Shown: positions 1 to 64,000 of the stretch, piece by piece | Layout: every line of letters begins with the position of its first letter | Numbering within the stretch: the first letter of the stretch is position 1 | Source: a virus | Strand: one strand, 5' to 3' | DNA: 64,000 nt | Virus record (IMG/VR): IMGVR_UViG_3300044692_000046 | Coordinates: 31,149-95,148 of that record | Position numbers and translations under genes: made by a program | The notes under the pieces: model-generated | The model's database searches: none | Told to the model about the DNA's origin: nothing | What the model saw: the letters and a program-made list of their open reading frames with translations, nothing else

Positions 1-97
1 AACACCGGGCCATCACCGCCGAGAAGCCCTCCCGGTACACCTGCGCCAGGTCGAGGCCACCCTGGTAGAACGCGATGTCGATCGTGAACAGGGTCAT
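1..97 (-). CDS. GH25-type lysozyme, N-terminal fragment (runs off the window)
   Basis: Only the first 32 codons are inside the window; the gene continues past the left edge. The readable start (MTLFTIDIAFYQGG, then DLAQVYREGFSAVMARC) looks like the first strand and helix of glycoside hydrolase 25 lysozymes, whose opening is typically IDVSxxQGxIDWxxVKxxG. Such enzymes cut the glycan chain of peptidoglycan, either as endolysin or as a tail lysin. The ATG overlaps the stop of the upstream gene as ATGA, so translation is coupled. Position directly after the tail genes fits a lysis or tail-lysin role. The family call rests on a short stretch and the catalytic residues beyond the first Asp are not visible. 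Confidence 0.6.
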   Translation of the reverse strand, partial: MTLFTIDIAFYQGGLDLAQVYREGFSAVMARC

Positions 98-594
98 GCC
101 GAGCCCTCCTCGCCGGGAGTGAACTCCCACTCGTCCTTGGCCAGCCGGTCCAACTTCCACACCGGGTACGTGATCGAGTGGATGCCCCGCGCCGCCGCAC
201 GATGGTGGATGTCGCAGAGGATCATCAAGCCACCCTCGGACTCTGCCGCGTTGAGGAAGTCCTCCTGCGAGTGGACGTCCAACTGCGGGAAGTCCGCCGC
301 GACCTTCCGCCAGTCGATCTCGTTGAGACCCGCGAACTCCGCGATATCGTGATGAGCTTCCAGTTGCTTCGCCCCGTGGCAGCGGTGCCCTGCCGGCAGC
401 CCGGAGTGGATCTGGTCGATGGTCGCGCCGCCGATCCAGCAGCCCACTTTCAGCACGTGGATCAGGTGGTGCTGCGCCTGGTGGAAGACGCGGTAGTGCG
501 GGTCGGACTCTCGTGGCCCGTGCGGCGGGTAGGCGGCCAGCTCGTGCAGGGTGCGCCGCTCGTAGTGCGCCGGCGGCGGCTGTTCATCGGCCAT
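94..594 (-). CDS. HNH-like protein of unknown role
   Basis: 166 residues. The middle and end carry a pattern resembling an HNH fold: CHGAKQLEAHH (Cys, Glu, His pair) followed about 50 residues later by LCDIHHR and then GIHSITYP. In HNH nucleases the first His pair and the later Cys/His residues bind metal and DNA, but the second Cys of each usual pair is not clear, so nuclease activity is uncertain. The start chosen is the ATG at 592-594, which overlaps the previous stop as ATGA; longer readings of the frame run back into the neighbouring gene and look like shadow sequence. It lies between tail genes and the lysozyme start. Confidence 0.55.
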   Translation of the reverse strand: MADEQPPPAHYERRTLHELAAYPPHGPRESDPHYRVFHQAQHHLIHVLKVGCWIGGATIDQIHSGLPAGHRCHGAKQLEAHHDIAEFAGLNEIDWRKVAADFPQLDVHSQEDFLNAAESEGGLMILCDIHHRAAARGIHSITYPVWKLDRLAKDEWEFTPGEEGSA

Positions 595-899
595 CAGGAC
601 ACCGCGCCGGTCACCGGGTCCACCGTGTACATCACCTGGTCGTTGGTCATGCCGAACCGGCTCAGTGCGATCTGCGGCGCGCTGTCTGCCGGGGCGTACT
701 GGTGGTAGGCGGCTACCACCGCCGTGATGAACGCCTTCGCATTCGCGTCCGTCCAGTCCGCGATGGCGCCCTGAACCGGCTGGTTCCACGGCCCATTGAA
801 CGTGTTGCCGAGGCACACCAGCACCTGGTTGCCGCCGGGGCTGCCGTCGTAGATGGAGAGCTGGTAGGACACCTCGGTGCTTGTGAAGTCCTGGCTCAA
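594..899 (-). CDS. Unknown small virion-region protein
   Basis: 101 residues, apparently starting at TTG (897-899) with a GAGAGG ribosome site seven bases upstream. No family recognised. The sequence is soluble and mixed (STEVSYQLSIYDG near the start, DAPQIALSRFG near the end), without membrane segments or cysteine clusters beyond one Cys. It is coupled to the next gene by ATGA. Its place after the C1q-like tail genes suggests a tail-tip or late protein, but this is inference from position only. Confidence 0.6.
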   Translation of the reverse strand: MSQDFTSTEVSYQLSIYDGSPGGNQVLVCLGNTFNGPWNQPVQGAIADWTDANAKAFITAVVAAYHQYAPADSAPQIALSRFGMTNDQVMYTVDPVTGAVS

Positions 900-910
900 G
901 GCACTGCCTC

Positions 911-1447
911 TCAGGTGTGGACCCAGCGGGTCGTCATGAATGCCTGCACCACGCCCGTTGCGGAGCCGGTGGAGATGGAGCCGCCGTTGTCCTGCAGGGC
1001 CTGCAGCTCGACGTAGTCACCGACGTTGAGGAACACAGTGCGGCCGAGCCCGAAGCCGGTGGCCGACGTGCCGGCGACCATCGTGGACTGACCGCCGTTG
1101 ATCTGGGTGCCGTTGATGGCCCAGATGGACAGACGGCGGCCAGTCGCTGTGCCGGCAACGAGCGTCCAGCCGCCTTCGATCTCGTACCAGCCGGCTGTCT
1201 GGCTCGTGTAGCGGCTGGTGTTGCTGACGGTCGAGTGACCGTTGTCGGAGTCAATGTCCTCGGTGTCGTAGAGCAGGGCGGTGGCCGCGCTGGGGCCCAG
1301 CGACTGCGCAACCGTCTGCCGGAGACAGCACAGGGGCGGCGCCGACAGGTACGCGAACGCGCTCACCGTGTTGTTGTTGATGTTGCTGGCGGTCGCTACC
1401 TCGCCGGTGGCGAACGTGTGCATGGTCGGGATCGTGGCCACGCCCAC
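911..1447 (-). CDS. C1q/TNF-like jelly-roll minor tail protein (copy 2)
   Basis: 178 residues from a GTG start with a run of five G as ribosome site. The core HSTVSNTSRYTSQTAGWYEI and the end VGDYVEL...TTRWVHT match the pattern of C1q-like beta-sandwich domains (a T-x-G-W-Y strand, then a final hydrophobic strand). Phages use such trimeric domains at the tips of fibres or as receptor-binding heads. It is clearly paralogous to the gene just upstream (1475-2011): both share MHTF.(T/A)GEV, NNNTVSAFA, APPL, LRQTV, DTED.DSD.GHSTV.NTSRYT. I infer a tail-associated surface protein; the receptor is unknown. Confidence 0.7.
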   Translation of the reverse strand: MGVATIPTMHTFATGEVATASNINNNTVSAFAYLSAPPLCCLRQTVAQSLGPSAATALLYDTEDIDSDNGHSTVSNTSRYTSQTAGWYEIEGGWTLVAGTATGRRLSIWAINGTQINGGQSTMVAGTSATGFGLGRTVFLNVGDYVELQALQDNGGSISTGSATGVVQAFMTTRWVHT

Positions 1448-1474
1448 CCCCGGATCGGTTGCTGCGGACGGGGG

Positions 1475-2011
1475 TCAGGTGTGTATCCAGCCGATGTTGA
1501 ACGTCGGGAAGCAGTCGCCGCCGGAGGCCAGCGCGTTGAGCGTGATCGTGCCGGAGGTGGCCTGGATGCCGACCTCCACGTAGTCGCCCACGTTGAGGAA
1601 GCGGGTCGCCACAGCTGTCGGCGCGCAGGCGATGCTGGACGATACGTAGCCGCCGGTTTTGCCCGCCAGGAAGCTGGTGCTGCCGTTGGTTTTGAACGCC
1701 ATCTGCACAACCACCGCCGACGCGCTCGACGACAGGCACTGCATGGAGGCCGTCAGGTCATACCATCCGGCCGTCTGCGCCGTGTACCGAGACGTGTTGG
1801 TGACGGTACTGTGGCCGCCGTCGCTGTCCTCGTCCTCCGTGTCGAACAAGACGCTCGCCCATCCGGACAGGGAGGTCTGGAGCACCGTCTGCCGCAGCAC
1901 CGCCAGCGGTGGGGCGCTGGAGAAGGCGAACGCGGAGACCGTGTTGTTGTTCAGGTTGCTGGGCGTCACCACTTCGCCGGCGGTGAAGGTGTGCATGCTG
2001 GGGATGATCAC
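1475..2011 (-). CDS. C1q/TNF-like jelly-roll minor tail protein (copy 1)
   Basis: 178 residues, GTG start with GGGGGA upstream. It has the same architecture as its downstream paralogue: a short N-terminal tether (SMHTFTAGEVVTPSNLNNN) and a beta-rich domain with HSTVTNTSRYTAQTAGWYDL and a terminal IGWIHT. The two copies have equal length and conserved ends but divergent centres, which is the pattern of host-range domains changing under selection. The gene sits 15 bases after the preceding stop in the late operon, downstream of two large minor tail proteins. C1q-like fold assignment is from strand motifs, not structure. Confidence 0.7.
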   Translation of the reverse strand: MIIPSMHTFTAGEVVTPSNLNNNTVSAFAFSSAPPLAVLRQTVLQTSLSGWASVLFDTEDEDSDGGHSTVTNTSRYTAQTAGWYDLTASMQCLSSSASAVVVQMAFKTNGSTSFLAGKTGGYVSSSIACAPTAVATRFLNVGDYVEVGIQATSGTITLNALASGGDCFPTFNIGWIHT

Positions 2012-2026
2012 GCGGCCATCCCCCGA

Positions 2027-2491
2027 TCACCTGCTGATGCGCCACTCGTGGAAGCGGCGCGGGATCTCGGCCAGATGCTCGTGGTTGACCTGCGGCGCGT
2101 CCCAGTCGTGGGGCAGCCAGCCGACCGAGCCGCGGCACCGGGCCTCACGGCAGGAGATCGGCGGCTTGATGTGGTAGGTGTTGCCCTGCTCGTCGTGCCA
2201 CACCGTGTCCAGCCAGACTCGCGGCCACGGGTCCGGCAGGAGTCGCAGCGGCTGGCCGGAGATGTTGTCCAGGTACCAGACGTTCGCGTCGGGCGTCCCG
2301 TCGTCGTTCAGGAACGGGTGCCCCTGAACTGCCGTGACGACCGCCTCGACGAGGTCTCCGAACTGCTGAGCCCGGTACCAGACGATGTCCCCGACCTCGG
2401 GGATCGGTGTCGGTCGCGGCCGGGCGTGCACCGACAGCGTGATCTCCTCGCGGGTCAGGGGCACGGAGCGAAGGTCAGGGTCGTAGTCCAC
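2027..2491 (-). CDS. Unknown protein of the tail region
   Basis: 154 residues from GTG. The N-terminal half has a run REEITLSVHARPRP followed by VGDIVWYRAQQFGD, reminiscent of small beta-barrel or SH3-like folds, and the C-terminal half has three Cys/His positions (ISCREARC, HDW, NHEHLAEI) without a complete zinc motif. It follows the 835-residue minor tail gene by 9 bases and precedes the C1q-like genes. No function assigned. It reads as an ordinary member of the late operon, possibly a small tail accessory protein. Confidence 0.65.
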   Translation of the reverse strand: MDYDPDLRSVPLTREEITLSVHARPRPTPIPEVGDIVWYRAQQFGDLVEAVVTAVQGHPFLNDDGTPDANVWYLDNISGQPLRLLPDPWPRVWLDTVWHDEQGNTYHIKPPISCREARCRGSVGWLPHDWDAPQVNHEHLAEIPRRFHEWRISR

Positions 2492-2500
2492 GCCACCCCC

Positions 2501-5008
2501 TCAAAAGGCGCACACGGCGGAGACATCGAGCTGGCCGAACACCGGGTCCCCGACGATCCACACCTGCTGCCGGTCCACCGGGGATGCCTGGATGCCGACG
2601 GTCCACTGCCCGGCAGAGAAGTCGATGCTGTGGTCGAGCTTCTCCAGGAAGAAGTCGTGCGACATGGTGAACACCGGGTTGCGGCGCTTGACCGTGATCC
2701 TCTGGTTGAGCTCCATCCCCAGCACCGTCGCGAACGCCCCGTACGGGTTGGAGCCAGCGTCGATCGTCAAGGCGCCGAGCCGCTCGACCGGTGTCTTGTA
2801 CCGCCACAGCAGGTAGTTCGCGTGGTCGATGGTCTCGGAGTCGTACGCGATCCCGATGGTCTGCGTCAACTGTCGGTCGAAGTTCGCCAGGATCGAGGTC
2901 GGGTCGGTGACGTGCTGGACGATCCCGCCGGATCGGGTGACTTCGACATCGTTGTACACCTGCGTCGGGTCCAGCGAGTAGTTGATGTCGTCCAGGTACG
3001 GGACCTCAAGCTCGCCGAACGTCCACTGCGAGGTGGTGGCCAGGAAGCGGCTGTTGCGGCCCTTGAACCGCAGCGTGCCGCCCGCGTCGACGAAGAGGAA
3101 GCCCTGCTCGCTGATCGCCACGTCGTTCATCACGTCGAGAGCGAAGTTGCCGTTCTGGGCCAGCGAGAACCCCATCGTCGACGACCCCACATCAGCGAAG
3201 CTGGGGATCGTGTAGTAGATGTTCGCCAACCGCGTCACCCGCGTGCCGCTCGACTCGCCCCAGAACCCACCGCCAGCCGTGTTGAGCGTGCTGATCTGGC
3301 TTGAGGACAGCACCGAGTTCCACAGGGCGACATGTGCGATCTCGCCGTCGAACATCTGAGTCACGCGGCCGGTGTCGTTCTCCCCACCCACCATCACCGA
3401 CGTGGCGTTCGACGGGAGCATGCCACCCAGCGAGCTGGTGGTCACAGTCGTCGAGGCCGCCGACGTGCCGTCGATCCAGACCGTGACCGTCGTGTTCGTC
3501 GAGTTCTGCGACACCGTGGACACGATGTGGTGCCAGTTGCCGTCGTTGATCTTCTTGGTGGTGATCGCCTGCACATAGCCAGCGGACGCGCCACCACCCA
3601 CCGCATAGCCAACCTCCGCGACGATCGTCGCGTCGCCCTGCATGAACATACCGATCGGCAGGGTGGTGTTGTTGCCGGTAACCTCCCCGACGAGCGCAAT
3701 GTCGCCGGCGACGTTCGGTGCGACGCCGACCGCGTCACAGTGCACCCAGGCGGCCAAGGTCGCGCCCCACGCTGAGCCCGGCGTAGCAGGAACGGCGACG
3801 ATGCCGGTTGTCTTGTTCGCCGACCGGCCGGCCCCGATCGCGGTGCCGTTGCTGGAAGTCGCCTGGTCGGGGAAGAACTGGGCAGCCACCCCGCCGGGGT
3901 CTCCGGTGATGGCCGACGATTGACCAGCGGAGACCCCGCTGCCCGCACCGTACTTCGACACCATCAGGCCGAGGCTCGGGCCGTTGTTGCCGCTGGCCTC
4001 GGCGAAACTGGAAGCGCCCTGAGGCTCCCAGAGAGGCCAGTAGTAGGCCGGCTGGTAGGACAGGATCTGGTTCGCGACCTCGCCATGGACTGCTTGCTGG
4101 CTCAACACCGCCAGGGAGTCCACGCACGTGATCTCCGCCATCCCGTAGGTGCCCTGGAAATCCCACCGGGACGGCCACCGCTCGACGTAGCCCGTGAACA
4201 CCGAGTACAGCACCGGCCCGCTCGTCGACCAGGTGGTGGCGGTGGCTCCGCTCTCCTGCTGGATGGCGTCCACGTACACGGTGCCCGTGTTGGCCGGGCT
4301 GGGCGCGTACACCCACAGGTTGATGCGGGGCTGCGTCGCCGTCCACGTGACCGTGATGCGCGTCCAGGCTCCCGTGGTGCTCGTGCCCGCACCGGTGGCC
4401 GCGAACGACGCGGGCGGGTCAACGAGGCTAGTGTCGATACCGAGCTGCACCGTGTACGCGGCGGTCAGCCACACGTAGGCGCTGAACGTGTACTGCTGGC
4501 CGGGGGTAACGGTCAGCTTCCAGCGCATCCCCTGCAGGCCGCCGCCGGACGACACCGGCCACGAGACGCTCTGCGTGCCCTGGAACGCCTGCGCAGTGGA
4601 CACCGTGGGGGGCGAGGTCAGGAACCAGTTGATATCCCCCGCCGGCAAGCCACCAACAGCCGCCGCCTCGAATCCCGGGTCCATCTTGGTCAGCATGTTC
4701 GGCCCGCCCGCCGCAGTGTTCGTCGGCGGCCACAGCGCCTGCGTGATGATGCGGCGGTAGGGCACCACGTTCGGGTAATAGGCGGAGGCGGTGTTAGCCG
4801 GGTTGAACGCCTCGTTCGAGTCCAGCAGTACCATGTTCGCGGTGCCGGCCTGGATCGTGTCCAGCTCGTACTGCCGGCCCCGCGTGGTGCTGAGGCTCTG
4901 CACCTGACTGGAGATGTCCGTCCACACCGGCGTCACGTTGCTCGCTGGGCCAGCGTTGAACGCCACCTGCGTGGTGAGGATCGGCCAGTTCGGGTTGGGA
5001 GAGGTCAT
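2501..5008 (-). CDS. Minor tail protein with CBM-like and LamG-like domains (835 aa)
   Basis: 835 residues. Layout: an N-terminal module (1-100) ending NPANTASAYYPNVVPYRR, a carbohydrate-binding-like jelly roll (about 105-260; TFSAYVWLTA, YVDAIQQESG), a short conserved linker (VERWPSRWDFQGTYG), a laminin-G/concanavalin-like domain (about 340-578; NWHHIVSTVS, VALWNSVLSSSQI) and a C-terminal module (about 585-835). The N- and C-terminal modules are shared with the 1027-residue neighbour, so the two are tandem paralogues. Both sit just after the tape measure, where baseplate hub and tip proteins lie. I infer a tail-tip protein that binds surface glycans. Confidence 0.8.
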   Translation of the reverse strand: MTSPNPNWPILTTQVAFNAGPASNVTPVWTDISSQVQSLSTTRGRQYELDTIQAGTANMVLLDSNEAFNPANTASAYYPNVVPYRRIITQALWPPTNTAAGGPNMLTKMDPGFEAAAVGGLPAGDINWFLTSPPTVSTAQAFQGTQSVSWPVSSGGGLQGMRWKLTVTPGQQYTFSAYVWLTAAYTVQLGIDTSLVDPPASFAATGAGTSTTGAWTRITVTWTATQPRINLWVYAPSPANTGTVYVDAIQQESGATATTWSTSGPVLYSVFTGYVERWPSRWDFQGTYGMAEITCVDSLAVLSQQAVHGEVANQILSYQPAYYWPLWEPQGASSFAEASGNNGPSLGLMVSKYGAGSGVSAGQSSAITGDPGGVAAQFFPDQATSSNGTAIGAGRSANKTTGIVAVPATPGSAWGATLAAWVHCDAVGVAPNVAGDIALVGEVTGNNTTLPIGMFMQGDATIVAEVGYAVGGGASAGYVQAITTKKINDGNWHHIVSTVSQNSTNTTVTVWIDGTSAASTTVTTSSLGGMLPSNATSVMVGGENDTGRVTQMFDGEIAHVALWNSVLSSSQISTLNTAGGGFWGESSGTRVTRLANIYYTIPSFADVGSSTMGFSLAQNGNFALDVMNDVAISEQGFLFVDAGGTLRFKGRNSRFLATTSQWTFGELEVPYLDDINYSLDPTQVYNDVEVTRSGGIVQHVTDPTSILANFDRQLTQTIGIAYDSETIDHANYLLWRYKTPVERLGALTIDAGSNPYGAFATVLGMELNQRITVKRRNPVFTMSHDFFLEKLDHSIDFSAGQWTVGIQASPVDRQQVWIVGDPVFGQLDVSAVCAF

Positions 5009-5026
5009 GCTCGACCTCCCCCGTGC

Positions 5027-8000
5027 TCACCAGCCCAGCTTGGTTGTGCTGCCGAGCACCCCGAACACAGGATCGTTGAGTAGCCACGCCTGTTGCAGGT
5101 CGGCGGGGCTGGCCTGGACCGACAGATCCCATTCGCCGGCCGCGAAGTTGACGCTCACGTCGAGCTTCTCGATGAAGTAGTCGTCGATGTCGGTGAACGC
5201 CGAGGTGCGGCGCTTCACCGTCGCCCGGTCGTTGAGCTCCATGCCGAGCACCACCGACCACGCGGTCGGCTTGCCGCCTGCGGAGATGGTCAGCGTGTCC
5301 AGTCGGCGCAGCGGCTGCTTGTACCGCGACAAGAGATAGTTCGCGTGGTCTACCGTCTCGCTGTCCGAGGCCGTGTTGACCTCGGCGGTGAGCTGCCGGT
5401 CCCCGTAGGCCAGCATGCTCGGTCCGTCCGTCACGTGGCAGACGGTGCCGCCGTAGAAGTTGTCCGACGAGTTGATGCCCGACTGGAAGTTCAGGTACGA
5501 GGACGCGTACGCGGGCAGCGCCTGCCCACCCACCCGGCTGATCGTGATGTCGTTGTAGACCTGCGTGGGGTCCTCCGAGAACGCCACATCCGCCTCGTAC
5601 GGCGTCTCCTGCTCCCCCAGCGTCCACTTCGGTGTGGCGGTCTGGAACCGGGCGGTGCGCGCCTTGAAGGTGACCGTGCCCGCCTTGTCGGCGTACAGCA
5701 GCCCACCCTCGCCCAGCACTACACCGTTCAGGGCGTCCAGGGCGTAGTTGGCGCGCTGCACCGGGGACACGTCCTGCACCGACTGGCCGGCGTCCACCGC
5801 CGTCGTGCCGGTGAACACGTAGCCCAACCAGCGGCTCACCCGCGCCCCGGACTTCTCGGTGAAGAACGTATACGGCCCCCAGCCGATCTGCCCGGCGGAG
5901 TAGATGTTGCCGATCGCGCCCGACGGCAGCGCCGAGTTCCACAGGCTGACGTGTGCGACCTGACCGTTCCAGGTCTGCCCGGTCAGGCCGAGCGTGGACT
6001 GCCCGCCGACCTGCACGATGCTCGCCCCGGCCGGAAGCTGACCGCCCAGACTCGCTGTGGAGGCTGTGGCGGAGGCATTCTGTGTGTTGTCGACCTGCAG
6101 CGAGACCGTGGTGTTGCCGGCCGGGTCCTGGATGACCTGCGCGACGAACATGCGCATCTTGCCGTCGGCGTCGTTCGTGCCGGTCTCCATCGCGGTGAGC
6201 GTCTGACCGCCCGGCCCTTCGTAGGTGACGAAGGCGTTGCCGTAGTTGGTGGTGAATGCGGACGCCGCGGGCCCGGCCTCGACCTGCATGCCGTCGATGT
6301 AGACGGTGCTGTTGTTGGCGGGCGCCGAGGAGTAGACCCACATGTTCTGCGACGTGCCGTTCGCGGTGAAGCTAACGGTCATCGTGACCCAGGTGTTCAC
6401 CGAGGTCATGCCCGACGAGTTCGCCAGCCACGACGCCGGCGGGATACCCGAGTCGGCCGCCGCGCCCAGCAGCATCGTGTTCGCGGCGGTCTGCCGCACG
6501 CCGCACGAGAACGTGTACTGCTGACCGGAGGTCAGCCCGAACGCCGTGATGAGCACACCCTGCAGCCCGGAACCCGCGCCGATGGGGAACTGTGCGGAGT
6601 TCGCGCCGTACAGGTGCTGCGTGTTGGTGACCGTCATCGCGCCGATCAGCAGCGACCCAAGGTAGGTGGGTGTCGCCCCGGAGGACTGCCCCTCGAAGCT
6701 GGGGTCCTGCTGCCACAGCACGTTCGTTCCGGTCACGCCGATCGTGAGGGGCTGCGCCTGGTTGGAGCCCTGCGGGGGACACACCAGCGTGGCCAGGGTC
6801 TGCGTGGTGCCTTTGCGGCTGTCCGTGGGCAGGTTGGCGCCCGCCCACACGATCAGCGTCGCCGACCAGGAGACGGCCGGGTTCGCCGGGATCGCCTGGA
6901 TGCCCGTCGAGCCGCTGGTGCCGACAGGACCGGCGTTGAGGATCTGGCAGTCCATCTGCGAGGCGTTGGTGTTGTTGCCGGGGGCGAACGTGACCCGCAC
7001 CCCGCCGTTGTCCCCCGGGATCGGCAGAGCCGAGTCGCCCGCCACCAAGCCATTGCCGGCGCCGAACGGGCCGGTGTACACGCTCAGCGGCGGCTGCCCG
7101 GCAAGGGTGGTGTTGGCGAACGCCTGGCTTCCCTGCGGCTCCCACAGGGGCCAGTAGTAGGTGGGGGCCAGTGCCTCGATCTGGTTGGACAGCTCCGAGT
7201 CGAGGGTGGCCTGCGACAGCACACCCAGTGCGTCGACGGCGGTGATCTGACAGATGCCGTAGGTGCCCTGATGATTCCAGGTCGACGGCCAGCGCTCCAC
7301 GAACCCGGCGAAGATCGGGTAGATGACGGGGCCGATGCTCGACCAGGTGGACGCCGAGGAGCCGGTCTCCATCTGGATCGCGTCCAGCCACATCGACCCC
7401 GACAGGGACGGCGCCGTGGACCCCACGTACACCTGATGCGCTGTCGATGTCGCGGTGAACGTCACCGACAGGCGCGTCCACGTGGTCGTGGCGGTGGTGT
7501 TCGTGCCGCCAGCGCCGCCGTTGATGAAGATAGCCGTCGTGTTGCCGGCGGTCTGGTAGACGTAGGCGGAGATAGTGTATTGCTCGCCCGGCACGCACAG
7601 CAGGTTCCAGCCGGTGACCTGCTCCCCCGAGCCGCCCGTCACTGTCCATGCCAGCGACTTGGTGCCCTGGAATGCCTGCGCCGACGAGACGTTCGGGGTG
7701 GTGGCGAACGTGACAATCCACGACGGGACCGCGGTGTACGACTCGAACGACGGGTCATACGGGCCAGGCGCCACCGCCGAGGAGTTCAGCAGGTTCGGGC
7801 CACCGGCCGCAGTGTTACCGGGTGGCCACATCGCGGCCAAGGCCAGCCGCCGGTACGGCACCACGTTCGGGTAGAACGGACTGGCGGTGTTGGCCGGGTT
7901 GAGCTGCTCGTCGGAGTCTCTCAGAGTCGCCGTGAACTCGCCGGCCTGCACCTGATCCAACTCGTACTGCCGGCCGCGCGAGACGGTGAAGTCCAGCAGC

Positions 8001-8110
8001 CGGTCGGTCAGGTCCGTCCAGGTCGGCGTGCCCGCGGCCGGGTCATTCGGGTTGATGTTGAATGCGACCTTGCACCACAGCAGCGGCCAGTTCGGGTTCG
8101 GGGAAGACAT
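5027..8110 (-). CDS. Minor tail protein with nested CBM-like domain in LamG-like domain (1027 aa)
   Basis: 1027 residues. The start and end modules match the 835-residue paralogue (NPANTASPFYPNVVPYRR; TVKRRTSAFTDIDDYF). The first CBM-like domain spans about 105-260. The LamG-like domain begins near 330 and is interrupted at about 460 by a second CBM-like domain (462-622: DPSFEGQ, QYTFSCGVRQTA, YIDGMQVEAG), after which LamG strands resume and end in HVSLWNSALPSGAI. The extra domain accounts for nearly all of the length difference between paralogues. Directly follows the tape measure gene (18 bases). Likely a tail-tip or distal tail component that contacts host carbohydrate. Confidence 0.8.
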   Translation of the reverse strand: MSSPNPNWPLLWCKVAFNINPNDPAAGTPTWTDLTDRLLDFTVSRGRQYELDQVQAGEFTATLRDSDEQLNPANTASPFYPNVVPYRRLALAAMWPPGNTAAGGPNLLNSSAVAPGPYDPSFESYTAVPSWIVTFATTPNVSSAQAFQGTKSLAWTVTGGSGEQVTGWNLLCVPGEQYTISAYVYQTAGNTTAIFINGGAGGTNTTATTTWTRLSVTFTATSTAHQVYVGSTAPSLSGSMWLDAIQMETGSSASTWSSIGPVIYPIFAGFVERWPSTWNHQGTYGICQITAVDALGVLSQATLDSELSNQIEALAPTYYWPLWEPQGSQAFANTTLAGQPPLSVYTGPFGAGNGLVAGDSALPIPGDNGGVRVTFAPGNNTNASQMDCQILNAGPVGTSGSTGIQAIPANPAVSWSATLIVWAGANLPTDSRKGTTQTLATLVCPPQGSNQAQPLTIGVTGTNVLWQQDPSFEGQSSGATPTYLGSLLIGAMTVTNTQHLYGANSAQFPIGAGSGLQGVLITAFGLTSGQQYTFSCGVRQTAANTMLLGAAADSGIPPASWLANSSGMTSVNTWVTMTVSFTANGTSQNMWVYSSAPANNSTVYIDGMQVEAGPAASAFTTNYGNAFVTYEGPGGQTLTAMETGTNDADGKMRMFVAQVIQDPAGNTTVSLQVDNTQNASATASTASLGGQLPAGASIVQVGGQSTLGLTGQTWNGQVAHVSLWNSALPSGAIGNIYSAGQIGWGPYTFFTEKSGARVSRWLGYVFTGTTAVDAGQSVQDVSPVQRANYALDALNGVVLGEGGLLYADKAGTVTFKARTARFQTATPKWTLGEQETPYEADVAFSEDPTQVYNDITISRVGGQALPAYASSYLNFQSGINSSDNFYGGTVCHVTDGPSMLAYGDRQLTAEVNTASDSETVDHANYLLSRYKQPLRRLDTLTISAGGKPTAWSVVLGMELNDRATVKRRTSAFTDIDDYFIEKLDVSVNFAAGEWDLSVQASPADLQQAWLLNDPVFGVLGSTTKLGW

Positions 8111-8128
8111 CCAGCCCTCCCCGAACCG

Positions 8129-11100
8129 CTACGACAGCATGGTCCCCGACTTGGCGGAGTTACGCCGCTTGTGCTGCTGCACTAGGGCCGCCAGGTTCGG
8201 GTACACCGCCTTAGCGAAGGTCTTGCCGTCAAGGTCGAAGTACAGCGTCACCGGCCCCGAGTTCGCGCCGGACGTTGCCGCGCTGTTCGCGCCGACCGCC
8301 AGCGACGCCGTGTTCACCGCCAGCGTCCCAGTCTGCGTGCCGATACCGACTGGGCCAGCCGCGCCGGCCGCCGCCACCTGGAGCGTGGGGCTGCCGAACC
8401 CAGCCATCGCCGTGTTGGCGAGCGCCTTGGCCTGGTCGGACACGGTCCCACTCATCGACTTGAGGCCGTTCACGAGACCCTGCGCGATGTTCTGACCAAA
8501 CGAGTGGAACACCTTCGACGGACTGGAGATGCCGAGGGCTTTCATGAACCCGCTACCGATGGAGCCCGCGAAGTCCTTGACCCACTTCACCACCGTGTCG
8601 GCCATCGCCTTCAAGCCGTTCAACAGCCCGGTGATGATGTTCTTCCCGAAGTTCACCGCATCAGAGACCAACTGGTTCCAGAGCTTGGAGATCTGCCCCG
8701 GCAGCCCGCTCACCACCGACACGACCTTGCCAGGCAAGGAGGTGAAGAAACTGACCACGTCGTTCCACAGCTTCTTGACCTCTGCGATCGCGCCGTTGTA
8801 CAGGTCGGTGAAGAACTTCGCGATCTTGCCTGGCATCGACGACACCCACGTGATGGCCTTGTTCAGGCCAGCCACGAACGTGCTGTACAGGTCGTCCCAG
8901 GTCTTCGACACCCAACTCGTCACGCCGTTGTAGGTGTCGACCGCGAACTTCTCGATCTTCCCTGGCAGGGAGGTCACCCAGTTGATGACCTTCGTGCCAC
9001 CCTGAACAAAGAAGTTGTACACGTCCGACCAGGTCTGCTTGACCAGCCGCACGACCTCATGCCAGTTGTCGACGAAGAACTTCTCAATCCTCGCCGGCAA
9101 CGACTTCACGAAGTTGACAACCTTCGTGGCGCCCTGCACCCAGATCCGGTAGCCCTCATCCCACAGGTGGGTGATCGCATTCCAGATCTTGACAGGCATC
9201 TCAATGAACTGCTTGACGATCCACCCGAGCGCGTAGCCGATCGCGAATCCCAGCTTCTTGAGCCCGGCGTCGAAGATCTTCGGAAGCTGCTCGATCCCCT
9301 TGAGGACGTTGCCCGGCAGCGCCTTCACGAAGCCGATGAACTTGTCGAACGCGGCGCCCGCCTTCTTCGGCAACCCCTCGACCCACTTGATGGCCGCCGA
9401 GATCGCTCCGCCGATGGCGTGCACGGCGTCCCAGAAGATCGCCTTGATGTCCTTCCACAAGGCGGAGAAGAACTTGCTGACCTGCTTCCAGTGGGTGACC
9501 AGCAAGATCACGATCGCTATCAGGGCGGCGATCGCCAAGATGATCAAGCCGACGGGGTTGGCGTCCATCGCGATGTTCAAGATCCACTGGGCGACGGCCG
9601 CTGCCTTCTCCGCGATCGCAGAGGCGACCACGGCGACCTTCTCAGCCACCCACGCGGCGGCGGTCTTCACTGCCTGGGCCGCCTGCAATACCAGCGACTT
9701 GGTGACGCTGCCGATGGCCATCGCAGCCTGCTTTGCCCCGGAGGCGATCGTGCTGAACAGGGAGCCGAGCTTGTTGGCGACGGTGGCCTCCTTGACCACC
9801 TTTTCGTTCTCGACCACCGCGTCCGAGACGCCCTTGAAGCCCTTGATGAGACTGGAGGTGGTGGACACCGCTGACTTGCCGATATCCACCATGCCCTTGA
9901 CGAACGACATGGTGGTCTTGCCGGCCCATGTCACCACCGCGATCGACAGCACCCCGGCGATCACGCCCGCCAGCACCTTGAGGGTGCCGGTGTTCTTCTC
10001 CGCCCATTTCATGGCGTCGATCAGCGGCGGGATCAGCTTCGTGCCGAGCTGGATGCCAGCCTTCTCCGCTACCTCACGCAACTGGGCGAGCTGGAAGTTG
10101 AAGGTCTTCTGCACCTCGGCGAAGCCGGAGACGCTCTTGTTGCCCTTGTTGTAGGCGTTGATCGTGTTGTTGACGTTGTGCTCCATGCCAACAAATCCGT
10201 CGGAGCCCAGTTGCAGGGCGAGCTGGAGGCCGTTGGCGCCGCCCAGCATGTTCTTGAGTTCCTGCTGGTAGGTCTTGGCCTGCGGGGTGCCGTTCTTCAG
10301 TTCCTGTGAAAAGCCCTTGGCCTTGTTGTTCATGGCCACGAACTGCTGCACCAGTGCCGCCTGGTCGGCCGGCAGACCCTTCAGTTCCAGCCGGTAGTCC
10401 GCGAGCGTGATCTTTCCGTCGGCGTAGGACTGCGCGACCTGCTTCGCCGCGTTCGGCAGCTTCGACAGGGCGACCTGGGCGTCCTGCGCTGCAGCGGCGG
10501 ATTGGTTGAACGCGTTCAGCAGGACCAGGCCGCTCGGCCCCATGTGCTGCAGCACAGCCCGTGATAGGTCGAGGACCGTGCCCGACAGGCCCTTCTGCCC
10601 AAGCTGCTGGGACACATCGGTAGCGCTGATCCCCAGTTGCGCCATCGTGTTCACGGCGACGTTCGACGGCGCTTCCAGCGACCGGATCGTGAACGCCATC
10701 TGCTGGGTGGCTTCCTGCGCCGACACACCGTGATCGGTCAAGGTGGCCAGCACGCCGGTCATGTCGCCGAGCTTGATGCCCGCCGAGGCCGCCAGCGCCT
10801 GCACAGTGGACAGGCTCGACGCGAAGTCCTGGAAGGTGGTCTTACCCTCGGACACGGCCGCGATGTACGTGTTCACCACACGGGTCGAGTCGCTGGCCTT
10901 GAGGTTGTAGTCCCGCAACGCGGTCGTCACCGCGTCCGCGACCACTGACAGGTCGGCGTTCTCGGACTTGGCGCCCTTCGCCGCCGCGGTCAGCACCGTC
11001 AGCCCCTGCGCGCCGTGGAAGCCCGCCGACTCGATGGTGTACAGGCCCTGCGCGAGCTGCTTGGTGGACGTGCCGGTAGCCACGGCGATGTCCAGCACGC

Positions 11101-11377
11101 CCTTGGACACCTGCGCCAGCGCCTTCGTGGACTCGCCGGCGCTGGTGACCAGTCGAGTCATGTTGGCCTGGAAGTCGCCGGCCATCTTGACGCTGACGAC
11201 CGCGACTCCGGCTGCTGCGGCGACTGTCGCTCCGCCCAGCTTCGACAGGGCCCCGCTGACGCCGCCCATCTTCGAGATGAAGGACTCGCCGGTCTTGCTG
11301 GCGTCGTTGAAACCCTTCGTCAGCGGGTCGGAGACGGTGCGCAGGGTGATGAACAGGTCCGCGATCTCGGAGGCCAC
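8129..11377 (-). CDS. Tail tape measure protein
   Basis: 1082 residues, the longest gene in the window. The N-terminal third (ISKMGGVSGALSKLGGATVA, MAGDFQANMTRLVTSAGEST, SAGFHG) is the TP901-type tape measure domain. Hydrophobic helices occur near 470-490 and 600-620 (LIILAIAALIAIVILLV), as in proteins that enter the host membrane during DNA injection. The C-terminal half is a chain of amphipathic repeats built on W, F, V and K with recurring LPGKI/LPARI motifs. The protein sets tail length; at about 1.5 angstrom per residue it predicts a tail of roughly 160 nm. Preceded by the tail chaperones, as in other siphoviruses. Confidence 0.93.
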   Translation of the reverse strand: MASEIADLFITLRTVSDPLTKGFNDASKTGESFISKMGGVSGALSKLGGATVAAAAGVAVVSVKMAGDFQANMTRLVTSAGESTKALAQVSKGVLDIAVATGTSTKQLAQGLYTIESAGFHGAQGLTVLTAAAKGAKSENADLSVVADAVTTALRDYNLKASDSTRVVNTYIAAVSEGKTTFQDFASSLSTVQALAASAGIKLGDMTGVLATLTDHGVSAQEATQQMAFTIRSLEAPSNVAVNTMAQLGISATDVSQQLGQKGLSGTVLDLSRAVLQHMGPSGLVLLNAFNQSAAAAQDAQVALSKLPNAAKQVAQSYADGKITLADYRLELKGLPADQAALVQQFVAMNNKAKGFSQELKNGTPQAKTYQQELKNMLGGANGLQLALQLGSDGFVGMEHNVNNTINAYNKGNKSVSGFAEVQKTFNFQLAQLREVAEKAGIQLGTKLIPPLIDAMKWAEKNTGTLKVLAGVIAGVLSIAVVTWAGKTTMSFVKGMVDIGKSAVSTTSSLIKGFKGVSDAVVENEKVVKEATVANKLGSLFSTIASGAKQAAMAIGSVTKSLVLQAAQAVKTAAAWVAEKVAVVASAIAEKAAAVAQWILNIAMDANPVGLIILAIAALIAIVILLVTHWKQVSKFFSALWKDIKAIFWDAVHAIGGAISAAIKWVEGLPKKAGAAFDKFIGFVKALPGNVLKGIEQLPKIFDAGLKKLGFAIGYALGWIVKQFIEMPVKIWNAITHLWDEGYRIWVQGATKVVNFVKSLPARIEKFFVDNWHEVVRLVKQTWSDVYNFFVQGGTKVINWVTSLPGKIEKFAVDTYNGVTSWVSKTWDDLYSTFVAGLNKAITWVSSMPGKIAKFFTDLYNGAIAEVKKLWNDVVSFFTSLPGKVVSVVSGLPGQISKLWNQLVSDAVNFGKNIITGLLNGLKAMADTVVKWVKDFAGSIGSGFMKALGISSPSKVFHSFGQNIAQGLVNGLKSMSGTVSDQAKALANTAMAGFGSPTLQVAAAGAAGPVGIGTQTGTLAVNTASLAVGANSAATSGANSGPVTLYFDLDGKTFAKAVYPNLAALVQQHKRRNSAKSGTMLS

Positions 11378-11426
11378 AACAACCTCCCCGATCCGGCGTC
11401 AGGGGTCGGGAAGGTCGCGTGCGGTG

Positions 11427-11891
11427 TCAGGCGAAGCGGGCCCAGGCCTCGCCGTACATCGCCTTGTAGATCTGCGGTGCCGCGATCGTGCCCACGAACA
11501 GGCCCGCAGGTCTCAGGAACGGGAACTTGGCGCCGTTGCGCAGACCCTTCGCCTCCAGGTACCAGCCGACCAGCGACGCGTTCGTCTTGCTGTACGGGGC
11601 GCGCCTGCCGACAGCCGTGCCTATCAGGCACTCCCAGCCAGTGGGGATACGCTTCACGATCGACCGGTCGAGTGACGCCCGCAGCGTTCCCGAGATCATC
11701 GCCGGTCCGTTCCCCGGGTGCGCCGGTGTGGGCGTGCCCCGGGCGTGCCGACCGTTGCCGGCGTTGATGCGGGCCTGCTTCACGATGGCGTTCGCGACCG
11801 GCTCCAGTGCTGCGCGGGAGCGGCGGCCCGACTCTGCGGCCACCTTCGAGAACACCATCTCCAGCACGCCAGGGCGTAGTTCGGTGGCCAC
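11427..11891 (-). CDS. HK97 gp10-like neck/tail protein candidate
   Basis: 154 residues, basic, starting at the ATG of MATELRPGVLEMVF. The central part (RRSRAALEPVANAIVKQARINAG, then a Gly/Pro/His loop, then IVKRIPTGWECLIGT and LEAKGLRNGAKFPFLRPA) resembles the HK97 gp10 / neck family, in which a long helix is followed by a beta sheet and an LRPA-like end. That family normally sits upstream of the major tail protein; here it lies between the tail chaperones and the tape measure, a displaced position. It starts 4 bases after the chaperone stop. Function in head-tail joining is inferred. Confidence 0.5.
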   Translation of the reverse strand: MATELRPGVLEMVFSKVAAESGRRSRAALEPVANAIVKQARINAGNGRHARGTPTPAHPGNGPAMISGTLRASLDRSIVKRIPTGWECLIGTAVGRRAPYSKTNASLVGWYLEAKGLRNGAKFPFLRPAGLFVGTIAAPQIYKAMYGEAWARFA

Positions 11892-11895
11892 GGCC

Positions 11896-12141
11896 TCACC
11901 CCTTGCTGGCCTTCTTTACTGCGGAGTCCTCGGCCTGACGGCGGGCCAGCAGCATGTCCCAGCAGTACTGCACCACGTAGACCGGAGTCTGGCGCAGCTC
12001 CCAGAACGTCCAGCCCATCTCCCGCATCAGTTCGAAGTCGCGCAACTCATCCGGTGGCGGCCCGGACGACCACGTGCCCTCGTAGATGGACTCGGCGGGC
12101 CAGAGCACATCGTTGAGGTACGGGGAGTCCGGGCCTAGCTG
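11896..12141 (-). CDS. Tail assembly chaperone GT, frameshift-encoded T extension
   Basis: This is the second part of a tail chaperone pair. It has no good start of its own: read in the -1 frame relative to the upstream chaperone, it continues directly from the slip site at 12141-12147 as QLGPDSPYLNDVLW and runs 81 residues, ending SAVKKASKG. Lambda gpG/gpGT-type chaperones are made this way, the longer product carrying the C-terminal domain that binds the tape measure and recruits tail tube subunits. The Trp-rich segment (MGWTFWELRQTPVYVVQYCW) is typical of such extensions. Position immediately before the tape-measure region supports the call. Confidence 0.7.
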   Translation of the reverse strand, partial: QLGPDSPYLNDVLWPAESIYEGTWSSGPPPDELRDFELMREMGWTFWELRQTPVYVVQYCWDMLLARRQAEDSAVKKASKG

Positions 12142-12530
12142 GGGTTCACGACGTCCGTGATCGCCTTGATCATCGCCTGCTGGATCTCCATGGGCAGCTT
12201 CCGCACGCTCGCTGGGGTCGCCGGCAGCGGCAGGGGGCGCTGGTCGTCGGAGTCGTCGGTGGCGTCGTACACGTGCCACGCCTTGACCAGCGGCGCGAGG
12301 ATCCCGTACGACGCTTCCGTCATCTGGGTGACGTCGGGCTCCCCATTAGCGCCCGTCGGCACGTCGCTGGCGGTCAGTTCGTCTAGCGGCACCAGTCGGG
12401 GGTTCTTCATGACGACGTGCACGAGGTCGCCCGGCTCCGACAGCTCCTCGAAGTTGAGGGTGATCACCCGGTTGGCGTATCCGGCCACGGTTGTTCTCCT
12501 TGCGGTGAGGGACTGAGTGATGGACGCCAA
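12135..12530 (-). CDS. Tail assembly chaperone G
   Basis: 131 residues, following the major tail gene by 3 bases. Starts MASITQSLTARR and contains an N-terminal strand region (TLNFEELSEPGDLVHVVMKNPRL) and an acidic C-terminal helix region ending in the frameshift site, DVVNPS. Size, acidity and position between major tail protein and tape measure match the short chaperone of the lambda G/GT pair. It acts in the cytoplasm by holding the tape measure protein in a form ready for tube polymerisation. A fraction of ribosomes should shift to -1 near the stop to give the longer GT product. Confidence 0.75.
   Translation of the reverse strand: MASITQSLTARRTTVAGYANRVITLNFEELSEPGDLVHVVMKNPRLVPLDELTASDVPTGANGEPDVTQMTEASYGILAPLVKAWHVYDATDDSDDQRPLPLPATPASVRKLPMEIQQAMIKAITDVVNPS
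12141..12147 (-). other. Candidate -1 ribosomal frameshift site
   Basis: Reading on the minus strand the heptamer is GAACCCC, with zero-frame codons AAC CCC just before AGC TAG. A -1 slip lets the CCC-decoding tRNA re-pair perfectly with CCC one base back because four C are contiguous. The alternative frame then stays open for 81 codons and encodes a plausible chaperone extension. The AAC to GAA re-pairing is poor, so this would be a non-standard slippery site dominated by one tRNA. Confidence 0.6.
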
Positions 12531-12533
12531 CCG

Positions 12534-13706
12534 TCAGTAACTGGTCGACTGGAAGTTGTTCAGCGTCGCCTGAACCGCGCCGCCGTCAGTGCTGTTGTAG
12601 ATGCCGGAGATGGAGTAGTCGGCCTGGACGTAGCCCTGGCCGAGATCGCGCTTGCCCTTGTACCAGCCGGACTTGCTCATCGTGAACGACAGCTTGTTGC
12701 CGCCGAACGCGATCGGCTGGGCCAACGACGCCACGAGCGGCTGCTGCGACCACTGCGCGAACAGGTTCAGATCGAGCTGGTTCTCGAAGATGGCCTTGAA
12801 AGTTCCATCGCAATCCAACGTCCCGGCGAAGATCTCGCGCGGGATCTGCACGCCGTTACTGGTGTGCAGAGCTTCCACGGCCCGCTTGATGGTCAGGTCG
12901 AGGGTCAGGCCGCGGGTGGAGGCGGTGCCGGCCTGAGTCTGCGTCCACTCCCAGCCCAGCATCGGCTGATCCTGCGTGTAGGTCTCCGACACGGTGGTCT
13001 GCACCGCGCCGGGGAACGCGGTCAGGTCAGCGGTGAGGCTGACGCCCGCCTTCGGGTCGATCTTGACCTGGAGCTGGCTCATCTTCGCCCCGACGTACCC
13101 GAGGTACTGGAGGGTGTCGTAGACGGTCAGCGAGTAGGTGGGCCAGGTCTGGCCCGGCGACTGCTTGAACAGGTGCGTGGACTGGCTGATCACCGTGCAC
13201 GTCGGCGCGGTGTGCGCGTACTGGAGCGTGGTCCCGCCGTTCGGGTTCGACGTGCTGGTCAGCGGGATCGTGTACGGGCCGGCACCCGACGGGGACCCGG
13301 TGACCGCGTACTCGGTGTTCGCACCGCCCGTGTCCTGAATCTGAATCGTGGAACCGGCGGTGATGGACGCAGTGGTCTGGATGGAGTTCGCGCCAGCCGT
13401 CGACGACGTGGACAGGGTGGTGGACACGCCGGCGGTCACCGTGTCAGGGCCGATGATGCCGCGCAGCCAGTGCCCGGTCAGCAGCGGGTAGGCGAGCACG
13501 TCGATCGACCAGGTGGCCTGCTGCACACCCGGGTACAACCCTTGCAATGTCGTGTCGTTGCCCCGGATGCTCTCGTCCTTGATGCTCTCCGTGACGTCTT
13601 CGAAGTCGCCCTTCGTGAAGGGGACAGCGATCACGGGGCTCTGGTAGGTGTTCGGCGTCGTCTCCTTGGCGATGCCGAGGGTGGACAGGTGGGAGAGCTG
13701 AGTCAC
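12534..13706 (-). CDS. Major tail tube protein
   Basis: 390 residues. Begins MTQLSHLSTLGIAKETTPNTYQSP, the usual opening of siphoviral tail tube proteins (a GIAxExTxGTxxxP pattern), followed by IAVPFTKGDFEDVTESI. The C-terminal half contains a tube-like beta region (LGWEWTQTQAGTAS, TLDLTIKRAVEALHTSNG). Length is normal to long for the family. It polymerises as stacked hexamers around the tape measure to form the tail shaft. Its start overlaps the upstream stop (ATGA), and the chaperone pair follows immediately, the canonical order. Confidence 0.9.
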   Translation of the reverse strand: MTQLSHLSTLGIAKETTPNTYQSPVIAVPFTKGDFEDVTESIKDESIRGNDTTLQGLYPGVQQATWSIDVLAYPLLTGHWLRGIIGPDTVTAGVSTTLSTSSTAGANSIQTTASITAGSTIQIQDTGGANTEYAVTGSPSGAGPYTIPLTSTSNPNGGTTLQYAHTAPTCTVISQSTHLFKQSPGQTWPTYSLTVYDTLQYLGYVGAKMSQLQVKIDPKAGVSLTADLTAFPGAVQTTVSETYTQDQPMLGWEWTQTQAGTASTRGLTLDLTIKRAVEALHTSNGVQIPREIFAGTLDCDGTFKAIFENQLDLNLFAQWSQQPLVASLAQPIAFGGNKLSFTMSKSGWYKGKRDLGQGYVQADYSISGIYNSTDGGAVQATLNNFQSTSY

Positions 13707-13975
13707 GGCGCCGGCTCCTCATCGGTCGCGGCCGACGCGCGGCCAGGCTTGCGGGGTGGCTTGCTGGGGCCCGCGCCCGTCCCCGGTCCCTCGGCGGAGT
13801 CAGGCGCGGGCGGCTCGGGGGTGGGGTTGTCGGCGGGTTCGAACCCGGCGATCGGGACCGGCCAGTCGACCTCGCCGCCCGGCGGCACCTCCACCGCGGC
13901 GAACACCTCGCCGGTGTCGGGGTCCCGGGTCTCCATCAGGTCGACCGGCCACGGGTTGGGGTTGCGTTGCCGCAC
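13703..13975 (-). CDS. Unknown small proline-rich protein upstream of the major tail gene
   Basis: 90 residues from a GTG at 13973-13975, chosen because GGAGG lies exactly five bases upstream; an in-frame TTG four codons earlier is less likely. After a short N-terminal part (NPWPVDLMETRDPDTGEVF) the C-terminal half is a disordered acidic/proline tail (PEPPAPDSAEGPGTGAG). No family recognised. It is coupled by ATGA to the major tail protein. Disordered tails of this type sometimes occur on tube-associated or chaperone-like proteins; no function is claimed. Confidence 0.6.
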   Translation of the reverse strand: MRQRNPNPWPVDLMETRDPDTGEVFAAVEVPPGGEVDWPVPIAGFEPADNPTPEPPAPDSAEGPGTGAGPSKPPRKPGRASAATDEEPAP

Positions 13976-14052
13976 GGCGTCCTCCAAGGCATGCCGAAGA
14001 ACCCGCCGTGGCGGGCAAGGGGGGTTAGCGGGGTGGGTGAGGGACGCTGCGG

Positions 14053-14571
14053 TCAGGTGACGATCTCGGGGTCGTCCGCGCTGTAGGTGACGCTCGCGGT
14101 GAGGATCCCGGCCGGAATGTCCACCTCTGGGTCGCCGTATTGGACGTCGATCTCCGCCCGGCCGTCCGCCTCGGCGACCGACAAGAACCGACCGCCGTGA
14201 GTGTGGTCGTCGCGAAACGCTCGGATCCGCAGCAGCAGATCCTCGACCGCGTTGTCCAACGCCTGCTGTTCCTGCTCGGCGATGTCAACCGCCTGTGTCG
14301 TGGAGCCGATCTTCCAGTACAGCTTCAGTCGGAAGTCGTGCGAGTTGCGGACCCGCTGCATCGCCACGCGGTGGCTCTGGAGCCGTGCCCTGGTGACGTA
14401 GATGCGGTTGACGGTGGTCTTCGAGGTGCGCGGCACGTACGCCTGCACCACATCCCACAGGCCACCCTGCGCCACGACAAGCGCCGGCAGCGTCTGCCCC
14501 GTCGTGCCCGATGTGATGGCTGCTCCGGACAGCCAGTCCGCTTCACGCTGCACCGCGTCCGCAGAGCTCAC
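14053..14571 (-). CDS. Tail terminator-like protein
   Basis: 172 residues from GTG, overlapping the upstream stop (GTGA). Contains a long region of alternating strands and one helix (AEQEQQALDNAVEDLLLRIRAF) and ends with VQYGDPEVDIPAGILTASVTY, the style of tail terminator / tail completion proteins that cap the tube and join it to the head. It lies two genes before the major tail protein, the expected place. Assignment is from position and overall composition; sequence motifs in this family are weak. Confidence 0.6.
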   Translation of the reverse strand: MSSADAVQREADWLSGAAITSGTTGQTLPALVVAQGGLWDVVQAYVPRTSKTTVNRIYVTRARLQSHRVAMQRVRNSHDFRLKLYWKIGSTTQAVDIAEQEQQALDNAVEDLLLRIRAFRDDHTHGGRFLSVAEADGRAEIDVQYGDPEVDIPAGILTASVTYSADDPEIVT

Positions 14572-15083
14572 TTCGCCGCCCTCCCCCGAACCACAGGACG
14601 GTGATGGCGGTGCCCGAGCACCTGCTCGCGGTGCCGCCGATGCCGGTTGCGGTGCTGGTCGATCGTCCGGTGGCGCGTGTCCAGCTTCGCCACCGCCGAG
14701 CGCACCGCGGCCTTCCGGCCGTGATGACGCGAGGCTGTTGGATGCTTGGCCTTCGCGTGTCGGGCCACCGCCGCGCGGTGCTGGATTGACCCGGACCGGT
14801 GCCGGCCCTTCAACGCCTTCGAGATCTTCGCCTTCGTGGCCGCCGACAGCTTGTGCCCGACGTGATGCCTACCGCGCAACGCCGCCGAGATCTTCGCCTT
14901 GGTCGCGGCGCTTAGCCGGTGGCCTTTGTGGTGCCGGCCGCGCAGAGCCTTCGAAATCTTCGCGCGGGCCGCCGCCGACATCGGATGGCCCTTGTGGGGG
15001 CGCTTCTTGCCCTTCATCCGCGCGGACATCTTCGCCCGCGCCACCGCGGACAGGTGGTAGCCCTTGCGGTGCTTCCACGCCAC
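14568..15083 (-). CDS. NUMOD3-repeat basic DNA-binding protein
   Basis: 171 residues, extremely rich in Lys, Arg, His and Ala. Four consecutive NUMOD3-like units occur at about residues 8-27, 32-51, 54-73 and 76-95, each built on LSAAxxAKISKALRGRHH with a 22-residue period; a further His/Arg-rich tail follows. NUMOD3 is normally a DNA-contact module attached to GIY-YIG or HNH homing nucleases, but here no nuclease domain is present. GTG start; four bases separate it from the head-tail connector stop and it overlaps the tail terminator start. Being inside the head-tail joining genes it may be carried in the virion or bind packaged DNA; this is inference. Confidence 0.8.
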   Translation of the reverse strand: MAWKHRKGYHLSAVARAKMSARMKGKKRPHKGHPMSAAARAKISKALRGRHHKGHRLSAATKAKISAALRGRHHVGHKLSAATKAKISKALKGRHRSGSIQHRAAVARHAKAKHPTASRHHGRKAAVRSAVAKLDTRHRTIDQHRNRHRRHREQVLGHRHHRPVVRGRAAK

Positions 15084-15086
15084 GGC

Positions 15087-15746
15087 TCAGCCCCGCGCGT
15101 AGTCGGCGAGCATCCCGATCGCCTCTTCCCGCAGCAGGTCCGGGTCGTGCTGGCTGGAGCCGGGCTCCAGCTCCCGCACAGCGATCGCGCCCGCCATGAA
15201 CTTCGCGGCCTGCGCCAGGTCCCACGGGATCGTGGAGTAGCCGCCCGAGTAGGTGCAGACGATGGTGGTGCCGGGCGGCACGAAGGTTCCGAGCTGAAAC
15301 CGGACATGCCCCGTGTCGGGCTCGTACTGGATCTGGCTGGTCACCACGTCTTGGTCGCCGGAGAACGACCGGCGCAGCAGGATCGAGGTGATGCTGCCAC
15401 TCCACAGTTCTGGGTAGCGGGGAGGGAACTCCCGCACCCAGAAGTGCCGGACCAGCAGCGTCGAGCCCAGCGACATGGCCCGCGAGAACCCGAGTTGTGA
15501 GGTGGGGTCCAGCGGCACGTACGCGTCGAGGGCGTCTTCCACGTCGAGGGCGTCGGCGCGCTGCGTCTCGACCACGTTGGTGAACGGGGCGAGCCGCCGG
15601 TCACACACCGACTCGCAGGCCCGGGTCGCCGCGTACAGCAGGTCGTTCTGCGGCTGGCCGTTGGCGTAGGTGCGGAACAGGTCCGCCAACGGCCCCTCCG
15701 TGAGCTGTGCCCACGTGCACAGCGGCGTCGGCGCGTCAGCGGGCAT
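15087..15746 (-). CDS. Head-tail connector/adaptor protein
   Basis: 219 residues. The helical N-terminus (CTWAQLTEGPLADLFRTYANGQPQNDLLYAATRACESVCDRR) and the terminal AAKFMAGAIAVRELEPG are the pattern of HK97 gp6-like adaptor proteins, where a helix bundle sits under the portal. A middle beta region (VRFQLGTFVPPGTTIVCTYSGGY) is an insert seen in longer versions of the family. It lies between capsid and tail genes. It would form a ring that docks on the portal after DNA packaging. Confidence 0.7.
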   Translation of the reverse strand: MPADAPTPLCTWAQLTEGPLADLFRTYANGQPQNDLLYAATRACESVCDRRLAPFTNVVETQRADALDVEDALDAYVPLDPTSQLGFSRAMSLGSTLLVRHFWVREFPPRYPELWSGSITSILLRRSFSGDQDVVTSQIQYEPDTGHVRFQLGTFVPPGTTIVCTYSGGYSTIPWDLAQAAKFMAGAIAVRELEPGSSQHDPDLLREEAIGMLADYARG

Positions 15747-15749
15747 CAG

Positions 15750-16022
15750 CTACTCCTCGACAGCGGTGCGCCGTCGGTAGGCGCGCTTCGCCGGCTTCTC
15801 CTCGGCCTGCTCGCCATCCTCGGCGTGCGTCTCCGGCTCCTGCGCCTTGCCCTTCGCCGCCTTCGGGGGCTCGTCCACCTCCGAGAACCCGCCGCCCGGG
15901 ATGTCCAGCAGCGATTCGCCCAGGTCGTCGGGCACCTCGATCACGTCCCCGTTGTTCTTCCACTCGAAGACCTGCCCGCCGCGGTAGCCGCAGGAGCCCG
16001 CCTTCGCCTTCCGGATCCACAT
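15750..16022 (-). CDS. Small head-region protein
   Basis: 90 residues from the ATG at 16020-16022; a GTG four codons upstream (16034) with GAGG at good spacing is an equally possible start. The N-terminal half (MWIRKAKAGSCGYRGGQVFEW, NNGDVIEVPDDLGESLLDIPGGGF) is a compact beta domain of a type common in small actinophage head-tail proteins; the rest is a charged Lys/Glu/Ala tail. No enzymatic motif. It follows the capsid gene and precedes the adaptor, so a head-completion or decoration role is possible. Confidence 0.6.
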   Translation of the reverse strand: MWIRKAKAGSCGYRGGQVFEWKNNGDVIEVPDDLGESLLDIPGGGFSEVDEPPKAAKGKAQEPETHAEDGEQAEEKPAKRAYRRRTAVEE

Positions 16023-16105
16023 GGGTCCGTGCACCTCTTCCTCATGGGTAGGTGGGCAGGATCCGGCCCGGCCGCGCTCTTCCACACGGCCGAGCCGGAC
16101 CTGGC

Positions 16106-17515
16106 TCAGATGGAGCTCACGATGCCGTGGCCCCGGCCCACGTACTTCGGACCCCGCAGAGCGAGGGCCGTGTCCGTGACCAGCGCGAACGGCAGGGTGT
16201 CGGGGCTGGTGACAGTCGGCGCCAGCGGGATCACCTGCATGTCCCGGGTGTACGGGCGGACCATGAAGTTCGGGTCCCGCGGGATCAGGTAGATGTCCTC
16301 GACCGGGTTCGCCGAGCCGTTCAGGCGGGCGAACATGTTGCCGAGCACGCCGCCCGCGCCGACGCCCTGGTAGGCGGCGGCCTGCGCGGTGCCGGTGTTG
16401 CCGGAGGAGTTGGTCAGCAGCGCCGCGCCGGTGTCGATGATCGACGTGGTGGCGGTGCCGGTGGTGTCGAACGCGTCGACCACGCCCACGAACACCGGCG
16501 TGCCAGCCGCGCCCGTCGACCGGTACACCTTGTACAGGATCGGGGTGAGGCCGTCAGGGAAGTTCGTCGGCGTCGAGAACGACAGGGTGACGGTGCTGGT
16601 CGAGCCGGTGGTGGTCTGGGTGACCTCCGCGCTGGCCAGCGTCTCACCGAACCGGGCCACGACCGCCGACACCGAGTACCGGTAGGTCGCCGCCGCCAGC
16701 GTGCCGCCCGTGGTGGCGGTCGCCGTCGACACGGTGCTCATCGCCGTGGACCGGGGGCTCAGGAACGACGACTTCACCAGCGGGATGTCGCGGTAGGACG
16801 GCACGTTCAGACCGGCGGCGATCTCGACGGTCGGCGCCATGAACCGCTGCTGGTTGGTCAGCAGCTGCCCGACGCTGGACACCATGCGCGGCGACATCAC
16901 GAACATCCAGTCCGAGCCGATCGGCTGGCCGGCGTTGGTCTCCACCAGGTCGATGATCTCGTCGAGGTTCTTCAGGGCGAGGGTGCCGCCACCCGACGCC
17001 GACGCGTACTCGATCGCGTTGACGTAGGCGTTGGAGCCGGTGCCCTGGGAGAAGTTCGCGGCCAGGTAGTCTAGGCCGGAGCAGATCGGGTAGGCGCCGG
17101 CGCTGGTGGCGCCGTCGTTGCCCCACACGAACGCGTTCTCCACCGACCACAGCATCGACTGGACAGTGCCGTCGACTTCGAGCTGCCGCAGATCGCCCAC
17201 CAGGTCGCGGGTGACGGTCTGCGCGAAGCCGGTCACCGACCCGACGGCCTGGAACAGCCTGATGTTGTAGACGGCCTGCTCGTAGGTGGAGTTGCCGATC
17301 GGGCGGGCGCCGCCGTCGACCACGCCGCCGGCGTCGGGCCGGTTCACCCGGCGGTTGAAGAAGTACTGGGTGGAGCCCCACTGCTTGCTGGGCAGCGCGC
17401 GCAGCAGAGGCGCGTAGCGGCGCTGGTACTCCAGCAGGAGCGGGTCGATCTGCTTCTGGATCAGGGGGGTAACTGACGCCGCAGCGGTCAGAGCCTCCTG
17501 GAGTTCGGTGGGCAC
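16106..17515 (-). CDS. Major capsid protein with an inserted Ig/FnIII-like domain
   Basis: 469 residues. The N-terminal 250 residues and C-terminal 100 residues fit an HK97-fold capsid: a helical start (ELQEALTAAASVTPLIQKQIDPLLLEYQRR), a spine-like segment around 180-225 (LDEIIDLVETN..GSDWMFVMSPRMVSSVGQLL) and the ending EDIYLIPRDPNFMVRPYTRDM. Between about 262 and 370 lies a Ser/Thr-rich beta sandwich (TYRYSVSAVVARFGETLAS, YKVYRSTGAAGTPVFVGVV) resembling a fibronectin III/Ig-like domain, which would project from the shell. Preceded by protease/scaffold and followed by adaptor genes. Strong call on position and composition. Confidence 0.9.
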   Translation of the reverse strand: MPTELQEALTAAASVTPLIQKQIDPLLLEYQRRYAPLLRALPSKQWGSTQYFFNRRVNRPDAGGVVDGGARPIGNSTYEQAVYNIRLFQAVGSVTGFAQTVTRDLVGDLRQLEVDGTVQSMLWSVENAFVWGNDGATSAGAYPICSGLDYLAANFSQGTGSNAYVNAIEYASASGGGTLALKNLDEIIDLVETNAGQPIGSDWMFVMSPRMVSSVGQLLTNQQRFMAPTVEIAAGLNVPSYRDIPLVKSSFLSPRSTAMSTVSTATATTGGTLAAATYRYSVSAVVARFGETLASAEVTQTTTGSTSTVTLSFSTPTNFPDGLTPILYKVYRSTGAAGTPVFVGVVDAFDTTGTATTSIIDTGAALLTNSSGNTGTAQAAAYQGVGAGGVLGNMFARLNGSANPVEDIYLIPRDPNFMVRPYTRDMQVIPLAPTVTSPDTLPFALVTDTALALRGPKYVGRGHGIVSSI

Positions 17516-17536
17516 GAGAGGGTTCTCCTCACAATT

Positions 17537-17559
17537 CAGGCCCGCACGAGGCGGGCCTG
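17537..17559 (-). terminator. Hairpin 1 between capsid protease and major capsid
   Basis: Perfect 9-base-pair stem CAGGCCCGC / GCGGGCCTG around a five-base loop ACGAG. It is 21 bases upstream of the major capsid start on the coding strand. There is no T-run after it in the direction of transcription, so it may act as an attenuator, an RNA-stability element or a processing site that protects the capsid message, rather than a full stop. Confidence 0.6.
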
Positions 17560-17579
17560 CGAGTGGTCAGGGCATGACG

Positions 17580-17604
17580 AAGGCCCCGCGTCGGGCGGGG
17601 CCTT
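17580..17604 (-). terminator. Hairpin 2 between capsid protease and major capsid
   Basis: Perfect 10-base-pair stem AAGGCCCCGC / GCGGGGCCTT with a five-base loop GTCGG, 20 bases after the protease stop. Together with the neighbouring hairpin it fills the only sizeable gap in the head genes. Two GC-rich stems in tandem here are consistent with partial termination or mRNA end protection to raise capsid expression independently of the protease. Confidence 0.6.
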
Positions 17605-17624
17605 GGGGTGGCGCTGGACGGGGG

Positions 17625-19433
17625 CTACTGCTGGTCGGACGGTGCCACCGGGATCGGCGCCTGCTGGCCGATGCCCAGGTTCGCCCAGACGTCGCTGCGG
17701 TTCTTCCACAGCTCCTCGGGGGTCGGCTCCTTGCTGTCCGCCGACTCGGTGGTGCGGTAGCCGCGGCGCGGCGGCAGGCCGAAGTCTCGGCGCAGCTCGT
17801 CGCGCAGGTCGTCCTTGATCCCGCTCATCGCGTCCTTGACCGCCTCACGGGCCGTGGTGGCCACCTCCTGGGCCAGGTTCACCGTCTCGCTGGCGTCCGC
17901 CTTCGTGGTGCTCTCGGCGGTGATCGCCTGCTCCGTGGTGTCGCTGGCGCCGGGGGCCGGCGCGGTCTCGGTGCTGGTGGCGCTGGTGTCGGCGGCGGGG
18001 GCCGCCGGCTTGCCGACCGCGGCGAGCAGCTGCTGGAACTGGTCCGGGGTGAAGGTCACCACGGGCGTGTTCGCGGTGGGCTGCTCGGCCGGCTGGTCGG
18101 TGGTCTCGGAGGTGGCGACCGCCTCGGCGGCCTTGTCGGACTCGCTCACGGCGGTCTCCTCGGGGGTCGTTTCGGTCGTGGTGGTCTCCTCCGCCTGCGC
18201 GGGCGGGGAAGTCTCGGTGGCGGGCTGGGCGGCGGGCATGGTGGCCTCGGCCGTCTTCTGGTCGGCGCGCAGCTTCGCGGCGACCGCCTCGGCGATCTGG
18301 TCCACGGTCGGCGCCGCCGACTCCATGTCGTTGTCGTTGGGCGCCTCGCCCATGTCGCCGTCGGTGTCCGCCCCGGGTGCGCCCGGCACGTCGATGTCGG
18401 CGTCCATGTCCGGGTCCATCGCCTTCAGCGCCTGGCACGCCGCGTCCATCGCCGCCTTCGCGATGACCTCCAGCTCGCCGGACTCGATGCCGTCGTAGGC
18501 GTAGATGGAGATGTGGATCGGGCCGTTGTTCGCGCTGATCGAGAAGCCGGCGCGGCCGTCGTCGTAGCAGCACTCCTGCACCGGCTCGAACGTGGATTCG
18601 GCGGCGAGGGTCCGCGCGGCGGGGTCGGTCATGGTGGCGGTCTCCTTGCTCACCTGGACGCCGAAACCCTTCAGCGCCTTCACGATGCGGGCCTTGATGC
18701 GCTTGAGCTGTGTGGAGGTGTAGAGCTTGGCGTTGTCGGCCTGGTTGATGTAGGACCAGGCGGCCTTCGCCCGGGACTTGGTGTCCAGTGGGTAGCGCTT
18801 CTGCTTGTCCTTCTGGTAGCCCGGGTCGGCGTATGTGACGTTGCCGTAGGGCTTCTTGTTTGCCTCATCGGCAGTCACGTCGACCTCCTCGACGACCAGG
18901 GCGACGGTGGCGTCCACGGCTTCACTGATCAGTACCCGCGACTCCGCAGCCTCGGAAGCGGTCAGGTTCACGCTGTCCAGCCGCGAGGCTGGAACCCCCG
19001 GGAAGTGGGTGAAGTCCAGGGCGTTGATCTCCAGGTCGTCGCCGGTCTCGACCGGCTCCCCGTCGTGGTCGACCTGGCGGGTCGGGCCGAGCCACCAGCC
19101 GTAGATGGAGGTGTTGCGTAGCGGCCCCGACGTCTTCTTGTCACCGAGCAGCGCGGCGATGTCCTTGCCGGCCTGCGACGAGTACAGCTGCGCCTCGTAC
19201 TTCGCCGAGCCGTCACCGACCTGCTTGATCGCGGTGATGTGCCCGACGATGCGGGTCGAGTCGTCTCCGGCGCCGTGGTGGGAACGCATCACCACCGGCT
19301 CAGCGTCAGCATCCGCGAGCCGGGCCCGCATCCGCTCCACGGCCTTGCCGATGATCTCCTTGGTGTACAGGCGCCCGTTGCGGGACACACCCGGGGCGAG
19401 CATCGTGCCGGAGATGGTGCCAAGAACCCCCAT
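17625..19433 (-). CDS. Capsid maturation protease fused to scaffold
   Basis: 602 residues. Residues 1-180 form the protease part (ISGTMLAPGVSRNGRLYTKE; PVVMRSHHGAG with adjacent His; STRIVGHITAIKQ; GPLRNTSIYGWWLG; ALDFTHFPGVPAS). Around 205-265 is a DUF6582-type unit (KKPYGNVTYADPGYQKDKQK, LKRIKARIVKALKGFGV). The remaining 300 residues are acidic, Ala/Thr/Glu-rich and end in a predicted coil, as in internal scaffolds. The enzyme would cleave scaffold and capsid N-termini inside the prohead. Starts a few bases after the 150-residue virion protein stop. Catalytic Ser is not certain. Confidence 0.8.
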   Translation of the reverse strand: MGVLGTISGTMLAPGVSRNGRLYTKEIIGKAVERMRARLADADAEPVVMRSHHGAGDDSTRIVGHITAIKQVGDGSAKYEAQLYSSQAGKDIAALLGDKKTSGPLRNTSIYGWWLGPTRQVDHDGEPVETGDDLEINALDFTHFPGVPASRLDSVNLTASEAAESRVLISEAVDATVALVVEEVDVTADEANKKPYGNVTYADPGYQKDKQKRYPLDTKSRAKAAWSYINQADNAKLYTSTQLKRIKARIVKALKGFGVQVSKETATMTDPAARTLAAESTFEPVQECCYDDGRAGFSISANNGPIHISIYAYDGIESGELEVIAKAAMDAACQALKAMDPDMDADIDVPGAPGADTDGDMGEAPNDNDMESAAPTVDQIAEAVAAKLRADQKTAEATMPAAQPATETSPPAQAEETTTTETTPEETAVSESDKAAEAVATSETTDQPAEQPTANTPVVTFTPDQFQQLLAAVGKPAAPAADTSATSTETAPAPGASDTTEQAITAESTTKADASETVNLAQEVATTAREAVKDAMSGIKDDLRDELRRDFGLPPRRGYRTTESADSKEPTPEELWKNRSDVWANLGIGQQAPIPVAPSDQQ

Positions 19434-19436
19434 CGG

Positions 19437-19889
19437 TCAGCCCACCTGCCGGGCCACGATCGTCGCGCTGTAGACCGCTGACGCGCCGCCCGCGCCGATG
19501 GCCTTCACCGCGAGGGTGTCCGATGCGGCGGCCGACACAACCAGCACCGTGGGCTGCGGGAACGCGTTCGCGGTCGCCGGCATCAGGATCGGGTTGAGCA
19601 CGTCGACGGCGTTCTGCACCAGCTTCACGTTGTTGGCGTCGCCGGCCGCGACAGTGCCGGACAGGAACACCGAGACCGTGACCTCCCACATGCCGGCGGT
19701 CGGGATCGTCACGTTCCCCGCGACCGTTGCCCCCGCGGCGGGCGCTGTGGCGGTGCCGGACTTCTGCTGGGTGGCGTGCGAGTCGCGGGTCAGCGGCACG
19801 GGTGTGCCCGTGAACACCGGCAGCGAGCCGCCGACTGCGAGGGAGTTGCCGGTGTCGTCGACCAGCGTGACGACCGGGTTGTGAGGCAT
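19437..19889 (-). CDS. Structural beta-rich protein, possible capsid decoration
   Basis: 150 residues, almost all Ala, Val, Thr and Gly strands (GNVTIPTAGMWEVTVSVFLSG, VVSAAASDTLAVKAIGAGGA). It has the jelly-roll style of phage decoration or fibre-head domains, with a T-A-G-M-W strand that recalls the C1q-like proteins at 0.9-2.0 kb, but the similarity is loose. It lies between MuF-like protein and protease, where capsid-associated proteins are often found. Function inferred from composition and location. Confidence 0.6.
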   Translation of the reverse strand: MPHNPVVTLVDDTGNSLAVGGSLPVFTGTPVPLTRDSHATQQKSGTATAPAAGATVAGNVTIPTAGMWEVTVSVFLSGTVAAGDANNVKLVQNAVDVLNPILMPATANAFPQPTVLVVSAAASDTLAVKAIGAGGASAVYSATIVARQVG

Positions 19890-19897
19890 CGGTCCTC

Positions 19898-20821
19898 CTA
19901 GGCTGGGGCGAGGATGCAGCGGCAGCTGGGGTGCAGGGGCGGGCTGGGGGCGTTGAGGGGCGTGTACGGGGAGTTCGCCTCAGCGTCGTCGCAGGCCGGG
20001 CACACACGCGTGTCGCCCGCGGTGAGGAAGTTGACGGCCTGCACACCAGAAGCGAGGTAGCGGGCGGCCATGCCCGCCAGGTAGGCGGCGGAGATCGCGG
20101 TGTCGAGGTCCACGTGCAGGGAGCGTGGGTCGTCGAGGGTGTCGGACAGGTCCCCGTCGAGGCCGTCGTCGCCCGGCTCGTAGCCGTCGGCCGTCAACTC
20201 CCACGCCACCCGGTCGGAGGTGTGGTCGAGGATCCCGAACAGCAGCTGCTGAGCGGCGGCGTTCGCCTGATCGTCGTCGAGCCGGGGCACGTCCCCGCCG
20301 TCGAGACTCGCCGGGTCCACACCGGCCTGCTGGGCGACCAGTGCGAGCCCGGCGTCCCAGCCGTGCTGCTGCGCCGACCGCAGACCGGCCGCGACCACGG
20401 CCACCAGCGAGGCCCAGCCGGAGCGGCGGGCCAGCAGCATCAGTGCCGCGAGGATCGCCGCCGTGGCCTGCTGCTGGCGGCGCTGCCGGTCGTCGTCCGC
20501 CTCACCCAACCCGAGCAGCGTGCGCAGATGCTCGGCCAGAGCCGTGGTGTCGAGGTCGGCGAGCAGGTCCCGCCACGCCGTGCTGACGTCCGCGTCGACC
20601 TGCCGGTGGAGGGTTTCCCGTTTGGCGTAGATGTCCGCCCAGGTGCCTTCCAGCTCGCCCAGCTTGAGGGTGACCTCCAGGACATCCGGCTGGTCGGCGT
20701 GCTCGACTGCGAACTCGACCGCGGCGAGACAGCCGGCCTTGACCCGTTCGGTCATCGGACCGCCCGACGACGCCCAGCCCTGGGCGAACGCGGTGCGGGC
20801 GTACGGGACGATCGGGTGCAC
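19898..20821 (-). CDS. MuF-like minor head protein
   Basis: 307 residues. The C-terminal 50 residues carry the MuF signature: a helix (AISAAYLAGMAARYLASG), strands, CPACDDAEANSPYTP and the terminal LHPSCRCILAPA, in which the Cys-Pro-x-Cys and HPxCRC are diagnostic. The first 250 residues are a long helical region. MuF-type proteins are head components ejected or positioned near the portal during assembly. It follows the portal after a 25-codon gene, the usual order. Confidence 0.85.
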   Translation of the reverse strand: MHPIVPYARTAFAQGWASSGGPMTERVKAGCLAAVEFAVEHADQPDVLEVTLKLGELEGTWADIYAKRETLHRQVDADVSTAWRDLLADLDTTALAEHLRTLLGLGEADDDRQRRQQQATAAILAALMLLARRSGWASLVAVVAAGLRSAQQHGWDAGLALVAQQAGVDPASLDGGDVPRLDDDQANAAAQQLLFGILDHTSDRVAWELTADGYEPGDDGLDGDLSDTLDDPRSLHVDLDTAISAAYLAGMAARYLASGVQAVNFLTAGDTRVCPACDDAEANSPYTPLNAPSPPLHPSCRCILAPA

Positions 20822-20838
20822 CGCCCACCCCCGAAGCG

Positions 20839-20916
20839 TCAGCCGATTTGCTTGGAGATGAGCGGCAGCACATCCTGCGCGCGGGTTGGATGGCCGGGGT
20901 TCGTAGCACCGTTCAT
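20839..20916 (-). CDS. 25-residue peptide gene between portal and MuF-like gene
   Basis: A short open frame with strong translation signals: GGAGG ends four bases before an ATG that overlaps the portal stop as ATGA. The peptide is MNGATNPGHPTRAQDVLPLI then SKQIG. Its stop lies 17 bases before the MuF-like start. No family recognised. The signals suggest that it is really translated, either as a peptide or as a means of coupling portal and MuF-like translation. Confidence 0.55.
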   Translation of the reverse strand: MNGATNPGHPTRAQDVLPLISKQIG

Positions 20917-22526
20917 GACGCCTCCTTCGCCGGGTCAGGAAGCTCCCTCAGCGCCTGCCGGCGCCTCGCCCGGTACGTGTGCTGCCACGACTCGGACAGG
21001 CGGCGAGCGTCGCGCTGGTAGGCGTCCTCGCGGGGTGCTTTGCCCTGCGCGGCGTCGTCCGGACCGCCCGGCCGGTTATCGGGGGACTCGTCGTCCGAGG
21101 GCGGGTTGTCCTGCCCGGCGAATGGCTTCAGCACGTCCGGCACCGGGGCCGGCTCGGGCTTCTCCACGCTGATCGGCTCGCCCTGTTTCGGCTCGCTCGG
21201 CTCCAGCGCTGAGCCTTTCAGCTTGGCCGCCACGCCTGCCTTCGACATGGCCTCCATGTCCGACCACAGCACCAGGTTCTGCCGGTCCACCAGCACCGCC
21301 GCGTCACCGCCGTCGACTGGCGGTTCGCCGATCTCGTCGCGGTAGCGGTTCAGGACGTACGAGCCGTTGCGGAGCCGCATGTCGCGGATCTCCTCGACCA
21401 CCTTCGAGTCCCGGTAGTCGATCTCGTTGAACTCCAGGTGCCAGTCGGTGATCCCGAAGCCGACCTGCAGCAGGATGTAGTTCAGCTTCTCCAGCACGAG
21501 CGACTGCACCGGCAGGACCGTGTTCACCCGGAACGTCTTGTCCTGGCCTTCTGCCGTACCGCCGCCGAGGTTGCCGGACTCGATGATGCCCAGCTTCGCA
21601 GGCGGCACCCCGAAACAGGCGATGATCTCGTCCCGCAGCTGCTTCGACGCGGCCAGGTAGTCGGTGACCTTCCGCGGGTCCAGCACCGACACGGCGCCGT
21701 TCTTGGTGGTGATGACCGGCGTACCCACGGCCTTCGGGCCGAGGTTGAACACCCGGTACTTCTCCCGCCACTGCTGCACCTCGGGATCCTGGTAGGAGCC
21801 CAGGTCCACGTGCAGGCGCGGCGGGTCACCCTGCCGGAAGTTCTCCTTGATCGTCGCCTCGGTGAACAGCCACGCCGTCACCGGCAACAGCGCCTTCTGC
21901 GCTGGCGACACCCCGTACACGCCGCCCCGGGGGGCGTCGAGTGAGATGTGGATGACCTGCTCGGGCTTGAACTCGGCCTTACGCACCCCGTCCACGGCTT
22001 GCACGTAGCCGGACACCTCGCCGTGCTGGTCGGTGACCGCCGTCATCGTCGTCGCGTCCAGGGTGTACAGCGCGACCGGCTCACCCAGCAGCCACACCAC
22101 CTCGATGAACGCGTCCCCGAACAGCTTCAGGTCCGTGACCGTGTTGCGCAGCAGCTGGACCATGTCCTCACGCGGGTTGACGAACTTCATCAGCCGCGTC
22201 AGCCGCTGCACCACCGGAGGCTGCGGCGGCACCTTCCCTTCGGGAACGTCGTTGTCGTACACCACCTGCACGCCGCCGGCCGTCACCGTCCGGGCGATCA
22301 GATCGATCGGCGCCGACACCCACGGGCACGTCAGATACGCCTGGTGCAGCTGGGTGAGGATCTGCAGCCGCTCCTGCGACTCCGCGACCTGCGCTGTCGG
22401 GGAGGAAGCGCTGAGACTGACTCCGTACTCGAACCCGACCCGCTTCACCTGCGCCGCGCTCGGCTGCTCCGCCGGGGCGGCGAGCTTCTCCGACAGCCAG
22501 CGTCGCGCCCGCTCTACAGCGCCCAC
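20913..22526 (-). CDS. Portal protein
   Basis: 537 residues from GTG, overlapping the terminase stop by 13 bases. The central region has HK97-type portal motifs: PWVSAPIDLIARTVTAGG, LKLFGDAFIEVVW, EPVALYTLDATTM, VIHISLDAPRGGVYGVSPAQ, ACFGVPPAKLGI, SLVLEKLNYILL. The last 100 residues are a charged, proline-rich tail. Twelve copies form the DNA entry channel at one capsid vertex and bind the terminase. Length is at the upper end for the family because of the tail. Confidence 0.93.
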   Translation of the reverse strand: MGAVERARRWLSEKLAAPAEQPSAAQVKRVGFEYGVSLSASSPTAQVAESQERLQILTQLHQAYLTCPWVSAPIDLIARTVTAGGVQVVYDNDVPEGKVPPQPPVVQRLTRLMKFVNPREDMVQLLRNTVTDLKLFGDAFIEVVWLLGEPVALYTLDATTMTAVTDQHGEVSGYVQAVDGVRKAEFKPEQVIHISLDAPRGGVYGVSPAQKALLPVTAWLFTEATIKENFRQGDPPRLHVDLGSYQDPEVQQWREKYRVFNLGPKAVGTPVITTKNGAVSVLDPRKVTDYLAASKQLRDEIIACFGVPPAKLGIIESGNLGGGTAEGQDKTFRVNTVLPVQSLVLEKLNYILLQVGFGITDWHLEFNEIDYRDSKVVEEIRDMRLRNGSYVLNRYRDEIGEPPVDGGDAAVLVDRQNLVLWSDMEAMSKAGVAAKLKGSALEPSEPKQGEPISVEKPEPAPVPDVLKPFAGQDNPPSDDESPDNRPGGPDDAAQGKAPREDAYQRDARRLSESWQHTYRARRRQALRELPDPAKEAS

Positions 22527-24007
22527 GGGTCACCCCCGTTCAGCACTGGGAAGCCGCCGATGGAGGGCACAGGCGCATGAATCGCGTGCGGGTTGGTGGC
22601 CTGCGGATCGAGGGTGGTAGTCGACACCTCCCCGTCCTCCGGGAAGTGGAACCGCGACTCGGTGCCCAGGTTCGTCAGCAGGTAGCGCAGCGCGTCTGGG
22701 GCGTGGTCCTCGGAGTTCGTGTCCGCGTCCTCCGGGTTACCGGTTGTCGCGTGCGGTAGCGCCGCCAGCGTCCGGATCAGATTCGAGCAGGTGCGGAACA
22801 CGTGCAGCTTCGGGCACTTCTCCCAGCCCTGCGCCCGGTGATGCGGACACGCCGGCGCCTCAGCCAGGTAGGAGTGGATGCGCTGCCAGCCGATCACCCG
22901 CGACCCCGGGCCCTTACCGGCGGCAGTCAGCGGCACACCCTCGTCGGCGTAGACCTCCGCGATGGGTTTCGCGTCGCCTCTAGTTGCCCACATGGCGTCG
23001 TCGGCGAACCGGCCCGCGATGCTCTCCCCGTCAGCCTCGGCCGCGAGGATTCGCTTCGCCTGCTCCGACTCGCCCACCTGCACGTCGTACAGCTCGCGGT
23101 ACACCCAGACGCGGCCGTCCTCGTCGACAGCACCCCACAGCACCGCCCACGGCTTCGAGAAACCCCAGTCCAGGCCGTTGTAGCGGCGCCACGAGCCGGC
23201 CAGCGGGATCGGGTTGAGGGTGTGCCGGTCGTAGCGCCACTCCCCGAACACCTGACCCGCGAACTGGTCCCAGTCGCCGTCACGCATCGCCGCCCGGCGC
23301 TGCGGATCCGGGATCGAGTCCAGCCGCTTGAAGTACCCGTCGTCCAGGTGCGGATTGTCGGTGGCCTTCGCCTGGATGAACCGCACCGACAGGCCGTTGT
23401 CGTCGGTAACGACCTGCTTGCCGTGGTCGGTGGCGTCGATGTAGCGCAGCTTCACCTGCCCGTGCGACGGGCCGCCCGGGTTGCAGGTGGAGCGCACCCC
23501 GATCACCGGCACCGTGCCGTCGGAGCGGATCCGCTCGAACCGCAGAATGTCGATCACGCCCGGCGGCATCAGCGTCGCCTCATCCACCAGCAGCAGCTGA
23601 TACTGGCCGCCCTGCCGGCGAGACGCGTCCGTCACCGACTCCAGGTACCGGAACCGGATCAGCGACCCGTTCGGGAACCGCAGCTCCCGCTCCGTGCCGT
23701 TCCAGCGCGCACCCAACGCCTCCGCGTAGCCGAACTTCCCCAACGTCGGGAAGATCGACTCGTTGAGTTCGTCGTAGGTCCGGCGCACCAGCAGCACCCG
23801 CATCTGCGGGAAGCGGGCCGCCGCCCTGATGCCCTCGGCTACGATCGCGACGCTTTTACCGCCGCCGGCCGCGCCGCCGTACAGCACGTCGAACTCGGTC
23901 GCGGCATGAAACTCGGCCTGCCGCTCCGACGGGGCGTAGCCGATCTCGGCGAACACATCGACTGCGGCGAGGCGGTCCTGGTCCCGCCGCTGCTTCTCCA
24001 ACTGCAA
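22514..24007 (-). CDS. Terminase large subunit
   Basis: About 497 residues from the start used here. Walker A GGAAGGGKS lies at 44-52 and Walker B LLLVDE at 138-143, with the coupling motif STCNP about 30 residues later. The C-terminal nuclease part has GLDWGFSKPWAVLWG, RFADDAMW and SEDHAPDALRYLL, giving the acidic metal ligands of the RNase H-like domain. It cuts and translocates DNA into the prohead. The start is uncertain: the frame is open up to a TTG at 24091, which would overlap the small subunit by 83 bases; TTG at 24007 or 24001 and GTG at 23956 are alternatives. Confidence 0.92.
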   Translation of the reverse strand: MQLEKQRRDQDRLAAVDVFAEIGYAPSERQAEFHAATEFDVLYGGAAGGGKSVAIVAEGIRAAARFPQMRVLLVRRTYDELNESIFPTLGKFGYAEALGARWNGTERELRFPNGSLIRFRYLESVTDASRRQGGQYQLLLVDEATLMPPGVIDILRFERIRSDGTVPVIGVRSTCNPGGPSHGQVKLRYIDATDHGKQVVTDDNGLSVRFIQAKATDNPHLDDGYFKRLDSIPDPQRRAAMRDGDWDQFAGQVFGEWRYDRHTLNPIPLAGSWRRYNGLDWGFSKPWAVLWGAVDEDGRVWVYRELYDVQVGESEQAKRILAAEADGESIAGRFADDAMWATRGDAKPIAEVYADEGVPLTAAGKGPGSRVIGWQRIHSYLAEAPACPHHRAQGWEKCPKLHVFRTCSNLIRTLAALPHATTGNPEDADTNSEDHAPDALRYLLTNLGTESRFHFPEDGEVSTTTLDPQATNPHAIHAPVPSIGGFPVLNGGDPWAL

Positions 24008-24008
24008 C

Positions 24009-24542
24009 CTACGAAGCCGCTCCAGGCGTTCCAGCTTCAGAGCGGCCAAGCTCTGCGGAGAGTCGGCTGATCTCGGCGTCGATCGCGTCAAGGCTCAACA
24101 CCTCAACCTTCGACGGCGCGTCCAGCCCCAGCAGCTTCGCCCGCCGCTCCTGGATCTTCAGCAGCCGGTCGATGGCGTTGAGGACCGGCGCGTCGTCCTC
24201 CAGCGGCACCCCGTCGTCGCTCTTAACGACCCGGCCCTGCGACACGTGAATGTGGGTGCGTTCCAGCACCTTCAGCGCCTCGCGGGTCAGCCGGTCCAAC
24301 TGGGCGAGCTGGATCTGCCGGACCTCCTCGGCCGGCTCCCGGACCGTGTCCGCCAGGGCCCGCTGCACGGCCTTGCGAGCCGCCGACCGGTTGGCGAAGT
24401 TGAGTTGGTCTGCGATGTGCTGGTAGCTTGCCCCGCAGGCCCGAAGCTGTGCTGCCTCAGCATCCCGCCGCGCCGTATCGGCTGTTCGGGTGTACCGGCC
24501 GTTGTGTCCTCGGCCTGGGGTGTCCTTGGTTGTGGTGGCCAT
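24009..24542 (-). CDS. Terminase small subunit
   Basis: 177 residues. A helix-turn-helix near 30-62 (RACGASYQHIADQLNFANRS) is followed by long helices (EEVRQIQLAQLDRLTREALKVLE; PVLNAIDRLLKIQERRAKLLGLDAPSKVEV). The LLKIQERRAKLLGLDAP motif is typical of terminase small subunits of this class. It recognises the packaging site and regulates the large subunit. It is the first gene of the leftward virion module, starting 174 bases from the divergent lipoprotein gene. Confidence 0.85.
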   Translation of the reverse strand: MATTTKDTPGRGHNGRYTRTADTARRDAEAAQLRACGASYQHIADQLNFANRSAARKAVQRALADTVREPAEEVRQIQLAQLDRLTREALKVLERTHIHVSQGRVVKSDDGVPLEDDAPVLNAIDRLLKIQERRAKLLGLDAPSKVEVLSLDAIDAEISRLSAELGRSEAGTPGAAS

Positions 24543-24716
24543 CCGACACCACCGATTCTCACTCTGCGTCGATCTTTTCGGGATCGGGGTGGTCTCAGCC
24601 CGGGAATCCGGAGCACTCGGCGCTACGGTCGGTGATCTGCGGCGCCGTTCGGATGTCCGCTGCCTCAGCCGTTCGCCCCATGTCGTACCGAACCGGGCAG
24701 GTCGTACGGTGCGGCC
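24543..24716. promoter_or_regulatory. Divergent intergenic region between terminase and lipoprotein gene
   Basis: This 174-base gap separates the leftward virion operon from the rightward lipoprotein gene. On the plus strand TACGGT (24705-24710) lies exactly six bases before the lipoprotein ATG, the layout of a leaderless actinobacterial promoter. A perfect 7-base direct repeat GTCGTAC occurs at 24682-24688 and 24701-24707, 19 bases apart, covering the expected -35 and -10 positions, so it could be an operator. I could not identify a convincing leftward promoter by eye. Confidence 0.5.
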
Positions 24717-25109
24717 ATGCTTCCTCGCCGTGCCGCGCTAGCGGCTGCCTCAGCCCTGCTCATCCTGCCCGCAGCGTGTAGCTCCGTATCCCAGGGCTAC
24801 AAGCAGGGCTCGTCCACCAAGAAGTCCACTGGCGGGACGGTGCTCACGTTGCAGGCGTCCGCCGACAAGGGCGTCACCTTCGACGTGAACTGGTTCCCCG
24901 GGAGCGGGAAGGCGCAGGTCAAGAACTCGCTGACCGGCTCGTGGTCAACCAGCGTCACCACCGACAAGCCGGCGGCCGTCAACATGGGGGTGCAGGCCGA
25001 GTCCGGCAGCGGGAACGTCACCTGCAAGATCCTGAAAGGGTCGAAGGTGATGGTCGAGCAGACGAAGCCCGGTTCCGATGGGGCGAACTGCGCCTACCCG
25101 GCCAGCTAG
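24717..25109 (+). CDS. MmpS-like secreted lipoprotein (moron)
   Basis: 130 residues on the strand opposite to the virion genes. The N-terminus MLPRRAALAAASALLILPAAC is a lipoprotein signal peptide with Cys21 as the lipidation site. The mature part (VTFDVNWFPGSGKAQVKN, AVNMGVQAESGSGNVTCKIL, ANCAYPAS) has the pattern of MmpS-type beta-sandwich proteins of actinobacteria: a V-T-Y/F-x-V strand, a QxxSGxGxVTCxI strand and a final Cys. MmpS proteins accompany MmpL exporters; here there is no MmpL partner. Likely expressed in the lysogen to alter the cell envelope, for example in superinfection exclusion; that role is inference. Confidence 0.75.
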   Translation: MLPRRAALAAASALLILPAACSSVSQGYKQGSSTKKSTGGTVLTLQASADKGVTFDVNWFPGSGKAQVKNSLTGSWSTSVTTDKPAAVNMGVQAESGSGNVTCKILKGSKVMVEQTKPGSDGANCAYPAS

Positions 25110-25168
25110 CCGCAGGTCAGCCGCCCGGCTGATAGATGGGCGTTGATCTGTCGGAGCACACTGGGAGC

Positions 25169-25300
25169 GTGAATCCGTGGATGCAGCTCGCCCTCGTGGT
25201 GGTCGCGTTCGTCGTCATCGGGGGCATGTGCTTCGGGGCGGGGATGGCTACTGCCGAGGCGCTCGCTCAGCGTGCCGGCCGTCGGCAGTCTCGCCCGTAA
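25169..25300 (+). CDS. Small single-span membrane protein
   Basis: 43 residues from GTG: a hydrophobic segment (LALVVVAFVVIGGMCFGAGM) followed by a charged tail (ALAQRAGRRQSRP). It follows the lipoprotein gene by 59 bases on the same strand and its end overlaps the 3' end of the convergent gene at 25248-25484 by 53 bases. The ribosome site is poor, so this is a weak call. It could be a moron partner of the lipoprotein. Confidence 0.4.
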   Translation: MNPWMQLALVVVAFVVIGGMCFGAGMATAEALAQRAGRRQSRP

Positions 25301-25484
25301 CCTCCACGTGCAGTGCCTCGACCTTGCCGTGCAGGTCGTCGACGTGCCCGTACAGCCGCTCCAGCTTCTTGCCGATGCGCCAGTGGTGCACCAGGATGCC
25401 GGCGCCGAACGCCAGCGCCGAGGCTTCGAGGTTGGGGTAGACGGCCAGCCAGTTCGTCCACGCCCAGTGCAGGAGGCCGTTCAT
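25248..25484 (-). CDS. Small membrane protein with coiled tail, holin candidate
   Basis: 78 residues: one membrane segment near the N-terminus (LNWLAVYPNLEASALAFGAGILVHHW in outline, residues 10-34) followed by an amphipathic helix KKLERLYGHVDDLHGKVEALH. This arrangement is common in actinophage proteins encoded beside lysis enzymes and described as holin-like. ATGA overlap with the upstream gene. It is the last gene of the accessory run before the divergent lipoprotein, and two papain-fold enzymes are nearby upstream, which supports but does not prove a lysis role. Confidence 0.5.
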   Translation of the reverse strand: MNGLLHWAWTNWLAVYPNLEASALAFGAGILVHHWRIGKKLERLYGHVDDLHGKVEALHVEVTGETADGRHAERAPRQ

Positions 25485-25588
25485 TGCTGGCCCTTCCTCG
25501 CGCCAGCCGCAGCGCCGATCAGTGTCTTCATCGCCTCAGCGCCGCGCTGTGCGGCCTCCGCGATCAGGTGCCAGTCGTTCTCGGTCAC
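25481..25588 (-). CDS. 35-residue peptide gene
   Basis: A short coupled frame beginning MTENDWHLIAEAAQRGAEAM from GTG and ending AGARKGQQ. The start overlaps the upstream stop (GTGA) and its stop overlaps the holin-candidate start (ATGA), with a G-rich ribosome site. It would form a single amphipathic helix. Similar short peptides occur beside lysis genes in phages but I recognise no family. Confidence 0.55.
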   Translation of the reverse strand: MTENDWHLIAEAAQRGAEAMKTLIGAAAGARKGQQ

Positions 25589-25824
25589 GCCGGCGCCCCC
25601 TGTCCGTTGTCGCCCGGCATGACGTGTCGGGCGAACTCTGCCGCGTCGATGTGGAGTTCGACCGGCAGGTCCGGGACCATCCGCAGTTCGGTGCCGCCGT
25701 CGGTGACGCGGGTGTAGCGCCTCGTCGGGATGCCGTAGTGCTGCATCCACATCCAGGCGGGCATCGAGGTTGAGGAGGCCAGCCGCAGCAGGATCTGCCA
25801 CAGGAGCGCGCGCGGGTGCTGCAT
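25585..25824 (-). CDS. Unknown small protein
   Basis: 79 residues. The N-terminus is partly hydrophobic with three Met and three Trp (RALLWQILLRLASS, PAWMWMQHYG), followed by TRRYTRVTDGG and a DLPVELHIDAAEFARHVM segment. It does not have a clear membrane span. Coupled by GTGA to the next gene and nine bases after the preceding stop. No family recognised. Confidence 0.6.
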   Translation of the reverse strand: MQHPRALLWQILLRLASSTSMPAWMWMQHYGIPTRRYTRVTDGGTELRMVPDLPVELHIDAAEFARHVMPGDNGQGAPA

Positions 25825-25833
25825 GGCAGCCTC

Positions 25834-26025
25834 CTAGCTCAGGGCGCTGAGGATGCCGTCGTACGGCTCGGTCAGCTCCGGGCAGATGTGCTCAGTGACC
25901 GAGCCTGTGTCTACCTGCACGAACACCCGGCCGGACCGGTCCGAGGTGGGCGTTGCGGTCACGGTGAGCGGCTCACCGCAGACCGGGCAGGTCGTGTTGT
26001 ATTCGAAGGTGCCTGCGCTCGCCAT
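25834..26025 (-). CDS. Small zinc-ribbon protein
   Basis: 63 residues with TTCPVCGEPLTVT near the start and a later EHICPEL, giving three Cys and one His that could bind one zinc ion. The strand-rich middle (GRVFVQVDTGSVTEH) completes a ribbon-like domain. These small zinc proteins are very common in actinophage accessory regions and their roles are generally unknown. Confidence 0.6.
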   Translation of the reverse strand: MASAGTFEYNTTCPVCGEPLTVTATPTSDRSGRVFVQVDTGSVTEHICPELTEPYDGILSALS

Positions 26026-26035
26026 GAGGGCCTCC

Positions 26036-26392
26036 TCAGTCCCAGGGCAGCTTGCCGGTGCGCTCCTTGTGCGCCCCGATCGCCGCGAGCAGGTCCGTGA
26101 TGAGTTCCTGCCGCTCGGCGCGCTTCGCCTCGGCCGCGGCCTGCTGCTCGGCCTCGGCCTGGAGCCGGGCCGTCTCGACCTGCTGGCGGATCTCCTCGTC
26201 CAACTCCGGGGTGCACCCGGTCCACTGCGTCAGCGTCCCGTCCGCGTTCCGGCCGACGTGCGGCACCCGGTTGCCTTCCTCGTCCGGGTGCTCAGGTCGG
26301 ATGCACACGGCGCCGCCGGAGTGGTGCTCGCAGGAGTGCCCGCACACCTCCGCCTGCCCGGCCTCGGCCAGCGCCACCTCATCAGCGATCAC
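26036..26392 (-). CDS. Cys/His protein with long helical tail
   Basis: 118 residues from a GTG at 26390-26392 (no strong ribosome site, start uncertain). The first half has EVCGHSCEHHSGGAVCIRPEH, a Cys/His cluster likely to bind zinc, and the second half is one long charged helix (ELDEEIRQQVETARLQAEAE, QQAAAEAKRAERQELI). It ends KERTGKLPWD. No family recognised. Earlier in-frame sequence runs through the upstream gene and is treated as shadow. Confidence 0.55.
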   Translation of the reverse strand: MIADEVALAEAGQAEVCGHSCEHHSGGAVCIRPEHPDEEGNRVPHVGRNADGTLTQWTGCTPELDEEIRQQVETARLQAEAEQQAAAEAKRAERQELITDLLAAIGAHKERTGKLPWD

Positions 26393-26415
26393 GTCGTGAA
26401 AGGTTCGCTGCCGCC

Positions 26416-26592
26416 TCAGTCCGACCGGGGCTTGTACCGGATCGGGGTGTTGATGCTCCGCGGCATCGGCCCGTGTCGCTGGCGGGCGAGCTGTCGGCGC
26501 TGCTGCCGGTTCAGGTCCCGGTACCGGATGTCCCACTCCTGGCGCGGGGACTCCTGGTTCAGGTCCGTTCGGGTGCACTTGCGCTCCTCCAC
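26416..26592 (-). CDS. 58-residue Arg-rich protein
   Basis: A short frame starting GTG (VEERKCTRTDLNQESPRQEW) and continuing DIRYRDLNRQQRRQLARQR, ending RYKPRSD. It begins 3 bases after the stop of the peptidase gene and ends 23 bases before the next start. The composition (13 Arg, 7 Gln) suggests nucleic-acid contact. No family recognised and the ribosome site is weak. Confidence 0.5.
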   Translation of the reverse strand: MEERKCTRTDLNQESPRQEWDIRYRDLNRQQRRQLARQRHGPMPRSINTPIRYKPRSD

Positions 26593-26595
26593 AAC

Positions 26596-27363
26596 TCAGT
26601 CCAGCGCGTCCAGGTCGGCCAGCAGTTGCCGGAGGTCGAGGCCCTGGGGGTCGTGGCCGGTCTTGTCGAGGAAGTCCGAGGTCACTACCGCGTAGCACTC
26701 TTCGAAGTAGGTGTCGAGGAACCGGCCAGTCATGGCTTGGAGAGCGCCCCACGTCACCGTGTAGTAGTTCGCCGGGTCGTAGCCGAGGATCGGCACCGCG
26801 TGCGCGCCGATGATCGGGGAACCGTCCACCACGTGCCAGTGGTCGCCGACCGCGAACTGATCCTCAGCGGACTGCGGTACGTTGAAGCCCGCGTACACGC
26901 CGCCGAACGTGGCGATGGCCTGCTTGAGTTGCCGGTGGTTGTGCGGGTCGATCCGCAGGAACGCCACGATCTTGTGTCCGGCGATGCCGTGCCGTCGCCA
27001 GTACTTGAGTACGTCGAGCTCGTTCGCGCCGCGGTCGGTCGGGTTGGTGCCGTCCGGGCGGGTCTGCGACGGGTCGTAGCCGGTGATCGCCTCGTAGGTA
27101 CGCTGCACGTCCTCGTCGGTGACCGAGACCTCGCGGCCGAGAGCGTACTGCGTCCACGCCTCGATCATGTGGGCCAGCGCCGCGATCGTGCAGTCCCCGA
27201 TCCGATCGTTCAGAAAAACGGGCCATTCGGTCACATCGCCGTACCAGTTCGCCCGCAGCGGCGGAGCGACCAGCCGCGCCTTCTGATAGGTGGCGTAGTT
27301 CAGGGTCCGCTCGTCATGCCGGACGGGGAGCCGGCCGTAGCAGTGCTGGACGTGACGGGACAC
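26596..27363 (-). CDS. Papain-fold (C39-like) cysteine peptidase
   Basis: 255 residues. The catalytic Cys is likely C58 in LNDRIGDCTIAALAHMIEAW, and the His H188 in IIGAHAVPILGYD, followed by YYTVTWG; this Cys ... GxHAVxxxGYD ... WG order is that of papain-like/C39 peptidases. In actinophages such proteins can be lysin subunits that cut peptide bridges, or virion-borne peptidases. No signal peptide. It lies among small accessory genes just upstream of the holin candidate, with an NlpC/P60-like enzyme close by, so a split lysis module is plausible. Confidence 0.7.
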   Translation of the reverse strand: MSRHVQHCYGRLPVRHDERTLNYATYQKARLVAPPLRANWYGDVTEWPVFLNDRIGDCTIAALAHMIEAWTQYALGREVSVTDEDVQRTYEAITGYDPSQTRPDGTNPTDRGANELDVLKYWRRHGIAGHKIVAFLRIDPHNHRQLKQAIATFGGVYAGFNVPQSAEDQFAVGDHWHVVDGSPIIGAHAVPILGYDPANYYTVTWGALQAMTGRFLDTYFEECYAVVTSDFLDKTGHDPQGLDLRQLLADLDALD

Positions 27364-27403
27364 GGAGGCTCCTCGATGGCGTTGTCAGGGATGTTTGTGC
27401 AGG

Positions 27404-27613
27404 TCAGCCGTTCTCGTCGGTGGCGAGAACCTGCTGGACGTAGGCGTCGAAGAACTCGCGGGTCACGGGGTGGCCGCACGGTTCGAGCCAGTACGTCATC
27501 GGCTGCGGCTCGTCGCGCTCGTACTGCCGGCCGCCCTGGGAGTGCAGCGTGGACGCTTCGCCGCCGCAGTCGGGGCAGGTCAGCGGCGTCAGGTAGGGCA
27601 GAGTGAGGCTCAC
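27404..27613 (-). CDS. Small zinc-binding protein
   Basis: 69 residues from GTG overlapping the upstream stop (GTGA). TPLTCPDCGGEAS and LEPCGHPVTREFFDAYV give a CxxC plus C-x-H arrangement, probably a single zinc site. It is one of several small proteins in this window with CPxCGG followed by CGH. No function assigned. Confidence 0.6.
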   Translation of the reverse strand: MSLTLPYLTPLTCPDCGGEASTLHSQGGRQYERDEPQPMTYWLEPCGHPVTREFFDAYVQQVLATDENG

Positions 27614-28116
27614 GTCAGCGGCCCCGTCCACACCTCGACGCCGGGCCGGCTGGCGAGGTCGGCTGGGGTCACCTCGTCGGCGTTCGCCCGGCCGCACATC
27701 CAGTCCAGCCCCGCCGCCGCACCAGCCACGGCACAGAGCTGACTACAGATGGTCACGTGCTCCTTGCCGAGGAGCTTGAACAGCCACCGCCAGTGCCAGC
27801 CCAGCGCGTTCAGGCCCAGCGCCCCGAGGTCGAGGTACGAGTACGGCTCGTTGACGGCCTTCACGGCGGTGTCGACCACCGTGCGGCGCTGCTGGTCGGT
27901 CATAATCTCGCCCGTGTTGAACGCGAGCGGCTTGCCGGCGTACTCCGACAGCCACTCGACCCGCACGCCGCGGGCTGCGGCCTCCACCACCTGGCCGTTG
28001 TCCCCGACGATGAACGCGTGGTCGTAGGGGCTGTGGGTGGCCTTGCGGATCAGCCACGACAGCAGGCCGCCGGAGTTGACGACGCCGTATCGGCCGGGCT
28101 GTATGGCACTGGGCAT
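27610..28116 (-). CDS. Permuted papain-fold enzyme (NlpC/P60 superfamily, YiiX-like)
   Basis: 168 residues from ATG with GGGAGGGG nine bases upstream. The sequence shows LSWLIRKATHSPYDHAFIVG (His33), VEAAARGVRVE and TICSQLCAVAG (Cys124), the His-first, Cys-later order of circularly permuted NlpC/P60-type hydrolases such as YiiX. These enzymes cleave amide bonds in peptidoglycan or lipids. No signal peptide or wall-binding domain is present. It is the first gene after the promoter at about 28.48 kb, so it is probably expressed separately from the genes upstream. Endolysin, host-takeover or virion roles are all possible. Confidence 0.65.
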   Translation of the reverse strand: MPSAIQPGRYGVVNSGGLLSWLIRKATHSPYDHAFIVGDNGQVVEAAARGVRVEWLSEYAGKPLAFNTGEIMTDQQRRTVVDTAVKAVNEPYSYLDLGALGLNALGWHWRWLFKLLGKEHVTICSQLCAVAGAAAGLDWMCGRANADEVTPADLASRPGVEVWTGPLT

Positions 28117-28463
28117 GCGGGCGCACCCCTCCCAGGTGAAGGGTCCTTCGGAGTGGAGGAACGTGCGGCGAACGTCAGGCAGCGGTCCGTTCACGGCCGC
28201 CTCCGGGGGTACGCCGGCCGGGCGCAGCGTGAGGGGAGAGGAAGGTGCTGCGCCCGGACCGACGCGGGTAGACGGCTGGCCACCGGGCAGGCACCCGTAG
28301 GTGCGGCGACAACCCGATAGAGGGGTCAGGCTCACGGTCGTCTCCACCGTGGACGCAGTGGCCAGCACGAGGTGGAGGGGTGGGCACGAAGAAGCCCGCC
28401 GCGGCCGTGTGGGTGGCGTGTGCGACGGGCTCTCAGAACAGACTATGAAGCAGCCTTATGCGA
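28117..28463. other. 347-base gap without a gene
   Basis: I see no convincing coding frame on either strand. The gap holds a GC-rich stem-loop at 28393-28431 and the long untranslated leader of the enzyme gene at 27610-28116; a promoter lies at its right edge, inside the end of the next gene. Confidence 0.5.
28393..28431 (-). terminator. Stem-loop downstream of the 28.48 kb promoter
   Basis: On the minus strand AGCCCGTCGC pairs with GCGGCGGGCT (nine Watson-Crick pairs and one G-U) around a 19-base loop, followed by TCTTC. It could end transcription of the genes upstream, or attenuate transcripts started at the promoter about 40 bases before it. Confidence 0.5.
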
Positions 28464-28733
28464 TCACGTTAAGGTGCTGGTCAGAGCGTTGTCAACTCGC
28501 CGCGTCTCGCGTGTCGCCGCGCGGCGGTCGCGCTCGCACATCAAGATCTCCGCTTCGATCACGTACGTCCCGGTTCGATTCGTCCACGAGCGGACCCCGT
28601 GGACCCTGATCCACTGACGGATCGTTGCGGGCTTCCGGCCGGTACGCTCGGCCACCTGCTCCAGGGACATCAGGGTGCACCCAGGGCAGGAGTTCGGCCG
28701 GCGACAGGAGCAGGTGCGGTCCATTGCCGGCAC
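28464..28733 (-). CDS. HTH DNA-binding protein with N-terminal Cys cluster
   Basis: 89 residues. CSCRRPNSCPGC near the start can bind zinc; it is followed by LEQVAERTGRKPATIRQWIR, a MerR/excisionase-like helix-turn-helix, and a wing (GVRSWTNRTGTYVIEAEIL). Small winged HTH proteins like this act as excisionase or transcription regulators. The gene lies immediately before a promoter and stem-loop, so it may regulate them. It follows the preceding stop directly without overlap. Confidence 0.65.
   Translation of the reverse strand: MPAMDRTCSCRRPNSCPGCTLMSLEQVAERTGRKPATIRQWIRVHGVRSWTNRTGTYVIEAEILMCERDRRAATRETRRVDNALTSTLT
28466..28495 (-). promoter_or_regulatory. Candidate leftward promoter
   Basis: On the minus strand a perfect -35 TTGACA (28495-28490) is followed after 18 bases by TAACGT (28471-28466), which fits the actinobacterial TANNNT -10. 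It overlaps the last codons of the HTH gene and would drive the papain-fold enzyme and small genes to its left. Confidence 0.55.
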
Positions 28734-29057
28734 CTACCTGTTCCTCGGCAGTGCGCCGGGCGGCTGCGCCTGACCCGCTACGAGCCGGCCGCACGTTGGG
28801 ACGACTCCGTCCGCCATCCGCGTCGACAGGATGTGGGTGCCCGGCCCGAACATCTGCCTGATCTGATCCCGCTCCGATCGCGGCGGGCAGGCGTGCGAGC
28901 GGCTCAGGACGTGTACCTCGTCCAGGTCGGCCACGTAGTAGTTCCTGCCGCACACGTCGTGGGTGAGCTTCACGAACGGCGGGCTGTCCTCGATGCTGGC
29001 CAGAGACCAGCCGGAGAGGCGCCGGCGGCCGGTCAGCCACGCCCACAATCTGCGCAT
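28734..29057 (-). CDS. Unknown basic protein
   Basis: 107 residues, start ATG overlapping the upstream stop (ATGA). The start MRRLWAWLTGRRRLSGWSL is basic and Trp-rich; then FVKLTHDVCGRNYYVADLDEVHVLS and SERDQIRQMFGPGTHIL. No recognised family. It is one of a chain of coupled accessory genes. Confidence 0.6.
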   Translation of the reverse strand: MRRLWAWLTGRRRLSGWSLASIEDSPPFVKLTHDVCGRNYYVADLDEVHVLSRSHACPPRSERDQIRQMFGPGTHILSTRMADGVVPTCGRLVAGQAQPPGALPRNR

Positions 29058-29650
29058 CACGCGATCGCCTCGAACCTGTCGAGCCTTACCGGAGTACCGC
29101 AGTTGGAGCACGGGATCGGCGGGGTAGCGAACCACACCCGCCAGAACGGCAGGCTGGCCTGCTGCACGATGTGCTTGTGCTCGTCGCACAGCAGCATCGG
29201 CGCCCACAGTGGTCCCTCACCTTGAGGGCGTCCCGTAGTCCACGGGGTCGCCTCCTCGGGGAACTCGATGGTCTTGTCGATCAGCGCGCCGACAGGCTCG
29301 TCCGGCGGCTCCTCGAACTGCTCGGGCCGGTAGTACACGCTCAGTTCCAGCCGCCCGTCCGCTACCAGGCCGTCCGTGCCGTCCTGCTTGTGGAACACCT
29401 CGCCGCCGATGCGGATCTCGGGGTGCTGCTCCCAGCCGAAACCCATCGCCTCGAACGCGAGGATCACCGTCTGCGCCGAGTCGAACATCGCCGCCCGCAC
29501 CTCCGCTGGTGTTGTCGGGTTGCCGCGCGGCTTGAGCTGGAAGACGAACTCGCAGGTGGTCGGGTATCCGCGCAGGCTGACCTTGTGGGTCACGTTCCAG
29601 CCCGCGATCTCGTCCGCAACGATGGCGATGATCTCGTCAGGGAAGCTCAC
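29057..29650 (-). CDS. Unknown protein with C-terminal zinc ribbon
   Basis: 197 residues from GTG inside the end of the upstream gene (14-base overlap). Most of the protein is mixed alpha/beta (FPDEIIAIVADEIAGWNV, VILAFEAMGFGWEQHPEIR, ELSVYYRPEQFEEPP). The end has MLLCDEHKHIV and IPCSNCGTPVRLDRF, a CxxxH plus CxxC arrangement typical of a small zinc ribbon. No function assigned. Confidence 0.6.
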   Translation of the reverse strand: MSFPDEIIAIVADEIAGWNVTHKVSLRGYPTTCEFVFQLKPRGNPTTPAEVRAAMFDSAQTVILAFEAMGFGWEQHPEIRIGGEVFHKQDGTDGLVADGRLELSVYYRPEQFEEPPDEPVGALIDKTIEFPEEATPWTTGRPQGEGPLWAPMLLCDEHKHIVQQASLPFWRVWFATPPIPCSNCGTPVRLDRFEAIA

Positions 29651-30044
29651 AGCGCCATTCCTCTCGGTACCCGGGGTGGTTGGAGTACGCCTCGGCACGC
29701 ACCTTGATCACGTCTTCCAGCGCAGCGATCCGCGCGTACTCGCCGCCATTCCAGAGCGTCCGCTCTCCGACTTCCAGCGAGGCCCTGTAGAGGTCGAGGA
29801 GCTTCCGGTCGGCGGCCACCTGCGCCAGCACGGAGGCCGGGTCGTTCGCGGCGATGTGCGCGGCCTGCTCGTCGGTCGGGTGGCATTCGTCGTGCGCCAC
29901 GTCGGTGCCGTCGGCGTCGATGATGCGGTTGCCGTCGTGGCCACCGGTGTGCCAGCGGCCCTCCGGGGTGTCGCCGCCGACGTCCTGCGCCAGCCGCTCC
30001 CGCTCGTCCAGCACGCCGCGCCACCACGTCACCAGGTCATCCAT
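29637..30044 (-). CDS. DUF6221-family protein
   Basis: 135 residues, start ATG overlapping the upstream stop as TGATG. The opening MDDLVTWWRGVLDERERLAQ, the middle AAHIAANDPASVLAQVAADRKLLDLY and the ending YSNHPGYREEW are the conserved blocks of DUF6221, a family common in actinobacterial prophages and phages. The family has no known function. Its presence is useful as a sign of the host group. Confidence 0.8.
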   Translation of the reverse strand: MDDLVTWWRGVLDERERLAQDVGGDTPEGRWHTGGHDGNRIIDADGTDVAHDECHPTDEQAAHIAANDPASVLAQVAADRKLLDLYRASLEVGERTLWNGGEYARIAALEDVIKVRAEAYSNHPGYREEWRCELP

Positions 30045-30676
30045 CACGGCGACACCATTGTCGAATGCGTCCACCGGTACACCCAGAACGTCACGTCGTC
30101 CTCCAGTTCCGCTCGCTCGTACGAGTAGTACGACATCACTTCGCCGTCACGAGGGTCTTTCGTGATTCGGGCATATTGGTGCCCCGGAGACGGGCTGATC
30201 GTGCCGGTGTCTGCGTACGACTCGGGCGTCTCTCCATGGTGGGGACCGCCGTCGAGACGCATCACAATCCGGCGAACCGCCGAGCAGTCCACGTGCGTAG
30301 ACGCATGGTTCCGGTAGGCGTCCCACGCCTCCTGGTCGGTGTCCTGGGCTTCGCCTTGCCAGGGCTCGTCGTGGAACGCTGGGGCGTCACACCGCCACAT
30401 CCACCGACCAGCCTTTTGGTAGACGCCGATGCCGACAGGGCCGACGACGTGCTTCTTCTTCTCGATGGCAACCGTCAGCCGGTCCCGCAGCAGTACCGCC
30501 GCGTCCGGCCTGAGCCTCACCTCGAACACGTCGCCGCCGTGACCATCGGAGTAGCCGCACAGCCGGATCTCGTCCGTCCAGGACGCCGCCGTTGCCACGT
30601 CGAGGATCGTGTCGTTGGGCTGATCGTGCTCCGCGAGCACCTCGCGGCCGTCGTGGATGCTGCCCCAGATGCTCAC
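30044..30676 (-). CDS. Unknown two-part protein
   Basis: 210 residues. The N-terminal 75 residues (MSIWGSIHDGREVLAEHDQP, EIRLCGYSDGHGGDVFEVRL, AAVLLRDRLTVAIE) form a compact alpha/beta domain; the C-terminal part begins RRIVMRLDGGPHHGET and ends YYSYERAELEDDVTFWVYRW, another small beta domain seen by itself in some phage proteins. It may be a fusion of two small accessory proteins. Coupled to DUF6221 downstream and by ATGA to the upstream gene. Confidence 0.6.
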   Translation of the reverse strand: MSIWGSIHDGREVLAEHDQPNDTILDVATAASWTDEIRLCGYSDGHGGDVFEVRLRPDAAVLLRDRLTVAIEKKKHVVGPVGIGVYQKAGRWMWRCDAPAFHDEPWQGEAQDTDQEAWDAYRNHASTHVDCSAVRRIVMRLDGGPHHGETPESYADTGTISPSPGHQYARITKDPRDGEVMSYYSYERAELEDDVTFWVYRWTHSTMVSP

Positions 30677-31122
30677 CGCTTCCCGCCTTCCAGTCGGTCC
30701 ATCTCGATCCAGGAGTCGTCGGCCGGGGCGGGCTGCGGCTTCCAGGACGGATCGGCGGTACGTCCCGGCTGCTCGGTGTGCCCGCGCGACGGATCGTGCA
30801 TGAAGGCTGCCAGCACGTCGGGCGGGATGGGCGGCATCGGCCGGCGCATGGACTCCTCGATCAGCCGCTGCCGTTCCGCGATCCGCGCCATCGCCGCCTC
30901 CTCATCCGGGGAGCCGTACATCGCCACCGTCAGCACGTACCGGCGGTCCTCGTCCGGCACGCCCCGATCCTGCATCGCCATGTCCGCGAGGCTCAGCGTG
31001 CGACGCAGCCAGCCGACATGCGCGTTGTACGTCGGGTCCTTGAGGAACGCTTCGTCGGCTCGGGACATGCGGTCCAGGTAGTTGCCGATCAACTCGTCCA
31101 CGAGGTCGCTCTCGCCTCTCAC
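30673..31122 (-). CDS. Unknown helical protein
   Basis: 149 residues from GTG overlapping the upstream stop (GTGA). The N-terminal part (DLVDELIGNYLDRMSRADEA, TYNAHVGWLRRTLSLADMAM) and middle (EEAAMARIAERQRLIEESM) are helical; the C-terminal 40 residues are Pro/charged and probably disordered. No family recognised. Coupled gene in the leftward accessory chain. Confidence 0.6.
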   Translation of the reverse strand: MRGESDLVDELIGNYLDRMSRADEAFLKDPTYNAHVGWLRRTLSLADMAMQDRGVPDEDRRYVLTVAMYGSPDEEAAMARIAERQRLIEESMRRPMPPIPPDVLAAFMHDPSRGHTEQPGRTADPSWKPQPAPADDSWIEMDRLEGGKR

Positions 31123-31958
31123 GCCGCCCCTCCTGCCTGCTCCGCTTCCATCGCCGCCAACTCGGCCTCCACCCGCTCGTCGAACTCCCCAGGACGTGGC
31201 TCCCTGCGCCCCGGCACGCGCCGTGGGCCCACCAGTGCGTGGCAGAACGAGCACTCCTCCCACGCCGACAGCGGGAACCGCTTCAACGTCAGCAGGTCGC
31301 ATTTCGGGCACGGCACCGGCAGCGCCTTGGCCGACATGCCCGTGACGCGGCGCATCAGCGCCAGATGCTCCCGCAGCTCCTCGCAGAAGTCCCCGAACGC
31401 CTCATCGTGGTCCGCCGCCCAGTCCACCCGCGCCCGCAGCCAGCCGGCCAGCCGGTCCGGGGTCGGCACCGGCAGCCGCTCCGGCAGCATGTCGGCGCGC
31501 GCCTCCTGCCAGTACCTCGCCCACTGATCCAGCCACCGCAGCGTCGGAATCTCCCCGGTCTGATCGTTCGCGGGCACCAGCTCCGGGGAGCCGTCCGCGG
31601 CGCGCACCAGGTGCCGTTCCCACGTCACCACCTGCCGGGAGCCGCCCTCCACGTCCACTGTCACGACTCGCCGCTGTGTCACGATGTGCGGCACCAGCCC
31701 GTCAGACACGCCGTCCCGTAGCCGGTGGGAGTGGATCGACGGGACGGGCAGCATCAGGTCCAGGGCGTGCAGGTTCAGCCGGCCTGTCGAGGTCAGCACC
31801 TCATCCGGCAGGTGGTGCGTCCACAGGTCCACCAGTTCGTCCAGCGCGGTCCGCGGCCACTGCCGGCACCACCAGCAGATGTCGCCCTCGCCGGGTTTCG
31901 GGTCGCGGCGGAAGCACAGGACGCAGGAGCCTTCCGGCTGCACGGTCTCCTCGGTCAT
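31119..31958 (-). CDS. Unknown protein with zinc sites at both ends
   Basis: 279 residues. N-terminal CVLCFRRDPKPGEGDICWWC (CxxC ... CxxC) and C-terminal CPKCDLLTLKRF...EECSFC (CxxC ... CxxC) form two zinc ribbons that flank a helical core with W-rich helices (LRWLDQWARYWQEARADM, RLAGWLRARVDWAADHDEAF). I recognise this general design from actinophage accessory regions but no function is known to me. It could bridge two nucleic-acid sites. ATGA-coupled at its start. Confidence 0.6.
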   Translation of the reverse strand: MTEETVQPEGSCVLCFRRDPKPGEGDICWWCRQWPRTALDELVDLWTHHLPDEVLTSTGRLNLHALDLMLPVPSIHSHRLRDGVSDGLVPHIVTQRRVVTVDVEGGSRQVVTWERHLVRAADGSPELVPANDQTGEIPTLRWLDQWARYWQEARADMLPERLPVPTPDRLAGWLRARVDWAADHDEAFGDFCEELREHLALMRRVTGMSAKALPVPCPKCDLLTLKRFPLSAWEECSFCHALVGPRRVPGRREPRPGEFDERVEAELAAMEAEQAGGAA

Positions 31959-32869
31959 CGCCGCGACCCCCTGAGTTCGTAGGGTCGGCCGGCGCCGACG
32001 ATGGAGTCGATGGATCTCCACGTCGGGACCGGCTCGTTGTCGTAGGGCTCGAACAGGACAGCCACGCTCCTGAGTGGCTGGCGCGTTCGCTCGGCCAGCC
32101 GGGCGACCACCGCCGCCTCTAGTGCCCCGTGCTTCTCGTGCTCCAGCGGCGGGCGGTACTGACGCTCCCAGCCCGCCTCGTGCGCCATCGAAGGCGCGGG
32201 CGGTAGAGGTGGCGGCTCGTACGTCGAGACGGTGTAGGACGGCGGCGGCCACTCCTCTAGCGAGTACGCCTCTTGGCCCACCGTCAGCGAGGTCCCATCA
32301 ATCTGGGAGCCTCCGATGATTTCCCGCAGGAAGTTGCCGGCGTAGGCGCCAAAACCCGATGGGTAGGGCGTGAGCTCCACGGGGCACGTCGCTCCGCTGG
32401 TGCGGACCGCGGAACCGTGGTGTCCGCCGCCGGCTATGTTGTCCAACTCGGCACGCGGGACAGCTCGTTCCCCCGACCCATCGTCCATCAGGAGCGTGCC
32501 CTCACGGCGACAGAACGCGCATGCGCACGCGAGGTCCACGGTGAGCGTGACGGTGCCCGCATCTCTTCCAGGTTGGAATCCGGCCTCGGCCACGACCTCT
32601 TCAATCGGTCGCCACAGGCCAGAAGGCGTCGGCGTTGATTTCGGCGCCCACCGCATCGAGTCGCCACGCGTGTAGCCCGACATGTCGCTGTCCAGCGGGA
32701 AGAGTTGCCGTGCTCCTACCTGCTCGGCCGTCCATCCGCGCTGGCACGCTGGCGAACAGAACCAGCCCGACTCGCCATCTGCGGGCAACGGCTCGCCGCA
32801 GTGCGCACACCGCTCCTCGACTGCGCTGTCGATGGCGTCCAGCACGCTGTCCGCGCGTTCCCGGTTCAC
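31955..32869 (-). CDS. Unknown protein with N-terminal zinc motif
   Basis: 304 residues from GTG overlapping the upstream stop (GTGA). ERCAHCGEPLPADG and WFCSPACQRGWTAEQV form a zinc finger of the FCS/MYM-like type (CxxC ... CxxxC) used in protein or nucleic-acid contacts. The middle (VTLTVDLACACAFCRREGT) has further Cys. A proline run (PPPLPPAPS) precedes a C-terminal alpha/beta part (AVVARLAERTRQPLRSVAVL). No function assigned. Confidence 0.6.
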   Translation of the reverse strand: MNRERADSVLDAIDSAVEERCAHCGEPLPADGESGWFCSPACQRGWTAEQVGARQLFPLDSDMSGYTRGDSMRWAPKSTPTPSGLWRPIEEVVAEAGFQPGRDAGTVTLTVDLACACAFCRREGTLLMDDGSGERAVPRAELDNIAGGGHHGSAVRTSGATCPVELTPYPSGFGAYAGNFLREIIGGSQIDGTSLTVGQEAYSLEEWPPPSYTVSTYEPPPLPPAPSMAHEAGWERQYRPPLEHEKHGALEAAVVARLAERTRQPLRSVAVLFEPYDNEPVPTWRSIDSIVGAGRPYELRGSRR

Positions 32870-33183
32870 CGTTTCCCCCTCATCCTCAGCCGCCCGATCC
32901 GGCGCCACGGTGCAACTCGTCTTGGAGCGTCGGCTGGAACTTCCAACTCGGGTGCCCTCTGTGTTGGAACCTGCGGAACCCCTTCGACCTCCACCTCGGC
33001 CGCGAACGTGGCCACCATGGAGTTGGTTGGCGGCGTCGACGCCATCGCGGCCAGTGGCCGCGCCAGCAGGTCCATCGACGGCAACTCGTGCGCGCCTTGC
33101 CGCATGTAGAAGTACTGGTGGTCGTAGGAGCAGTAGTCCAGGCTCACGCCGTTCGCTGGCTTACCGCATGGGCAGGTGTTCAC
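32866..33183 (-). CDS. Small zinc-finger protein
   Basis: 105 residues from GTG (GTGA overlap). NTCPCGKPANGVSLDYCSYD followed by HQYF gives a CxC ... CxxxH set close to the start; the remainder is Ala/Pro/Val-rich with a basic end (RRIGRLRMRGKR). Probably a single zinc finger with a disordered tail. Role unknown. Confidence 0.55.
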   Translation of the reverse strand: MNTCPCGKPANGVSLDYCSYDHQYFYMRQGAHELPSMDLLARPLAAMASTPPTNSMVATFAAEVEVEGVPQVPTQRAPELEVPADAPRRVAPWRRIGRLRMRGKR

Positions 33184-33308
33184 CGCGGCTCCCCGATCGT
33201 CCAGTGCATCCCCAACAGGAGCCCGACCGTCAACACCCCGAGCACAGCCACCCGGGCTAGGTAAGCCCACTGGGTGCGAGCGAGGAACAGCCACGTCAGG
33301 GCGGTCAC
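33180..33308 (-). CDS. 42-residue membrane peptide
   Basis: From GTG overlapping the upstream stop (GTGA). Two hydrophobic stretches (LTWLFLA and YLARVAVLGVLTVGLLLGM) indicate one membrane span. Both ends are coupled to neighbours, which argues for real translation. No function assigned. Confidence 0.5.
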   Translation of the reverse strand: MTALTWLFLARTQWAYLARVAVLGVLTVGLLLGMHWTIGEPR

Positions 33309-33502
33309 AGCGGCACCTCCTCTAGCGGCTCCCGCTTCGCCCCGTACCGCAGCAGACAGTCCCAGGAGCAGAAGTGGTGCGGGCCGGAGCCGTCCGAAAC
33401 GCTCACCCAGCCCGAGCGGTACGGCGGGGTGTCGCCCAGCTCGGAACGCTGGTGGGAGTCGCAGTCGGGTCCCTCGCACATCCACAGGGCGGCCAGCGTC
33501 AT
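33305..33502 (-). CDS. Small zinc-finger protein
   Basis: 65 residues. MCEGPDCDSHQRSELGD followed by HHFCSWDCLLRYGAKRE gives a CxxxxC ... CxxxC set like FCS-type fingers. A short aromatic strand (RSGWVSVSDGSG) joins the halves. ATGA/GTGA overlaps on both sides. This type is common as a stand-alone gene in actinophages. Confidence 0.6.
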   Translation of the reverse strand: MTLAALWMCEGPDCDSHQRSELGDTPPYRSGWVSVSDGSGPHHFCSWDCLLRYGAKREPLEEVPL

Positions 33503-33879
33503 CGGTACGCCTCCTGTGCCCGCCTCAGTGCGTTGATGCCCAGCGCGGACCGCACGCCCTTCTCCTGGTTCGCCTCGGACACGGCCTGAATCTGAAAGTC
33601 CACCGGCAGACCTGACGCGCGGCCCAGCCAGTCCGACAGCGCGCAGTTGACGAAGCGGCGCAGGTGCGGCATGGCCTCGGGGAACATCGCCTCTACCACG
33701 TCGTCGTTGAGCACGAGCCGCACATCCACGTCCCGGAAGTCCTGCCGCGTGAACACGCTGCCCACCAGGTAGGGGCAGCAGCCGAACGCCTCCACGACCG
33801 CAACACAGGCGTGGTCGAGGCGGTACATGTCGTGCGGGCCGAGGAAGGTGGAGCGGGTGCGCGCCGCCGGCTCAGTCAT
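33499..33879 (-). CDS. Nucleotidyltransferase-fold protein
   Basis: 126 residues. YLVGSVFTRQDFRDVDVRLVL has the G-S ... D-x-D signature of the polymerase-beta-like nucleotidyltransferase fold: GS at 40-41, then D51 and D53 as metal ligands. A helix (PHLRRFVNCALSDWLGRASG) and PVDFQIQAVSEANQ follow. The third acidic residue may be Asp in PVDFQI. It could transfer nucleotides to protein, tRNA or small molecules; the substrate is unknown. The protein is short, near the minimal fold (MNT type). Confidence 0.65.
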   Translation of the reverse strand: MTEPAARTRSTFLGPHDMYRLDHACVAVVEAFGCCPYLVGSVFTRQDFRDVDVRLVLNDDVVEAMFPEAMPHLRRFVNCALSDWLGRASGLPVDFQIQAVSEANQEKGVRSALGINALRRAQEAYR

Positions 33880-34147
33880 GATCGGTCGCCGCTCGCGCGC
33901 CGAACTCGCGCTCGAAGTACGCGTCGATCATCGCCTCGTGGTAGCGAGACTTCTTGTCCGGCGGCATCGTCTCGGCCAGCTCGGACACGGTCATCTCGCG
34001 TCGGTACTGGCACTCGCTTATCTCGTGGCCGAAGTCGCCGCCACGCTCGTCCCCGCACCGCGAGCAGTGCGGGTTCCGGCGACCGACCGAGATCGGGGGC
34101 TTGTCGGCGCGGTCGTCGTCACGCGCCTCAGATAGGGGGGTGGACAC
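33872..34147 (-). CDS. Unknown protein with CxxC motif
   Basis: 91 residues, overlapping the nucleotidyltransferase gene start by 8 bases. The middle has NPHCSRCGDERGGDFGHEIS, then a charged helical end (VSELAETMPPDKKSRYHEAM, IDAYFEREFG). Possibly an adaptor or partner for the downstream gene. It is the first clearly coupled gene to the left of the integrase region. Confidence 0.55.
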   Translation of the reverse strand: MSTPLSEARDDDRADKPPISVGRRNPHCSRCGDERGGDFGHEISECQYRREMTVSELAETMPPDKKSRYHEAMIDAYFEREFGARAATDHD

Positions 34148-34270
34148 GGAGGACCCTCACCAGGCAGATAGCCGAGGAGGGGTCGACTCGGTGGTGCTGG
34201 TTGCAGTCTGCCATACACGCAGGTCAGGTTGCCAACGATGGGCGTCGATCTCCGACGGCGTGTCGCGGGG

Positions 34271-34456
34271 CTACTTGGCCGGCGGCGCAACCGACTTGAA
34301 GTCGATCTGGATCTGCGTCCGCGCGCCCTCGGCCCTGGCCACGATCGGCGTCATGCGTTCCATCAGCGAGCCGAGATCCTGAGCGTCCACCGTCTGGCCC
34401 TTGTATGAGCCGCGCACCCCGGACGGGATTGGCCACCACTCCACCGTGTACCTCAC
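34271..34456 (-). CDS. Unknown small protein
   Basis: 61 residues from GTG: VRYTVEWWPIPSGVRGSYKG, then SLMERMTPIVARAEGARTQI and DFKSVAPPAK. A small alpha/beta unit. It is isolated by gaps of 123 and 164 bases, so the start and expression are less certain than for the coupled genes. Confidence 0.5.
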   Translation of the reverse strand: MRYTVEWWPIPSGVRGSYKGQTVDAQDLGSLMERMTPIVARAEGARTQIQIDFKSVAPPAK

Positions 34457-34620
34457 GATCGTCAGCCTACGGCCGGGCTGATCGTTTGAGGGCGGGTTTG
34501 AGGGAGGTGACACGGACGGAGGAAGGTGGCGGAGCGATCTAGATGGCGGAGCGACGTAGCTAGATCCGTTGCCAGACAAGCTCACTGGGCGTTCGTGATA
34601 ATCCCCGTTATGATCGGTCC
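34457..34620 (+). promoter_or_regulatory. int promoter: Integrase upstream region: near-repeats and leaderless promoter
   Basis: Two adjacent near-repeats, TGGCGGAGCGATCTAGAT (34527-34544) and TGGCGGAGCGACGTAGC plus TAGAT (34544-34565), lie 55-95 bases before the integrase and are candidate arm-type integrase or regulator sites. TATGAT at 34609-34614 sits six bases before the integrase ATG, so transcription probably starts at the ATG itself. A -35 is weak (TGGGCG at 34586-34591). There is no ribosome site. Confidence 0.5.
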
Positions 34621-35706
34621 ATGGGTTCCGACCTCGAGTATCTAGAGAGATCGCCGGGGCACCTCATCCGGCACCGCGGCAAGAAGATCACCGAAGAGGA
34701 GATCTGGGCGACGGTCCAACTCCTGCCGATCCCCGGCGACCACGACGACCGCTACGGGGCTCCCCGGCTCACCTCGAGCTGGCTCAGCAAGTTCAAGTCC
34801 CCCCACACGGTCGCCGCCTACGGACGTGATCTTGCGCAGTGGCTCATGTGGTGCGAGGAGGAAGGGCTCGATCCACTCGAGGTCCGCCGCGCCGACGTCG
34901 ACCGCTTCATCCGGAGCCTTGACGAAGCCGACCGGCCGCCCGTCGCGTCCACGATCGCCCGCAAGCTGTCCGCGATCTCGTCCTGGTACAAGTACCTCGC
35001 CAGCAATCGCATCCTCGGGCACAACCCGCTGTCCGCGGTCGACCGGCCCGAGTTCGACAAGGACCGGTCCAAGACGGTCGGGCTGTCAGTCAAGGAGGTC
35101 TGGGCGTTCATGGCGCGGCTGCGCCTCGAGCGAGGACCGCAGGCTGTCCGGGACCGCGCGATGCTCGGCGTCCTCCTCGAGCTGGGCCTGCGCGTCGGGG
35201 AGCTCGCTCGAGCAGACATCGCCGACGTCCACCACCGCGCCGGACACCGGGCGCTGCTCGTCCACGGCAAAGGCGGCCGGGACCGCGTCCTGCCGATCCC
35301 GGCACCTGTGGCGCTCGAGCTCGATGCCTACCTCGAGCAGCGCGCCGCCGACGCTGGCGTTCCGGTCGAGGAACTCGAGGGCCCGCTGTTTGTCACCTCA
35401 GGCGCCAAGGCGCAGGGCGAGCTCGAGCGGAGCCGGCTCACCCAGCCGCACGTGTTCGCGCTGATCCGTCGTATCGCCAAGGCCGCCGAGATCCCGTCTT
35501 GGCGCTCGCTGTCCCCGCACAGCTTCCGCCACACCGCTGCGACCGCCGCGCTCAACGACGGCGCCTCGCTGCGCGACGTCCAAGACTTCCTCGGCCATGC
35601 CGACCCACGGACCACTCGGCGGTACGACCGGGACCGCGGCGCCCTCGAGCGCTCCCCCGCCTACCGGCTTGCGTCCCTGTTCGCTCCCACCACCGACGAG
35701 GACTAG
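34621..35706 (+). CDS. int: Tyrosine integrase
   Basis: 361 residues. N-terminal core-binding domain about 50-140 (SPHTVAAYGRDLAQWLMWCE, SAISSWYKYLASN) and catalytic domain from 155. The active-site set is visible: R191 in ELGLRVGELA, K217 in HGKGGRDR, H300 and R303 in SPHSFRHTAA, H326 in FLGHADPRTT and Tyr335 in TTRRYDRD. It catalyses phage integration and excision by XerC/D-like chemistry. Rightward, opposite to nearly all other genes, with a leaderless promoter. CTCGAG hexamers are very frequent in this gene and the next, unlike the surrounding sequence. I cannot locate attP with confidence. Confidence 0.93.
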   Translation: MGSDLEYLERSPGHLIRHRGKKITEEEIWATVQLLPIPGDHDDRYGAPRLTSSWLSKFKSPHTVAAYGRDLAQWLMWCEEEGLDPLEVRRADVDRFIRSLDEADRPPVASTIARKLSAISSWYKYLASNRILGHNPLSAVDRPEFDKDRSKTVGLSVKEVWAFMARLRLERGPQAVRDRAMLGVLLELGLRVGELARADIADVHHRAGHRALLVHGKGGRDRVLPIPAPVALELDAYLEQRAADAGVPVEELEGPLFVTSGAKAQGELERSRLTQPHVFALIRRIAKAAEIPSWRSLSPHSFRHTAATAALNDGASLRDVQDFLGHADPRTTRRYDRDRGALERSPAYRLASLFAPTTDED

Positions 35707-35709
35707 CCC

Positions 35710-36330
35710 GTGGTCATGCTGATCTTGGAGCAGATCTTCGAGCTTCGCGAGAACCAGCCACCCGAGGTGACCGATGCGGAGGTGCTCCTCGAGGAGCCCC
35801 GCAACCAGCCTTGCGGACGGTTCACCAAGGCAGGCGCGCCGTGCAAGCATCAGCGGAAGCCGAGCCAGGCGGCGTGCGGTCAGCACGCCAGCCACGAAGA
35901 GACTCGAGCGTACGAGGAGCAGTTGGTCGCCGCGAGGGAGCTACGCGAGGCGTACTGGTCTCAGCTCGAGCCCTGCTGCTGGCACTGGCCAATCACTGAG
36001 GACGACCGGGCTCGAGTGGCAACGGCCGAGGACCCGATGCAGGCGATCTACGACTGGCAGGCTGGCCGCTGCGCGGTCTGCGGCGGGAGCAACGAGCGGC
36101 GAGACTTCGTCCTCGACCACGACCACTACACCGGCCTGTCTCGAGGCTGGCTGTGCTGGATGTGCAACCGAGCCGAAGGCGCTGGCCGGAAGCGCGAGTA
36201 CGAGAAGTATCGGCACCAGCATCCCGCCTCGATGTTCGGCGTCCGCGACGTGTACGAGGGTCCGTGGTGGAACCCCCGCGATCTGCGGCGTGATCGGTCC
36301 TGGATCGAAGAGGAGTTCGGGGCCTCCTGA
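35710..36330 (+). CDS. Endonuclease VII-like protein
   Basis: 206 residues from GTG three bases after the integrase stop, with GAGG as ribosome site. The region 118-165 (WQAGRCAVCGGSNERRDF, LDHDHYTGLSRGWLCWMCNR) is the recombination endonuclease VII signature: CxxC, D-H-D-H-x-T-G-x-x-R-G and C-x-x-CN. Such enzymes cleave branched DNA or act as homing-type nickases. An earlier CGRFTKAGAPCKHQRKPSQAAC is an extra Cys cluster. It forms a two-gene rightward cassette with the integrase and shares its unusual CTCGAG-rich composition. Confidence 0.8.
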   Translation: MVMLILEQIFELRENQPPEVTDAEVLLEEPRNQPCGRFTKAGAPCKHQRKPSQAACGQHASHEETRAYEEQLVAARELREAYWSQLEPCCWHWPITEDDRARVATAEDPMQAIYDWQAGRCAVCGGSNERRDFVLDHDHYTGLSRGWLCWMCNRAEGAGRKREYEKYRHQHPASMFGVRDVYEGPWWNPRDLRRDRSWIEEEFGAS

Positions 36331-36339
36331 GACGCAGAA

Positions 36340-36366
36340 CGGGCGCCCTCCCGAAGGTGGCGCCCG
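36340..36366 (+). terminator. Terminator of the integrase cassette
   Basis: Stem CGGGCGCC / GGCGCCCG (eight pairs) with an 11-base loop, ten bases after the endonuclease VII-like stop. It is followed by CTACTCTCTGTTG, moderately T-rich. Placed between convergent gene sets, it may work for both strands. Confidence 0.65.
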
Positions 36367-36434
36367 CTACTCTCTGTTGAGTCTCGGCCCGGTGTTAGAG
36401 ATCATCATCCCCGGTTTCGTCACGCTGCGTCGAT

Positions 36435-36992
36435 CTACTCGCAGTCTGGGTCGTCGTCTTCGGCAAGCCACCGCTCGGCGCGCTCAGTCGGCACGGCTAG
36501 GAACGTGGCGTTGCCCCACCGCACCTGCTCGCCGGGACGGTGTAGCGGCTCGACGACGTAGATGTCTGGGTACTGCGGATCGTCGCCTTCGACCGCTCGC
36601 AGGTGGCCTACGCCGTCCGGGTCGTAGCCGCGCAGGCTGGAGGTCTCGACCACCAGGTCGCCCACCTCGGGGTGCATCATCCGCTGCGACAGACGCTGGT
36701 ACAGCGGACCGTCGTTCGTGGCGGCGACCACGTTGCCGACGTTCAGCCACCAGGCGCGCTCGCCCATCTGCTCCACATGCAGCCAAGTGTGCCCCGGTCC
36801 GCCCACCACCAGCTTGTCGAAGTCGGTGCCGGCCAAGTTGTGGTGGGTGACGATGCCCGGCTCGTCGTCGCCTGCCGCGTCGGTGCCGATGTCGTGGGAG
36901 GTGCCCCAGGGGCAGCCTGTGGGGCTGCCACGGCCGAGCCATTCGACGGCCTTGACCCGCCAGCGGGCACCGGGACGGCGGTTGCGGGTCAC
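36435..36992 (-). CDS. Unknown protein
   Basis: 185 residues from GTG overlapping the upstream stop (GTGA). Segments include RWRVKAVEWLGRGSPTGCP, HTWLHVEQMGERAWWLNVGN, PEVGDLVVETSSLRGYDPD and an acidic end (EDDDPDCE). The Trp-rich central beta part resembles a small sugar- or nucleotide-binding fold but no motif is diagnostic. It is the last gene of the leftward accessory chain before the integrase cassette. Confidence 0.6.
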   Translation of the reverse strand: MTRNRRPGARWRVKAVEWLGRGSPTGCPWGTSHDIGTDAAGDDEPGIVTHHNLAGTDFDKLVVGGPGHTWLHVEQMGERAWWLNVGNVVAATNDGPLYQRLSQRMMHPEVGDLVVETSSLRGYDPDGVGHLRAVEGDDPQYPDIYVVEPLHRPGEQVRWGNATFLAVPTERAERWLAEDDDPDCE

Positions 36993-37201
36993 GCGCCCTC
37001 CTCGAATCGGTGCGGGCCTCCGCAGAAGCCGACCCTCCTCGCCGGCCATTCCTGCGGACAGCCCGCCGCGCCGCAGCAGCACGGTATCGCCGGGGCCTCC
37101 TCCCACCGCACGGGCGAGTTGAGGCAGTGGCGCACCCGACCGGTGCGGATCTCCTCCGCCGACGGGATAGCCTCCACGGCCGAGCAGTGATCGGCTGTCA
37201 T
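36989..37201 (-). CDS. Small Cys-rich protein
   Basis: 70 residues. MTADHCSAVEAIPSAEEIRT, then IPCCCGAAGCPQEWPARRV and FCGGPHRFEEGA: six Cys in the second half, suited to zinc binding. ATGA coupling to the upstream SLOG gene and GTGA coupling downstream. Confidence 0.6.
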   Translation of the reverse strand: MTADHCSAVEAIPSAEEIRTGRVRHCLNSPVRWEEAPAIPCCCGAAGCPQEWPARRVGFCGGPHRFEEGA

Positions 37202-37686
37202 CTTGTCTCCTCGGGCATTGTCAGGTCGTACAGCCCCATGTCGATCGAGTCCTGGGTCATCGTTCGGATCAGCCGGCGACGCTCGGTCTCCGGCGGCTTC
37301 CACGCGTCCTGCGGGTACGGGCGCACCTCGATGCCCGCGGCGTGCGCTTGGTCGCAGCAGTCCTTGGTCCCCTTGTTCAATGCGCTCTCCTGGTAGAAGG
37401 CCACCAGCAGATCGGCGCCGGCGGCCACCATGCGGGCGTTGCGCAGATGCCCCGCCCGCTTGCCGTACCTGCCCCACTCCAGACCGGTCACCGGGTGCGG
37501 CTCGTGGTCCACCGGCCGACCGGCGGCCTTCTGCTCCCGGACCCAGGTCGCCGCGATCGTGTCCGCGCCGCGGGCAGCGCCGTGCACCACCAGCAGCTCG
37601 CCGTGCTCGGCCAGCAGCCCGTCCAGCACGCTGCGGAGGCGAGGAGCGTCCTGGTAGTCGCGAGAGCCCGTGATCAGGAGGCGCAT
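37198..37686 (-). CDS. SLOG-family nucleotide-binding protein (DUF2493)
   Basis: 162 residues. MRLLITGSRDYQDAPRLRSV and LLVVHGAARGADTIAATWVR are the two glycine motifs of DUF2493/YpsA-type SLOG proteins, a Rossmann-like fold that binds nucleotide ligands; LVAFYQESALNKGT and an arginine-rich end follow. SLOG domains in defence systems sense or process nucleotide signals, and phages carry stand-alone versions of unknown role. The length is typical for single-domain members. Confidence 0.8.
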   Translation of the reverse strand: MRLLITGSRDYQDAPRLRSVLDGLLAEHGELLVVHGAARGADTIAATWVREQKAAGRPVDHEPHPVTGLEWGRYGKRAGHLRNARMVAAGADLLVAFYQESALNKGTKDCCDQAHAAGIEVRPYPQDAWKPPETERRRLIRTMTQDSIDMGLYDLTMPEETR

Positions 37687-37850
37687 GACTTCCCCTCGAT
37701 CTCTTGCCCCAGCGCCGCGAGGCGCACCAACTCCTCCAGGCGATCGGCGGGTATCCGTGCCATGGGCGCCGTACCTCGCCGCTCGGCGTTCTGTCGGGCC
37801 GTGGCGAGCCTTCGGCGCGCGCTGCCAACAACGTCAATGTCCAGCGCCAT
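37674..37850 (-). CDS. 58-residue basic helical protein
   Basis: Short frame MALDIDVVGSARRRLATARQ, NAERRGTAPMARIPADRLEE, then LVRLAALGQEIEGKSCAS. The start overlaps the preceding frame by 17 bases and its end runs 13 bases into the SLOG gene, the same tight packing as its neighbours. No family recognised. Confidence 0.5.
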   Translation of the reverse strand: MALDIDVVGSARRRLATARQNAERRGTAPMARIPADRLEELVRLAALGQEIEGKSCAS

Positions 37851-38130
37851 CGCTCCCCCTCAGTCGGTCGTACGCCGCTCGGAAATCCGGATCGCTGGCC
37901 CGCTGCTCCTCGATGAACGCGTCCTGGTCGTCCGCGATGCCGTACGCCCGGCCCGTCTCGTCCTCATCGACAAGCTTCTCCTCCTGCAGCTCCCAGAAGG
38001 TCGCGGTCACCTCATCCACGCCCGCGCCGGTCTGCTGGGCCACGGTGTACGCCAGGTCGGGGCCGGGCTCGTCGTGCACTACGGCGAGGCGGTTCAGGAT
38101 CGCGGCGCGGATGGTCCGATTGTCAGTCAT
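37834..38130 (-). CDS. Unknown protein, possible winged helix
   Basis: 98 residues. TIRAAILNRLAVVHDEPGPD, AYTVAQQTGAGVDEVTATFW and ELQEEKLVDEDE form three helices plus a turn, in the style of a small winged-helix DNA-binding domain (variable first helix, TGAxxxEV recognition helix). The rest is acidic. It overlaps its neighbours at both ends. DNA binding is a suggestion only. Confidence 0.55.
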   Translation of the reverse strand: MTDNRTIRAAILNRLAVVHDEPGPDLAYTVAQQTGAGVDEVTATFWELQEEKLVDEDETGRAYGIADDQDAFIEEQRASDPDFRAAYDRLRGSDGAGH

Positions 38131-38485
38131 CGTCGTCCTCGTATTCGACCGTGAAGTTCGGGTTGCGGTAGAGCTTGCCGGTGGCGAGTGCGATGCTCTC
38201 CAAGTCGCTCCGGTGCACCGGGCCAGCGATGATCTCGTGGTCGTCGTCCGGATCTGCTGCGGGCGCGTGAGACTTCGCGACTAGCGGCGCCACCGCCACC
38301 GCGATCGCCCTCGGCAGCGCCTCCGGGTCGCTCGGGTTCACCGACGACGACCACCAGCCCCAGCCCATGCACGCCGGACAGTCGTCGCCGTCCCGCTTGC
38401 CGGTCCGGTTGCACGGCTCGCAGGGGTGGATCAGGACGTTGCGGACCGCTGCGTACACCTCGTCGGGGATCGGTGGCTCAGTCAT
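38123..38485 (-). CDS. Protein with DnaJ-type zinc motif
   Basis: 120 residues from ATG overlapping the upstream stop by eight bases. CEPCNRTGKRDGDDCPACMG (CxxC ... CxxC with Gly) is a half DnaJ-type zinc centre; Ser/Pro and acidic parts follow, ending NPNFTVEYEDDDD. Such motifs are frequent in actinophage small proteins. No function assigned. Confidence 0.6.
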   Translation of the reverse strand: MTEPPIPDEVYAAVRNVLIHPCEPCNRTGKRDGDDCPACMGWGWWSSSVNPSDPEALPRAIAVAVAPLVAKSHAPAADPDDDHEIIAGPVHRSDLESIALATGKLYRNPNFTVEYEDDDD

Positions 38486-39035
38486 CGTCGTTCCCCGGTC
38501 TGAGTACGGCACGGGCACGTCCCAGGCGCTGTCGGTGCATGCAGTCCGGGCGGTGGCCGAGCACCGAGTCCTCAGCCAGCTCCAGCAGATCCTTGACCGC
38601 CGCCTGCATCCGCTCGTTCTCCTCCTGTACCTCGCGCGCGTAGTCCTCGGCTTGGGCCAGCAGTGCCTCGTGCCGCTGCCGCTCCTCGGACAGCGCTCGC
38701 TCGGCCGCCTCTCGCCGCATGTCCGACCGGTAGCACTCGTCCAGCATGTGCGCGCAACTCACGCAGGTCACCTGGAAGTCAAGGCTGCGTTCCACCTCGC
38801 GCTGACCCTCGGCAGCGAGTTTCTGACCGATCAGCCGGTCCACCTCGCGCTGCCCGTCGTCCAGGTCGTCCCAGCCGGCCAGCCACGAGGGCTTCGGGTT
38901 CGGCTGGCGGCTCGCCCACTCCACCCACACCTCGCGGACACGGCGGCCCAGGAAGTCCGCCCGCTCCTTGTCCACGCGCCGCTGGATCTCTTCTCGGCTC
39001 ACCTCGGGAGACACGTCGAGGTCGTTGTCAGCCAC
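38478..39035 (-). CDS. Unknown coiled-coil protein
   Basis: 185 residues, mainly helical: SREEIQRRVDKERADFLGRR, QREVDRLIGQKLAAEGQREV, then VTCVSCAHMLDEC and a long charged coil (MRREAAERALSEERQRHEAL, EVQEENERMQAAVKDLLELA). A CxxC...C group sits between two coiled segments. May be a scaffold or an adaptor; no family recognised. Confidence 0.6.
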   Translation of the reverse strand: MADNDLDVSPEVSREEIQRRVDKERADFLGRRVREVWVEWASRQPNPKPSWLAGWDDLDDGQREVDRLIGQKLAAEGQREVERSLDFQVTCVSCAHMLDECYRSDMRREAAERALSEERQRHEALLAQAEDYAREVQEENERMQAAVKDLLELAEDSVLGHRPDCMHRQRLGRARAVLRPGNDDD

Positions 39036-39330
39036 GGCCCTTGTCCTCTTCGCGCACCCATCCCAGGAACAGGTCCGCCGCCGGCCCCTCGATGCGGTGG
39101 TCGCGGGGCTCCTTGCCCGTCGTGTGCACCGTGACCGTCGTAAACTCCGGGTCGGTGGTGATGTCGAGGCAGCCGTCGAAGACGGTGTGCTCGTCGCCCA
39201 TCAGCGGGTAGCCGTTGATGACAAGCTGGGCGTACAGGCCGCCGTGCTTGCCCCAGTTGATGGTCTCGCCCTCGGCGTCGACCTCTTCGACGGTGTCATC
39301 GGAGTACAGGATGAAGGCTCGGTCGGTCAT
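39028..39330 (-). CDS. Unknown small protein
   Basis: 100 residues, all short beta strands and loops (RAFILYSDDTVEEVDAEGET, YAQLVINGYPLMGDEHTVFD, FTTVTVHTTGKEPRDHRIEG). No Cys cluster and no membrane span. Overlaps its downstream neighbour by eight bases. No family recognised. Confidence 0.6.
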   Translation of the reverse strand: MTDRAFILYSDDTVEEVDAEGETINWGKHGGLYAQLVINGYPLMGDEHTVFDGCLDITTDPEFTTVTVHTTGKEPRDHRIEGPAADLFLGWVREEDKGRG

Positions 39331-39333
39331 CGT

Positions 39334-39624
39334 TCAGTCCTCTTCCTTCTCGTAGGTGGCCTCGAAGATGTCCGGCTTGCACGGGTAGAACTCGCCCTTG
39401 ACTCCCCGGATCACCCAGTCGTTCTCGCTGGCCCACATGGTGCCCTCCAGCGTCGGGATGGTCAGGCTCGTGACGTACTCGTCGCTCGGGTCCTGGGTCT
39501 GGTGGATCCGGCCGCCGCACCAGGCGGCGATGGCGTCCCAGTCGGCCTCGTCGGTGAGCTGAACGGCCTCGATCGTGACGGGCTTCTTCGTGAAGCGGTC
39601 GATGTGCAATTCGGTGGTGGTCAT
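39334..39624 (-). CDS. PGDYG-like small protein
   Basis: 96 residues. The start MTTTELHIDRFTKKPVTIEAVQL (in parts) and the end NDWVIRGVKGEFYPCKPDIF followed by EATYEKEE match a very widespread phage protein family of the PGDYG kind, in which a G-D/N-W-V-I strand is followed by C/V-K-P-D-x-F-E. Its function is unknown despite wide distribution. It has a normal length for the family. Confidence 0.75.
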   Translation of the reverse strand: MTTTELHIDRFTKKPVTIEAVQLTDEADWDAIAAWCGGRIHQTQDPSDEYVTSLTIPTLEGTMWASENDWVIRGVKGEFYPCKPDIFEATYEKEED

Positions 39625-39690
39625 CGGGTCAGTCCTCTCGGGATGGGTTGGCGGGTAGCTGTGTCCGGCTCCTCTGGATCCGCTGCGGGC

Positions 39691-39951
39691 TCACCGGTTC
39701 GCCTCCACGTACGCACGGGCCACGTCGACGGCGGCGTTGTCCGTGCAGCACGCCCCGTTGCAGCCCGCGTCCAGAGCCCGCTTCGCCACCGCGGCCAGCC
39801 AGCACGCCACCGACTCCTGAAACCCCGGCCGCCACGCGCCGCGCGACCGCGCGTCCTCCAGCATGTCCGCTGCGATTGCCCGGACTGCCAGCGCCGGCTC
39901 TGTGTCCAGCATCGCCAGCGCCCATTCGGTGGTCATCCTCGCGCCCACCAT
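39691..39951 (-). CDS. Unknown helical protein
   Basis: 86 residues from ATG overlapping the upstream stop as TGATG. MVGARMTTEWALAMLDTEPA, LAVRAIAADMLEDARSRGAW, ESVACWLAAVAKRALDAGCN, then GACCTDNAAVDVARAYVEANR in outline. It is probably a small helical bundle. No family recognised; it is followed by a 66-base gap. Confidence 0.55.
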   Translation of the reverse strand: MVGARMTTEWALAMLDTEPALAVRAIAADMLEDARSRGAWRPGFQESVACWLAAVAKRALDAGCNGACCTDNAAVDVARAYVEANR

Positions 39952-40172
39952 CAGCCCTCCACCTCCAGGTCGTCGGCGGGCCGCAGCCCCAGCATGTCCA
40001 GCATCTCCGCCAGCCACTCCTCCGGACGCTCATGCTCCGTAGCGAACGCGGCCAGGTTGCGGCGGGCAGCCTCACGGCGCGCGTTGTAGCGGCGCCGCTC
40101 CCGGGCCGAGGCGAGCTTCGGGGTACGCGCCGAATCCAGCTGCGACGACAGGTCGCCTGCGATCGCCGTCAC
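39951..40172 (-). CDS. Small basic helical protein
   Basis: 73 residues from GTG (GTGA overlap). SARTPKLASARERRRYNARR, EAARRNLAAFATEHERPEEW, LAEMLDMLGLRPADDLEVEG. Arg-rich first half, acidic second half. The ending LDMLGLRPADDL is like that of small HTH or adaptor proteins. No function assigned. Confidence 0.55.
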   Translation of the reverse strand: MTAIAGDLSSQLDSARTPKLASARERRRYNARREAARRNLAAFATEHERPEEWLAEMLDMLGLRPADDLEVEG

Positions 40173-40396
40173 CGGGCACGCTCCGGCTTGATGTCCACCG
40201 TGATGTCTCGCGGACCCGCCGCCCACGACAGGACTGTCTCCGGGTCGGTGCCATGCTCGTCCTGGTCGACCGTCGCCATCTGCCAATCGGTCAGCAGCGC
40301 ACCACTCGGATTGCCGTACATACCTCGCTCTGCCGAGTACCGCACCGTGATCGTGGCGACCAGCGTCACCTCGTCGTCCTCACGCAGGTCGCTCAC
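40169..40396 (-). CDS. Unknown small beta protein
   Basis: 75 residues (MSDLREDDEVTLVATITVRY, SGALLTDWQMATVDQDEHGT, TVLSWAAGPRDITVDIKPER). Alternating strands without Cys; it could form a small barrel. Coupled to genes on both sides by ATGA and GTGA. Confidence 0.6.
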   Translation of the reverse strand: MSDLREDDEVTLVATITVRYSAERGMYGNPSGALLTDWQMATVDQDEHGTDPETVLSWAAGPRDITVDIKPERAR

Positions 40397-40977
40397 TGCT
40401 CCGTCTCCTGTTCCGATCGCACCGAGGCGCGCACACGCGCCATCACCTCCGGGTCACGCTGGCCGACCGGCACCGTCGCCATCAGCCGGATCCGCTTCAG
40501 CTGCGCCTCAGTGCGGCCGTATGCCCGGACACCGCCGCACAGAGCGCATTGGCCGTACCCGCTGTGGTCGAGCAGCGGGTCGGGGCAGGTGCAGGAGCGG
40601 TGGGCACGCTCCAGGGACGCGCAGTCGGAGTGGAACAGGTCCAGCTCGCCGCGCCACCACGGCGACTTCCTGCCGCCGTCCCAGCCGCTGTTGCTGTGGT
40701 TAACCACGTCGCGCCTGGTGCTGCGTCCACCGCACCACGCACAGCGGGTCAGCAGCCGGCGGCGCAGCGCCTGGAGCGGCGGGAACTGGAGCCGCCAGTG
40801 GTGCGGGTGCCGCCAGTGCGTCCGGTACGGGCAGACCGTGCCGGCGTCGTGGCCGTCGGGCTCGACGTGCCAGACGGTCACCAGCGGCGGCCAGTACCAG
40901 CACGCGTGTTCTCCTCGGCCGCTGCGCCTCGGCCACGGCCGGCGGATCTCGAACGCCACCAGCATCGGGTCATGCAT
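40393..40977 (-). CDS. Unknown protein with two zinc sites
   Basis: 194 residues. LLTRCAWCGGRSTRRDVVNH, then WWRGELDLFHSDCASLERAH, and CTCPDPLLDHSGYGQCALCG provide two sets of Cys/His (CxxCGG ... H ... H ... C and C ... CxxC). This arrangement occurs repeatedly in actinophage proteins adjacent to small accessory genes. The N-terminus is Trp/His-rich (YWPPLVTVWHVEPDGHDAGT). Unknown role; possible RNA or DNA binder. Confidence 0.6.
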   Translation of the reverse strand: MHDPMLVAFEIRRPWPRRSGRGEHACWYWPPLVTVWHVEPDGHDAGTVCPYRTHWRHPHHWRLQFPPLQALRRRLLTRCAWCGGRSTRRDVVNHSNSGWDGGRKSPWWRGELDLFHSDCASLERAHRSCTCPDPLLDHSGYGQCALCGGVRAYGRTEAQLKRIRLMATVPVGQRDPEVMARVRASVRSEQETEQ

Positions 40978-40980
40978 CTC

Positions 40981-41244
40981 TCAGCCCTCCTCGACCGGCA
41001 GGCCCAACGCCTGCGCCACCTCACGCCTGATCAGGTGCACCTCTTCCGGCACCGGCAGCGGATTCGTCCACCGCAGCGCCCCGTACTCCCAGCGGTCCGC
41101 CAGATCCAGCACCGCCCGCAGCGCCTTCGCCGCCGTGTGGATGCACTCCGGACCGCCGGGGCAGCCCGTCGTGTCGTGCTCCGCGTCCCAGTCGTCCAGG
41201 CGGGCACGGATCTGCTCCACCAGGGTTGTCGTTGTTGTCGCCAT
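40981..41244 (-). CDS. Unknown helical protein
   Basis: 87 residues (TTTLVEQIRARLDDWDAEHD, CPGGPECIHTAAKALRAVLD, VHLIRREVAQALGLPVEEG). The pattern of a first helix, a CPGG...C-x-H turn and LxxLA second helix resembles small proteins found often in actinobacterial phages. No function assigned. Confidence 0.6.
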   Translation of the reverse strand: MATTTTTLVEQIRARLDDWDAEHDTTGCPGGPECIHTAAKALRAVLDLADRWEYGALRWTNPLPVPEEVHLIRREVAQALGLPVEEG

Positions 41245-41264
41245 CTCAGCCCTCCACGTTGTCC

Positions 41265-41594
41265 CTACGCCGCCGACTCGTCCGCCGGCAGTTCCACGAA
41301 CACGAACCCCAGCGCCCTCGCCATGTGCTCCTCCACCGTCGCCCCCTTGCTGCGCTCCCAGCCCGGCAGCAGACAGATCGCGTTGCAGCTGAGGAGGTCC
41401 AGCAAGTCTCGGCGCAGGTACTCCTCGTACGACCAGTCGCCGCCCGAGCCCGCGTCAGCTGGGTTCACCACGTCGTGACCCAGCCCTCGCAGCGTCTCGG
41501 CGGCTGCGTGGAAGGCGGGGAAGTTCATCAGCGGCAAGCCCGTCATCGGACCCGACACGTACACCCGCAGGCTCTGCTCTGTCTCGGTGCTCAC
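41265..41594 (-). CDS. DUF4406 (nucleoside deoxyribosyltransferase-like) protein
   Basis: 109 residues from GTG (GTGA overlap). LRVYVSGPMTGLPLMNFPAF, TLRGLGHDVVNPAD and EEYLRRDLLDLLSCNAICLL are the conserved blocks of DUF4406: an SGPMTG loop, an NP(A/S)E/D turn and a D...L...C/DA strand. The fold is that of nucleoside 2-deoxyribosyltransferases and TIR/SLOG relatives, so a nucleotide or NAD-related ligand is likely; the usual catalytic Glu position is not certain here. Accessory role unknown. Confidence 0.75.
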   Translation of the reverse strand: MSTETEQSLRVYVSGPMTGLPLMNFPAFHAAAETLRGLGHDVVNPADAGSGGDWSYEEYLRRDLLDLLSCNAICLLPGWERSKGATVEEHMARALGFVFVELPADESAA

Positions 41595-42247
41595 CGGGAC
41601 ACCTCCGCGCTCTCGTAGTTGTTGGCATGCGTGTAGCACTCGCAGTCCTCCTGTCGGCCCGAGCACTCCCGGCAGCCGTCCGGGCAGGCCCGGCAGTCGC
41701 CCGGCTCCAGAGCGGTCAGCGTCGCGTCGGCCCGCACGTACAGCGGGTGCTGCGGATGCCCGTCGCGGGTCCGGTTCAGGCAGCGCAGTCGCACACCCTC
41801 ACCGGCCAGCAGTTCCCGCACCCGCGCGTCCCGGCCCTGGTGTGTCCCGTTCACGCCCCACGCCGCCACCCACCGGTACGCGTGCATCGACGTGACCGCC
41901 TCGAACACCGCGTCGTTGCGCTCCCCCACCGGCTGCGGATGCGCCAGCATCACCCTCGGGTCTGTGGCGCGCAGCGCGAACAGGTTCAGCACCACCAGCC
42001 CACCCGACCCCCAGCGCCGCGCGAAGCCCAGGCAGCGGCGGATCGTCGGGTCGTCCGCCGCCGCGTCCGCTGTCGAGGGGTTCAGCATCACGAACACTGT
42101 TGGCGGTTCCGTGCCCCAGATGCGCGACAGCATGTACCGGTAGGCGCCGTCCGGGGAGAACACGGCGGCGTCCTGGCCGAACAGGTTGTCGCCGAACTCG
42201 ACCCGCAGCCCCAGCGTGTCCTTGCAGTACGACCAGATGGTGTTCAC
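41591..42247 (-). CDS. DUF1643-family protein
   Basis: 218 residues from GTG (GTGA overlap). FVMLNPSTADAAADDPTIRR, CLGFARRWG.GGLVVLNLFA and LRATDPRVM are diagnostic for DUF1643. A Cys-rich end (CRACPDGCRECSGRQEDCEC) is an additional zinc-like tail. DUF1643 members are widespread in phages and bacteria, sometimes near DNA modification genes; biochemical role not established to my knowledge. Confidence 0.85.
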   Translation of the reverse strand: MNTIWSYCKDTLGLRVEFGDNLFGQDAAVFSPDGAYRYMLSRIWGTEPPTVFVMLNPSTADAAADDPTIRRCLGFARRWGSGGLVVLNLFALRATDPRVMLAHPQPVGERNDAVFEAVTSMHAYRWVAAWGVNGTHQGRDARVRELLAGEGVRLRCLNRTRDGHPQHPLYVRADATLTALEPGDCRACPDGCRECSGRQEDCECYTHANNYESAEVSR

Positions 42248-42477
42248 GGCCGCGCCGCCGCCCACGACGCCCACTGCTCGATCTGCTCGGTGTCGATCGT
42301 CTCGTCCAGCTCGAACACCGCGTACCGCTCCCTGCGCCCATCCCGGCGGTTCTGCCGGCAGGCGTGCACGGCCCGCTCCACTGCCTCCTCCTTGTCGAAG
42401 ACAACCTCACCGACCACCTCACCCGGGATCCCGGACGCTTGGTTGTACTCGACCACCACGAACAGTCGGTCGCTCAT
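42244..42477 (-). CDS. Unknown small protein
   Basis: 77 residues (MSDRLFVVVEYNQASGIPGE, VVGEVVFDKEEAVERAVHAC, ERYAVFELDETIDTEQIEQW). Strand-helix-strand organisation. Start overlaps the upstream stop (ATGA). It resembles its upstream neighbour in organisation (short strand, then a helix with E/A-rich sequence), which may indicate a common origin. Confidence 0.6.
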   Translation of the reverse strand: MSDRLFVVVEYNQASGIPGEVVGEVVFDKEEAVERAVHACRQNRRDGRRERYAVFELDETIDTEQIEQWASWAAARP

Positions 42478-42722
42478 GCCATGTACTCCTCGCCCGTCAA
42501 GGTGGCCAGATGCCTCGCGTGCCTCTCCGCTGGGCCGGTCCACGGCACCACCTCGGCGTGCCACCGGTCGTCCTCGTGAGCGCCCGGCTTGGTCGCATAC
42601 CACCCGTACGCCGCGTTGATCGCGTCGGCCTTCTCCTGCGCCGCCTCGCGGCTCTCGGCCGGCAGAATGTCGTCCGGGCCTTCCACGTGCACAGCCCACA
42701 GCTCCGTCGTCGTTTCGGTCAT
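42474..42722 (-). CDS. Unknown small protein
   Basis: 82 residues from the ATG at 42720-42722, which has GGAGGGG and GAGAG upstream; a longer reading of the frame is likely spurious. ELWAVHVEGPDDILPAESRE, AAQEKADAINAAYGWYATKP. Strand, acidic loop, then helix: a small phage alpha/beta protein of unknown function. Confidence 0.6.
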   Translation of the reverse strand: MTETTTELWAVHVEGPDDILPAESREAAQEKADAINAAYGWYATKPGAHEDDRWHAEVVPWTGPAERHARHLATLTGEEYMA

Positions 42723-42806
42723 CTCTCGCCCCTCCATGGGTCTGGTCCTTCCTGCCGGCTCACGCGGCCGGGTTGTCATTCCGAAGATCACGAAGCGGGC
42801 GCCCCA

Positions 42807-43655
42807 TCAGCACGCCTCCTTGAAGCTGGCCTCGGTCTCACCGAGACCCGTGCAGCCCTCAAACGAGCAGCGAGTGAACGGGCGCAACTGGTGCTTCGGG
42901 TCGTCCCACACCGACGTGCCGCACCAGTCGCCCTCGCCGGGCCAGTGATGCCCGGTGCACAGCGGGCCGGCCGTGCAGTCGCGGCGCTTGCCCTCCTGGT
43001 GCGTGAACGCCGCCCCCGTGCACGTCACCAACCGGTCGACGTGCGGGTAGTCGCGCAGCCGCAGACGCTCATACCGCTGCGCCTCGTACCGGCACTCCCG
43101 GCGCAAGTGGAACGTCGGGCCCGGCGCACCCGGCACCTCCAGGTTCGGCTCCGGGAACGTCACTGTCTTCTGCCGCGCCGTGATCGGACCCCGACAGGCG
43201 TAGCACACACCCGGGGCGGTGCCCGCCAACTTCCGGTCCAGCTGCTTGCCGGCTTCCTCCGCTATCCGGTCGCGCACATCCGCCAAGCACGGGAACGGGT
43301 CGCCGTGGCAGGAGCAGACCGCGAACCGCTCCGGCACCCGATTCCAGGTGACGTGCGCACCGGCCCGGACGATCAGGTGCAGCCGACCGTCCGGCCGCAC
43401 CTCGTCCAGCTTCGGTCCGCGGACGTGCATGAGCACCAGCGCGTACGGCGGGCGGGCTCGGGTCCCGTACGACGCCAACCGAGCAATCGCCGCGCGATCC
43501 TCGGCGCTCCAGTCCACCTCGGCGCGCACCGCACACTCCTCGACGCGCCACACGGCGTACCGCCAACCCAACAGCCAGCCCACCTCGGGAAGGCCACTGC
43601 CTGCCCACCGGCTCGGGCGCGGCGTCCACTGGTCCGGATCATCGGTTCGGTACAC
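42807..43655 (-). CDS. Unknown Cys/His-rich protein
   Basis: 282 residues from GTG one base after the methylase stop. W-rich first part (SRWAGSGLPEVGWLLGWRYA, VWRVEECAVRAEVDWSAEDR), then CSCHGDPFPC, CYACRGPITARQKTVTFPEP and a series of Cys/His (RRECRYEA, RDCTAGPLCTGHHWPGEG). These are consistent with several zinc sites. Its last residues GETEASFKEAC resemble those of the 19-codon frame at 44508-44567. No function assigned. Confidence 0.6.
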   Translation of the reverse strand: MYRTDDPDQWTPRPSRWAGSGLPEVGWLLGWRYAVWRVEECAVRAEVDWSAEDRAAIARLASYGTRARPPYALVLMHVRGPKLDEVRPDGRLHLIVRAGAHVTWNRVPERFAVCSCHGDPFPCLADVRDRIAEEAGKQLDRKLAGTAPGVCYACRGPITARQKTVTFPEPNLEVPGAPGPTFHLRRECRYEAQRYERLRLRDYPHVDRLVTCTGAAFTHQEGKRRDCTAGPLCTGHHWPGEGDWCGTSVWDDPKHQLRPFTRCSFEGCTGLGETEASFKEAC

Positions 43656-43656
43656 G

Positions 43657-44508
43657 TCAGCACGCCTCCTCGTCCTGCGCCGGGAGTTCCTCAAACAGCG
43701 ACGCTTGCCGGCCCAGCGGGCGGTTCGACCACAGCACCTCCGTGCGGGATTCCCAGGAGCCGCCCTGGCCTGTGGAGGTCGCCATCGTGTGCCGATGCCA
43801 AGTGGCGTACAACTCGTCGTCGTACAGCGGCGACGGGTAGCCACACAGCACAACCGCCGCCTCGCAGGCGTGCAACGCCTCCGCTAGTTCCCGGTGTTGC
43901 GCCTCTGCGGGCATGTCGTGGGCGTAGCCGCCCGACCGACGCGTCTCCCCGAGGTATGGCGGGTCCACGAACAACAGCACGTTCGGGTCGCGACCGTACG
44001 AGGCGATCACTTCCAACGCCGGGCGGCACTCCAGACTCACCGAAGCGAGCCGGACGGCAGCTGGTGCCATCCGCTCCACGTAGCCGCGCAGATAGTCCGG
44101 CATCGACGCTGACGACCCGGCGGGGTTCACGTAGTGCCGCCAACCGGTTCGGGTTCGCACACCGGCCCGGCCCTGGGTGAGCTGGATCCACACTCGCCGG
44201 GCCCGCTCCAGGTCGTCCACCTCGGCCATGTCGTAGGCCGCGGCGTGCTCGGCGCGCGAGTGCGGCGTCAAGGCGCAGACCCTCGCCAGGTCGTCCGGGC
44301 GGTCCCGCAGGATCTGCCAGAACACCATCAGGTCGCCGTCGAGGTCGTTCACCGTCTCGTGCGCCGACGGCTTCTTCGCCAGCAGCACAGCAAGGCTTCC
44401 GGCGTAGGGCTCCACGTAGTGGCCGTGCGGCGGGAGCAGGCTCACGATCTGCTCGGCCAGCGTCATCTTCCCGCCTAGGTAGACGATCGGTGGCTTCAAC
44501 CCGCTCAT
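43657..44508 (-). CDS. D12-class DNA N6-adenine methyltransferase (Dam-like)
   Basis: 283 residues. YLGGK (10-14) and EPYAGSLAVLLAKKPSAHET form the AdoMet site, NDLDGDLMVFWQ is the D-x-D/N region, and DPPYLGETRRSGGY near 182 is the catalytic DPPY motif. The class methylates adenine N6, often in GATC. A phage copy usually protects DNA from host restriction or modulates regulation. There is no partner nuclease. Start overlaps the upstream stop (TGATG). Confidence 0.9.
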   Translation of the reverse strand: MSGLKPPIVYLGGKMTLAEQIVSLLPPHGHYVEPYAGSLAVLLAKKPSAHETVNDLDGDLMVFWQILRDRPDDLARVCALTPHSRAEHAAAYDMAEVDDLERARRVWIQLTQGRAGVRTRTGWRHYVNPAGSSASMPDYLRGYVERMAPAAVRLASVSLECRPALEVIASYGRDPNVLLFVDPPYLGETRRSGGYAHDMPAEAQHRELAEALHACEAAVVLCGYPSPLYDDELYATWHRHTMATSTGQGGSWESRTEVLWSNRPLGRQASLFEELPAQDEEAC

Positions 44509-44567
44509 CAGCCCGCCTTCCTGAACGACGCCTCGATCTCACCGTTCTGCGGCTGCCAGTTAGTCAT
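44508..44567 (-). CDS. 19-residue peptide frame between DnaB and methylase
   Basis: ATG two bases after the DnaB stop; peptide MTNWQPQNGEIEASFRKAG; stop overlaps the methylase start (TGATG). The last part, GEIEASFRKAG, resembles GETEASFKEAC at the end of the 282-residue protein encoded at 42807-43655. It could be a translated coupling peptide or a remnant of a duplicated gene. Confidence 0.4.
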   Translation of the reverse strand: MTNWQPQNGEIEASFRKAG

Positions 44568-44569
44568 GA

Positions 44570-45952
44570 TCAGATCGCCATCGAGACGAAACGGGAGAAG
44601 TGCAGCTGCGCCGCGACCGTCACAGTGCCGGTCGACGCGTCGCGGGCCTTCGCGATGATGAAGTCCGCCTCGCCGGCGCGCGGGCACTCGTCGTCGTAGT
44701 AGTCCTCCCGGTGCAGCAGGATCACCACGTCTGCCGCCGCTTCCAGATCCCCGGACTCGCGCAGGTCCGACAACACGGGCCGCTTGTCCTGGCGCTTCTC
44801 GTTGTCGCGGTTGAGCTGGGTCGGGACGATCAGCGGCACTTCCAGCTCGCCGGCAAGCTCCTTGAGCCCGCGGGCGACCGCGGCGACCTCCTGCTGCCGG
44901 TTCTCGACCCGGCGGCCCGGCTTCACTAGCTGGGCGTAGTCCACGACCAGCATCCCTAGCCCGTGGCGGCGCTTGTGCCGCTGCGCCTCACCGCGCAGCG
45001 TATTGAGGGTGAGGTCGCGTTCTTCGGACAGCCACAGCGGGATCTCCGACAGGTCACCCGCTCGGGCCGACAGCTTTCGCCAGTTGTCTTCGTCGAGGCC
45101 GCCGTCGCGGATGCCTTTCAGCGGTACGCGCGCCTCCGCCGCCAGCAGCCGGTACATCAGCTCCAGGCGGGTCATTTCCAGACTGAACATCGCCACCGGG
45201 TAGCCGAGCTTCGCCGCAGTGAGAGCGAACCCGGTGGACGCTACAGACTTGCCCATGCCCGGCCGCGCCGCCACCAGGACCAGTTGGCCGGGGCGCCAGC
45301 CGCCCAGCATGTCGTCCAGGTCGACCAGGCCCGTGGGGATGATGGTGGGCCTTTCCTCGATCTTGACTGTGTTGTTGGCCTGGATCGCGTCGATCGCGTC
45401 CGGCAGCAGGTCCGGCACCGACACCAGCAGGCCCTGCGTGGAGATCGTGGCGGCAGCCTCGGCCAGCCACTTCTCAGCCTGGGCGAGCACATCCTCCGGG
45501 GACAGCATCCCGGAGGTGTGTGCCCCGTAGCCGAGCTGGACCAGCTGCCCGCCGACCTGGATGGTGCGGCGCAGGAACGCGGTCTTGGCGACCTTCCTGG
45601 CGTAGTAGGTGGCGCTCGCCGCAGCCGGCGTGTTCTGCCACAGGGTGTGCAGGTACGCGGCACCGCCCAGCCGCTCCAACTTCCCCGCGTCCTGTAGCAC
45701 CGACGACACGGTCACGAAGTCCACCGGCTCGCCCCGGCCGAACATGTCCACCATCACCGAGAACAGGTCCGCGTGGCGAGGCTGGTAGAAGTCCTCAGCC
45801 CGCAGGATCTCCACGACCTCGCCGATGGCGATGGGGGACATGAGCATCGCGCCGAGCACCGCCTGCTCCGACGGCAGGTGGTGTGGGGGTTCGTTGTCGA
45901 ACTCGGTGCCGGTCGGCTCGTCTGGGACGGCGTGCAGGTCAGCGGCGGTCAT
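44570..45952 (-). CDS. dnaB: Replicative DNA helicase DnaB
   Basis: 460 residues. N-terminal domain (LPSEQAVLGAMLMSPIAIGE, EDFYQPRHADLFSVMVDMFG) and the C-terminal RecA-like motor with Walker A ARPGMGKS at 229-236, then SLEMTRLELMYRLLA, Walker B LVVDYAQL and VLSDLRESGDLEAAADVV. Hexamer that unwinds the replication fork 5' to 3'. ATG overlaps the upstream methyltransferase stop (TGATG). Its loader is encoded at 48183-48863, so the phage supplies both. Confidence 0.93.
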   Translation of the reverse strand: MTAADLHAVPDEPTGTEFDNEPPHHLPSEQAVLGAMLMSPIAIGEVVEILRAEDFYQPRHADLFSVMVDMFGRGEPVDFVTVSSVLQDAGKLERLGGAAYLHTLWQNTPAAASATYYARKVAKTAFLRRTIQVGGQLVQLGYGAHTSGMLSPEDVLAQAEKWLAEAAATISTQGLLVSVPDLLPDAIDAIQANNTVKIEERPTIIPTGLVDLDDMLGGWRPGQLVLVAARPGMGKSVASTGFALTAAKLGYPVAMFSLEMTRLELMYRLLAAEARVPLKGIRDGGLDEDNWRKLSARAGDLSEIPLWLSEERDLTLNTLRGEAQRHKRRHGLGMLVVDYAQLVKPGRRVENRQQEVAAVARGLKELAGELEVPLIVPTQLNRDNEKRQDKRPVLSDLRESGDLEAAADVVILLHREDYYDDECPRAGEADFIIAKARDASTGTVTVAAQLHFSRFVSMAI

Positions 45953-47052
45953 CAGGCACTCTCCAAACCATCGAACAGCGACGCCTGACCGGACACCTCG
46001 ACGGGCGGCTTCGCCACACCCAGCACCTTTGCCAACTGACCGGGGTCGGTGGTGCGCCAGGTGGCGAGCCGGCAGTAGTCGGCGGACCGGTCCACGCTGA
46101 TGCCGTGCCGACCCAGCGCCTTGGCGATCAGCGCGGTGGTGCCGGTGCCGCCGAACGGGTCGAGCACCACGCCGGCCGGCGGGCACCAGCCGCGGATGAG
46201 TCGATCCGGCCAGCGGGTCGGGAACGCGGCGAAGTGGTCCACGCCGAGCTCGGTCGGCACCTGGAGCGGCTCGGTGGCGACCTCCCACACGCTGCTCGGC
46301 AGCTTGCCGAGCGGGTTCACGCCGGCCCTCGGCACATCGGTCAAGGTTGACGAGTGCCTGGTGGCCACCCCAGCCGGCTGCTCGCCGCGATCCCTCATCT
46401 GCGGCGCGAATCGACGTTGCGGCTTCGCCTCGTACGGCTGCCGGATCTCGTCGACCGCGCTGTAGTAGCGCGGCTGCTTGACGAGGTGGAACCACTGCTC
46501 GTGCGAGCGCCGCACCCGGTCCGTCACCGACTCGGGTAGGCCGTTGGGCTTCGACCAGATCAGCTCGGCGCGCAGGATCAGGCCCAGGTCGTCGATGCAG
46601 CGCAGCGCGTACCGCCACGGCAGACCCATCAGCGACTTCTCCGGCACGTACCGGCCGCCGTCCGGGTCGGTGATGTTCTCGTACGGCATGCGCGCCAGGC
46701 CGGCGGCGCGGTCGCGCTTCCAGTCTTTGACCAGCTCCGAGCGATCCGGGAACAGGCCGTCCTGGTGGCTGGACATGCGCGCGGCGACGCGCTGGGAGTA
46801 CTTGTCGCCGAGGTTCACCCACAGCGATCCGGACGGCTTGAGGACCCGCACCCACTCCCGGGTGCACTCGATCAACGCGTCGATGTAGGCAGCCGGGGTG
46901 CGCTCGGAGCCGATCTGTTCGGCGTAGTGCCCGCCGCCGTCCTGGTAGCTCCGGAGCCCGAAGTACGGCGGGGAGGTCACCACGAGATCCACTGATGCGT
47001 CGGGCAACGGTAGGTGTCGAGCATCGCCACGCAGGACGGATGCCGTTCCCAT
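45952..47052 (-). CDS. DNA methyltransferase, N4-cytosine/N6-adenine type, with replaced 5' end
   Basis: 366 residues from the ATG at 47050-47052. TSPPY at 26-30 is the catalytic motif IV and VLDPFGGTGTTALIAKALGR near the end is motif I, so the order is the beta class. A segment (SEDHQ... VRRSHEQWFHLVKQPRYY in outline) contains the target-recognition region. The first 30 codons are a diverged duplicate of a stretch left upstream at 47735-47827. The ATG has no coupling to a neighbour: the upstream side is a divergent endonuclease gene. This is probably a repaired gene that still makes a full-length enzyme. Confidence 0.88.
   Translation of the reverse strand: MGTASVLRGDARHLPLPDASVDLVVTSPPYFGLRSYQDGGGHYAEQIGSERTPAAYIDALIECTREWVRVLKPSGSLWVNLGDKYSQRVAARMSSHQDGLFPDRSELVKDWKRDRAAGLARMPYENITDPDGGRYVPEKSLMGLPWRYALRCIDDLGLILRAELIWSKPNGLPESVTDRVRRSHEQWFHLVKQPRYYSAVDEIRQPYEAKPQRRFAPQMRDRGEQPAGVATRHSSTLTDVPRAGVNPLGKLPSSVWEVATEPLQVPTELGVDHFAAFPTRWPDRLIRGWCPPAGVVLDPFGGTGTTALIAKALGRHGISVDRSADYCRLATWRTTDPGQLAKVLGVAKPPVEVSGQASLFDGLESA
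46963..47052 (-). repeat. Duplicated methyltransferase 5' end, active copy
   Basis: Ninety bases encoding 30 residues through TSPPY. Compared by eye to the copy at 47735-47827, 26 of 30 residues are the same but only about 65 of 90 bases. The differences are mostly synonymous, so the two copies were separately evolved versions of the same protein segment rather than a recent tandem duplication. Confidence 0.75.
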
Positions 47053-47089
47053 ACCCGCCATCATGGTAGGCACTGAGTACCCTGTTGGC

Positions 47090-47734
47090 ATGGCTTCAGC
47101 ACCAACCGATCTGGCCTACGCGGCCGGCGTTGTGGACTCGGACGGCTACATCGGTGTGCACCGCAGCACCTATGCGATGCGGGTCCGCGGCGACGCTGGC
47201 CAAGCCGTCTACGTGCCGCGCGTCGCGGTCAAACAAGTGACCCCACAGGCACTGGACCTGCTCCACGAGGTGTTCGGCGGGCACCGGTACAGCGGGAAGC
47301 CGACAGCCGCCCGTGGCCGGCCGCTGCTCGGCTGGGCCGTGCACTCGGCCATGGCCGCCCGAACCTGCGAAGCGCTGCTGCCGTTCCTCAGAATCAAGCG
47401 CGAGCAGGCGCTCAACGCCATCGAGGTAGGCCGACTTAATGCGCTCGGGGAGCGCCACCGGTTTGATCTCCCCGAGGTTGACCCTGCAGAGCCTATGGTG
47501 ACCATGGCCGAGGCAGCCCGCAGGCTCGGCAAGCGCTACGACGTGGTGCTGCAATCCGTGCGCCGGGGCAACGTGCCGCACCTGCGCCTTGGACCACGGA
47601 AAGTGCTCATCCCGGAGTCGTACCTTGTGATCTGGGCAAGGCGCGGCACGAACGCACCGCGCCGCGCGGACATCACCACGCAGCTGGAGGTGTGCCTGGC
47701 GCGCGCCCAGGAGCTGAACCGGGTTGGCCGCTGA
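47090..47734 (+). CDS. LAGLIDADG homing endonuclease fused to excisionase-like HTH
   Basis: 214 residues from ATG at 47090 (an upstream ATG at 47063 is possible). LAYAAGVVDSDGYIGV at 8-23 is a single LAGLIDADG motif with the acidic active-site residue. A C-terminal domain, about 138-185 (MVTMAEAARRLGKRYDVVLQ, GPRKVLIPESYLVIWARR), is a MerR/excisionase-like helix-turn-helix, an unusual partner that may aid target recognition. The single motif implies a homodimer. The 3' end lies just beside the TSPPY codons of a stranded methyltransferase start, and the gene is on the opposite strand to its neighbours. TACCCT six bases before the ATG suggests a leaderless transcript. Confidence 0.85.
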   Translation: MASAPTDLAYAAGVVDSDGYIGVHRSTYAMRVRGDAGQAVYVPRVAVKQVTPQALDLLHEVFGGHRYSGKPTAARGRPLLGWAVHSAMAARTCEALLPFLRIKREQALNAIEVGRLNALGERHRFDLPEVDPAEPMVTMAEAARRLGKRYDVVLQSVRRGNVPHLRLGPRKVLIPESYLVIWARRGTNAPRRADITTQLEVCLARAQELNRVGR

Positions 47735-47827
47735 GTACGGCGGGCTGGTGACGATCAGGTCCACGCTCGCGTCCGGTAGCGGCAGGGCGCGGGCATCGCC
47801 CCGCAGGATCGTTGCGGTACCCAACAT
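47735..47827 (-). pseudogene. Stranded 5' end of the methyltransferase gene
   Basis: ATG TTG then codons for GTATILRGDARALPLPDASV and DLIVTSPPY, 31 codons, ending exactly where the endonuclease stop lies on the other strand. Its ATG overlaps the preceding gene's stop as TGATG, the coupling typical of this operon, so it was probably the original start of the methyltransferase. The frame continues antisense to the endonuclease to 47096 but has no homology there, so no functional product is expected. Confidence 0.75.
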
Positions 47828-48186
47828 CAGCACGCCTCCCCCGGGTCGTCTTCGGACATCTCCGCGATGCGCCCGAGCAGATCCCGGCGGCCGGCACGCC
47901 AGCCAGCCTTGTACGGCTCCTCCTCGGCCGCGACCAGCAGCGTCACCGGGCCTCGGGCCAGCAGGTCGTCCCAGGTGTTGTGCACCTTGGTCACACCGGC
48001 CGGCATGCGCCCGCGGTCCCAGACCATCCAGAACTCGCCGCCGAGCGGGTACCAGACGCCGATGTTCGCGCCCGACGACACCCAGATCTCCTGATCGCGG
48101 TAGTAGCCGTAGTTGATGGCCACCACGGCGCCGCTGCACAGGTCCGGCTCGGGGTCGCCCGCCCGGAACACCTTCGGCTCGCTCAC
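47827..48186 (-). CDS. Unknown protein of the replication block
   Basis: 119 residues from GTG overlapping the DnaC-type stop (GTGA). SEPKVFRAGDPEPDLCSGAV, VAINYGYYRDQEIWVSSGAN, GEFWMVWDRGRMPAGVTKVH and the helical end PYKAGWRAGRRDLLGRIAEM. The beta-strand first half could be a small OB-like or SH3-like fold. No family recognised. It sits between the DnaC-type loader and the stranded methyltransferase start. Confidence 0.6.
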   Translation of the reverse strand: MSEPKVFRAGDPEPDLCSGAVVAINYGYYRDQEIWVSSGANIGVWYPLGGEFWMVWDRGRMPAGVTKVHNTWDDLLARGPVTLLVAAEEEPYKAGWRAGRRDLLGRIAEMSEDDPGEAC

Positions 48187-48863
48187 CGCGCACCACCCGG
48201 CACCCGCCGGTCCGGGCCGGAGAACCCGACCCGCACCGAGTCCAGCAGCCGCGACGCGATCCGATCCCCCACCGCCTCGTCCAACTCGTCCGCGTCGGTG
48301 TTCGCCGTGATCACCATCGGCAGGTGATCCGCCCACCGGGTGTCCACGATGTCCAGCAGCGCCTCCGCGCCCCAGTCCGAGATCCGCGCCGACGTCAGGT
48401 CGTCGAGGAACAGCAGGTCGCACGTCTTGTACCGGTAGATCTTCGATAGGTGCTCGTCGTCCGGCCTCGGCCGCACATCCCCCGCCAACTGCACGTGCGT
48501 GCGGAACTCCCACCTCAACGTCTTGTTGAGATGCGCGAACGCCAGCGCCGTCTCCCGCAGCACCCCGTACGCGGCGTGCGTCTTGCCGGTGCCGCGCAGC
48601 CCCAGCAGGATCAGCGACGGCACCCCCCGCGAGTTGTCGACGAACTCCCGCACCCAGCGGGCGATGCGCGGGTGCTCGACCTTCGCCTCCTGGAACTCCA
48701 TCCGGATCCGCCGGGCCAGCACCCCCTCGGTGCGTTCCACCCGCCACGCGATCGGGTCGAAGCGGTCCGCGTCGATCTCTTCCTGCGTCAGCGGCGGCAG
48801 GTCCTTCGGGATCCTGGCCCGGATCTGCTCGACGAGATCCGCGAGGTTCTTCGGCTCGTTCAT
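48183..48863 (-). CDS. dnaC: DnaC-type helicase loader (AAA+ ATPase)
   Basis: 226 residues. Walker A GLRGTGKT at 88-95 and Walker B LLFLDDL near 150, then VDTRWADHLPMVITANTDAD (sensor 1 region) and GDRIASRLLDSVRVGFSGPD with the SRL motif of DnaC/IstB-type loaders. It delivers DnaB to the replication origin complex with the initiator encoded just upstream. Coupled start (ATGA). Confidence 0.88.
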   Translation of the reverse strand: MNEPKNLADLVEQIRARIPKDLPPLTQEEIDADRFDPIAWRVERTEGVLARRIRMEFQEAKVEHPRIARWVREFVDNSRGVPSLILLGLRGTGKTHAAYGVLRETALAFAHLNKTLRWEFRTHVQLAGDVRPRPDDEHLSKIYRYKTCDLLFLDDLTSARISDWGAEALLDIVDTRWADHLPMVITANTDADELDEAVGDRIASRLLDSVRVGFSGPDRRVPGGAR

Positions 48864-49909
48864 GCACCTCTCCTGCCACGGCTGCCGTACAGCCGGTCGT
48901 CATCGAACGCGTGGGGGTCGTTAGTAACGGTCTTGATCGACGAAGTGCGGCCGTTCGTCGGCCGCGACGGGAGCCGCTCCTGGGCGTTGAGCATCCAGTT
49001 CCGCCAGGTAGCAACCCAGTCCCGCTTGGTCGCGTCCCTGCCGGTCTTCGCCGTCCAGTAGTTGATGAACTTCTCGGTCTCGCGCCGACCGTCAACGTCC
49101 GGGGCGTTCTCCGCAGCCCACGCAACCATCGCCGGGGTGACCGCGAAGTCAGCCGGGATCCGAGTCCCTCTGTTCGAGCTCCGCTGCGAAGCAGCGGAAG
49201 AAGAAGTTTGGGAGTGGGAATGGGTACGGGTAGCTATCCCTTTAGGGATAGCCCGACGCGCAGGCGCGCGCGAGCCATCGTTTGCTACGCCGTTGCTATC
49301 GGCGTCATGGCAACCGGATGGCAAGTTGCCATCGTCTCCTGCGGTTTCACCCGCAGGGTCGAATAGGCCCTCGGCGATGTGAACCCCGTTGCGGGGTGCC
49401 GCCGCCTGCGTCCCGTCCAGAGGCTGCTGTGCCGTCTCGGCCGCCATACCGCTGCCATCGCCAGCCATGTCGTTGCCATCCGTCTTGCCATCGGAGTCAT
49501 GGCTAGCCGATGGCAACTTCCCATCCTGTCCTGCGGTTTTGTGGCCTGCCCAGCGCTTCGCGGCACCGCGCTTGCCTGCCTCCGACCGGGCCTGCTTGGT
49601 CTCCTCGGTCGGCAGGTAGTCGTTGAAGTCGTGGATCAGCCAGGCGCCGTCGTCCTGCGTCTCCCACAGGTTGTGCTTCACCAGCAGCTCGGCCGCCAGC
49701 TTGGCGTGACCGCCGAGGTAGCGCCGCGGCAGCCCAGCCGGCAAGCGGCCCGGCGTCTCCCCGCGCTTGCGGGTGTTGCGGTGCGCCCAGGTGAAGCACA
49801 GCGACCACAAGCCGATCGCCGCCGCCCCGAGGAGCTGGTCCTCTTCGTCGAGAAGGGCGAGCACCTTCGGGTGGTCGTCGAAGCGGTCATCGATGCGTCC
49901 CCAGCCCAT
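48860..49909 (-). CDS. Replication initiator (O-like/DnaD-like)
   Basis: 349 residues, ATG overlapping the HNH stop (TGATG). The N-terminal winged-helix (MGWGRIDDRFDDHPKVLALL, AAAIGLWSLCFTWAHRNTRK, AAELLVKHNLWETQDDGAWL) is the standard origin-binding domain of phage replisome organisers; the C-terminal FINYWTAKTGRDATKRDWVA, TWRNWMLNAQER is the loader-contact region. The linker contains two similar segments (DGKLPSASHDSDGK and DGNLPSGCHDADSN) consistent with a duplicated flexible piece. Acts with the DnaC-type and DnaB proteins downstream. Confidence 0.82.
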   Translation of the reverse strand: MGWGRIDDRFDDHPKVLALLDEEDQLLGAAAIGLWSLCFTWAHRNTRKRGETPGRLPAGLPRRYLGGHAKLAAELLVKHNLWETQDDGAWLIHDFNDYLPTEETKQARSEAGKRGAAKRWAGHKTAGQDGKLPSASHDSDGKTDGNDMAGDGSGMAAETAQQPLDGTQAAAPRNGVHIAEGLFDPAGETAGDDGNLPSGCHDADSNGVANDGSRAPARRAIPKGIATRTHSHSQTSSSAASQRSSNRGTRIPADFAVTPAMVAWAAENAPDVDGRRETEKFINYWTAKTGRDATKRDWVATWRNWMLNAQERLPSRPTNGRTSSIKTVTNDPHAFDDDRLYGSRGRRGA

Positions 49910-50520
49910 CAGCGCGCCGTCTCTTCGGAGGCGGCGTACCACGCGGCAAGCACCGTGGCCCGGTCGTGTAGCTTCACCAACTCGATCCGAGCCAACTTGC
50001 AGGTGTGACGGAATACGTTGTTGAGGAAGATGCTCTCGTCCGACATGGCGATGTCGAGGCAGTTGAGCAGGATCTCGAATGGCAGGCCACCGAGCAGCAG
50101 CCCGTCCACGATGCCCACCCACGTCTGAGGTCGCGGCGCCTCGAACCGGTGCTTCTTCAACCGCGAACCCGGACGGCTCCAACTCATCCACCGCTCATCG
50201 AACTCCCGGATGCGCTGTCGCCGCTCCTCCATGTCGGTCAGCGCTATCTGCGCGCAGACCTCGATGGCGCGTGCCCACCGCTCCGCGTCGTCGCGGACAG
50301 CGGGGATCATCGGCTCGCTGTCGAGCGGTACGTCATGCTTGCCGCTGTTGCAGTCCCAGCAGGCGACAACGAGGTTCTCGGCGCGGTTGAGGCCACCCAG
50401 ACTGATCGGCACGAGGTGGTCGATGGTGAGTCGCGCCTCGGCTGAGGTCGCGCCGCAGTAGCGACAGCGGTATCCGTCGCGCTTGAACACCTCGAACCGG
50501 ATCCTCTTGTTGACCGCCAC
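49909..50520 (-). CDS. HNH endonuclease
   Basis: 203 residues from GTG with GGGGGGA upstream. KRDGYRCRYCGATSAEARLT, IDHLVPISLGGLNRAENLVV and ACWDCNSGKHD are the HNH signature: two CxxC pairs, D-H, N and K-H. The C-terminal 100 residues are a helical domain (VDGLLLGGLPFEILLNCLDI) that may be the DNA-recognition part. It lies between the initiator and the Phd-like regulator, a common spot for homing insertion, and its stop overlaps the initiator start. Confidence 0.85.
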   Translation of the reverse strand: MAVNKRIRFEVFKRDGYRCRYCGATSAEARLTIDHLVPISLGGLNRAENLVVACWDCNSGKHDVPLDSEPMIPAVRDDAERWARAIEVCAQIALTDMEERRQRIREFDERWMSWSRPGSRLKKHRFEAPRPQTWVGIVDGLLLGGLPFEILLNCLDIAMSDESIFLNNVFRHTCKLARIELVKLHDRATVLAAWYAASEETAR

Positions 50521-50703
50521 TCGTTCGTCCCCCCAGGTCGTGGTTGTCGTGTCGGGCAGACCCCGGCGGTCGCGGCGCCGCGGTGAGCGCGTGACTTGCG
50601 CTCCGTACCTCACAGACCTTACAGTACTAGCAGACCTCACAGCAAGATCCGGCAGGAGGGCGGGATGTTCAAGGTTGAACCTGGAGGGCTGTACGATCCG
50701 TAC
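50521..50703. promoter_or_regulatory. Regulatory region with iterons and an inverted repeat
   Basis: Between the divergent HNH and Phd-like genes. Three 9-base iterons ACCTNACAG occur at 50607-50615, 50616-50624 and 50634-50642. A palindrome GTTCAA-GG-TTGAAC lies at 50667-50680. For rightward transcription TTGCGC (50596-50601), 18 bases, TACAGT (50620-50625) is a possible promoter overlapping the iterons, and TACGAT (50692-50697) six bases before ATG 50704 fits a leaderless promoter with the palindrome near its -35. The iterons could be operators or an origin, as replication genes adjoin. Confidence 0.5.
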
Positions 50704-50925
50704 ATGGCGAAGCGCGTGAAGCTCGGCATTCAGGACACGCGCCTTCATCTGCGCACCCGCGTGGACGAAGGGCTGGAGGAGGGCTCGCACACCGTCGTGA
50801 TGCGGCACGACAAGCTCGTGGCCGCGCTCGTGCCCTACTCCTGGTACCGCGACGCCTGCCTCGCTCTGGGCTACCCGGAGTTCGAGGAGGACGCGGCCCC
50901 GATCGAGCCCCCCGCCGCTTCCTGA
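50704..50925 (+). CDS. Phd/YefM-like DNA-binding regulator (antitoxin family)
   Basis: 73 residues from ATG at 50704. KLGIQDTRLHLRTRVDEGLE and SHTVVMRHDKLVAALVPYSW YRDA follow the Phd/YefM fold: a helix with L..R...L, a glycine turn, then VVxRHxKxVAxLVP. An in-frame ATG at 50665 with GGAGG upstream could give a 13-residue longer form. Phd proteins bind DNA palindromes and repress their own promoter, and usually pair with a toxin; none is encoded here. It lies opposite to all neighbours beside iterons and an inverted repeat, so a prophage regulator role is plausible. Confidence 0.65.
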   Translation: MAKRVKLGIQDTRLHLRTRVDEGLEEGSHTVVMRHDKLVAALVPYSWYRDACLALGYPEFEEDAAPIEPPAAS

Positions 50926-50927
50926 CC

Positions 50928-51152
50928 TCATCCCTCCCCCTCCTCCACCTGTAGTCCCGGTATCTCTGGCTGCCTGTCGCACACCTCGGGTGGATGCGGC
51001 GGGCTGTCTTTCGTGTGTGCGGCCGGGCGTCTGCGTCCTCGGCCGCGGTCGCCCCGGCACTTCGGTCCGCGCCGCAACGCCCGTGACGCCGGGTCCCGGA
51101 GCGGGCGGTGGCAGTCACGGCACTCCACCCGGTCCTCGGCGGGGGCGGGCAT
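50928..51152 (-). CDS. DUF6011-type zinc protein
   Basis: 74 residues. VECRDCHRPLRDPASRALRR then GPKC: the CxxCxRPLxDPxSRxxxxGxxC pattern of DUF6011, with three Cys at 11, 14 and 32 plus His15. The rest is Arg/Pro-rich. ATG overlaps the WhiB stop as TGATG. It is likely a nucleic-acid-binding or regulatory partner of WhiB. Confidence 0.7.
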   Translation of the reverse strand: MPAPAEDRVECRDCHRPLRDPASRALRRGPKCRGDRGRGRRRPAAHTKDSPPHPPEVCDRQPEIPGLQVEEGEG

Positions 51153-51748
51153 CAGGCGCTCCTGGGTAGGCGCGCCTTGCAGGCGCGAGCCCGGTTGACG
51201 CAGCCGTGGGAGCAGTACTGCTGGGCTCGGCTGGTCGGGGTGTAGGCGCCCTCGCAGTGCCGGCAGATCCGCTCACCGGGCCGCAGAGGACGGTTGTGCG
51301 CTACGACCTTCATTGGCGCCGGACGGGCCTTGTGGTGGCTGCGGTTGCGGCAGCCGTCGCACATGTCCACCGACGCCGGCCACTCGGGGCGGATCTTCCG
51401 CTCCCCGCAGGAGCGGCACACCCGCCACTGCGGCAGCGGCACCGGTCGGGGACGGTTGCCGGCCAGCATCGCCCGCCGCTCGGTCTCGTCGTAGCCGCCG
51501 CGCACCCCGTCCAGCTCGCCGGAGTCCAGCGCGTCGGTCAGGCAGGTTTCGCGGACCGGGCAGCGCCAGCAGATCTCCTTGGCGATGGCCACGTTGCGCT
51601 GGTAGGCGGGGCTGTCGGGCTTCCCGGTCGGGTAGAACACGTCTGGGTCGTCCTCGTAGCGGCAGAGCCCCTTCGCCTGCCAGTTGAAGGCGGGATCGCT
51701 GTCAAGGTGGGAGCGGACTCGGGACGGCCGGCGCACGTAGGCGCTCAC
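51152..51748 (-). CDS. WhiB-family iron-sulfur regulator with C-terminal zinc extension
   Basis: 198 residues from GTG (GTGA overlap). Cys29, Cys60, Cys63 and Cys69 (GLCRYEDDPDVFYP; KEICWRCPVRETCL) are the 4Fe-4S ligands and GVRGG at 81-85 is the family turn. Unlike host WhiB proteins, which end near 80-130 residues, this one continues with two further Cys sets (CRSCGERKIRP...CDGC; CRHCEGAYTPT...CSHGC) that resemble zinc ribbons. WhiB proteins act with the primary sigma factor. Here it may redirect host transcription or control lysogeny. Confidence 0.88.
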   Translation of the reverse strand: MSAYVRRPSRVRSHLDSDPAFNWQAKGLCRYEDDPDVFYPTGKPDSPAYQRNVAIAKEICWRCPVRETCLTDALDSGELDGVRGGYDETERRAMLAGNRPRPVPLPQWRVCRSCGERKIRPEWPASVDMCDGCRNRSHHKARPAPMKVVAHNRPLRPGERICRHCEGAYTPTSRAQQYCSHGCVNRARACKARLPRSA

Positions 51749-52440
51749 GACGCCCTCCCGAGGTAGCTGGCGGGGTCGTAGCGGGACGGCAGGCCCATGC
51801 GGATGCGGCGCTTCCCGATCGTCTTGTGGTCGGCGCGCAGGATTGCCGCGATCTCCCCGTCGGTCTTGTCGGCCGCGTTCAACCGGCGCACCGCCTCCGC
51901 CCGCTCGGCGGGCCACATCTCGTCGTAGGCGACCTCACCGCGGCATGCCCGGATGACCCGGGGCTCGTCGTAGCGGGCGCTGCGGTCCCGGCCGGGCTGC
52001 TGCGGTTGCGCATCAGGGTCGTCGATCTCGTCGTCGTCCCAGGCCAGCGGCGGGGCGTAGCCGGCCGACTCGGCACGGCGCTGCGTCCGTTTCGACGGTC
52101 CAGGCAAAGCCCAGAGAGTGTCGTAGGCCGCTCGGATCGCGGTGATGGTCGCTTGCTTCACCGTCGTTCGCTGCATGACCTGCCCGCATGTTCCGGCGGG
52201 CAGGCTGGCTTGCTGCTCGATGAGCACGCCGGGCCAGCCCATCCGCATGAGCGCCTGGATACGCCGCTGGGTGCCGGTGGCATCGAGGTAGGTGGGGGCC
52301 AAGCGGCCTTCACGGCGGCGCTTGCTGTAGAGGCGGTGTTCCTCACGCGCGTCGGGACAGCGGCAGCCGCGCCGGTAGTCCCACTCTCGCCCGTGCCGTC
52401 GGCCTCGGTATTGGCAGCCGGAGCGGTCGACGTCGGTCAT
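51745..52440 (-). CDS. HTH DNA-binding protein with Cys-rich start
   Basis: 231 residues, ATG overlapping the upstream stop as TGATG. N-terminal CQYRGRRHGREWDYRRGCRC has a Cys/His cluster. The middle contains LMRMGWPGVLIEQQA and a repressor-like helix, and the C-terminus AADKTDGEIAAILRADHKTI then GKRRIRMG is a helix-turn-helix. Two HTH regions and a zinc motif suggest a regulator of the WhiB operon. Similar proteins accompany phage WhiB genes. Repressor or activator cannot be decided. Confidence 0.65.
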   Translation of the reverse strand: MTDVDRSGCQYRGRRHGREWDYRRGCRCPDAREEHRLYSKRRREGRLAPTYLDATGTQRRIQALMRMGWPGVLIEQQASLPAGTCGQVMQRTTVKQATITAIRAAYDTLWALPGPSKRTQRRAESAGYAPPLAWDDDEIDDPDAQPQQPGRDRSARYDEPRVIRACRGEVAYDEMWPAERAEAVRRLNAADKTDGEIAAILRADHKTIGKRRIRMGLPSRYDPASYLGRAS

Positions 52441-52607
52441 CACGCCGCCTCCGTGCCCTGCGTGACCGGCTCCACAGCCCCGTCAGCGGCGTCAGCGAGC
52501 CGTACCCTGCACTCCTCGGGGAGGATCAGATCCAACTCCAGCAGGGCGCGGCTGAGGGCCGCCAGGATGCGACTGCGGCGCTGCTCGGCAAAGTCGATGG
52601 TGTCCAT
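52440..52607 (-). CDS. Small helical protein
   Basis: 55 residues from ATG with GAAGGAG upstream. MDTIDFAEQRRSRILAALSR, ALLELDLILPEECRVRLADA. A single amphipathic helix plus a tail; it could be an antirepressor-like or dimerisation peptide for the coupled downstream HTH protein. No family recognised. Confidence 0.55.
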   Translation of the reverse strand: MDTIDFAEQRRSRILAALSRALLELDLILPEECRVRLADAADGAVEPVTQGTEAA

Positions 52608-52694
52608 CAGGTGGTGCTCCTTCGTGGGTCGTGCCAGTCGCTCAGGACCGTCCACCGGAACCCGGGCGGGATGTGGGTGCCCGGTGGACGGCGC

Positions 52695-53426
52695 TCAGCG
52701 GCCGGGAGGTTCGGTCGTGGAGGTGGCGGACTCGGTAGCGCGACGCTGGTACAGCGCGATCAGGTCCGGGTCGAGCAGTTCGCCGTCCTGGCCGACGGTG
52801 GCCACTAGACGGTCATGGAGATCGGTGAACGCCGGGCGGCCACCGACGCCGCCCACGAACTCGTTCATCCAGTGGGCTGTCTTGTGGATCGCCGCGTCCA
52901 CGCCTGCGCGCCAGGCCGCGCGCATCGCCTCTTCGAGCAGCGCACCGTCCTGCCTGTCACCGGGGTAGTGGGTGGCCAGCGGGTCGGCGGTGGTGACGAG
53001 CACCGTGGTCTCGTCGCGGCTGTCGGCACGGCGCATCAGCCGTGCGGCGTCGTGCATGCCGCGCTGCCAGTCACGGCCGCCGATGCTGTGCATCTCGGCC
53101 ACCGCGTCGACGTGGGCGGACACCCGCTCCAGCTCGGACGGACCGTTGTCGACCGGCGGTCGGGTGCTCGCGGCGGCAGAACCTGGCTGCACCGCCGCGT
53201 GCGTCTCGATGCTCGGGTAGATGGCCTTGAGCGCTTGCGTCAGCCGCTCCGCCAACTCGCCGCCGGCGCCCGCGCTAGCGACCGCCTCCAGCACGCCTCG
53301 GATCGGGCCGCCGATGACGGTGAGCGTGACGGTTTCGAGTTCGTCGACGACGCCCTCTGGCCGCCCCTGGCCCTGCTCGTCCACGGTGCACGCTGTGATG
53401 CGCACCGGGTTGTCGTTGTCGGGCAT
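52695..53426 (-). CDS. Unknown protein
   Basis: 243 residues, ATG overlapping the upstream stop (TGATG). N-terminal VRITACTVDEQGQGRPEGVV, DELETVTLTVIGGPIRGVLE with a helix AERLTQALKAIYPS, and a C-terminal helical part (RDWQRGMHDAARLMRRADSR, AAWRAGVDAAIHKTAHWMNE). The central piece resembles a small phosphate-binding or tubulin-like fold but no motif is diagnostic. Function unknown. Confidence 0.6.
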   Translation of the reverse strand: MPDNDNPVRITACTVDEQGQGRPEGVVDELETVTLTVIGGPIRGVLEAVASAGAGGELAERLTQALKAIYPSIETHAAVQPGSAAASTRPPVDNGPSELERVSAHVDAVAEMHSIGGRDWQRGMHDAARLMRRADSRDETTVLVTTADPLATHYPGDRQDGALLEEAMRAAWRAGVDAAIHKTAHWMNEFVGGVGGRPAFTDLHDRLVATVGQDGELLDPDLIALYQRRATESATSTTEPPGR

Positions 53427-53596
53427 CAGAACCCCCACATCGCAAGGGCGGCGATACACAGGCCGTTGATGACGACGGTCGCAACGGCCGCGGCGTGGGT
53501 GATGGGCTTGCGCGGCCTGCCGATCTGCGAGACCACGGCGACCGCCTCGATGGACAGCAGCCCGATCACTAGGGCGATCAGAATCGTGTGGATCAT
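53426..53596 (-). CDS. Small two-span membrane protein
   Basis: 56 residues: MIHTILIALVIGLLSIEAVA, then RPRKPITHAAAVATVVINGL and CIAALAMWGF. Two hydrophobic segments separated by a basic loop. Similar small membrane proteins accompany many actinophage operons; function not known. Confidence 0.6.
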   Translation of the reverse strand: MIHTILIALVIGLLSIEAVAVVSQIGRPRKPITHAAAVATVVINGLCIAALAMWGF

Positions 53597-53600
53597 GGGG

Positions 53601-53957
53601 TCAGGCGCTCCTGTTCTCGGTGATGGTGTTCTGCTCCTGCTGGGCCAGCCACTCCCGCTGATCCGCTGTCGCCGCGTCCTCAGCGACCAGGGCTCGGATG
53701 ATGGCCACACACGGCGCCATCGCCGCCGTGCCCCGGTGCAGTGCCCGCACGCCCGGCATCCAGGCGATCAGCCCCCGGCAGCGGGAGCAGCGGAACTCGT
53801 GGCCGGTCGGCTGGTTCTCGGTGTGGTGCTCGGCTTGGAGGATGTGGCCCAGGCGAGAGGCGCGAGTCAGGGTGTCCGCGAGCGCGAAGACTGCGGGCTG
53901 GTCGGCTTGGCTCATGCCTTCGGCGGTCAGGGCCGCGTGCAGTCCGGCGGTGCTCAT
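53601..53957 (-). CDS. Unknown protein with CxxC
   Basis: 118 residues. FALADTLTRASRLGHILQAE, HHTENQPTGHEFRCSRCRGL, IAWMPGVRALHRGTAAMAPC and a helical end (DQREWLAQQEQNTITENR). One CxxC plus His and a distant Cys may bind zinc. ATGA overlap with its upstream neighbour. No family recognised. Confidence 0.6.
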   Translation of the reverse strand: MSTAGLHAALTAEGMSQADQPAVFALADTLTRASRLGHILQAEHHTENQPTGHEFRCSRCRGLIAWMPGVRALHRGTAAMAPCVAIIRALVAEDAATADQREWLAQQEQNTITENRSA

Positions 53958-54973
53958 GCCGTCACCGGCTCGGGGAACTCGTCCCAGGTACGACCGTCGA
54001 GGAGCCGGCCGGCGGCGTGCTTGCCGACCTTCACCATCGCGGTCTGCCCGGCGGACGGCTCCCAGGACTGGTCGAAGCTGCCGTCAGGGTTGATCCAGAC
54101 AGCGGGTCGCGCCGGGTCGCCACCAGGGCGGTACTGACCCCATTGTTTGAACAAGAAGGGCACTCCGGCGGCGTTGCACTGGTCTCGCAGTGTCCGCGCC
54201 CAGTCGGGGTGCATCGGCCGGGCGCGCGGGCCGGACTCTCCTCCCGCTACGACCCAACGGATGCTGGTCGGCCAGCACTCCAGGGGAGTGATCGCGGTCG
54301 CGCCGTCCCAGTCGACCATCATCAGGTCGACCGGACCCAGCAGAGGTTCGCAGGACAGCCAGCGCACCGCCGCCGGAGTCTTCATCAGCGCCGGGATACG
54401 CAGATCGGCCCGCTTCTGGTCCTCGACACTGACCCCGAGCCAGACGTTGCGCAGCGGCCAGTTCGCAGCGACCCAGCGCGCGCCACGCTCCACCACGAGC
54501 GCCTCATCAGTGCCGTAGCCTGTGCTGCGCATTCCGGCGCGGTACACCGCCGCAGCGAACTGGGGACTGGACAGCAGTGAGCGCATCCGGCCGTGCCGCT
54601 TACTCAGCACCTGGTACGTGTGTTGTGGCGTGGCAGCCATGACCGCGAACGCCTGGACGATCACCTCGTCGGGAACGTCCGCGTGGAACAGGTCGGACAG
54701 GCTGTTCACGAACACCTTGCGGGGCTTGCGCCAGCGCAGCGGCAGAGACAACCGCTCCCGGATCACGTTGACCCGCCCGGTCCAGTCGACCCGGCCGTCC
54801 CGGTGCTCCACGGTGCCAGCGAACGCGGCGGCCACCTTCGGGTTGGGGTTGTGCTGGCGGATGTTGGCGGTCGTGATCGCGTAGCACTGGTCGCAGCCGG
54901 GCGACACTCGGTCGCAGCCGACCAGAAAATTCCAGGTGGCGTCGGCCCACTCTATGGCCGTGTTGTCGCTCAT
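53954..54973 (-). CDS. Gp37/Gp68-family protein (DUF5131)
   Basis: 339 residues. The start IEWADATWNFLVGCDRVSPG followed by CDQCYAITTANIRQ has the C-x-x-x-SPGC-x-x-C arrangement, and VFVNSLSDLFHADVPDEVI, WLGVSVEDQKRADLRIPAL, RWLSCEPLLGPVDL, VVAGGESGPRARPMHPDWAR and VPFLFKQWG are the conserved blocks. The fold is TIM-barrel-like, related to radical-SAM proteins, with three Cys as possible cluster ligands. Common in actinophages and other phages; biochemical role unresolved, possibly DNA modification. Confidence 0.88.
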   Translation of the reverse strand: MSDNTAIEWADATWNFLVGCDRVSPGCDQCYAITTANIRQHNPNPKVAAAFAGTVEHRDGRVDWTGRVNVIRERLSLPLRWRKPRKVFVNSLSDLFHADVPDEVIVQAFAVMAATPQHTYQVLSKRHGRMRSLLSSPQFAAAVYRAGMRSTGYGTDEALVVERGARWVAANWPLRNVWLGVSVEDQKRADLRIPALMKTPAAVRWLSCEPLLGPVDLMMVDWDGATAITPLECWPTSIRWVVAGGESGPRARPMHPDWARTLRDQCNAAGVPFLFKQWGQYRPGGDPARPAVWINPDGSFDQSWEPSAGQTAMVKVGKHAAGRLLDGRTWDEFPEPVTA

Positions 54974-55536
54974 CGGTCCATCGCCTCCACGGCGGGAAGT
55001 TGGGGCCACTCCACGGCGTCCAGCGCCGCCCTGTTGGCCTTCGGCATGTCCACCCACGGCTCGCCCAGGTGGTCGGCTCCCATCGCCGCCAGCGCCAGCG
55101 CGTCCGCTTCGTCGTTGCCGCCGTCGAACCAGCCGAAGCGCTTCGTGATCTCGCGGATCACGTCGTCCTTGCCAGCGTTCCCGCGGCCCGTCGCGTACCG
55201 GGCGCGGCAGGTTGGAGTCACCACGGCGTAGGCGATGCCGGCCTGGTCGAGGGCGTCCACGGTCAGCCACCACAGCCCCGCGCGGGACGTGGCGTGACCG
55301 GTCGTGCGGGTGTAGGCCAGTCCCTCGATCACCACGAACGGCTCGGTGGGGTCGATGAGCCTGCCGCCGGCGTTGACGTGGAACAGCACGGCATCACGCA
55401 TCCACCGCAGCCGCCGCAGCTCCGGCCACGAGTGGAGCTGGCCGGATGGACGGGCCACCTTCGCGGTGCGACTCTTGAAGGCCACCGCCGAGCAGGTCAG
55501 CGACAAGTCCACGCCGATCACGCGGTAGCCGGACAT
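54970..55536 (-). CDS. RuvC-like Holliday junction resolvase
   Basis: 188 residues. VIGVDLSLTCSAVA (first Asp), VVIEGLAYTRTTGHATSRA (Glu), AVVTPTCRARYATGRGNAGK and DVIREITKRFGWFDGGNDEA DALALA (terminal Asp pair) give the RNase H-like catalytic set of RuvC, with GKDDV typical of RuvC families. It resolves recombination or replication branches before packaging. ATGA coupling to the Gp37/Gp68 gene. Confidence 0.85.
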   Translation of the reverse strand: MSGYRVIGVDLSLTCSAVAFKSRTAKVARPSGQLHSWPELRRLRWMRDAVLFHVNAGGRLIDPTEPFVVIEGLAYTRTTGHATSRAGLWWLTVDALDQAGIAYAVVTPTCRARYATGRGNAGKDDVIREITKRFGWFDGGNDEADALALAAMGADHLGEPWVDMPKANRAALDAVEWPQLPAVEAMDR

Positions 55537-55613
55537 CAGTCGTCGCCTCCGACGTAGTAGCTGAGCAGCGTCACGAGGGCCGCGACGCCGACGAGAATCC
55601 AGACGACGATCAC
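55536..55613 (-). CDS. 25-residue membrane peptide
   Basis: GTG start overlapping the upstream stop (GTGA) and stop overlapping the resolvase start (TGATG). MIVVWILVGVAALVTLLSYY then VGGDD: one membrane span with a short acidic tail. Double coupling supports real translation. Confidence 0.5.
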   Translation of the reverse strand: MIVVWILVGVAALVTLLSYYVGGDD

Positions 55614-55744
55614 TGCACCCTCCGATCGATGAGGACATAGCGGATGAGCCCGTTGAGGACGCCCGCCAGTCCGAAGCCGGCAGCGATCAGCAGGGCGAAG
55701 CACAGCAGCGGGACGCCCACGTTCTCCGCGAGGAACAGCGGCAT
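55610..55744 (-). CDS. 44-residue membrane peptide
   Basis: ATG overlapping the HNH stop (TGATG). FLAENVGVPLLCFALLIAAG, FGLAGVLNGLIRYVLIDRRV. Two hydrophobic segments or one long span with a basic end. Paired with a 25-residue membrane peptide; they could be holin-like or envelope-associated. No evidence for either. Confidence 0.5.
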   Translation of the reverse strand: MPLFLAENVGVPLLCFALLIAAGFGLAGVLNGLIRYVLIDRRVQ

Positions 55745-56352
55745 CACGCCACCCCCGCCGGGGGCTCGTCGCAGTAGTTCCCGTCGTCGTCCAGCCACAC
55801 CGTGCCGACGTGCTTGAGGATCACCGGCACCTGCAGCGGGTCCTGGTTCTCGGTCAGCAGGAAGCCCAGCAGCCGATACCCGGACAGGTGCGGCTGGACC
55901 GCGTCGGTGGTCAGGTCATGGCAGTGCCTACACGCGTACAGCACGGCCGACGCCTTCGACTGGGCGATCTTCGCCTGACCGAACCGGCCGCCCGCCTTCT
56001 TGCCCTTGCGGTGGGCAGGATCGGTGGCTTGCCCCCAGCAGCCCTCCAGGCGGAGTTCGCAGTGCCCGCCGCTGCGCTTGGCGATGAGGCGGCGCGTCGC
56101 GTCCGGCACCGCGGGCTGCGGCCGAGACCGCAGCGGCGTAGCGCGGCGGGGAGCGGACTCCCGGACGCGAGCCCGGTAGTCTCGGACTGCCTCCGTGACC
56201 TTCGCCTTCCGGATCGCCTCCGCGCCCAGCGGCTTCAAGTCCCGTCGCAGCCGGTCCACATCAGCCGGGGACAGCACCCCATCACCCGACAGACGCACCG
56301 TGCCGTCCTCGGCTTCCTCAACCAGCACGCCGCAGATTTCGAACGCCTTCAT
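55744..56352 (-). CDS. HNH-type protein
   Basis: 202 residues, ATG from ATGA overlap. The C-terminal half has AKRSGGHCELRLEGCWGQAT, DPAHRKGKKAGGRFGQAKIA, SAVLYACRHCHDLTTDAV: a Cys pair, D-x-A-H-R and CxxCH, the pattern of a phage-type HNH domain. The N-terminal half is a separate helical/charged region (ADVDRLRRDLKPLGAEAIRK). Function as a nickase or recombination helper is possible; it neighbours RuvC-like and RecT genes. Confidence 0.75.
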   Translation of the reverse strand: MKAFEICGVLVEEAEDGTVRLSGDGVLSPADVDRLRRDLKPLGAEAIRKAKVTEAVRDYRARVRESAPRRATPLRSRPQPAVPDATRRLIAKRSGGHCELRLEGCWGQATDPAHRKGKKAGGRFGQAKIAQSKASAVLYACRHCHDLTTDAVQPHLSGYRLLGFLLTENQDPLQVPVILKHVGTVWLDDDGNYCDEPPAGVA

Positions 56353-56552
56353 CGGGTGTCCTCCTCCCCCAGCCCCAGCAGGCACAGCCGCGGGTCACAG
56401 GCCGGGTGCTCCCGGCCGGGGGTGATCGGGCAGCCGCACTCCGGGCAGGCGCCCGGCTCGCCCGGCGCGGACTCTTCGGGGTGATGCGGGCAGGTCGGCC
56501 CGAGCGGCAGGACGAAGCGGGAGCCGCCGTTGCGGTCCACGGTGTGCGTCAC
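56349..56552 (-). CDS. Small zinc-ribbon protein
   Basis: 67 residues. GPTCPHHPEESAPGEPGACP followed by ECGCPITPGREHPACDPRLC: six Cys and two His in the middle, probably one or two zinc sites. Coupled by ATGA on both sides. No family recognised. Confidence 0.55.
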   Translation of the reverse strand: MTHTVDRNGGSRFVLPLGPTCPHHPEESAPGEPGACPECGCPITPGREHPACDPRLCLLGLGEEDTR

Positions 56553-56944
56553 GACTCCTCACCGCCGTTCGGCGGCTCGATGCGGGCGGTGATGATCAGC
56601 CGGGTGCCCTCCGGGAAGTCGGACGCGAACGCCTTGAACCCGGGACCGGTACACAGGCCAGAGCCGGTAAGCGGACCGGCGCCGAACCAGAAGAGGTCGG
56701 GCAGCGTCCGCGTTCCGTGCACGCTCTCGTAGGGCGAGGTGGATGCGATGAGGACCCGCTCAGTCACCGGGTTGGCGGTGGACAGCACCTCGTTGGGCTT
56801 ATCGTGGCGGGTGCACGACCAGGCGGTGCCGTACTTCTTGACGTGCTCGGCCCGGTCACGCAGGCTGTCGAACTCCAGGAACGACACCTCCTGGCAGTGG
56901 GGTGTTGTGCAGTTGCGCCGCAGAGTGTTTCGCCGGCCCGCCAT
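56549..56944 (-). CDS. Unknown protein
   Basis: 131 residues, ATG overlapping the RecT stop (TGATG). RRNTLRRNCTTPHCQEVSFL, EFDSLRDRAEHVKKYGTAWS, CTRHDKP begin with a zinc-like CxxxxxC...CxxH set; the rest is beta-rich (TERVLIASTSPYESVHGTRT, FASDFPEGTRLIITARIE). Might be a DNA-repair accessory because it follows RecT, but there is no motif evidence. Confidence 0.6.
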   Translation of the reverse strand: MAGRRNTLRRNCTTPHCQEVSFLEFDSLRDRAEHVKKYGTAWSCTRHDKPNEVLSTANPVTERVLIASTSPYESVHGTRTLPDLFWFGAGPLTGSGLCTGPGFKAFASDFPEGTRLIITARIEPPNGGEES

Positions 56945-57855
56945 CACGCACCCCCGCCCGGCTGATCGGTGCCGGGAATGGTGGCCGTGTCGGGCCACTG
57001 CTCGCCGTCACTCGGCCCCTCCACCGCCTCGCCGTCGATGAAGTCGGTGACCTCGGCGGCGTCCGCACCCGGGTTCAGGTCCACCCGCACCCCGTCGTCT
57101 ACCGCGATGGCCTGCGCCAGCTCCGTGGACTTCGGCATGTACTTCGCCAGCTGGCGGACGCAGGTCTTCAGTGCCATGCCTTCGAAGTTCTCGACCCACG
57201 GCCCGAACAGCTGCTTCTCGCGGTTCCGGGGTGCGTACTCCTCGCGGTAGTTGAGCATCTCCCGCTGTGACATCACGATGAACGCGTGACCGCCGTTGGT
57301 GGTCTTCGCGATCGCGTAGTAGGCGACGGGCTTGCCGCGGTCCTCCAGCATGTTCGGCTTGTGCACCAGCCGGTCCGCCAGGCCGTAGTCCACGTCGAAC
57401 TCGTCGTTCTCGTACACGACTCGGGCGATCAGCGAGGCGACTTTGCCGGAGCGGTGCGCGAGTTCGATGTAGCCCTGGTAGCCGATGACCAGTTGCGCCT
57501 TGAAACCACCCTGCCAGCGGCCGTTGTCGTCCTTGTACAGCTTCGAGGTCCAGAACGGTAGCAGCCACGCATGACCCAGCACGCCGGGCCGTAGCCCAAG
57601 CTGCGCGCAGGTCATCAGGGAGCCCAGCACGCTGGCGCGCTCGCACTTCTCCAGGTTCTTCGTGGTGCGCAGCGCGGTCAGCGCGTCGCGGATCAGCTGG
57701 GTCGCCTCGGCGCCCTTCGGCATGGCCAACTGGTACTCGGCCTGCATCTTGACGATCTCGTCCTTGAGCGTCTTGATGGCCGGGTTGCCGTTGCCGTTCT
57801 CCCGGCGGGTGGCCAGAGCGGTACGCGCGTCGGGCTGTGCCTGACGGGTGCTCAT
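56944..57855 (-). CDS. recT: RecT-like single-strand annealing protein
   Basis: 303 residues. AYQLAMPKG in variant form (QAEYQLAMPKGAEATQLIRD), RASVLGSLMTCAQLGLRPGV, LGHAWLLPF, AQLVIGYQGYIELAHRSGKV, VYENDEFDVDYG and AFIVMSQREML are the conserved blocks of RecT/Redbeta-type annealing proteins. It binds single strands made by the YqaJ-type exonuclease encoded immediately upstream and promotes annealing. ATG overlaps the exonuclease stop (TGATG). Confidence 0.92.
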   Translation of the reverse strand: MSTRQAQPDARTALATRRENGNGNPAIKTLKDEIVKMQAEYQLAMPKGAEATQLIRDALTALRTTKNLEKCERASVLGSLMTCAQLGLRPGVLGHAWLLPFWTSKLYKDDNGRWQGGFKAQLVIGYQGYIELAHRSGKVASLIARVVYENDEFDVDYGLADRLVHKPNMLEDRGKPVAYYAIAKTTNGGHAFIVMSQREMLNYREEYAPRNREKQLFGPWVENFEGMALKTCVRQLAKYMPKSTELAQAIAVDDGVRVDLNPGADAAEVTDFIDGEAVEGPSDGEQWPDTATIPGTDQPGGGA

Positions 57856-58841
57856 CACAACTCCTCTTTCACGCCGAGGACCCGCTTGGCGGGCCGGCGG
57901 TAGGTCTCAGGGTCAGGAAGGTCGAAGCCGTGTTCGGCGGCGAGGTCGAGAACCATGCGCTGCCAGTCCACGGTGTTGCGCTGCTCGTCCCAGGTGACGA
58001 TCGGTCGCCCGTCGAGCAGCCCGACAGCGTGCTCCTTGAGCAGCGCCTTGAGCAGCACGCCCTCCGCCTCCTTGGCCTTCTTGGCGTCGGACTCGGCGGT
58101 GCGGTGCTTGCGGTAGCGGGCAACGATCTCGGCGGCCTCGGTGCCGTCTAGGTCGATCTCGGCGGCAGTGGGATGCGGGTACAGAGCTTTCAGGATCGCG
58201 TTGTCGCCTGCGCCCAGCGGCGGTTCCACGCCCTCCACGACGTGCTGGCGCCACCACTGACCCACCTGCGCTAGCAGCTCAGCTTCGATGCCGAGGTCAC
58301 GCTCAACGACGTGGTGGACGACGCCCATGCCGGCCACCAGGCCCACCACGTGCACCCGGTCGGCCAGCATCACCGACATCTGCCAGCGTGCCTGCAACTC
58401 GTAGGCCAGCGGGATCGAGTCCTCGGTCCAGCCCGCCGGAGCGCCGTAGCCGGAGGCGATGCCCGCGGTCTTGCATTCGACCAACTCGGCCAAGCCGTCC
58501 ACCGCGCCGTCCGGAGACGCCATCCGCCACCGGCGCACCGGGTCCCGGTACAGGCGGGCAGGAGTGCGCTCCACGGGCCGTCCGAGGATGACCGCGGCCT
58601 GACTGAGCAGCCACGGCTCCAGGTCATCGCCCAGCCTGGCCGCCGCCGACTGGCTCTCCTCGAACGGACGCCCGCCGGTCTTCTCCACCCACACCTCGTA
58701 CGGCGTGTCGTAGCCGGAAAACCCCAGCACCGAGGCGATGTCCGAGGCGCCAAGCCCGGCGCTGCGAGCATCGAGCCACTCCTCGCGGGTGGCTTCCCAG
58801 CCGATCACCGGCTGCGGGTCGGTAGACAGGATCGCGGTCAT
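57855..58841 (-). CDS. YqaJ-type recombination exonuclease
   Basis: 328 residues. TREEWLDARSAGLGASDIAS, VLGFSGYDTPYEVWVEK, ARLGDDLEPWLLSQ, then RMASPDGAVDGLAELVECKT (the D...E-x-K core) and LAYELQARWQMSVMLADRVH. This is the YqaJ/lambda-exo-like fold. It degrades one strand from duplex ends to feed RecT. The helical end (KKAKEAEGVLLKALLKE) is normal for the family. The pair makes a complete phage recombination system. Confidence 0.9.
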   Translation of the reverse strand: MTAILSTDPQPVIGWEATREEWLDARSAGLGASDIASVLGFSGYDTPYEVWVEKTGGRPFEESQSAAARLGDDLEPWLLSQAAVILGRPVERTPARLYRDPVRRWRMASPDGAVDGLAELVECKTAGIASGYGAPAGWTEDSIPLAYELQARWQMSVMLADRVHVVGLVAGMGVVHHVVERDLGIEAELLAQVGQWWRQHVVEGVEPPLGAGDNAILKALYPHPTAAEIDLDGTEAAEIVARYRKHRTAESDAKKAKEAEGVLLKALLKEHAVGLLDGRPIVTWDEQRNTVDWQRMVLDLAAEHGFDLPDPETYRRPAKRVLGVKEEL

Positions 58842-59014
58842 GCCGCACCCCAGTCCCCGTGCACCCGGTCATACCGAGCGTGGTCGTCGGTCAGCCACTC
58901 GTCGTGCAGAGCCGGGTCGGGGCAGCCGCCGTCCTCTGGAGTCCGGTTGCGGTCCAGAGCGCAGTGCTTGCAGGCGACGAACGGCGAGGTGGTGTAGGGC
59001 AGCGGCTCGGTCAT
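58838..59014 (-). CDS. 58-residue zinc-like protein
   Basis: MTEPLPYTTSPFVACKHCAL, DRNRTPEDGGCPDPALHDEW, LTDDHARYDRVHGDWGAA. CxxC...C-x(5)-H could bind one zinc ion. ATG overlaps the upstream stop (ATGA) and stop overlaps the exonuclease start. No family recognised. Confidence 0.55.
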   Translation of the reverse strand: MTEPLPYTTSPFVACKHCALDRNRTPEDGGCPDPALHDEWLTDDHARYDRVHGDWGAA

Positions 59015-59325
59015 CGCTGAACCCCCCAGTCGATCTGCGCGTCCAGTTCACGCCAGTTGGTTTCGGCGACCAGCCGCCCGGCGCGCTCGTCCATGGCGCG
59101 GCGCACCGCCGCGTGGTACAGGTCCACGGGCTCGACGAGGCGGGCCTGCTTGACCGGCGGGTCGTTGACGTAGGCGCGGGCAACAAGCCGACCCAGGCGC
59201 GCCGCGCAGCGCCCGATCCGCTGGGCGTTCAGCACCAGCAGGATCACCGTGCCGTCGAAGCCAACCGCGCCGGTGAAGCCGGCGATCGCGGTGTGCCGGT
59301 GGCACCACAGCATCAGCCAGGTCAT
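59011..59325 (-). CDS. Unknown small protein
   Basis: 104 residues. MTWLMLWCHRHTAIAGFTGA, VILLVLNAQRIGRCAARLGR, LVARAYVNDPPVKQARLVEP, VDLYHAAVRRAMDERAGRLV. The N-terminus is moderately hydrophobic and the rest is helical. Coupled by ATGA to neighbours. No family recognised. Confidence 0.6.
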   Translation of the reverse strand: MTWLMLWCHRHTAIAGFTGAVGFDGTVILLVLNAQRIGRCAARLGRLVARAYVNDPPVKQARLVEPVDLYHAAVRRAMDERAGRLVAETNWRELDAQIDWGVQR

Positions 59326-59492
59326 CGCGCACCCGCCTTGGCCTTGAGCACGCCGACCAGACCGCGAACGAAGACACTGCCGCCGACAACAAGGCCGGTC
59401 ACGCAGACGCCGATCGTGAAGCGCGGGTGCTGCGCCACGAACGCCACGGCGGCGAACATGGTGGAGTCGAAGAACCGGACGACCGCGGCCAT
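59322..59492 (-). CDS. 56-residue membrane protein
   Basis: MAAVVRFFDSTMFAAVAFVA, QHPRFTIGVCVTGLVVGGSV, FVRGLVGVLKAKAGAR. Two hydrophobic parts and a basic C-terminus. ATGA and TGATG overlaps at the ends. May be an envelope peptide; function unknown. Confidence 0.5.
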   Translation of the reverse strand: MAAVVRFFDSTMFAAVAFVAQHPRFTIGVCVTGLVVGGSVFVRGLVGVLKAKAGAR

Positions 59493-59707
59493 CAGGCGGC
59501 CCTCCCCTGCACGTTGCAGGCGTGCGCCCGCAGGTGCCGCAGCCGTGCGTGCCCCCGGGACATGTGGTGCGCCCCGTCGTCCGGGCAGTCCTGGCAGCCG
59601 GGCTCGTGGATCAGCCCGCCGGCCACCAGCACCTCATCGGAGTCGGTGAGCGGGCCGAGGATGAACGGTGCGTCGGCGGTGATGTCGGTGGTGTCGATGA
59701 GCCTCAC
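59492..59707 (-). CDS. Small zinc-finger protein
   Basis: 71 residues. EPGCQDCPDDGAHHMSRGHA, RLRHLRAHACNVQGRAA: CxxC followed by several His and a Cys, similar in style to small finger proteins. The N-terminal 30 residues are strands (DTTDITADAPFILGPLTDSD). Coupled at both ends. No function assigned. Confidence 0.6.
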   Translation of the reverse strand: MRLIDTTDITADAPFILGPLTDSDEVLVAGGLIHEPGCQDCPDDGAHHMSRGHARLRHLRAHACNVQGRAA

Positions 59708-59991
59708 GACGACTCACCGCCCGCCTGCTGGTCGATCCATTCGCCGGCCGTGACATCCCGGATGGTGCGGATGTCCTCCTCAGCGGCGGCGAGCATCAGC
59801 AGCCAGCGCCCGTCGAACTCGCCGTGTATGGTGATGCGCCGGATGTGGCCGACCCGGTTGATGACCGGACTGAACAGCCCGATGCCTTCCGGAGGGGGCA
59901 GGATCAGCTGGTGGCCTTGGATGCGCTCGACGTGCCCGGTCTGCCACGTGATCTCGTAGGTGCGCAGCGGGCCGTAGTCGTGGTCGATCAT
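59704..59991 (-). CDS. Unknown small beta protein
   Basis: 95 residues. DHDYGPLRTYEITWQTGHVE, RIQGHQLILPPPEGIGLFSP, VGHIRRITIHGEFDGRWLLM. Mostly beta strands with one helix near the end (AAAEEDIRTI). No Cys and no membrane span. Coupled by ATGA. Confidence 0.6.
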   Translation of the reverse strand: MIDHDYGPLRTYEITWQTGHVERIQGHQLILPPPEGIGLFSPVINRVGHIRRITIHGEFDGRWLLMLAAAEEDIRTIRDVTAGEWIDQQAGGESS

Positions 59992-60182
59992 CGGGTCTCA
60001 CCCCCGGCAAGCGCCGCCCAGCCTTCGGCGTACAGGTCGTTGATGAGCCGTCGGGCCACGACCACGCGGGTGCGGTAGCGGCGGTGGTAGCGGTGCGCGC
60101 CGTGGGTGTGCCGGGGGCGGTGGTGGCGCCACTCGCGGCGCATCCACCGCGCCAGCTCGATGTACAGCAGCAGGCGGAACAT
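59988..60182 (-). CDS. 64-residue His/Arg-rich protein
   Basis: MFRLLLYIELARWMRREWRH, HRPRHTHGAHRYHRRYRTRV, VVARRLINDLYAEGWAAL. Hydrophobic start then a strongly basic His/Arg stretch. Could bind nucleic acid or membrane. ATG overlaps the upstream stop (TGATG). Confidence 0.55.
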   Translation of the reverse strand: MFRLLLYIELARWMRREWRHHRPRHTHGAHRYHRRYRTRVVVARRLINDLYAEGWAALAGGETR

Positions 60183-60466
60183 CAGCGGGCACCTTCCTCG
60201 GTCAGGAACTGATGGACCCAGCACTCGCGCTTCCCGCTGAACGGGCTCTTGCCGAGACGGGCGAGAACCTCACCAGTCCGCTTGTCGCGCACCTGGATCC
60301 ACTGCCAGCCCGCCCGGTCCCGCTGCTCCAGCCATGCCGAGATCGGCTTGTGGTGGGCGCGGCCGGTGCGCTCCCGGCCCTCGGCGTCCACGCCCCGGTA
60401 CAGGAGAGTCGGGTTGCGGCCCGCAAAGAACAGGTCGCGGTAGGTCGTCTCTGCGGTGATCCTCAC
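60182..60466 (-). CDS. Unknown small protein
   Basis: 94 residues from GTG (GTGA overlap). TTYRDLFFAGRNPTLLYRGV, KPISAWLEQRDRAGWQWIQV, RDKRTGEVLARLGKSPFSGK. Alternating helix and strand; the end is basic and aromatic. No family recognised. Confidence 0.6.
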   Translation of the reverse strand: MRITAETTYRDLFFAGRNPTLLYRGVDAEGRERTGRAHHKPISAWLEQRDRAGWQWIQVRDKRTGEVLARLGKSPFSGKRECWVHQFLTEEGAR

Positions 60467-60726
60467 CGGGCACCTCCCTGACGGAGCAGCGAGTACGAGT
60501 GGGTGTGACGGTGCAGCGCGTCATGCACCAGCCGGGCACGCTCCGCGGCCTTCTCGGAGCCGTAGCGCAGCGGCAGTGTCGTCCGCTCCCCGGTCGCCCG
60601 TTCGGTGGCGAGGATCTGCCAGTAGGGGCGGCGCAGCTGCTTGTCCAGCCAGTGCTTGAGCGCGCCGACCGAGCCGCCGAGGACGAGCACGACCGCGATC
60701 GCGAACAGTTCGGGGGCGTGGCTCAT
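60463..60726 (-). CDS. Small membrane-anchored protein
   Basis: 87 residues from ATG at 60724-60726. The N-terminal span FAIAVVLVLGGSVGALKHWL is followed by a soluble part (RRPYWQILATERATGERTTL, YGSEKAAERARLVHDALHRH). An N-terminal anchor plus cytoplasmic domain. Role unknown. Confidence 0.55.
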   Translation of the reverse strand: MSHAPELFAIAVVLVLGGSVGALKHWLDKQLRRPYWQILATERATGERTTLPLRYGSEKAAERARLVHDALHRHTHSYSLLRQGGAR

Positions 60727-60914
60727 CGCGCACCATCCAGGTACGCGGCGGCGGCCTTCTGTGCGTGCGGGTCCACCCAGCCAGGGATTTGCTCCGCGAC
60801 CCGTGCTTCGCCTTCCAGCCAAGCGGCGACGTGCAGCTCCCACTCAGTCTCGGTCGCCAGCGCGTCTTCCCGGATCAGGCGGGCGGCCTCGCGCATCTGC
60901 TCGGCGGGGCTCAT
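60723..60914 (-). CDS. Small helical protein
   Basis: 63 residues. MSPAEQMREAARLIREDALA, TETEWELHVAAWLEGEARVA, EQIPGWVDPHAQKAAAAYLD. Nearly all helix; the pattern REAARLIRE...WL..EA resembles short proteins frequent in actinophages. Coupled at both ends by ATGA. Confidence 0.6.
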   Translation of the reverse strand: MSPAEQMREAARLIREDALATETEWELHVAAWLEGEARVAEQIPGWVDPHAQKAAAAYLDGAR

Positions 60915-61126
60915 GACGCACCGCCCCAGCGCTGGCACATGACCTCGTCACTCGGGTCGGCGGTGAAGAACGACCCGTCCGAGAGCTTGATGACCATCTG
61001 GTTCGACGGCGGGGTGGTCTCGATCGCCGTCACACGGACCCAAAGGCTGTCGTCGGTCTTGACCTCGAATCCCGGCTTGATGAAGGTCGCTTGCCGGAAC
61101 AGTGGAGGCAGGTAGGTCTGCGTCAT
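60911..61126 (-). CDS. Unknown small beta protein
   Basis: 71 residues from ATG at 61124-61126. FIKPGFEVKTDDSLWVRVTA, IETTPPSNQMVIKLSDGSFF. A five-strand type barrel without Cys clusters; it is similar in layout to the two proteins at 61751-62352. No function assigned. Confidence 0.6.
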   Translation of the reverse strand: MTQTYLPPLFRQATFIKPGFEVKTDDSLWVRVTAIETTPPSNQMVIKLSDGSFFTADPSDEVMCQRWGGAS

Positions 61127-61518
61127 GACGCACCGCCTTGAGCCTCGGCCAGCTCCCGCAGGTAGCTGTCGGCGATGCGGTCGAAGTCGAGCGCGACACC
61201 CTGCGCGGATCGGCAGTACGGCCAGCCGGGCTCCGGCAGCTTCGCCTCGATCAGTGCCCACACCCGGCCGATCAGCCGCCCCGCCTCCAGCGGATCCGAC
61301 CACCGCTGCTCCACCGCCGAGCGCACCGCCTCCCGGGCGTCAGACAGCGACGGCCCGGCGTTGCGGGACTCCAGCAGCAGTGCCGCCGCCGCCCGGATCA
61401 CCTCCACCGCCGACGGGGTAGGAACGGGCTGATCGGGGTGCTGGTGCATCCAGGCCACCGCGTGGCGGGCCTCGTCCACGTCGTGGACCCACTGCGGGTC
61501 GTGCAGCACGGCGGTCAT
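61123..61518 (-). CDS. Unknown helical protein
   Basis: 131 residues. HDVDEARHAVAWMHQHPDQP, SAVEVIRAAAALLLESRNAG, ARRSAVEQRWSDPLEAGRLI (in outline), RVWALIEAKLPEPGWPYCRS. Helical throughout. Coupled at both ends (ATGA). No family recognised. Confidence 0.6.
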   Translation of the reverse strand: MTAVLHDPQWVHDVDEARHAVAWMHQHPDQPVPTPSAVEVIRAAAALLLESRNAGPSLSDAREAVRSAVEQRWSDPLEAGRLIGRVWALIEAKLPEPGWPYCRSAQGVALDFDRIADSYLRELAEAQGGAS

Positions 61519-61754
61519 GACGCGCTCACCGCGATCCGCCAGTCCCGCCACACGCCCGACGCCATCGAGCCGTCCAGCGTGAAGCCCAGCGCGGTCGCCC
61601 ACAGCGACACGTCGGCGGTGTTCTCGGCCGTCAGGTACAGCTGCGAGCCCTGGAACCAGATGTTCGGCTGCGGGAGCTGCCACTCGGCGGCGAGGTCGTA
61701 CAGCGCGATAGCGACGCCGGAGTAGTCCCGCGGCTCCTGGGTGGCGGTGGTCAT
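61515..61754 (-). CDS. Unknown small protein
   Basis: 79 residues. DYSGVAIALYDLAAEWQLPQ, PNIWFQGSQLYLTAENTADV, SLWATALGFTLDGSMASGVW. An alpha/beta protein with GxxLxLTAE...DVxxWAxALG, a motif I associate with small actinophage proteins of unknown function. Coupled at both ends. Confidence 0.6.
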   Translation of the reverse strand: MTTATQEPRDYSGVAIALYDLAAEWQLPQPNIWFQGSQLYLTAENTADVSLWATALGFTLDGSMASGVWRDWRIAVSAS

Positions 61755-62164
61755 CGCGACTCACCCCGATCGGCCAACTGGTGCCGACGCTCCAGCCGCA
61801 GCGGTGCCAACTCGCGCAGAGCCCAGTCCGGCTTCAGCGAGGCGCCGCCCATGATTCGCTGCGCCGGAGCGAACTCCACACGCGGAGCCTCGTACTCCTC
61901 GTCGTCGGGGTCGCTGAGGTCGCGAGCGAACAGCAGCACGTCGCCCCACGCGCTACGGCCGATCCACAGGTCCCCGACCTGTGGCGGCCACTCGGCCGGA
62001 GCGGTCTGCTCGGTCGTTACCGCCGGAACCAGCGGCAGATCGACCCGCCCGTCGTGTGGCGTGCCAGGGATGGATATCGTCACCCAGAAGTCGTTGCTGT
62101 CGTGCACTCGGGCACCCTTGATGGTGATGTCCCGCAGTTCGCCGGGCTGGAAGTTGGCGGTCAT
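61751..62164 (-). CDS. Small beta protein, related to its upstream neighbour
   Basis: 137 residues. The start FQPGELRDITIKGARVHDSN, DFWVTISIPGT has the same strand arrangement as the protein at 62161-62352 (TVDIQIRGAQITEVDDYGTV). The rest adds an acidic loop (DLSDPDDEEYEAPRVEFAPA) and a basic tail. The two genes are probably distant paralogues. No function assigned. Confidence 0.6.
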   Translation of the reverse strand: MTANFQPGELRDITIKGARVHDSNDFWVTISIPGTPHDGRVDLPLVPAVTTEQTAPAEWPPQVGDLWIGRSAWGDVLLFARDLSDPDDEEYEAPRVEFAPAQRIMGGASLKPDWALRELAPLRLERRHQLADRGESR

Positions 62165-62352
62165 CGCGACTCACCCGCCTCAACGGGCTCGACCGTGACG
62201 CTCGGGGTCGAGGTGGCCACGGTGGCCTCGAAGACCTCGCCGGTCTCCTCATTCGAGTAGATGACGGTCACCGTGCCGTAGTCGTCGACCTCGGTGATCT
62301 GCGCGCCCCGAATCTGGATGTCGACGGTTCGGTAGGGGATGAGCGCACTCAT
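62161..62352 (-). CDS. Small beta protein, related to its downstream neighbour
   Basis: 63 residues. ALIPYRTVDIQIRGAQITEV, DDYGTVTVIYSNEETGEVFE. A minimal beta unit without metal-binding residues. Its D-I-x-I-x-G-A strand matches that of the protein at 61751-62164. Coupled at both ends (ATGA). Confidence 0.6.
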   Translation of the reverse strand: MSALIPYRTVDIQIRGAQITEVDDYGTVTVIYSNEETGEVFEATVATSTPSVTVEPVEAGESR

Positions 62353-62699
62353 CGCGACTCACCGCCGAACTCCCGCTCGTACCACGACTCCAACTCGGCG
62401 CGGATCACCGCGTCGTCCTCGCCGGCCTCACGCCAGCGGCACCCCAACTCCTGACCGGCCAAGCCGCCACCGTCGCCGTAGCACACGCCGCCGATCACGG
62501 GGCAGTTGGTGGACAGGGGCACGTCACCGTCGCTCTGCGGCGTGCTGGAGTGCACCTCGATCGAGCCAGAGTAGCCTCCGTACGCCGACCAGGACACGGC
62601 GCGGCCGGGGGCGATCAGCGCCCACAGGCGCATGTCGTTCTGGGTTGTGGTGGTGAACGTCGGCTGGTCGCTGGTGACCTTGCTATCGTTCTGACTCAC
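62349..62699 (-). CDS. Unknown protein
   Basis: 116 residues from GTG with GGAAGGAG upstream. NDMRLWALIAPGRAVSWSAY, GGYSGSIEVHSSTPQSDGDV, CYGDGGGLAGQELGCRWREA. The first half is strand-rich with a Cys pair (NCPVIGGVC). This is the first gene after two strong stem-loops, so it is the start of the operon of small genes to its left. Confidence 0.6.
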   Translation of the reverse strand: MSQNDSKVTSDQPTFTTTTQNDMRLWALIAPGRAVSWSAYGGYSGSIEVHSSTPQSDGDVPLSTNCPVIGGVCYGDGGGLAGQELGCRWREAGEDDAVIRAELESWYEREFGGESR

Positions 62700-62732
62700 G
62701 GGACCTGCTCCTTCCATGTGGTCTGGTCCCCA

Positions 62733-62769
62733 GGCCCCACCCCTGGGATCTGCGGTCCCGGGTGGGGCC
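62733..62769 (-). terminator. Stem-loop 1 upstream of the small-gene operon
   Basis: Perfect 10-pair stem GGCCCCACCC / GGGTGGGGCC with a 17-base loop. It lies 33 bases upstream of the GTG at 62699. With the neighbouring stem-loop it separates the ParB-like gene from the following operon. Confidence 0.6.
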
Positions 62770-62795
62770 GATCTCTGTCTGGACTTGTGGTTCCG

Positions 62796-62835
62796 CGGGT
62801 CGCCCTGCCGACCCCTCGAACGACAGGGCGACCCG
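62796..62835 (-). terminator. Stem-loop 2 after the ParB-like gene
   Basis: Perfect 12-pair stem CGGGTCGCCCTG / CAGGGCGACCCG around a 16-base loop, 28 bases after the ParB-like stop. Likely terminates or attenuates the transcript of the ParB-like gene. Confidence 0.65.
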
Positions 62836-62863
62836 TCCCGGTCATCGCCGCCGGGAAGTTGTG

Positions 62864-63685
62864 CTACTCGTCTTCCTCGATCCGCCACCAGGACGGCAGC
62901 TTCTTGCCGCCCCGGCCGCGGTTGATGATTTCGACGGCCGACGCTGCGACGCAGTGCGCGAGCGGATTGCCGGTCTGCTGTCGCATCTGCGCCGCCCGGT
63001 TCATCAGCCCGTTCACGCCACCGTGAGCGTTCCCGAGCCGCTGCACCGCGTTGCCCACATCGAGTTCGCCGTTGTAGCGGTGGCAGAGCAGGCCGACACC
63101 CTCGATCACCGGAGCTTCGAGACCCGAGTCGCCGTAGGCGTCACGGATGATGCCCAACGACCGGGCCAGCGGGTTCGCACCCAGCCGGTACACCTTCCGC
63201 AAGGCCGCTACGGCACGGATCGCCCCGCCACCCTGGTCCCGAGAGATGCGAAGCTCCTGCGCCCGCACGATCCGGTCGATGTCGCACTCCTCAGCGCGCC
63301 CGGCCTGGATCCCGACCCGGAACTTCTCGAACAACGGCACCGTCAAGGTGTCGTTGAGGCGCAAGAACTTCTCCGCCTCCTCGTCCTCCGACAGGCCCTC
63401 GTAGCTCCAGCACTGCATCGACTGGTCTTCCCAGCCGCCCTCGCCGAGCCACTTCTTGAGTGCCTCCACGCGGTGCTGACCGTCGATGAGGTAGAAGTGG
63501 GCGTCCGACCGCAGGTTCACGGTCGGGTTGCCCAGCTGCTCCAACTCCAGTTCGGAGGCGAGCTTGTCGACGCGGGCCGGGTTGAGTTCCCGCTGCGCCA
63601 GCGGGTTCACGCGCATCTTGGCGAGCGGCACCCAGCGCAGTCGAGCTTCCCGCTCGACCCGGTTGCCGGTAGCCTTGGGGGTCAC
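62864..63685 (-). CDS. ParB-like nuclease-domain protein (DUF6551 type)
   Basis: 273 residues from GTG (GTGA overlap). LRWVPLAKMRVNPLAQRELN, VDKLASELELEQLGNPTVNL and FYLIDGQHRVEALKKWLG are ParB/Srx-like fold motifs, with DGQHR at the nucleotide-binding turn. The rest is helical (RIVRAQELRISRDQGGGAIR). Phages use such proteins as ParB-related DNA clamps or nucleases, or in transcription control; this type is common in actinophages. It is paired with an HTH protein upstream. Confidence 0.75.
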   Translation of the reverse strand: MTPKATGNRVEREARLRWVPLAKMRVNPLAQRELNPARVDKLASELELEQLGNPTVNLRSDAHFYLIDGQHRVEALKKWLGEGGWEDQSMQCWSYEGLSEDEEAEKFLRLNDTLTVPLFEKFRVGIQAGRAEECDIDRIVRAQELRISRDQGGGAIRAVAALRKVYRLGANPLARSLGIIRDAYGDSGLEAPVIEGVGLLCHRYNGELDVGNAVQRLGNAHGGVNGLMNRAAQMRQQTGNPLAHCVAASAVEIINRGRGGKKLPSWWRIEEDE

Positions 63686-64000
63686 TGGATCATCTCCTTC
63701 AGTTGACGGTTCAGCCGGTTGAGAGCCCGGATGGATTCACTGAGGGAGACGGTCCAGTTCTTGATCTCCTCGGCGTCAAGCTCGCCAAAGTTCACGAGAG
63801 ACAGCCCGGGAACCAGACCTTCGATGTTGGTGACCGTCTCCCGCACGATGCGGTTCGAGTCGATCGACTTGCGGGTACCGCGGCCCAGCGCCTCATCGGC
63901 GGGGATGCGGATGCGTTCCTTGCGGGCGATGTCGCGGACGGTCTGCGTGAGGATGCCGACCTTCTCGCTGATCTGCGCCGAGGAGTAGCCGCGCTCGGCC
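63682..64000 (-). CDS. HTH protein, C-terminal part (runs off the window)
   Basis: 105 codons visible; the start is beyond the right edge. GYSSAQISEKVGILTQTVRD followed by IARKERIRIPADEALGRGTR is a helix-turn-helix with an adjacent basic region, then a helical part (EEIKNWTVSLSESIRALNRL). The stop overlaps the start of the ParB-like gene (GTGA), so the two are coupled and probably act together in DNA binding. Confidence 0.65.
   Translation of the reverse strand, partial: AERGYSSAQISEKVGILTQTVRDIARKERIRIPADEALGRGTRKSIDSNRIVRETVTNIEGLVPGLSLVNFGELDAEEIKNWTVSLSESIRALNRLNRQLKEMIQ

What the first reader, a model, noticed from the sequence alone, without database searches (positions are those of the whole stretch)
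24682..25300. MmpS-like lipoprotein carried as a phage moron
A lipoprotein with signal peptide and MmpS-type beta-sandwich motifs is encoded rightward in the gap between terminase and the lysis-associated genes, with its own promoter and a GTCGTAC direct repeat across it. Its partner MmpL is absent. A small membrane protein gene may follow. This is the configuration of a lysogenic-conversion gene, expressed when the rest of the prophage is silent and acting at the envelope.
Basis: partly seen in the sequence, partly recalled or inferred. Interest (0 to 1): 0.6.

Follow-up and report, generated by a model that had tools for sequence, protein, structure and literature searches.

The report
MmpS-fold moron gene in an actinophage
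A bacterial virus of Streptomyces-like soil bacteria carries a lone, backwards-facing gene for a small exported protein with the same fold as the mycobacterial export helper MmpS, and similar genes recur at lysogeny-type positions in about twenty other such viruses, which suggests they alter the surface of the infected cell, probably to keep rival viruses out.

Summary
The ORF at 24717-25109 (+, 130 aa) is real and MmpS-like. Single-sequence search against solved structures gives MmpS5/MmpS4 first (E 9.7e-5). An AlphaFold2 model matches MmpS5 best (Foldseek E 1.1e-4, target TM 0.75). Both cysteines of the MmpS disulfide are present. Pfam PF05423 falls just under its cut-off (19.6 vs 21 bits). 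MmpL is absent from an apparently complete ~95.0 kb genome (127-bp terminal repeat). The gene is the only rightward one among 38 leftward genes.

New here: MmpS-domain genes recur in 19 other IMG/VR phage records and in the isolated Gordonia phage Walrus, mostly beside the integrase facing the lysis genes, inverted inside late operons, or near a repressor. This comparative pattern is the best support for 'moron / lysogenic conversion'.

Not upheld: no consensus promoter at the window gene; the GTCGTAC repeat is within chance; the lipobox is atypical (Pro at -3); the 54-aa ORF is indistinguishable from spurious ORFs; 'lysis-associated' is only partly right. Orphan MmpS-like lipoproteins are common in Streptomyces chromosomes, so a missing MmpL is unremarkable. 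Best mechanism: membrane-tethered superinfection exclusion, Ltp-like in logic but not an Ltp family member. Expression and function are untested.

The parts
24717..25109 (+). MmpS-like exported (probable lipo-) protein gene, 130 aa
   Evidence: coding; MmpS family and fold
24717..24782 (+). Signal peptide with atypical lipobox LPAA-Cys22
   Evidence: translation; fails PS00013 and G+LPP at -3
24837..25094 (+). Eight-stranded beta-sandwich (residues 41-126), block-mean pLDDT 91-98
25023..25091 (+). Codons of Cys103 (25023-25025) and Cys125 (25089-25091), the pair invariant in MmpS proteins
   Evidence: MmpS disulfide described in PMC12803245 and PMC12501195
24543..24716 (.). Divergent intergenic gap between TerS and the MmpS-like gene; TACGGT at 24705-24710 is a possible leaderless -10; GTCGTAC at 24682-24688 and 24701-24707
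25117..25132 (.). Inverted repeat TCAGCCG-CC-CGGCTGA just after the stop codon; hairpin without T run
   Evidence: fold z -2.2 for 25100-25150
25136..25300 (+). Possible 54-aa membrane protein ORF, coding status unresolved
24009..24542 (-). Putative small terminase / HTH protein (phrog_645)
22514..24091 (-). Terminase large subunit
25248..25484 (-). 78-aa putative membrane protein, convergent neighbour
26596..27363 (-). phrog_19005 protein, papain-like by eye; homologues sit beside endolysin in L143 and L145
27610..28368 (-). Weak YaeF/YiiX-like permuted papain match
34621..35706 (+). Tyrosine integrase (temperate lifestyle)

Best explanation
A temperate actinobacterial phage carries a moron: a single gene, oriented against the late operon, encoding an exported MmpS-fold beta-sandwich probably tethered to the outer face of the cytoplasmic membrane by an N-terminal lipid. 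Shown: the ORF, its fold, the disulfide cysteines, the orientation, the absence of MmpL, and recurrence of MmpS-domain genes at lysogeny-type positions in other actinophages. Inferred: it is expressed in the lysogen from its own promoter, and its surface-exposed domain blocks DNA entry of superinfecting phages, as Ltp of phage TP-J34 does.
For: MmpS homology and fold. Only rightward gene among 38 leftward ones. Hexamer usage atypical for the phage. MmpS-domain genes in 19 other IMG/VR records plus Gordonia phage Walrus. Placement next to the integrase and facing holin/endolysin in L143, L145, L146, L159, L161, L162; next to the integrase in L144; downstream of the integrase in the repressor-integrase cassette of Walrus. 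Inverted beside the tape-measure gene in L149/L150 and beside the portal gene in L152. L150 promoter TTGACA-16-TAGGAT (shuffles mean 0.1). At the L149/L150 locus a related record (L167) keeps the anchor and spacer but carries a different outer domain. Precedent: Ltp is a 142-aa phage lipoprotein transcribed in the prophage that prevents DNA injection (PMC3952083).
Against: No expression or exclusion data. No consensus promoter at this locus. Lipobox atypical. The window protein is on a long branch outside the main phage subfamily, so function may not transfer. Relatives outside phages are chromosomal and of unknown or transport-accessory function.
Confidence: 0.45

Rival explanations
1. Transport accessory in trans: the phage MmpS-like protein joins a host MmpL/RND pump and alters export of a lipid, siderophore or antibiotic in the lysogen.
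For: MmpS fold and conserved disulfide cysteines. Orphan MmpS-like lipoproteins occur on Streptomycetales chromosomes.
Against: The window protein has no MmpS-type transmembrane helix, which contacts MmpL TM8 in the predicted MmpS4-MmpL4 complex (PMC12803245). Other MmpS paralogues cannot replace MmpS5 (PMC12501195). No MmpL in the phage.
Confidence: 0.2
2. Other lysogenic conversion: a surface beta-sandwich that changes host envelope, adhesion, sporulation or stress behaviour rather than phage entry.
For: Lysogeny-type positions of relatives. A second lipoprotein-like gene follows the MmpS-like gene in L159 and L162, as in a conversion cassette.
Against: No host phenotype known; shares all gaps of the main explanation.
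Confidence: 0.2
3. Captured host gene without function for the phage, a passenger picked up by illegitimate recombination.
For: No close relative in any viral collection; long branch; atypical hexamer usage.
Against: Intact ORF with conserved fold-defining residues; recurrent presence of the same domain in other actinophages at similar positions.
Confidence: 0.1
4. Lytic-cycle gene acting with the neighbouring envelope or lysis proteins.
For: It lies beside leftward genes, one of which has homologues in the lysis cassettes of other prophages.
Against: Opposite strand to all late genes; the endolysin is at the other end of the operon; relatives lie in integrase/repressor regions too.
Confidence: 0.05

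Closest known systems
MmpS4/MmpS5 (PF05423), mycobacterial transport accessory proteins
   Same: Beta-sandwich fold, position of both disulfide cysteines, C-x-I motif
   Different: No N-terminal transmembrane helix retained (signal peptide ending in Cys instead), no MmpL partner gene, below the Pfam gathering score, carried by a phage
Streptomyces chromosomal MmpS-like lipoproteins (e.g. L113, L116, L120)
   Same: Signal peptide with Cys, short linker, MmpS domain
   Different: Canonical lipoboxes and LPW-KT motif; chromosomal
Gordonia phage Walrus gp39 and the YNICSAQ/YNIASCE actinophage proteins (L142-L153, L159, L171, L173)
   Same: Phage-borne MmpS domain in lysogeny or moron position
   Different: Mostly N-in transmembrane anchors with Pro-rich tails; most form a separate subfamily in the tree
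Ltp of Streptococcus phage TP-J34, superinfection-exclusion lipoprotein
   Same: Small phage-encoded exported protein with a proposed moron character (PMC3952083)
   Different: No Ltp-family match in the Pfam scan; different position (Ltp lies beside the integrase in the lysogeny module); expression and exclusion not shown here

Membership tests
MmpS / PF05423 Mycobact_memb | Profile score above the curated cut-off | tested here: not met
   19.6 bits vs 21, E 8.9e-4
MmpS / PF05423 Mycobact_memb | MmpS beta-sandwich fold | tested here: met
   AF2 model pLDDT 82.5, top PDB matches MmpS5, MmpL5-S5 complex, MmpS4; the MSA contained MmpS relatives, but the single-sequence model shows the same strand order at low confidence
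MmpS / PF05423 Mycobact_memb | Conserved disulfide cysteine pair | tested here: met
   C103 and C125 invariant in A1 and A2; bond formation itself not tested
MmpS / PF05423 Mycobact_memb | N-terminal transmembrane helix contacting MmpL | tested here: not met
   Signal peptide ending in Cys22, followed by a Ser/Lys-rich linker; read from the sequence
MmpS / PF05423 Mycobact_memb | MmpL partner encoded alongside | tested here: not met
   No PF03176 in the record; dependence on a host MmpL not testable here
Moron / lysogenic conversion gene | Single gene, opposite orientation inside the late region, absent from relatives | tested here: met
   no phmmer match in the fetched stretches around 63 terminase-related loci and no inverted counterpart seen beside the terminase
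Moron / lysogenic conversion gene | Own promoter and terminator | tested here: inconclusive
   No consensus promoter or T-run terminator; possible leaderless -10 and a hairpin; clear promoter in the relative L150
Moron / lysogenic conversion gene | Expressed in the prophage state | not testable with these tools
   No transcriptome
Bacterial lipoprotein | Lipobox matching PS00013 / G+LPP | tested here: not met
   Pro at -3; Cys22 at the end of the hydrophobic stretch is otherwise as expected
Ltp superinfection-exclusion family | Ltp domain match | tested here: not met
   Pfam scan lists only PF05423 and PF22195 for this protein

The most novel reading that the evidence does not exclude
MmpS-fold proteins are a recurrent, repeatedly acquired class of actinophage superinfection-exclusion proteins: the actinobacterial counterpart of Ltp, with a membrane anchor plus an exchangeable outer domain.
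Probability: 0.3. Interest if true: 0.75.

Novelty: new variant of a known kind. Interest (0 to 1): 0.5.

Why it matters
Lysogenic conversion in Streptomyces-type hosts is little known at gene level. A fold known as a mycobacterial drug and siderophore export accessory recurring as a phage moron links two fields and gives a testable candidate: Gordonia phage Walrus gp39 is from an isolated phage with a laboratory host and can be tested now. My full-text searches of an open-licence library found no description of phage-borne MmpS-like proteins; absence there is not proof of novelty.

Tried and rejected
GTCGTAC as operator: not supported, within chance and otherwise mostly coding. Sigma-70 promoter at the window locus: none. 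Close relatives by tblastn in phages, plasmids, IMG/VR and species genomes: none. PF05423 by name in seven prophage-host genomes: nothing, a sensitivity failure of the Mycobacterium-centred model, since the home-made profile finds 78 of 199 Streptomycetales genomes. NCBIfam and PHROGs for the ORF: no family. Mycobacterium phages MA5 and Myrna (weak structural hits) could not be followed: the Myrna accession tried was not held and no paper on MA5 was found. The 54-aa ORF as a second gene: unresolved. Integrated-prophage boundaries: replaced by the finding of a terminal repeat.

Full report
What is there. The finding describes an ORF at 24717-25109 (+) of 130 aa. It sits alone on the plus strand between a leftward small-terminase-like gene (24009-24542) and a leftward 78-aa gene (25248-25484). 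A hexamer gene model trained on the contig gives 38 leftward genes in a row with this as the only rightward one (counting the small terminase). Leave-one-out, the ORF scores above all 104 spurious ORFs of similar length but below the 5th percentile of the phage's own genes, which fits an acquired gene. The window lies in a 95,148-bp IMG/VR virus record. Its first and last 127 bases are identical, so the record is probably a complete genome of about 95,021 bp. It encodes two tyrosine integrases, RecE/RecT, RuvC, a DnaC-like loader, ParB and WhiB proteins. Terminase relatives lie in Streptomyces, Kitasatospora, Catenulispora and a Streptosporangiaceae genome, so the host is probably an actinomycete of that kind.

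Is it MmpS? Pfam PF05423 matches at 19.6 bits against a cut-off of 21. Single-sequence phmmer against PDB sequences ranks MmpS5 first (E 9.7e-5) and fills the top five places with MmpS4/MmpS5. Profile comparison with six mycobacterial-type MmpS proteins gives a pairwise E of 3.5e-7. An AlphaFold2 model has residues 41-126 at high confidence as eight strands; Foldseek's only hit below E 1e-3 in the PDB is MmpS5 8em5, followed by the MmpL5-S5 complex and MmpS4. The alignment used contained MmpS relatives; a single-sequence model was of low confidence but gave the same strand order. C103 and C125 are invariant in the alignments and correspond to the conserved MmpS disulfide described in PMC12803245 and PMC12501195. 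The N-terminus is a signal peptide ending LPAAC; strict lipobox patterns fail because of Pro at -3. I therefore call it MmpS-fold and probably lipidated, not an MmpS.

The missing MmpL. No PF03176 is in the record. This is less telling than it looks: a profile built here finds MmpS-like proteins in 78 of 199 Streptomycetales genomes, and most of the 30 fetched are lipoproteins by a simple lipobox test.

Is it a moron? There is no consensus promoter; the GTCGTAC repeat is at chance level (a 7-mer direct repeat is expected in 27% of comparable stretches) and the word's excess in the window is mostly coding. A possible leaderless -10 (TACGGT, 6 nt before ATG) and a hairpin after the stop remain candidates.

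The comparative evidence is stronger. Other MmpS-domain genes were found in 19 further IMG/VR records and in the isolated Gordonia phage Walrus; Gordonia phage UmaThurman has an 86-aa version next to its integrase. In L143, L145, L146, L159, L161 and L162 the gene lies between an integrase and oppositely oriented holin/endolysin genes; in L144 it lies next to an integrase; in Walrus it lies directly downstream of repressor and integrase. In L149 and L150 it is inverted inside the tail operon beside the tape-measure gene, in L152 inverted beside the portal gene. L150 has TTGACA-16-TAGGAT upstream where shuffles give 0.1 sites, with GGTATTACC palindromes by eye. Exceptions exist: L142 and L173 are co-directional with both neighbours. 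L167 keeps the anchor and spacer of L149/L150 beside the tape-measure gene but has a different outer domain. In L143 and L145 the lysis block facing the MmpS gene contains homologues of the window gene 26596-27363, so the window arrangement partly resembles theirs.

A tree of the 90-column domain puts most phage proteins in one subfamily (support 0.93), with the window protein on a long branch near mycobacterial MmpS (0.74) and Walrus/L139 near a Streptomyces lipoprotein (0.36-0.85). This suggests several acquisitions, but the domain is short and support is modest.

Mechanism. The most economical reading is a lysogenic-conversion gene whose product displays a beta-sandwich outside the membrane. 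The best-studied precedent with the same logic is Ltp of TP-J34, a 142-aa lipoprotein transcribed in the prophage that stops DNA injection; [quoted passage not shown] That the window protein does this is inference. A transport role with a host MmpL is the main rival; it is weakened by the lack of the transmembrane helix that contacts MmpL and by the reported partner specificity of MmpS5.

Novelty. Phage morons and exclusion lipoproteins are known; MmpS-fold morons were not found in my literature searches. I rate it a new variant of a known kind.

Noticed in passing
G000 contig ends (L002:1-127 and window 63874-64000): Exact 127-bp direct terminal repeat, indicating a complete ~95.0 kb genome.
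   Followed up: partly
L002:3189-4340 (-) and window 34621-35706 (+): Two tyrosine integrases in one phage genome.
   Followed up: no
L159:6330-6989 and L162:6678-7460: A second lipoprotein-like gene directly downstream of the MmpS-like gene, as in a conversion cassette.
   Followed up: no
L167:213-1751 and L168 versus L149/L150: Same anchor and spacer beside the tape-measure gene but a different outer domain, an apparent swap of the exposed module.
   Followed up: partly
L175:3926-4186 (Gordonia phage UmaThurman gp34): 86-aa gene whose last 61 residues are 93% identical to Walrus gp39, probably a truncated version.
   Followed up: partly
L150:5656-5715: Near-consensus promoter with GGTATTACC palindromes between -35/-10 and downstream, a possible operator.
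   Followed up: no
G000 contig c15944-16032: ARAGORN reports a tRNA-Pro(ggg).
   Followed up: no
window 51152-51916 (-): WhiB-family regulator encoded by the phage (Pfam E 5.8e-18).
   Followed up: no

Follow-up and report, generated by a model that had tools for sequence, protein, structure and literature searches.

A LAGLIDADG endonuclease gene and a second 5' end of a DNA methyltransferase gene, lying next to each other in a stretch of viral DNA of 64,000 nucleotides (the window), probably make up a phage homing element, one that combines an I-CreI-like endonuclease with a replacement 5' end of its target gene. The window comes from a 95 kb virus record that also carries terminase, portal, tape measure and integrase genes, so its source is a temperate tailed phage. 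We inspected the letters and open reading frames of the locus directly (Table 1). One 5' end of the methyltransferase (copy 2) is fused to the body of the gene, and the other (the stub) is stranded beyond the endonuclease gene and stops at the codons of the catalytic motif TSPPY.

Table 1. Features of the methyltransferase locus, in window coordinates.
Feature	Position	Strand	Basis
LAGLIDADG homing endonuclease gene, 214 aa	47090..47734	+	PHROG 5046, family alignments A1/A2, AlphaFold model
Stub: putative stranded native methyltransferase 5' end, stops at TSPPY codons	47735..47827	-	sequence, codon usage, GC3
Copy 2: putative replacement 5' end, in-frame fusion to body	46963..47052	-	sequence, codon usage, GC3
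Body of N4/N6 DNA methyltransferase, probably native	45952..46962	-	Pfam N6_N4_Mtase E=1e-41; PHROG 67 E=3e-50
Complete N4/N6 methyltransferase (copy 2 + body)	45952-47052	-	ORF intact
ACTT, putative 4-base overhang left by a cut T^ACTT where copy 2 meets the body	46961..46964	-	inferred from +4 junctions of L047, L051, L138, L153
Open frame of 243 codons: stub + antisense of endonuclease	47096..47827	-	sequence; ends TGA-AGCC-ATG before methyltransferase start 47091
Preceding gene, 119 aa, stop overlaps stub start (TGATG)	47827..48186	-	sequence

The initial annotation had described two copies of the methyltransferase 5' end that agree at 26 of 30 residues and 65 of 90 bases, start codons included, and our recount concurs; when the start region was excluded, 25/29 residues and 62/87 bases were identical, the 29 codons comprising 11 identical ones, 14 with synonymous and 4 with non-synonymous differences. 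The stub reads MLGTATILRGDARALPLPDASVDLIVTSPPY (47827-47735, minus strand, 31 codons) and copy 2 reads MGTASVLRGDARHLPLPDASVDLVVTSPPY (47052-46963, minus strand) in the same frame as the body; further in-frame ATGs of the methyltransferase are found at 47061, 47064 and 47091. As that annotation also held, the endonuclease is encoded on the other strand with its stop codon TGA (47732-47734) directly adjoining the Tyr codon of the stub TSPPY (47735-47737), and the stub keeps its operon coupling to the preceding gene through the overlap TGATG at 47829-47825. The 119-aa product of the preceding gene had no relatives in our searches and no Pfam or PHROG family.

The endonuclease, which most likely starts at 47090 (MASAPTDLAYAAG), carries a single LAGLIDADG motif (LAYAAGVVDSDG) and matches PHROG 5046 (E=2e-16). 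Its AlphaFold model, with pLDDT mostly >90 over residues 11-130, matches I-MsoI/I-CreI in Foldseek (I-MsoI E=5e-7), and the enzyme is a single-motif LAGLIDADG endonuclease of the I-CreI/I-MsoI type. Its C-terminus looks HTH-like (Pfam HTH_17 E=0.003, short of the curated cut-off). A search of the divergent region for a sigma-70-like promoter found none. A group I intron was discarded as a candidate given that Rfam had no match at E<=1 over 46500-48300, and an intron or intein reading was likewise rejected, the endonuclease being on the opposite strand and the intact methyltransferase gene being free of an insert. A gene resembling HNH endonucleases (RCRYCG..LTIDHLVPISLGG) is located at 49909-51060 of the window, 3 kb upstream of the element.

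Relatives were collected by scanning 2.9 million viral contigs twice, with the endonuclease alignments A1 and A2, which were required since the endonuclease as a single query had no match among the viral contigs; most of the relatives are metagenome assemblies. The majority of the closest endonuclease relatives in these scans were located at methyltransferase genes, and at eight loci (L043, L047, L051, L137, L138, L141, L142 and L153) the endonuclease lies between two different methyltransferase 5' ends; a later scan based on junction scars added the same layout at L268, L270 and probably L264. The duplicate arrangement thus goes beyond chance, because endonuclease relatives occupy the same methyltransferase codons, also with two 5' ends, in many contigs. 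In most loci the endonuclease is antisense to the methyltransferase, and it runs in the same direction in L043, L141 and L142. Stub lengths range from about 9 codons to full TSPPY, as if the stubs had been trimmed back from one common cut. Stub candidates in L045 and L184 were very short only, and L044 has a copy 2 with no recognisable stub. A search of 397 Actinomycetota genomes yielded six weak endonuclease matches. No close empty allele was found among close relatives by a DNA search with the window, and no empty allele by a distant DNA search with L051 and L047 in phages or by a concatenated query of six methyltransferase bodies, which returned many endonuclease-free controls; we infer the ancestral, endonuclease-free state of the locus.

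Several loci depart from this layout. In L046 (1-906) an antisense endonuclease follows right after TSPPY, with a stub and no second 5' end, and the body restarts at an internal ATG behind AGGAGG, so that the methyltransferase is split in two. The endonuclease of L184 (3465-3575, reverse strand orientation) has been cut to 36 codons by an internal deletion, and this remnant of a decaying element adjoins a methyltransferase with an insertion at TSPPY. L043 and L153 have a second in-frame LAGLIDADG segment (WLAAIIDGEG and WLAALTDGEG) within the methyltransferase body, which may be the insertion described in PMC9957025. Gordonia phage Ailee (L039, 2435-4309) has a related endonuclease that overlaps a methyltransferase gene in another frame of the same strand; the overlapped gene is annotated as a two-piece DNA methyltransferase and its frame is open throughout. 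Related endonucleases are also located at the end of a DUF5131 (Gp37/Gp68) gene (L032, 1582-3076; L037 and L038, 2097-3510), where the endonuclease ORF ends in the apparent C-terminus of the DUF5131 protein; these cases are perhaps a C-terminal counterpart of the methyltransferase element.

Composition distinguishes the two 5' ends. In the window GC3 is 27/31 in the stub, 20/30 in copy 2 and 312/336 in the body, and GC3 of copy 2 was lower than that of the body in 12/12 loci (Wilcoxon p=2.4e-4), whereas 47 endonuclease-free genes showed no 5' effect on GC3 (mean +0.009; Mann-Whitney p=2e-5). GC3 of the stub exceeded that of copy 2 in every locus where it was measurable. The comparison of copy 2 with the body was significant within a single locus in the window (p=1e-4), L137 (p=1e-8) and L142 (p=2e-4), and the case for a foreign copy 2 leans on the uniform direction across loci. 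In L137, where the two 5' ends share 19/21 residues and 42/63 bases, copy 2 has a GC3 of 0.55, as against 0.95 for the stub and 0.94 for the body. The later-found L264, L268 and L270, reached by the other route, have the same pattern. Codon usage of the stub was nearer to the body than that of copy 2 in 10/10 loci (p=0.001), with z scores in the window of -0.4 for the stub, which thereby resembles the resident genes, -4.5 for copy 2 and -6.0 for the endonuclease. The ten relatives nearest to the window body have a 5' end closer to the stub than to copy 2 (0.75 vs 0.675, p=0.007). Together, composition, codon usage and the nearest relatives argue that copy 2 is foreign and probably arrived with the endonuclease, and that stub and body are the resident gene, in agreement with two proposals of the initial annotation: that a replacement 5' end accompanies the endonuclease, as the layout of the relatives also indicates, and that the stranded end is native. 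A promoter within copy 2 as the cause of its odd composition was rejected because copy 2 is unusual also downstream of a same-strand endonuclease. In a comparison of L045 with L141, protein identity was 88% for the endonuclease, 80% for copy 2 and 55% for the body; Mantel tests of copy 2 distances against endonuclease distances (p=0.07) and against body distances (p=0.26) were not significant.

The initial annotation had placed the entry of the element at the TSPPY codons, and the junctions bear this out: in 9/12 endonuclease-linked genes TSPPY is separated from the body by an insertion of 1 to 8 bases, most commonly +4, as compared with 0/48 and 1/59 (1/107) of the endonuclease-free genes. 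In the window, L137 and L142 copy 2 passes into the body without a scar, leaving an intact gene; in the other loci the methyltransferase is frameshifted or stopped at the catalytic motif, with the rest of the body open in nearly all. The small junction insertion of most relatives would destroy both the gene and the cut site. The +4 junctions read T[ACTG][ACTG]G in L047, T[ATTG][ACTG]G in L051, T[ACTA][ACTG]G in L138 and T[ATTG][ACTT]C in L153, and the two halves differ in 3/4 of them (L051, L138 and L153), which suggests that two alleles were joined. If the enzyme cut T^ACNN with a 4-nt 3' overhang and the two ends were then ligated without loss of either overhang, exactly the +4 pattern would result, and judging from these junctions the enzyme probably recognises and cuts CCNCCNT^AYNN with a 4-nt 3' overhang. 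A frame shared by stub and body was considered and dropped, as about 5/11 loci with a scar show it, close to the one third expected by chance. The scan for the +4 scar alone returned nine loci, 7/9 with an antisense endonuclease directly upstream (including L138 and L153). L246 (about 2465) and L266 (about 3427) carry the +4 scar at TSPPY without this endonuclease nearby, L246 being a 52 kb record without any such endonuclease and with an HNH-type gene upstream; these two genes may have survived a cut or lost the element.

The existence of L246 and L266, together with the insertions of L047 and L268, which are exact 4-base tandem duplications, would fit another explanation, namely that the endonuclease merely sits upstream of its target, that the fused 5' end is native and the stub an unrelated remnant, and that the TSPPY insertions are repair scars left by self-cutting or by attack from another phage. 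Repair of a single allele, however, should give identical halves, and 3/4 of the unselected +4 cases have unlike halves; this explanation also leaves the foreign codon usage of copy 2 unexplained, as well as the fact that the stub is the 5' end of the same gene in locus after locus, and we consider it unlikely. That the endonuclease replaced most of the first of two tandem paralogues, the second methyltransferase being an intact neighbour with its own 5' end, has a precedent in Amycolatopsis, Prauserella and Actinokineospora prophage regions (L125, L128, L129, L131 and L136), where two or three starts of this methyltransferase family follow each other on the same strand at a spacing of about 1 kb, but is quite improbable, given that the 5' end of such a second gene should match the codon usage of its own body and does not, and that the composition break and the insertions are located at TSPPY in copy 2 and not at a gene border.

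Returning to an element that brings its own 5' end, we examined how its new junction relates to cleavage. The idea in the initial annotation that the replacement was specially recoded to alter the cleavage site found no support. Stub and copy 2 have 72% nucleotide identity, the 48th percentile of 232 orthologous 5'-end pairs of similar protein identity, and purposeful synonymous recoding was rejected on the ground that this divergence is mid-range for ordinary orthologue pairs. The site core is nearly unchanged: the 11 bases CCCGCCGTACT spanning the presumed cut are identical in stub and copy 2, and over 22 bp, the length of an I-CreI site, a single base separates the rebuilt site of the window from the stub-type site. 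Protection by recoding is thus unsupported because the divergence is ordinary and the bases across the cut are the same. Most relatives have, instead of recoding, a small insertion at the cut codons of the fused copy. In the window, self-protection may be due to the one-base change, to more distal bases or to methylation by the methyltransferase itself, or the endonuclease may have drifted.

The antisense endonucleases have an open reverse frame. In the codon-aligned reverse frame of 12 antisense members we observed 5 stops vs 46.8 expected, as compared with 9 vs 13.0 in same-strand members and 79 vs 81.2 in 20 endonucleases located elsewhere, the last figures indicating that the expectation is calibrated; three members found afterwards had 2 stops vs 11.5 expected. 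In 13/15 loci the phase of the stub matches that of the endonuclease frame or of its antisense (binomial p=3e-5). In the window the 243-codon frame that starts in the stub ends at a TGA 4 nt before an in-frame methyltransferase ATG, in L137 and L270 the stop of the antisense frame overlaps the copy 2 start (ATGA), and in L051 it lies 5 bases before that start. Selection for translation across the insert presumably keeps the reverse frame open. Possibly, and we put this forward with some reserve, ribosomes arriving from the upstream gene translate the stub and the antisense frame and then reinitiate at the start codon of the replacement. At another conserved place of the methyltransferase, near FLLSKSxRYYYDxEA (site 2), the relatives L049, L052/L053, L145 and L147 (about 3480-4020 in each) have the endonuclease antisense inside the gene, and the methyltransferase frame passes through it without a stop, leaving the endonuclease hidden on the reverse strand.

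The initial annotation had compared the locus with the mitochondrial atp6 gene of Allomyces. The likeness stands, but Allomyces is not the closest analogue; by comparison of the arrangements the yeast WHO elements are nearer (PMC7282813). In the geometry proposed for WHO at FBA1, the element replaces the 3' end of the gene, and the old 3' end becomes a fragment and then a homology arm (PMC7282813). Like the phage element, WHO has a LAGLIDADG-type endonuclease between a full-length chimeric target gene and the former gene end of the recipient, one gene end replaced by homing, a 4-base overhang (in the phage a presumed one, read from the junctions) and frameshifted fragments; it differs in replacing the 3' rather than the 5' end, in having an HO/intein-derived enzyme with a zinc finger and in residing at a chromosomal yeast gene (PMC7282813). 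The mORF gene hybrids of Allomyces atp6 and of Glomus atp6, atp9, cox2 and nad3 also combine an endonuclease ORF with a gene end of foreign origin that is joined to the host gene, the native end lying stranded beyond and the copies being largely synonymous (Glomus atp6: 91% protein, 63.5% DNA identity), whereas they concern the C-terminal end, are mitochondrial, have an endonuclease described downstream of the hybrid and have no antisense open frame reported (PMC3630166). In the window, the endonuclease is flanked on one side by the full-length target gene and on the other by a second piece of that gene's 5' end, and by codon usage, GC3 and nearest relatives the fused end is foreign and the stranded end native; the end concerned is the 5' one, and we regard the element as a mirror variant and do not file it as a member of the WHO/Allomyces type. 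The Tremella introns said to bear N-terminal duplications actually bear an analogue of the exon that follows them and so are of the downstream-replacing kind (PMC7315562).

Among phages, the closest parallels are endonuclease elements hidden in methylase genes (PMC9957025, PMC11855218) and nuclease genes located at the boundaries of exchange between phages (PMC10448857). The methylase insertions, an in-frame LAGLIDADG and the hidden HNH of ShiLan, likewise place homing endonucleases at conserved methylase codons and, like our site-2 relatives, leave the host frame open through the insert, but they have no duplicated or replaced gene end and the HNH is read from the same strand in a different frame instead of in antisense (PMC9957025, PMC11855218). 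The free-standing seg and mob endonucleases of T4-like phages and mobE in nrdA resemble the element in homing without an intron beside or in the target gene, often at active-site codons, and L046 resembles a split gene such as Aeh1 nrdA; they differ in carrying no replacement gene end and in being GIY-YIG and HNH enzymes (PMC2988022). The literature searched, which covered few subscription journals, contained no description of an N-terminal replacement element in a phage gene or of an antisense endonuclease with a preserved reverse frame.

We propose the following course of events. The endonuclease would cut a related methyltransferase gene at the TSPPY codons, which any working methyltransferase of this kind must keep; this specificity is read from the junctions. 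The break would be repaired, by a path deduced from the arrangement, from the endonuclease-bearing phage, which would set the endonuclease and the donor copy 2 before the recipient's body. The recipient's own 5' end, cut at TSPPY or trimmed from it, would be left beyond the endonuclease as the stub, coupled as seen to the preceding gene, and the new junction would be seamless, as in the window, or carry a small insertion, as in most relatives. In antisense elements the reverse frame of the endonuclease would be kept open and extend the stub, and translation would probably cross the insert and restart on copy 2.

Homing elements that replace a gene end are known from yeasts and fungal mitochondria; this element would add phages to their range and the N-terminal end to what they replace. 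In phages such elements would exchange, between distant relatives, the parts of DNA modification genes on either side of the catalytic motif, and their junctions render the cut site and its overhang directly testable. If ribosomes indeed pass through the antisense frame, a replacement gene start and a translational bridge united in one homing element would avoid polarity on the invaded operon, and confirmation of the bridge would reveal a new way for a selfish gene inside an operon to spare downstream expression.
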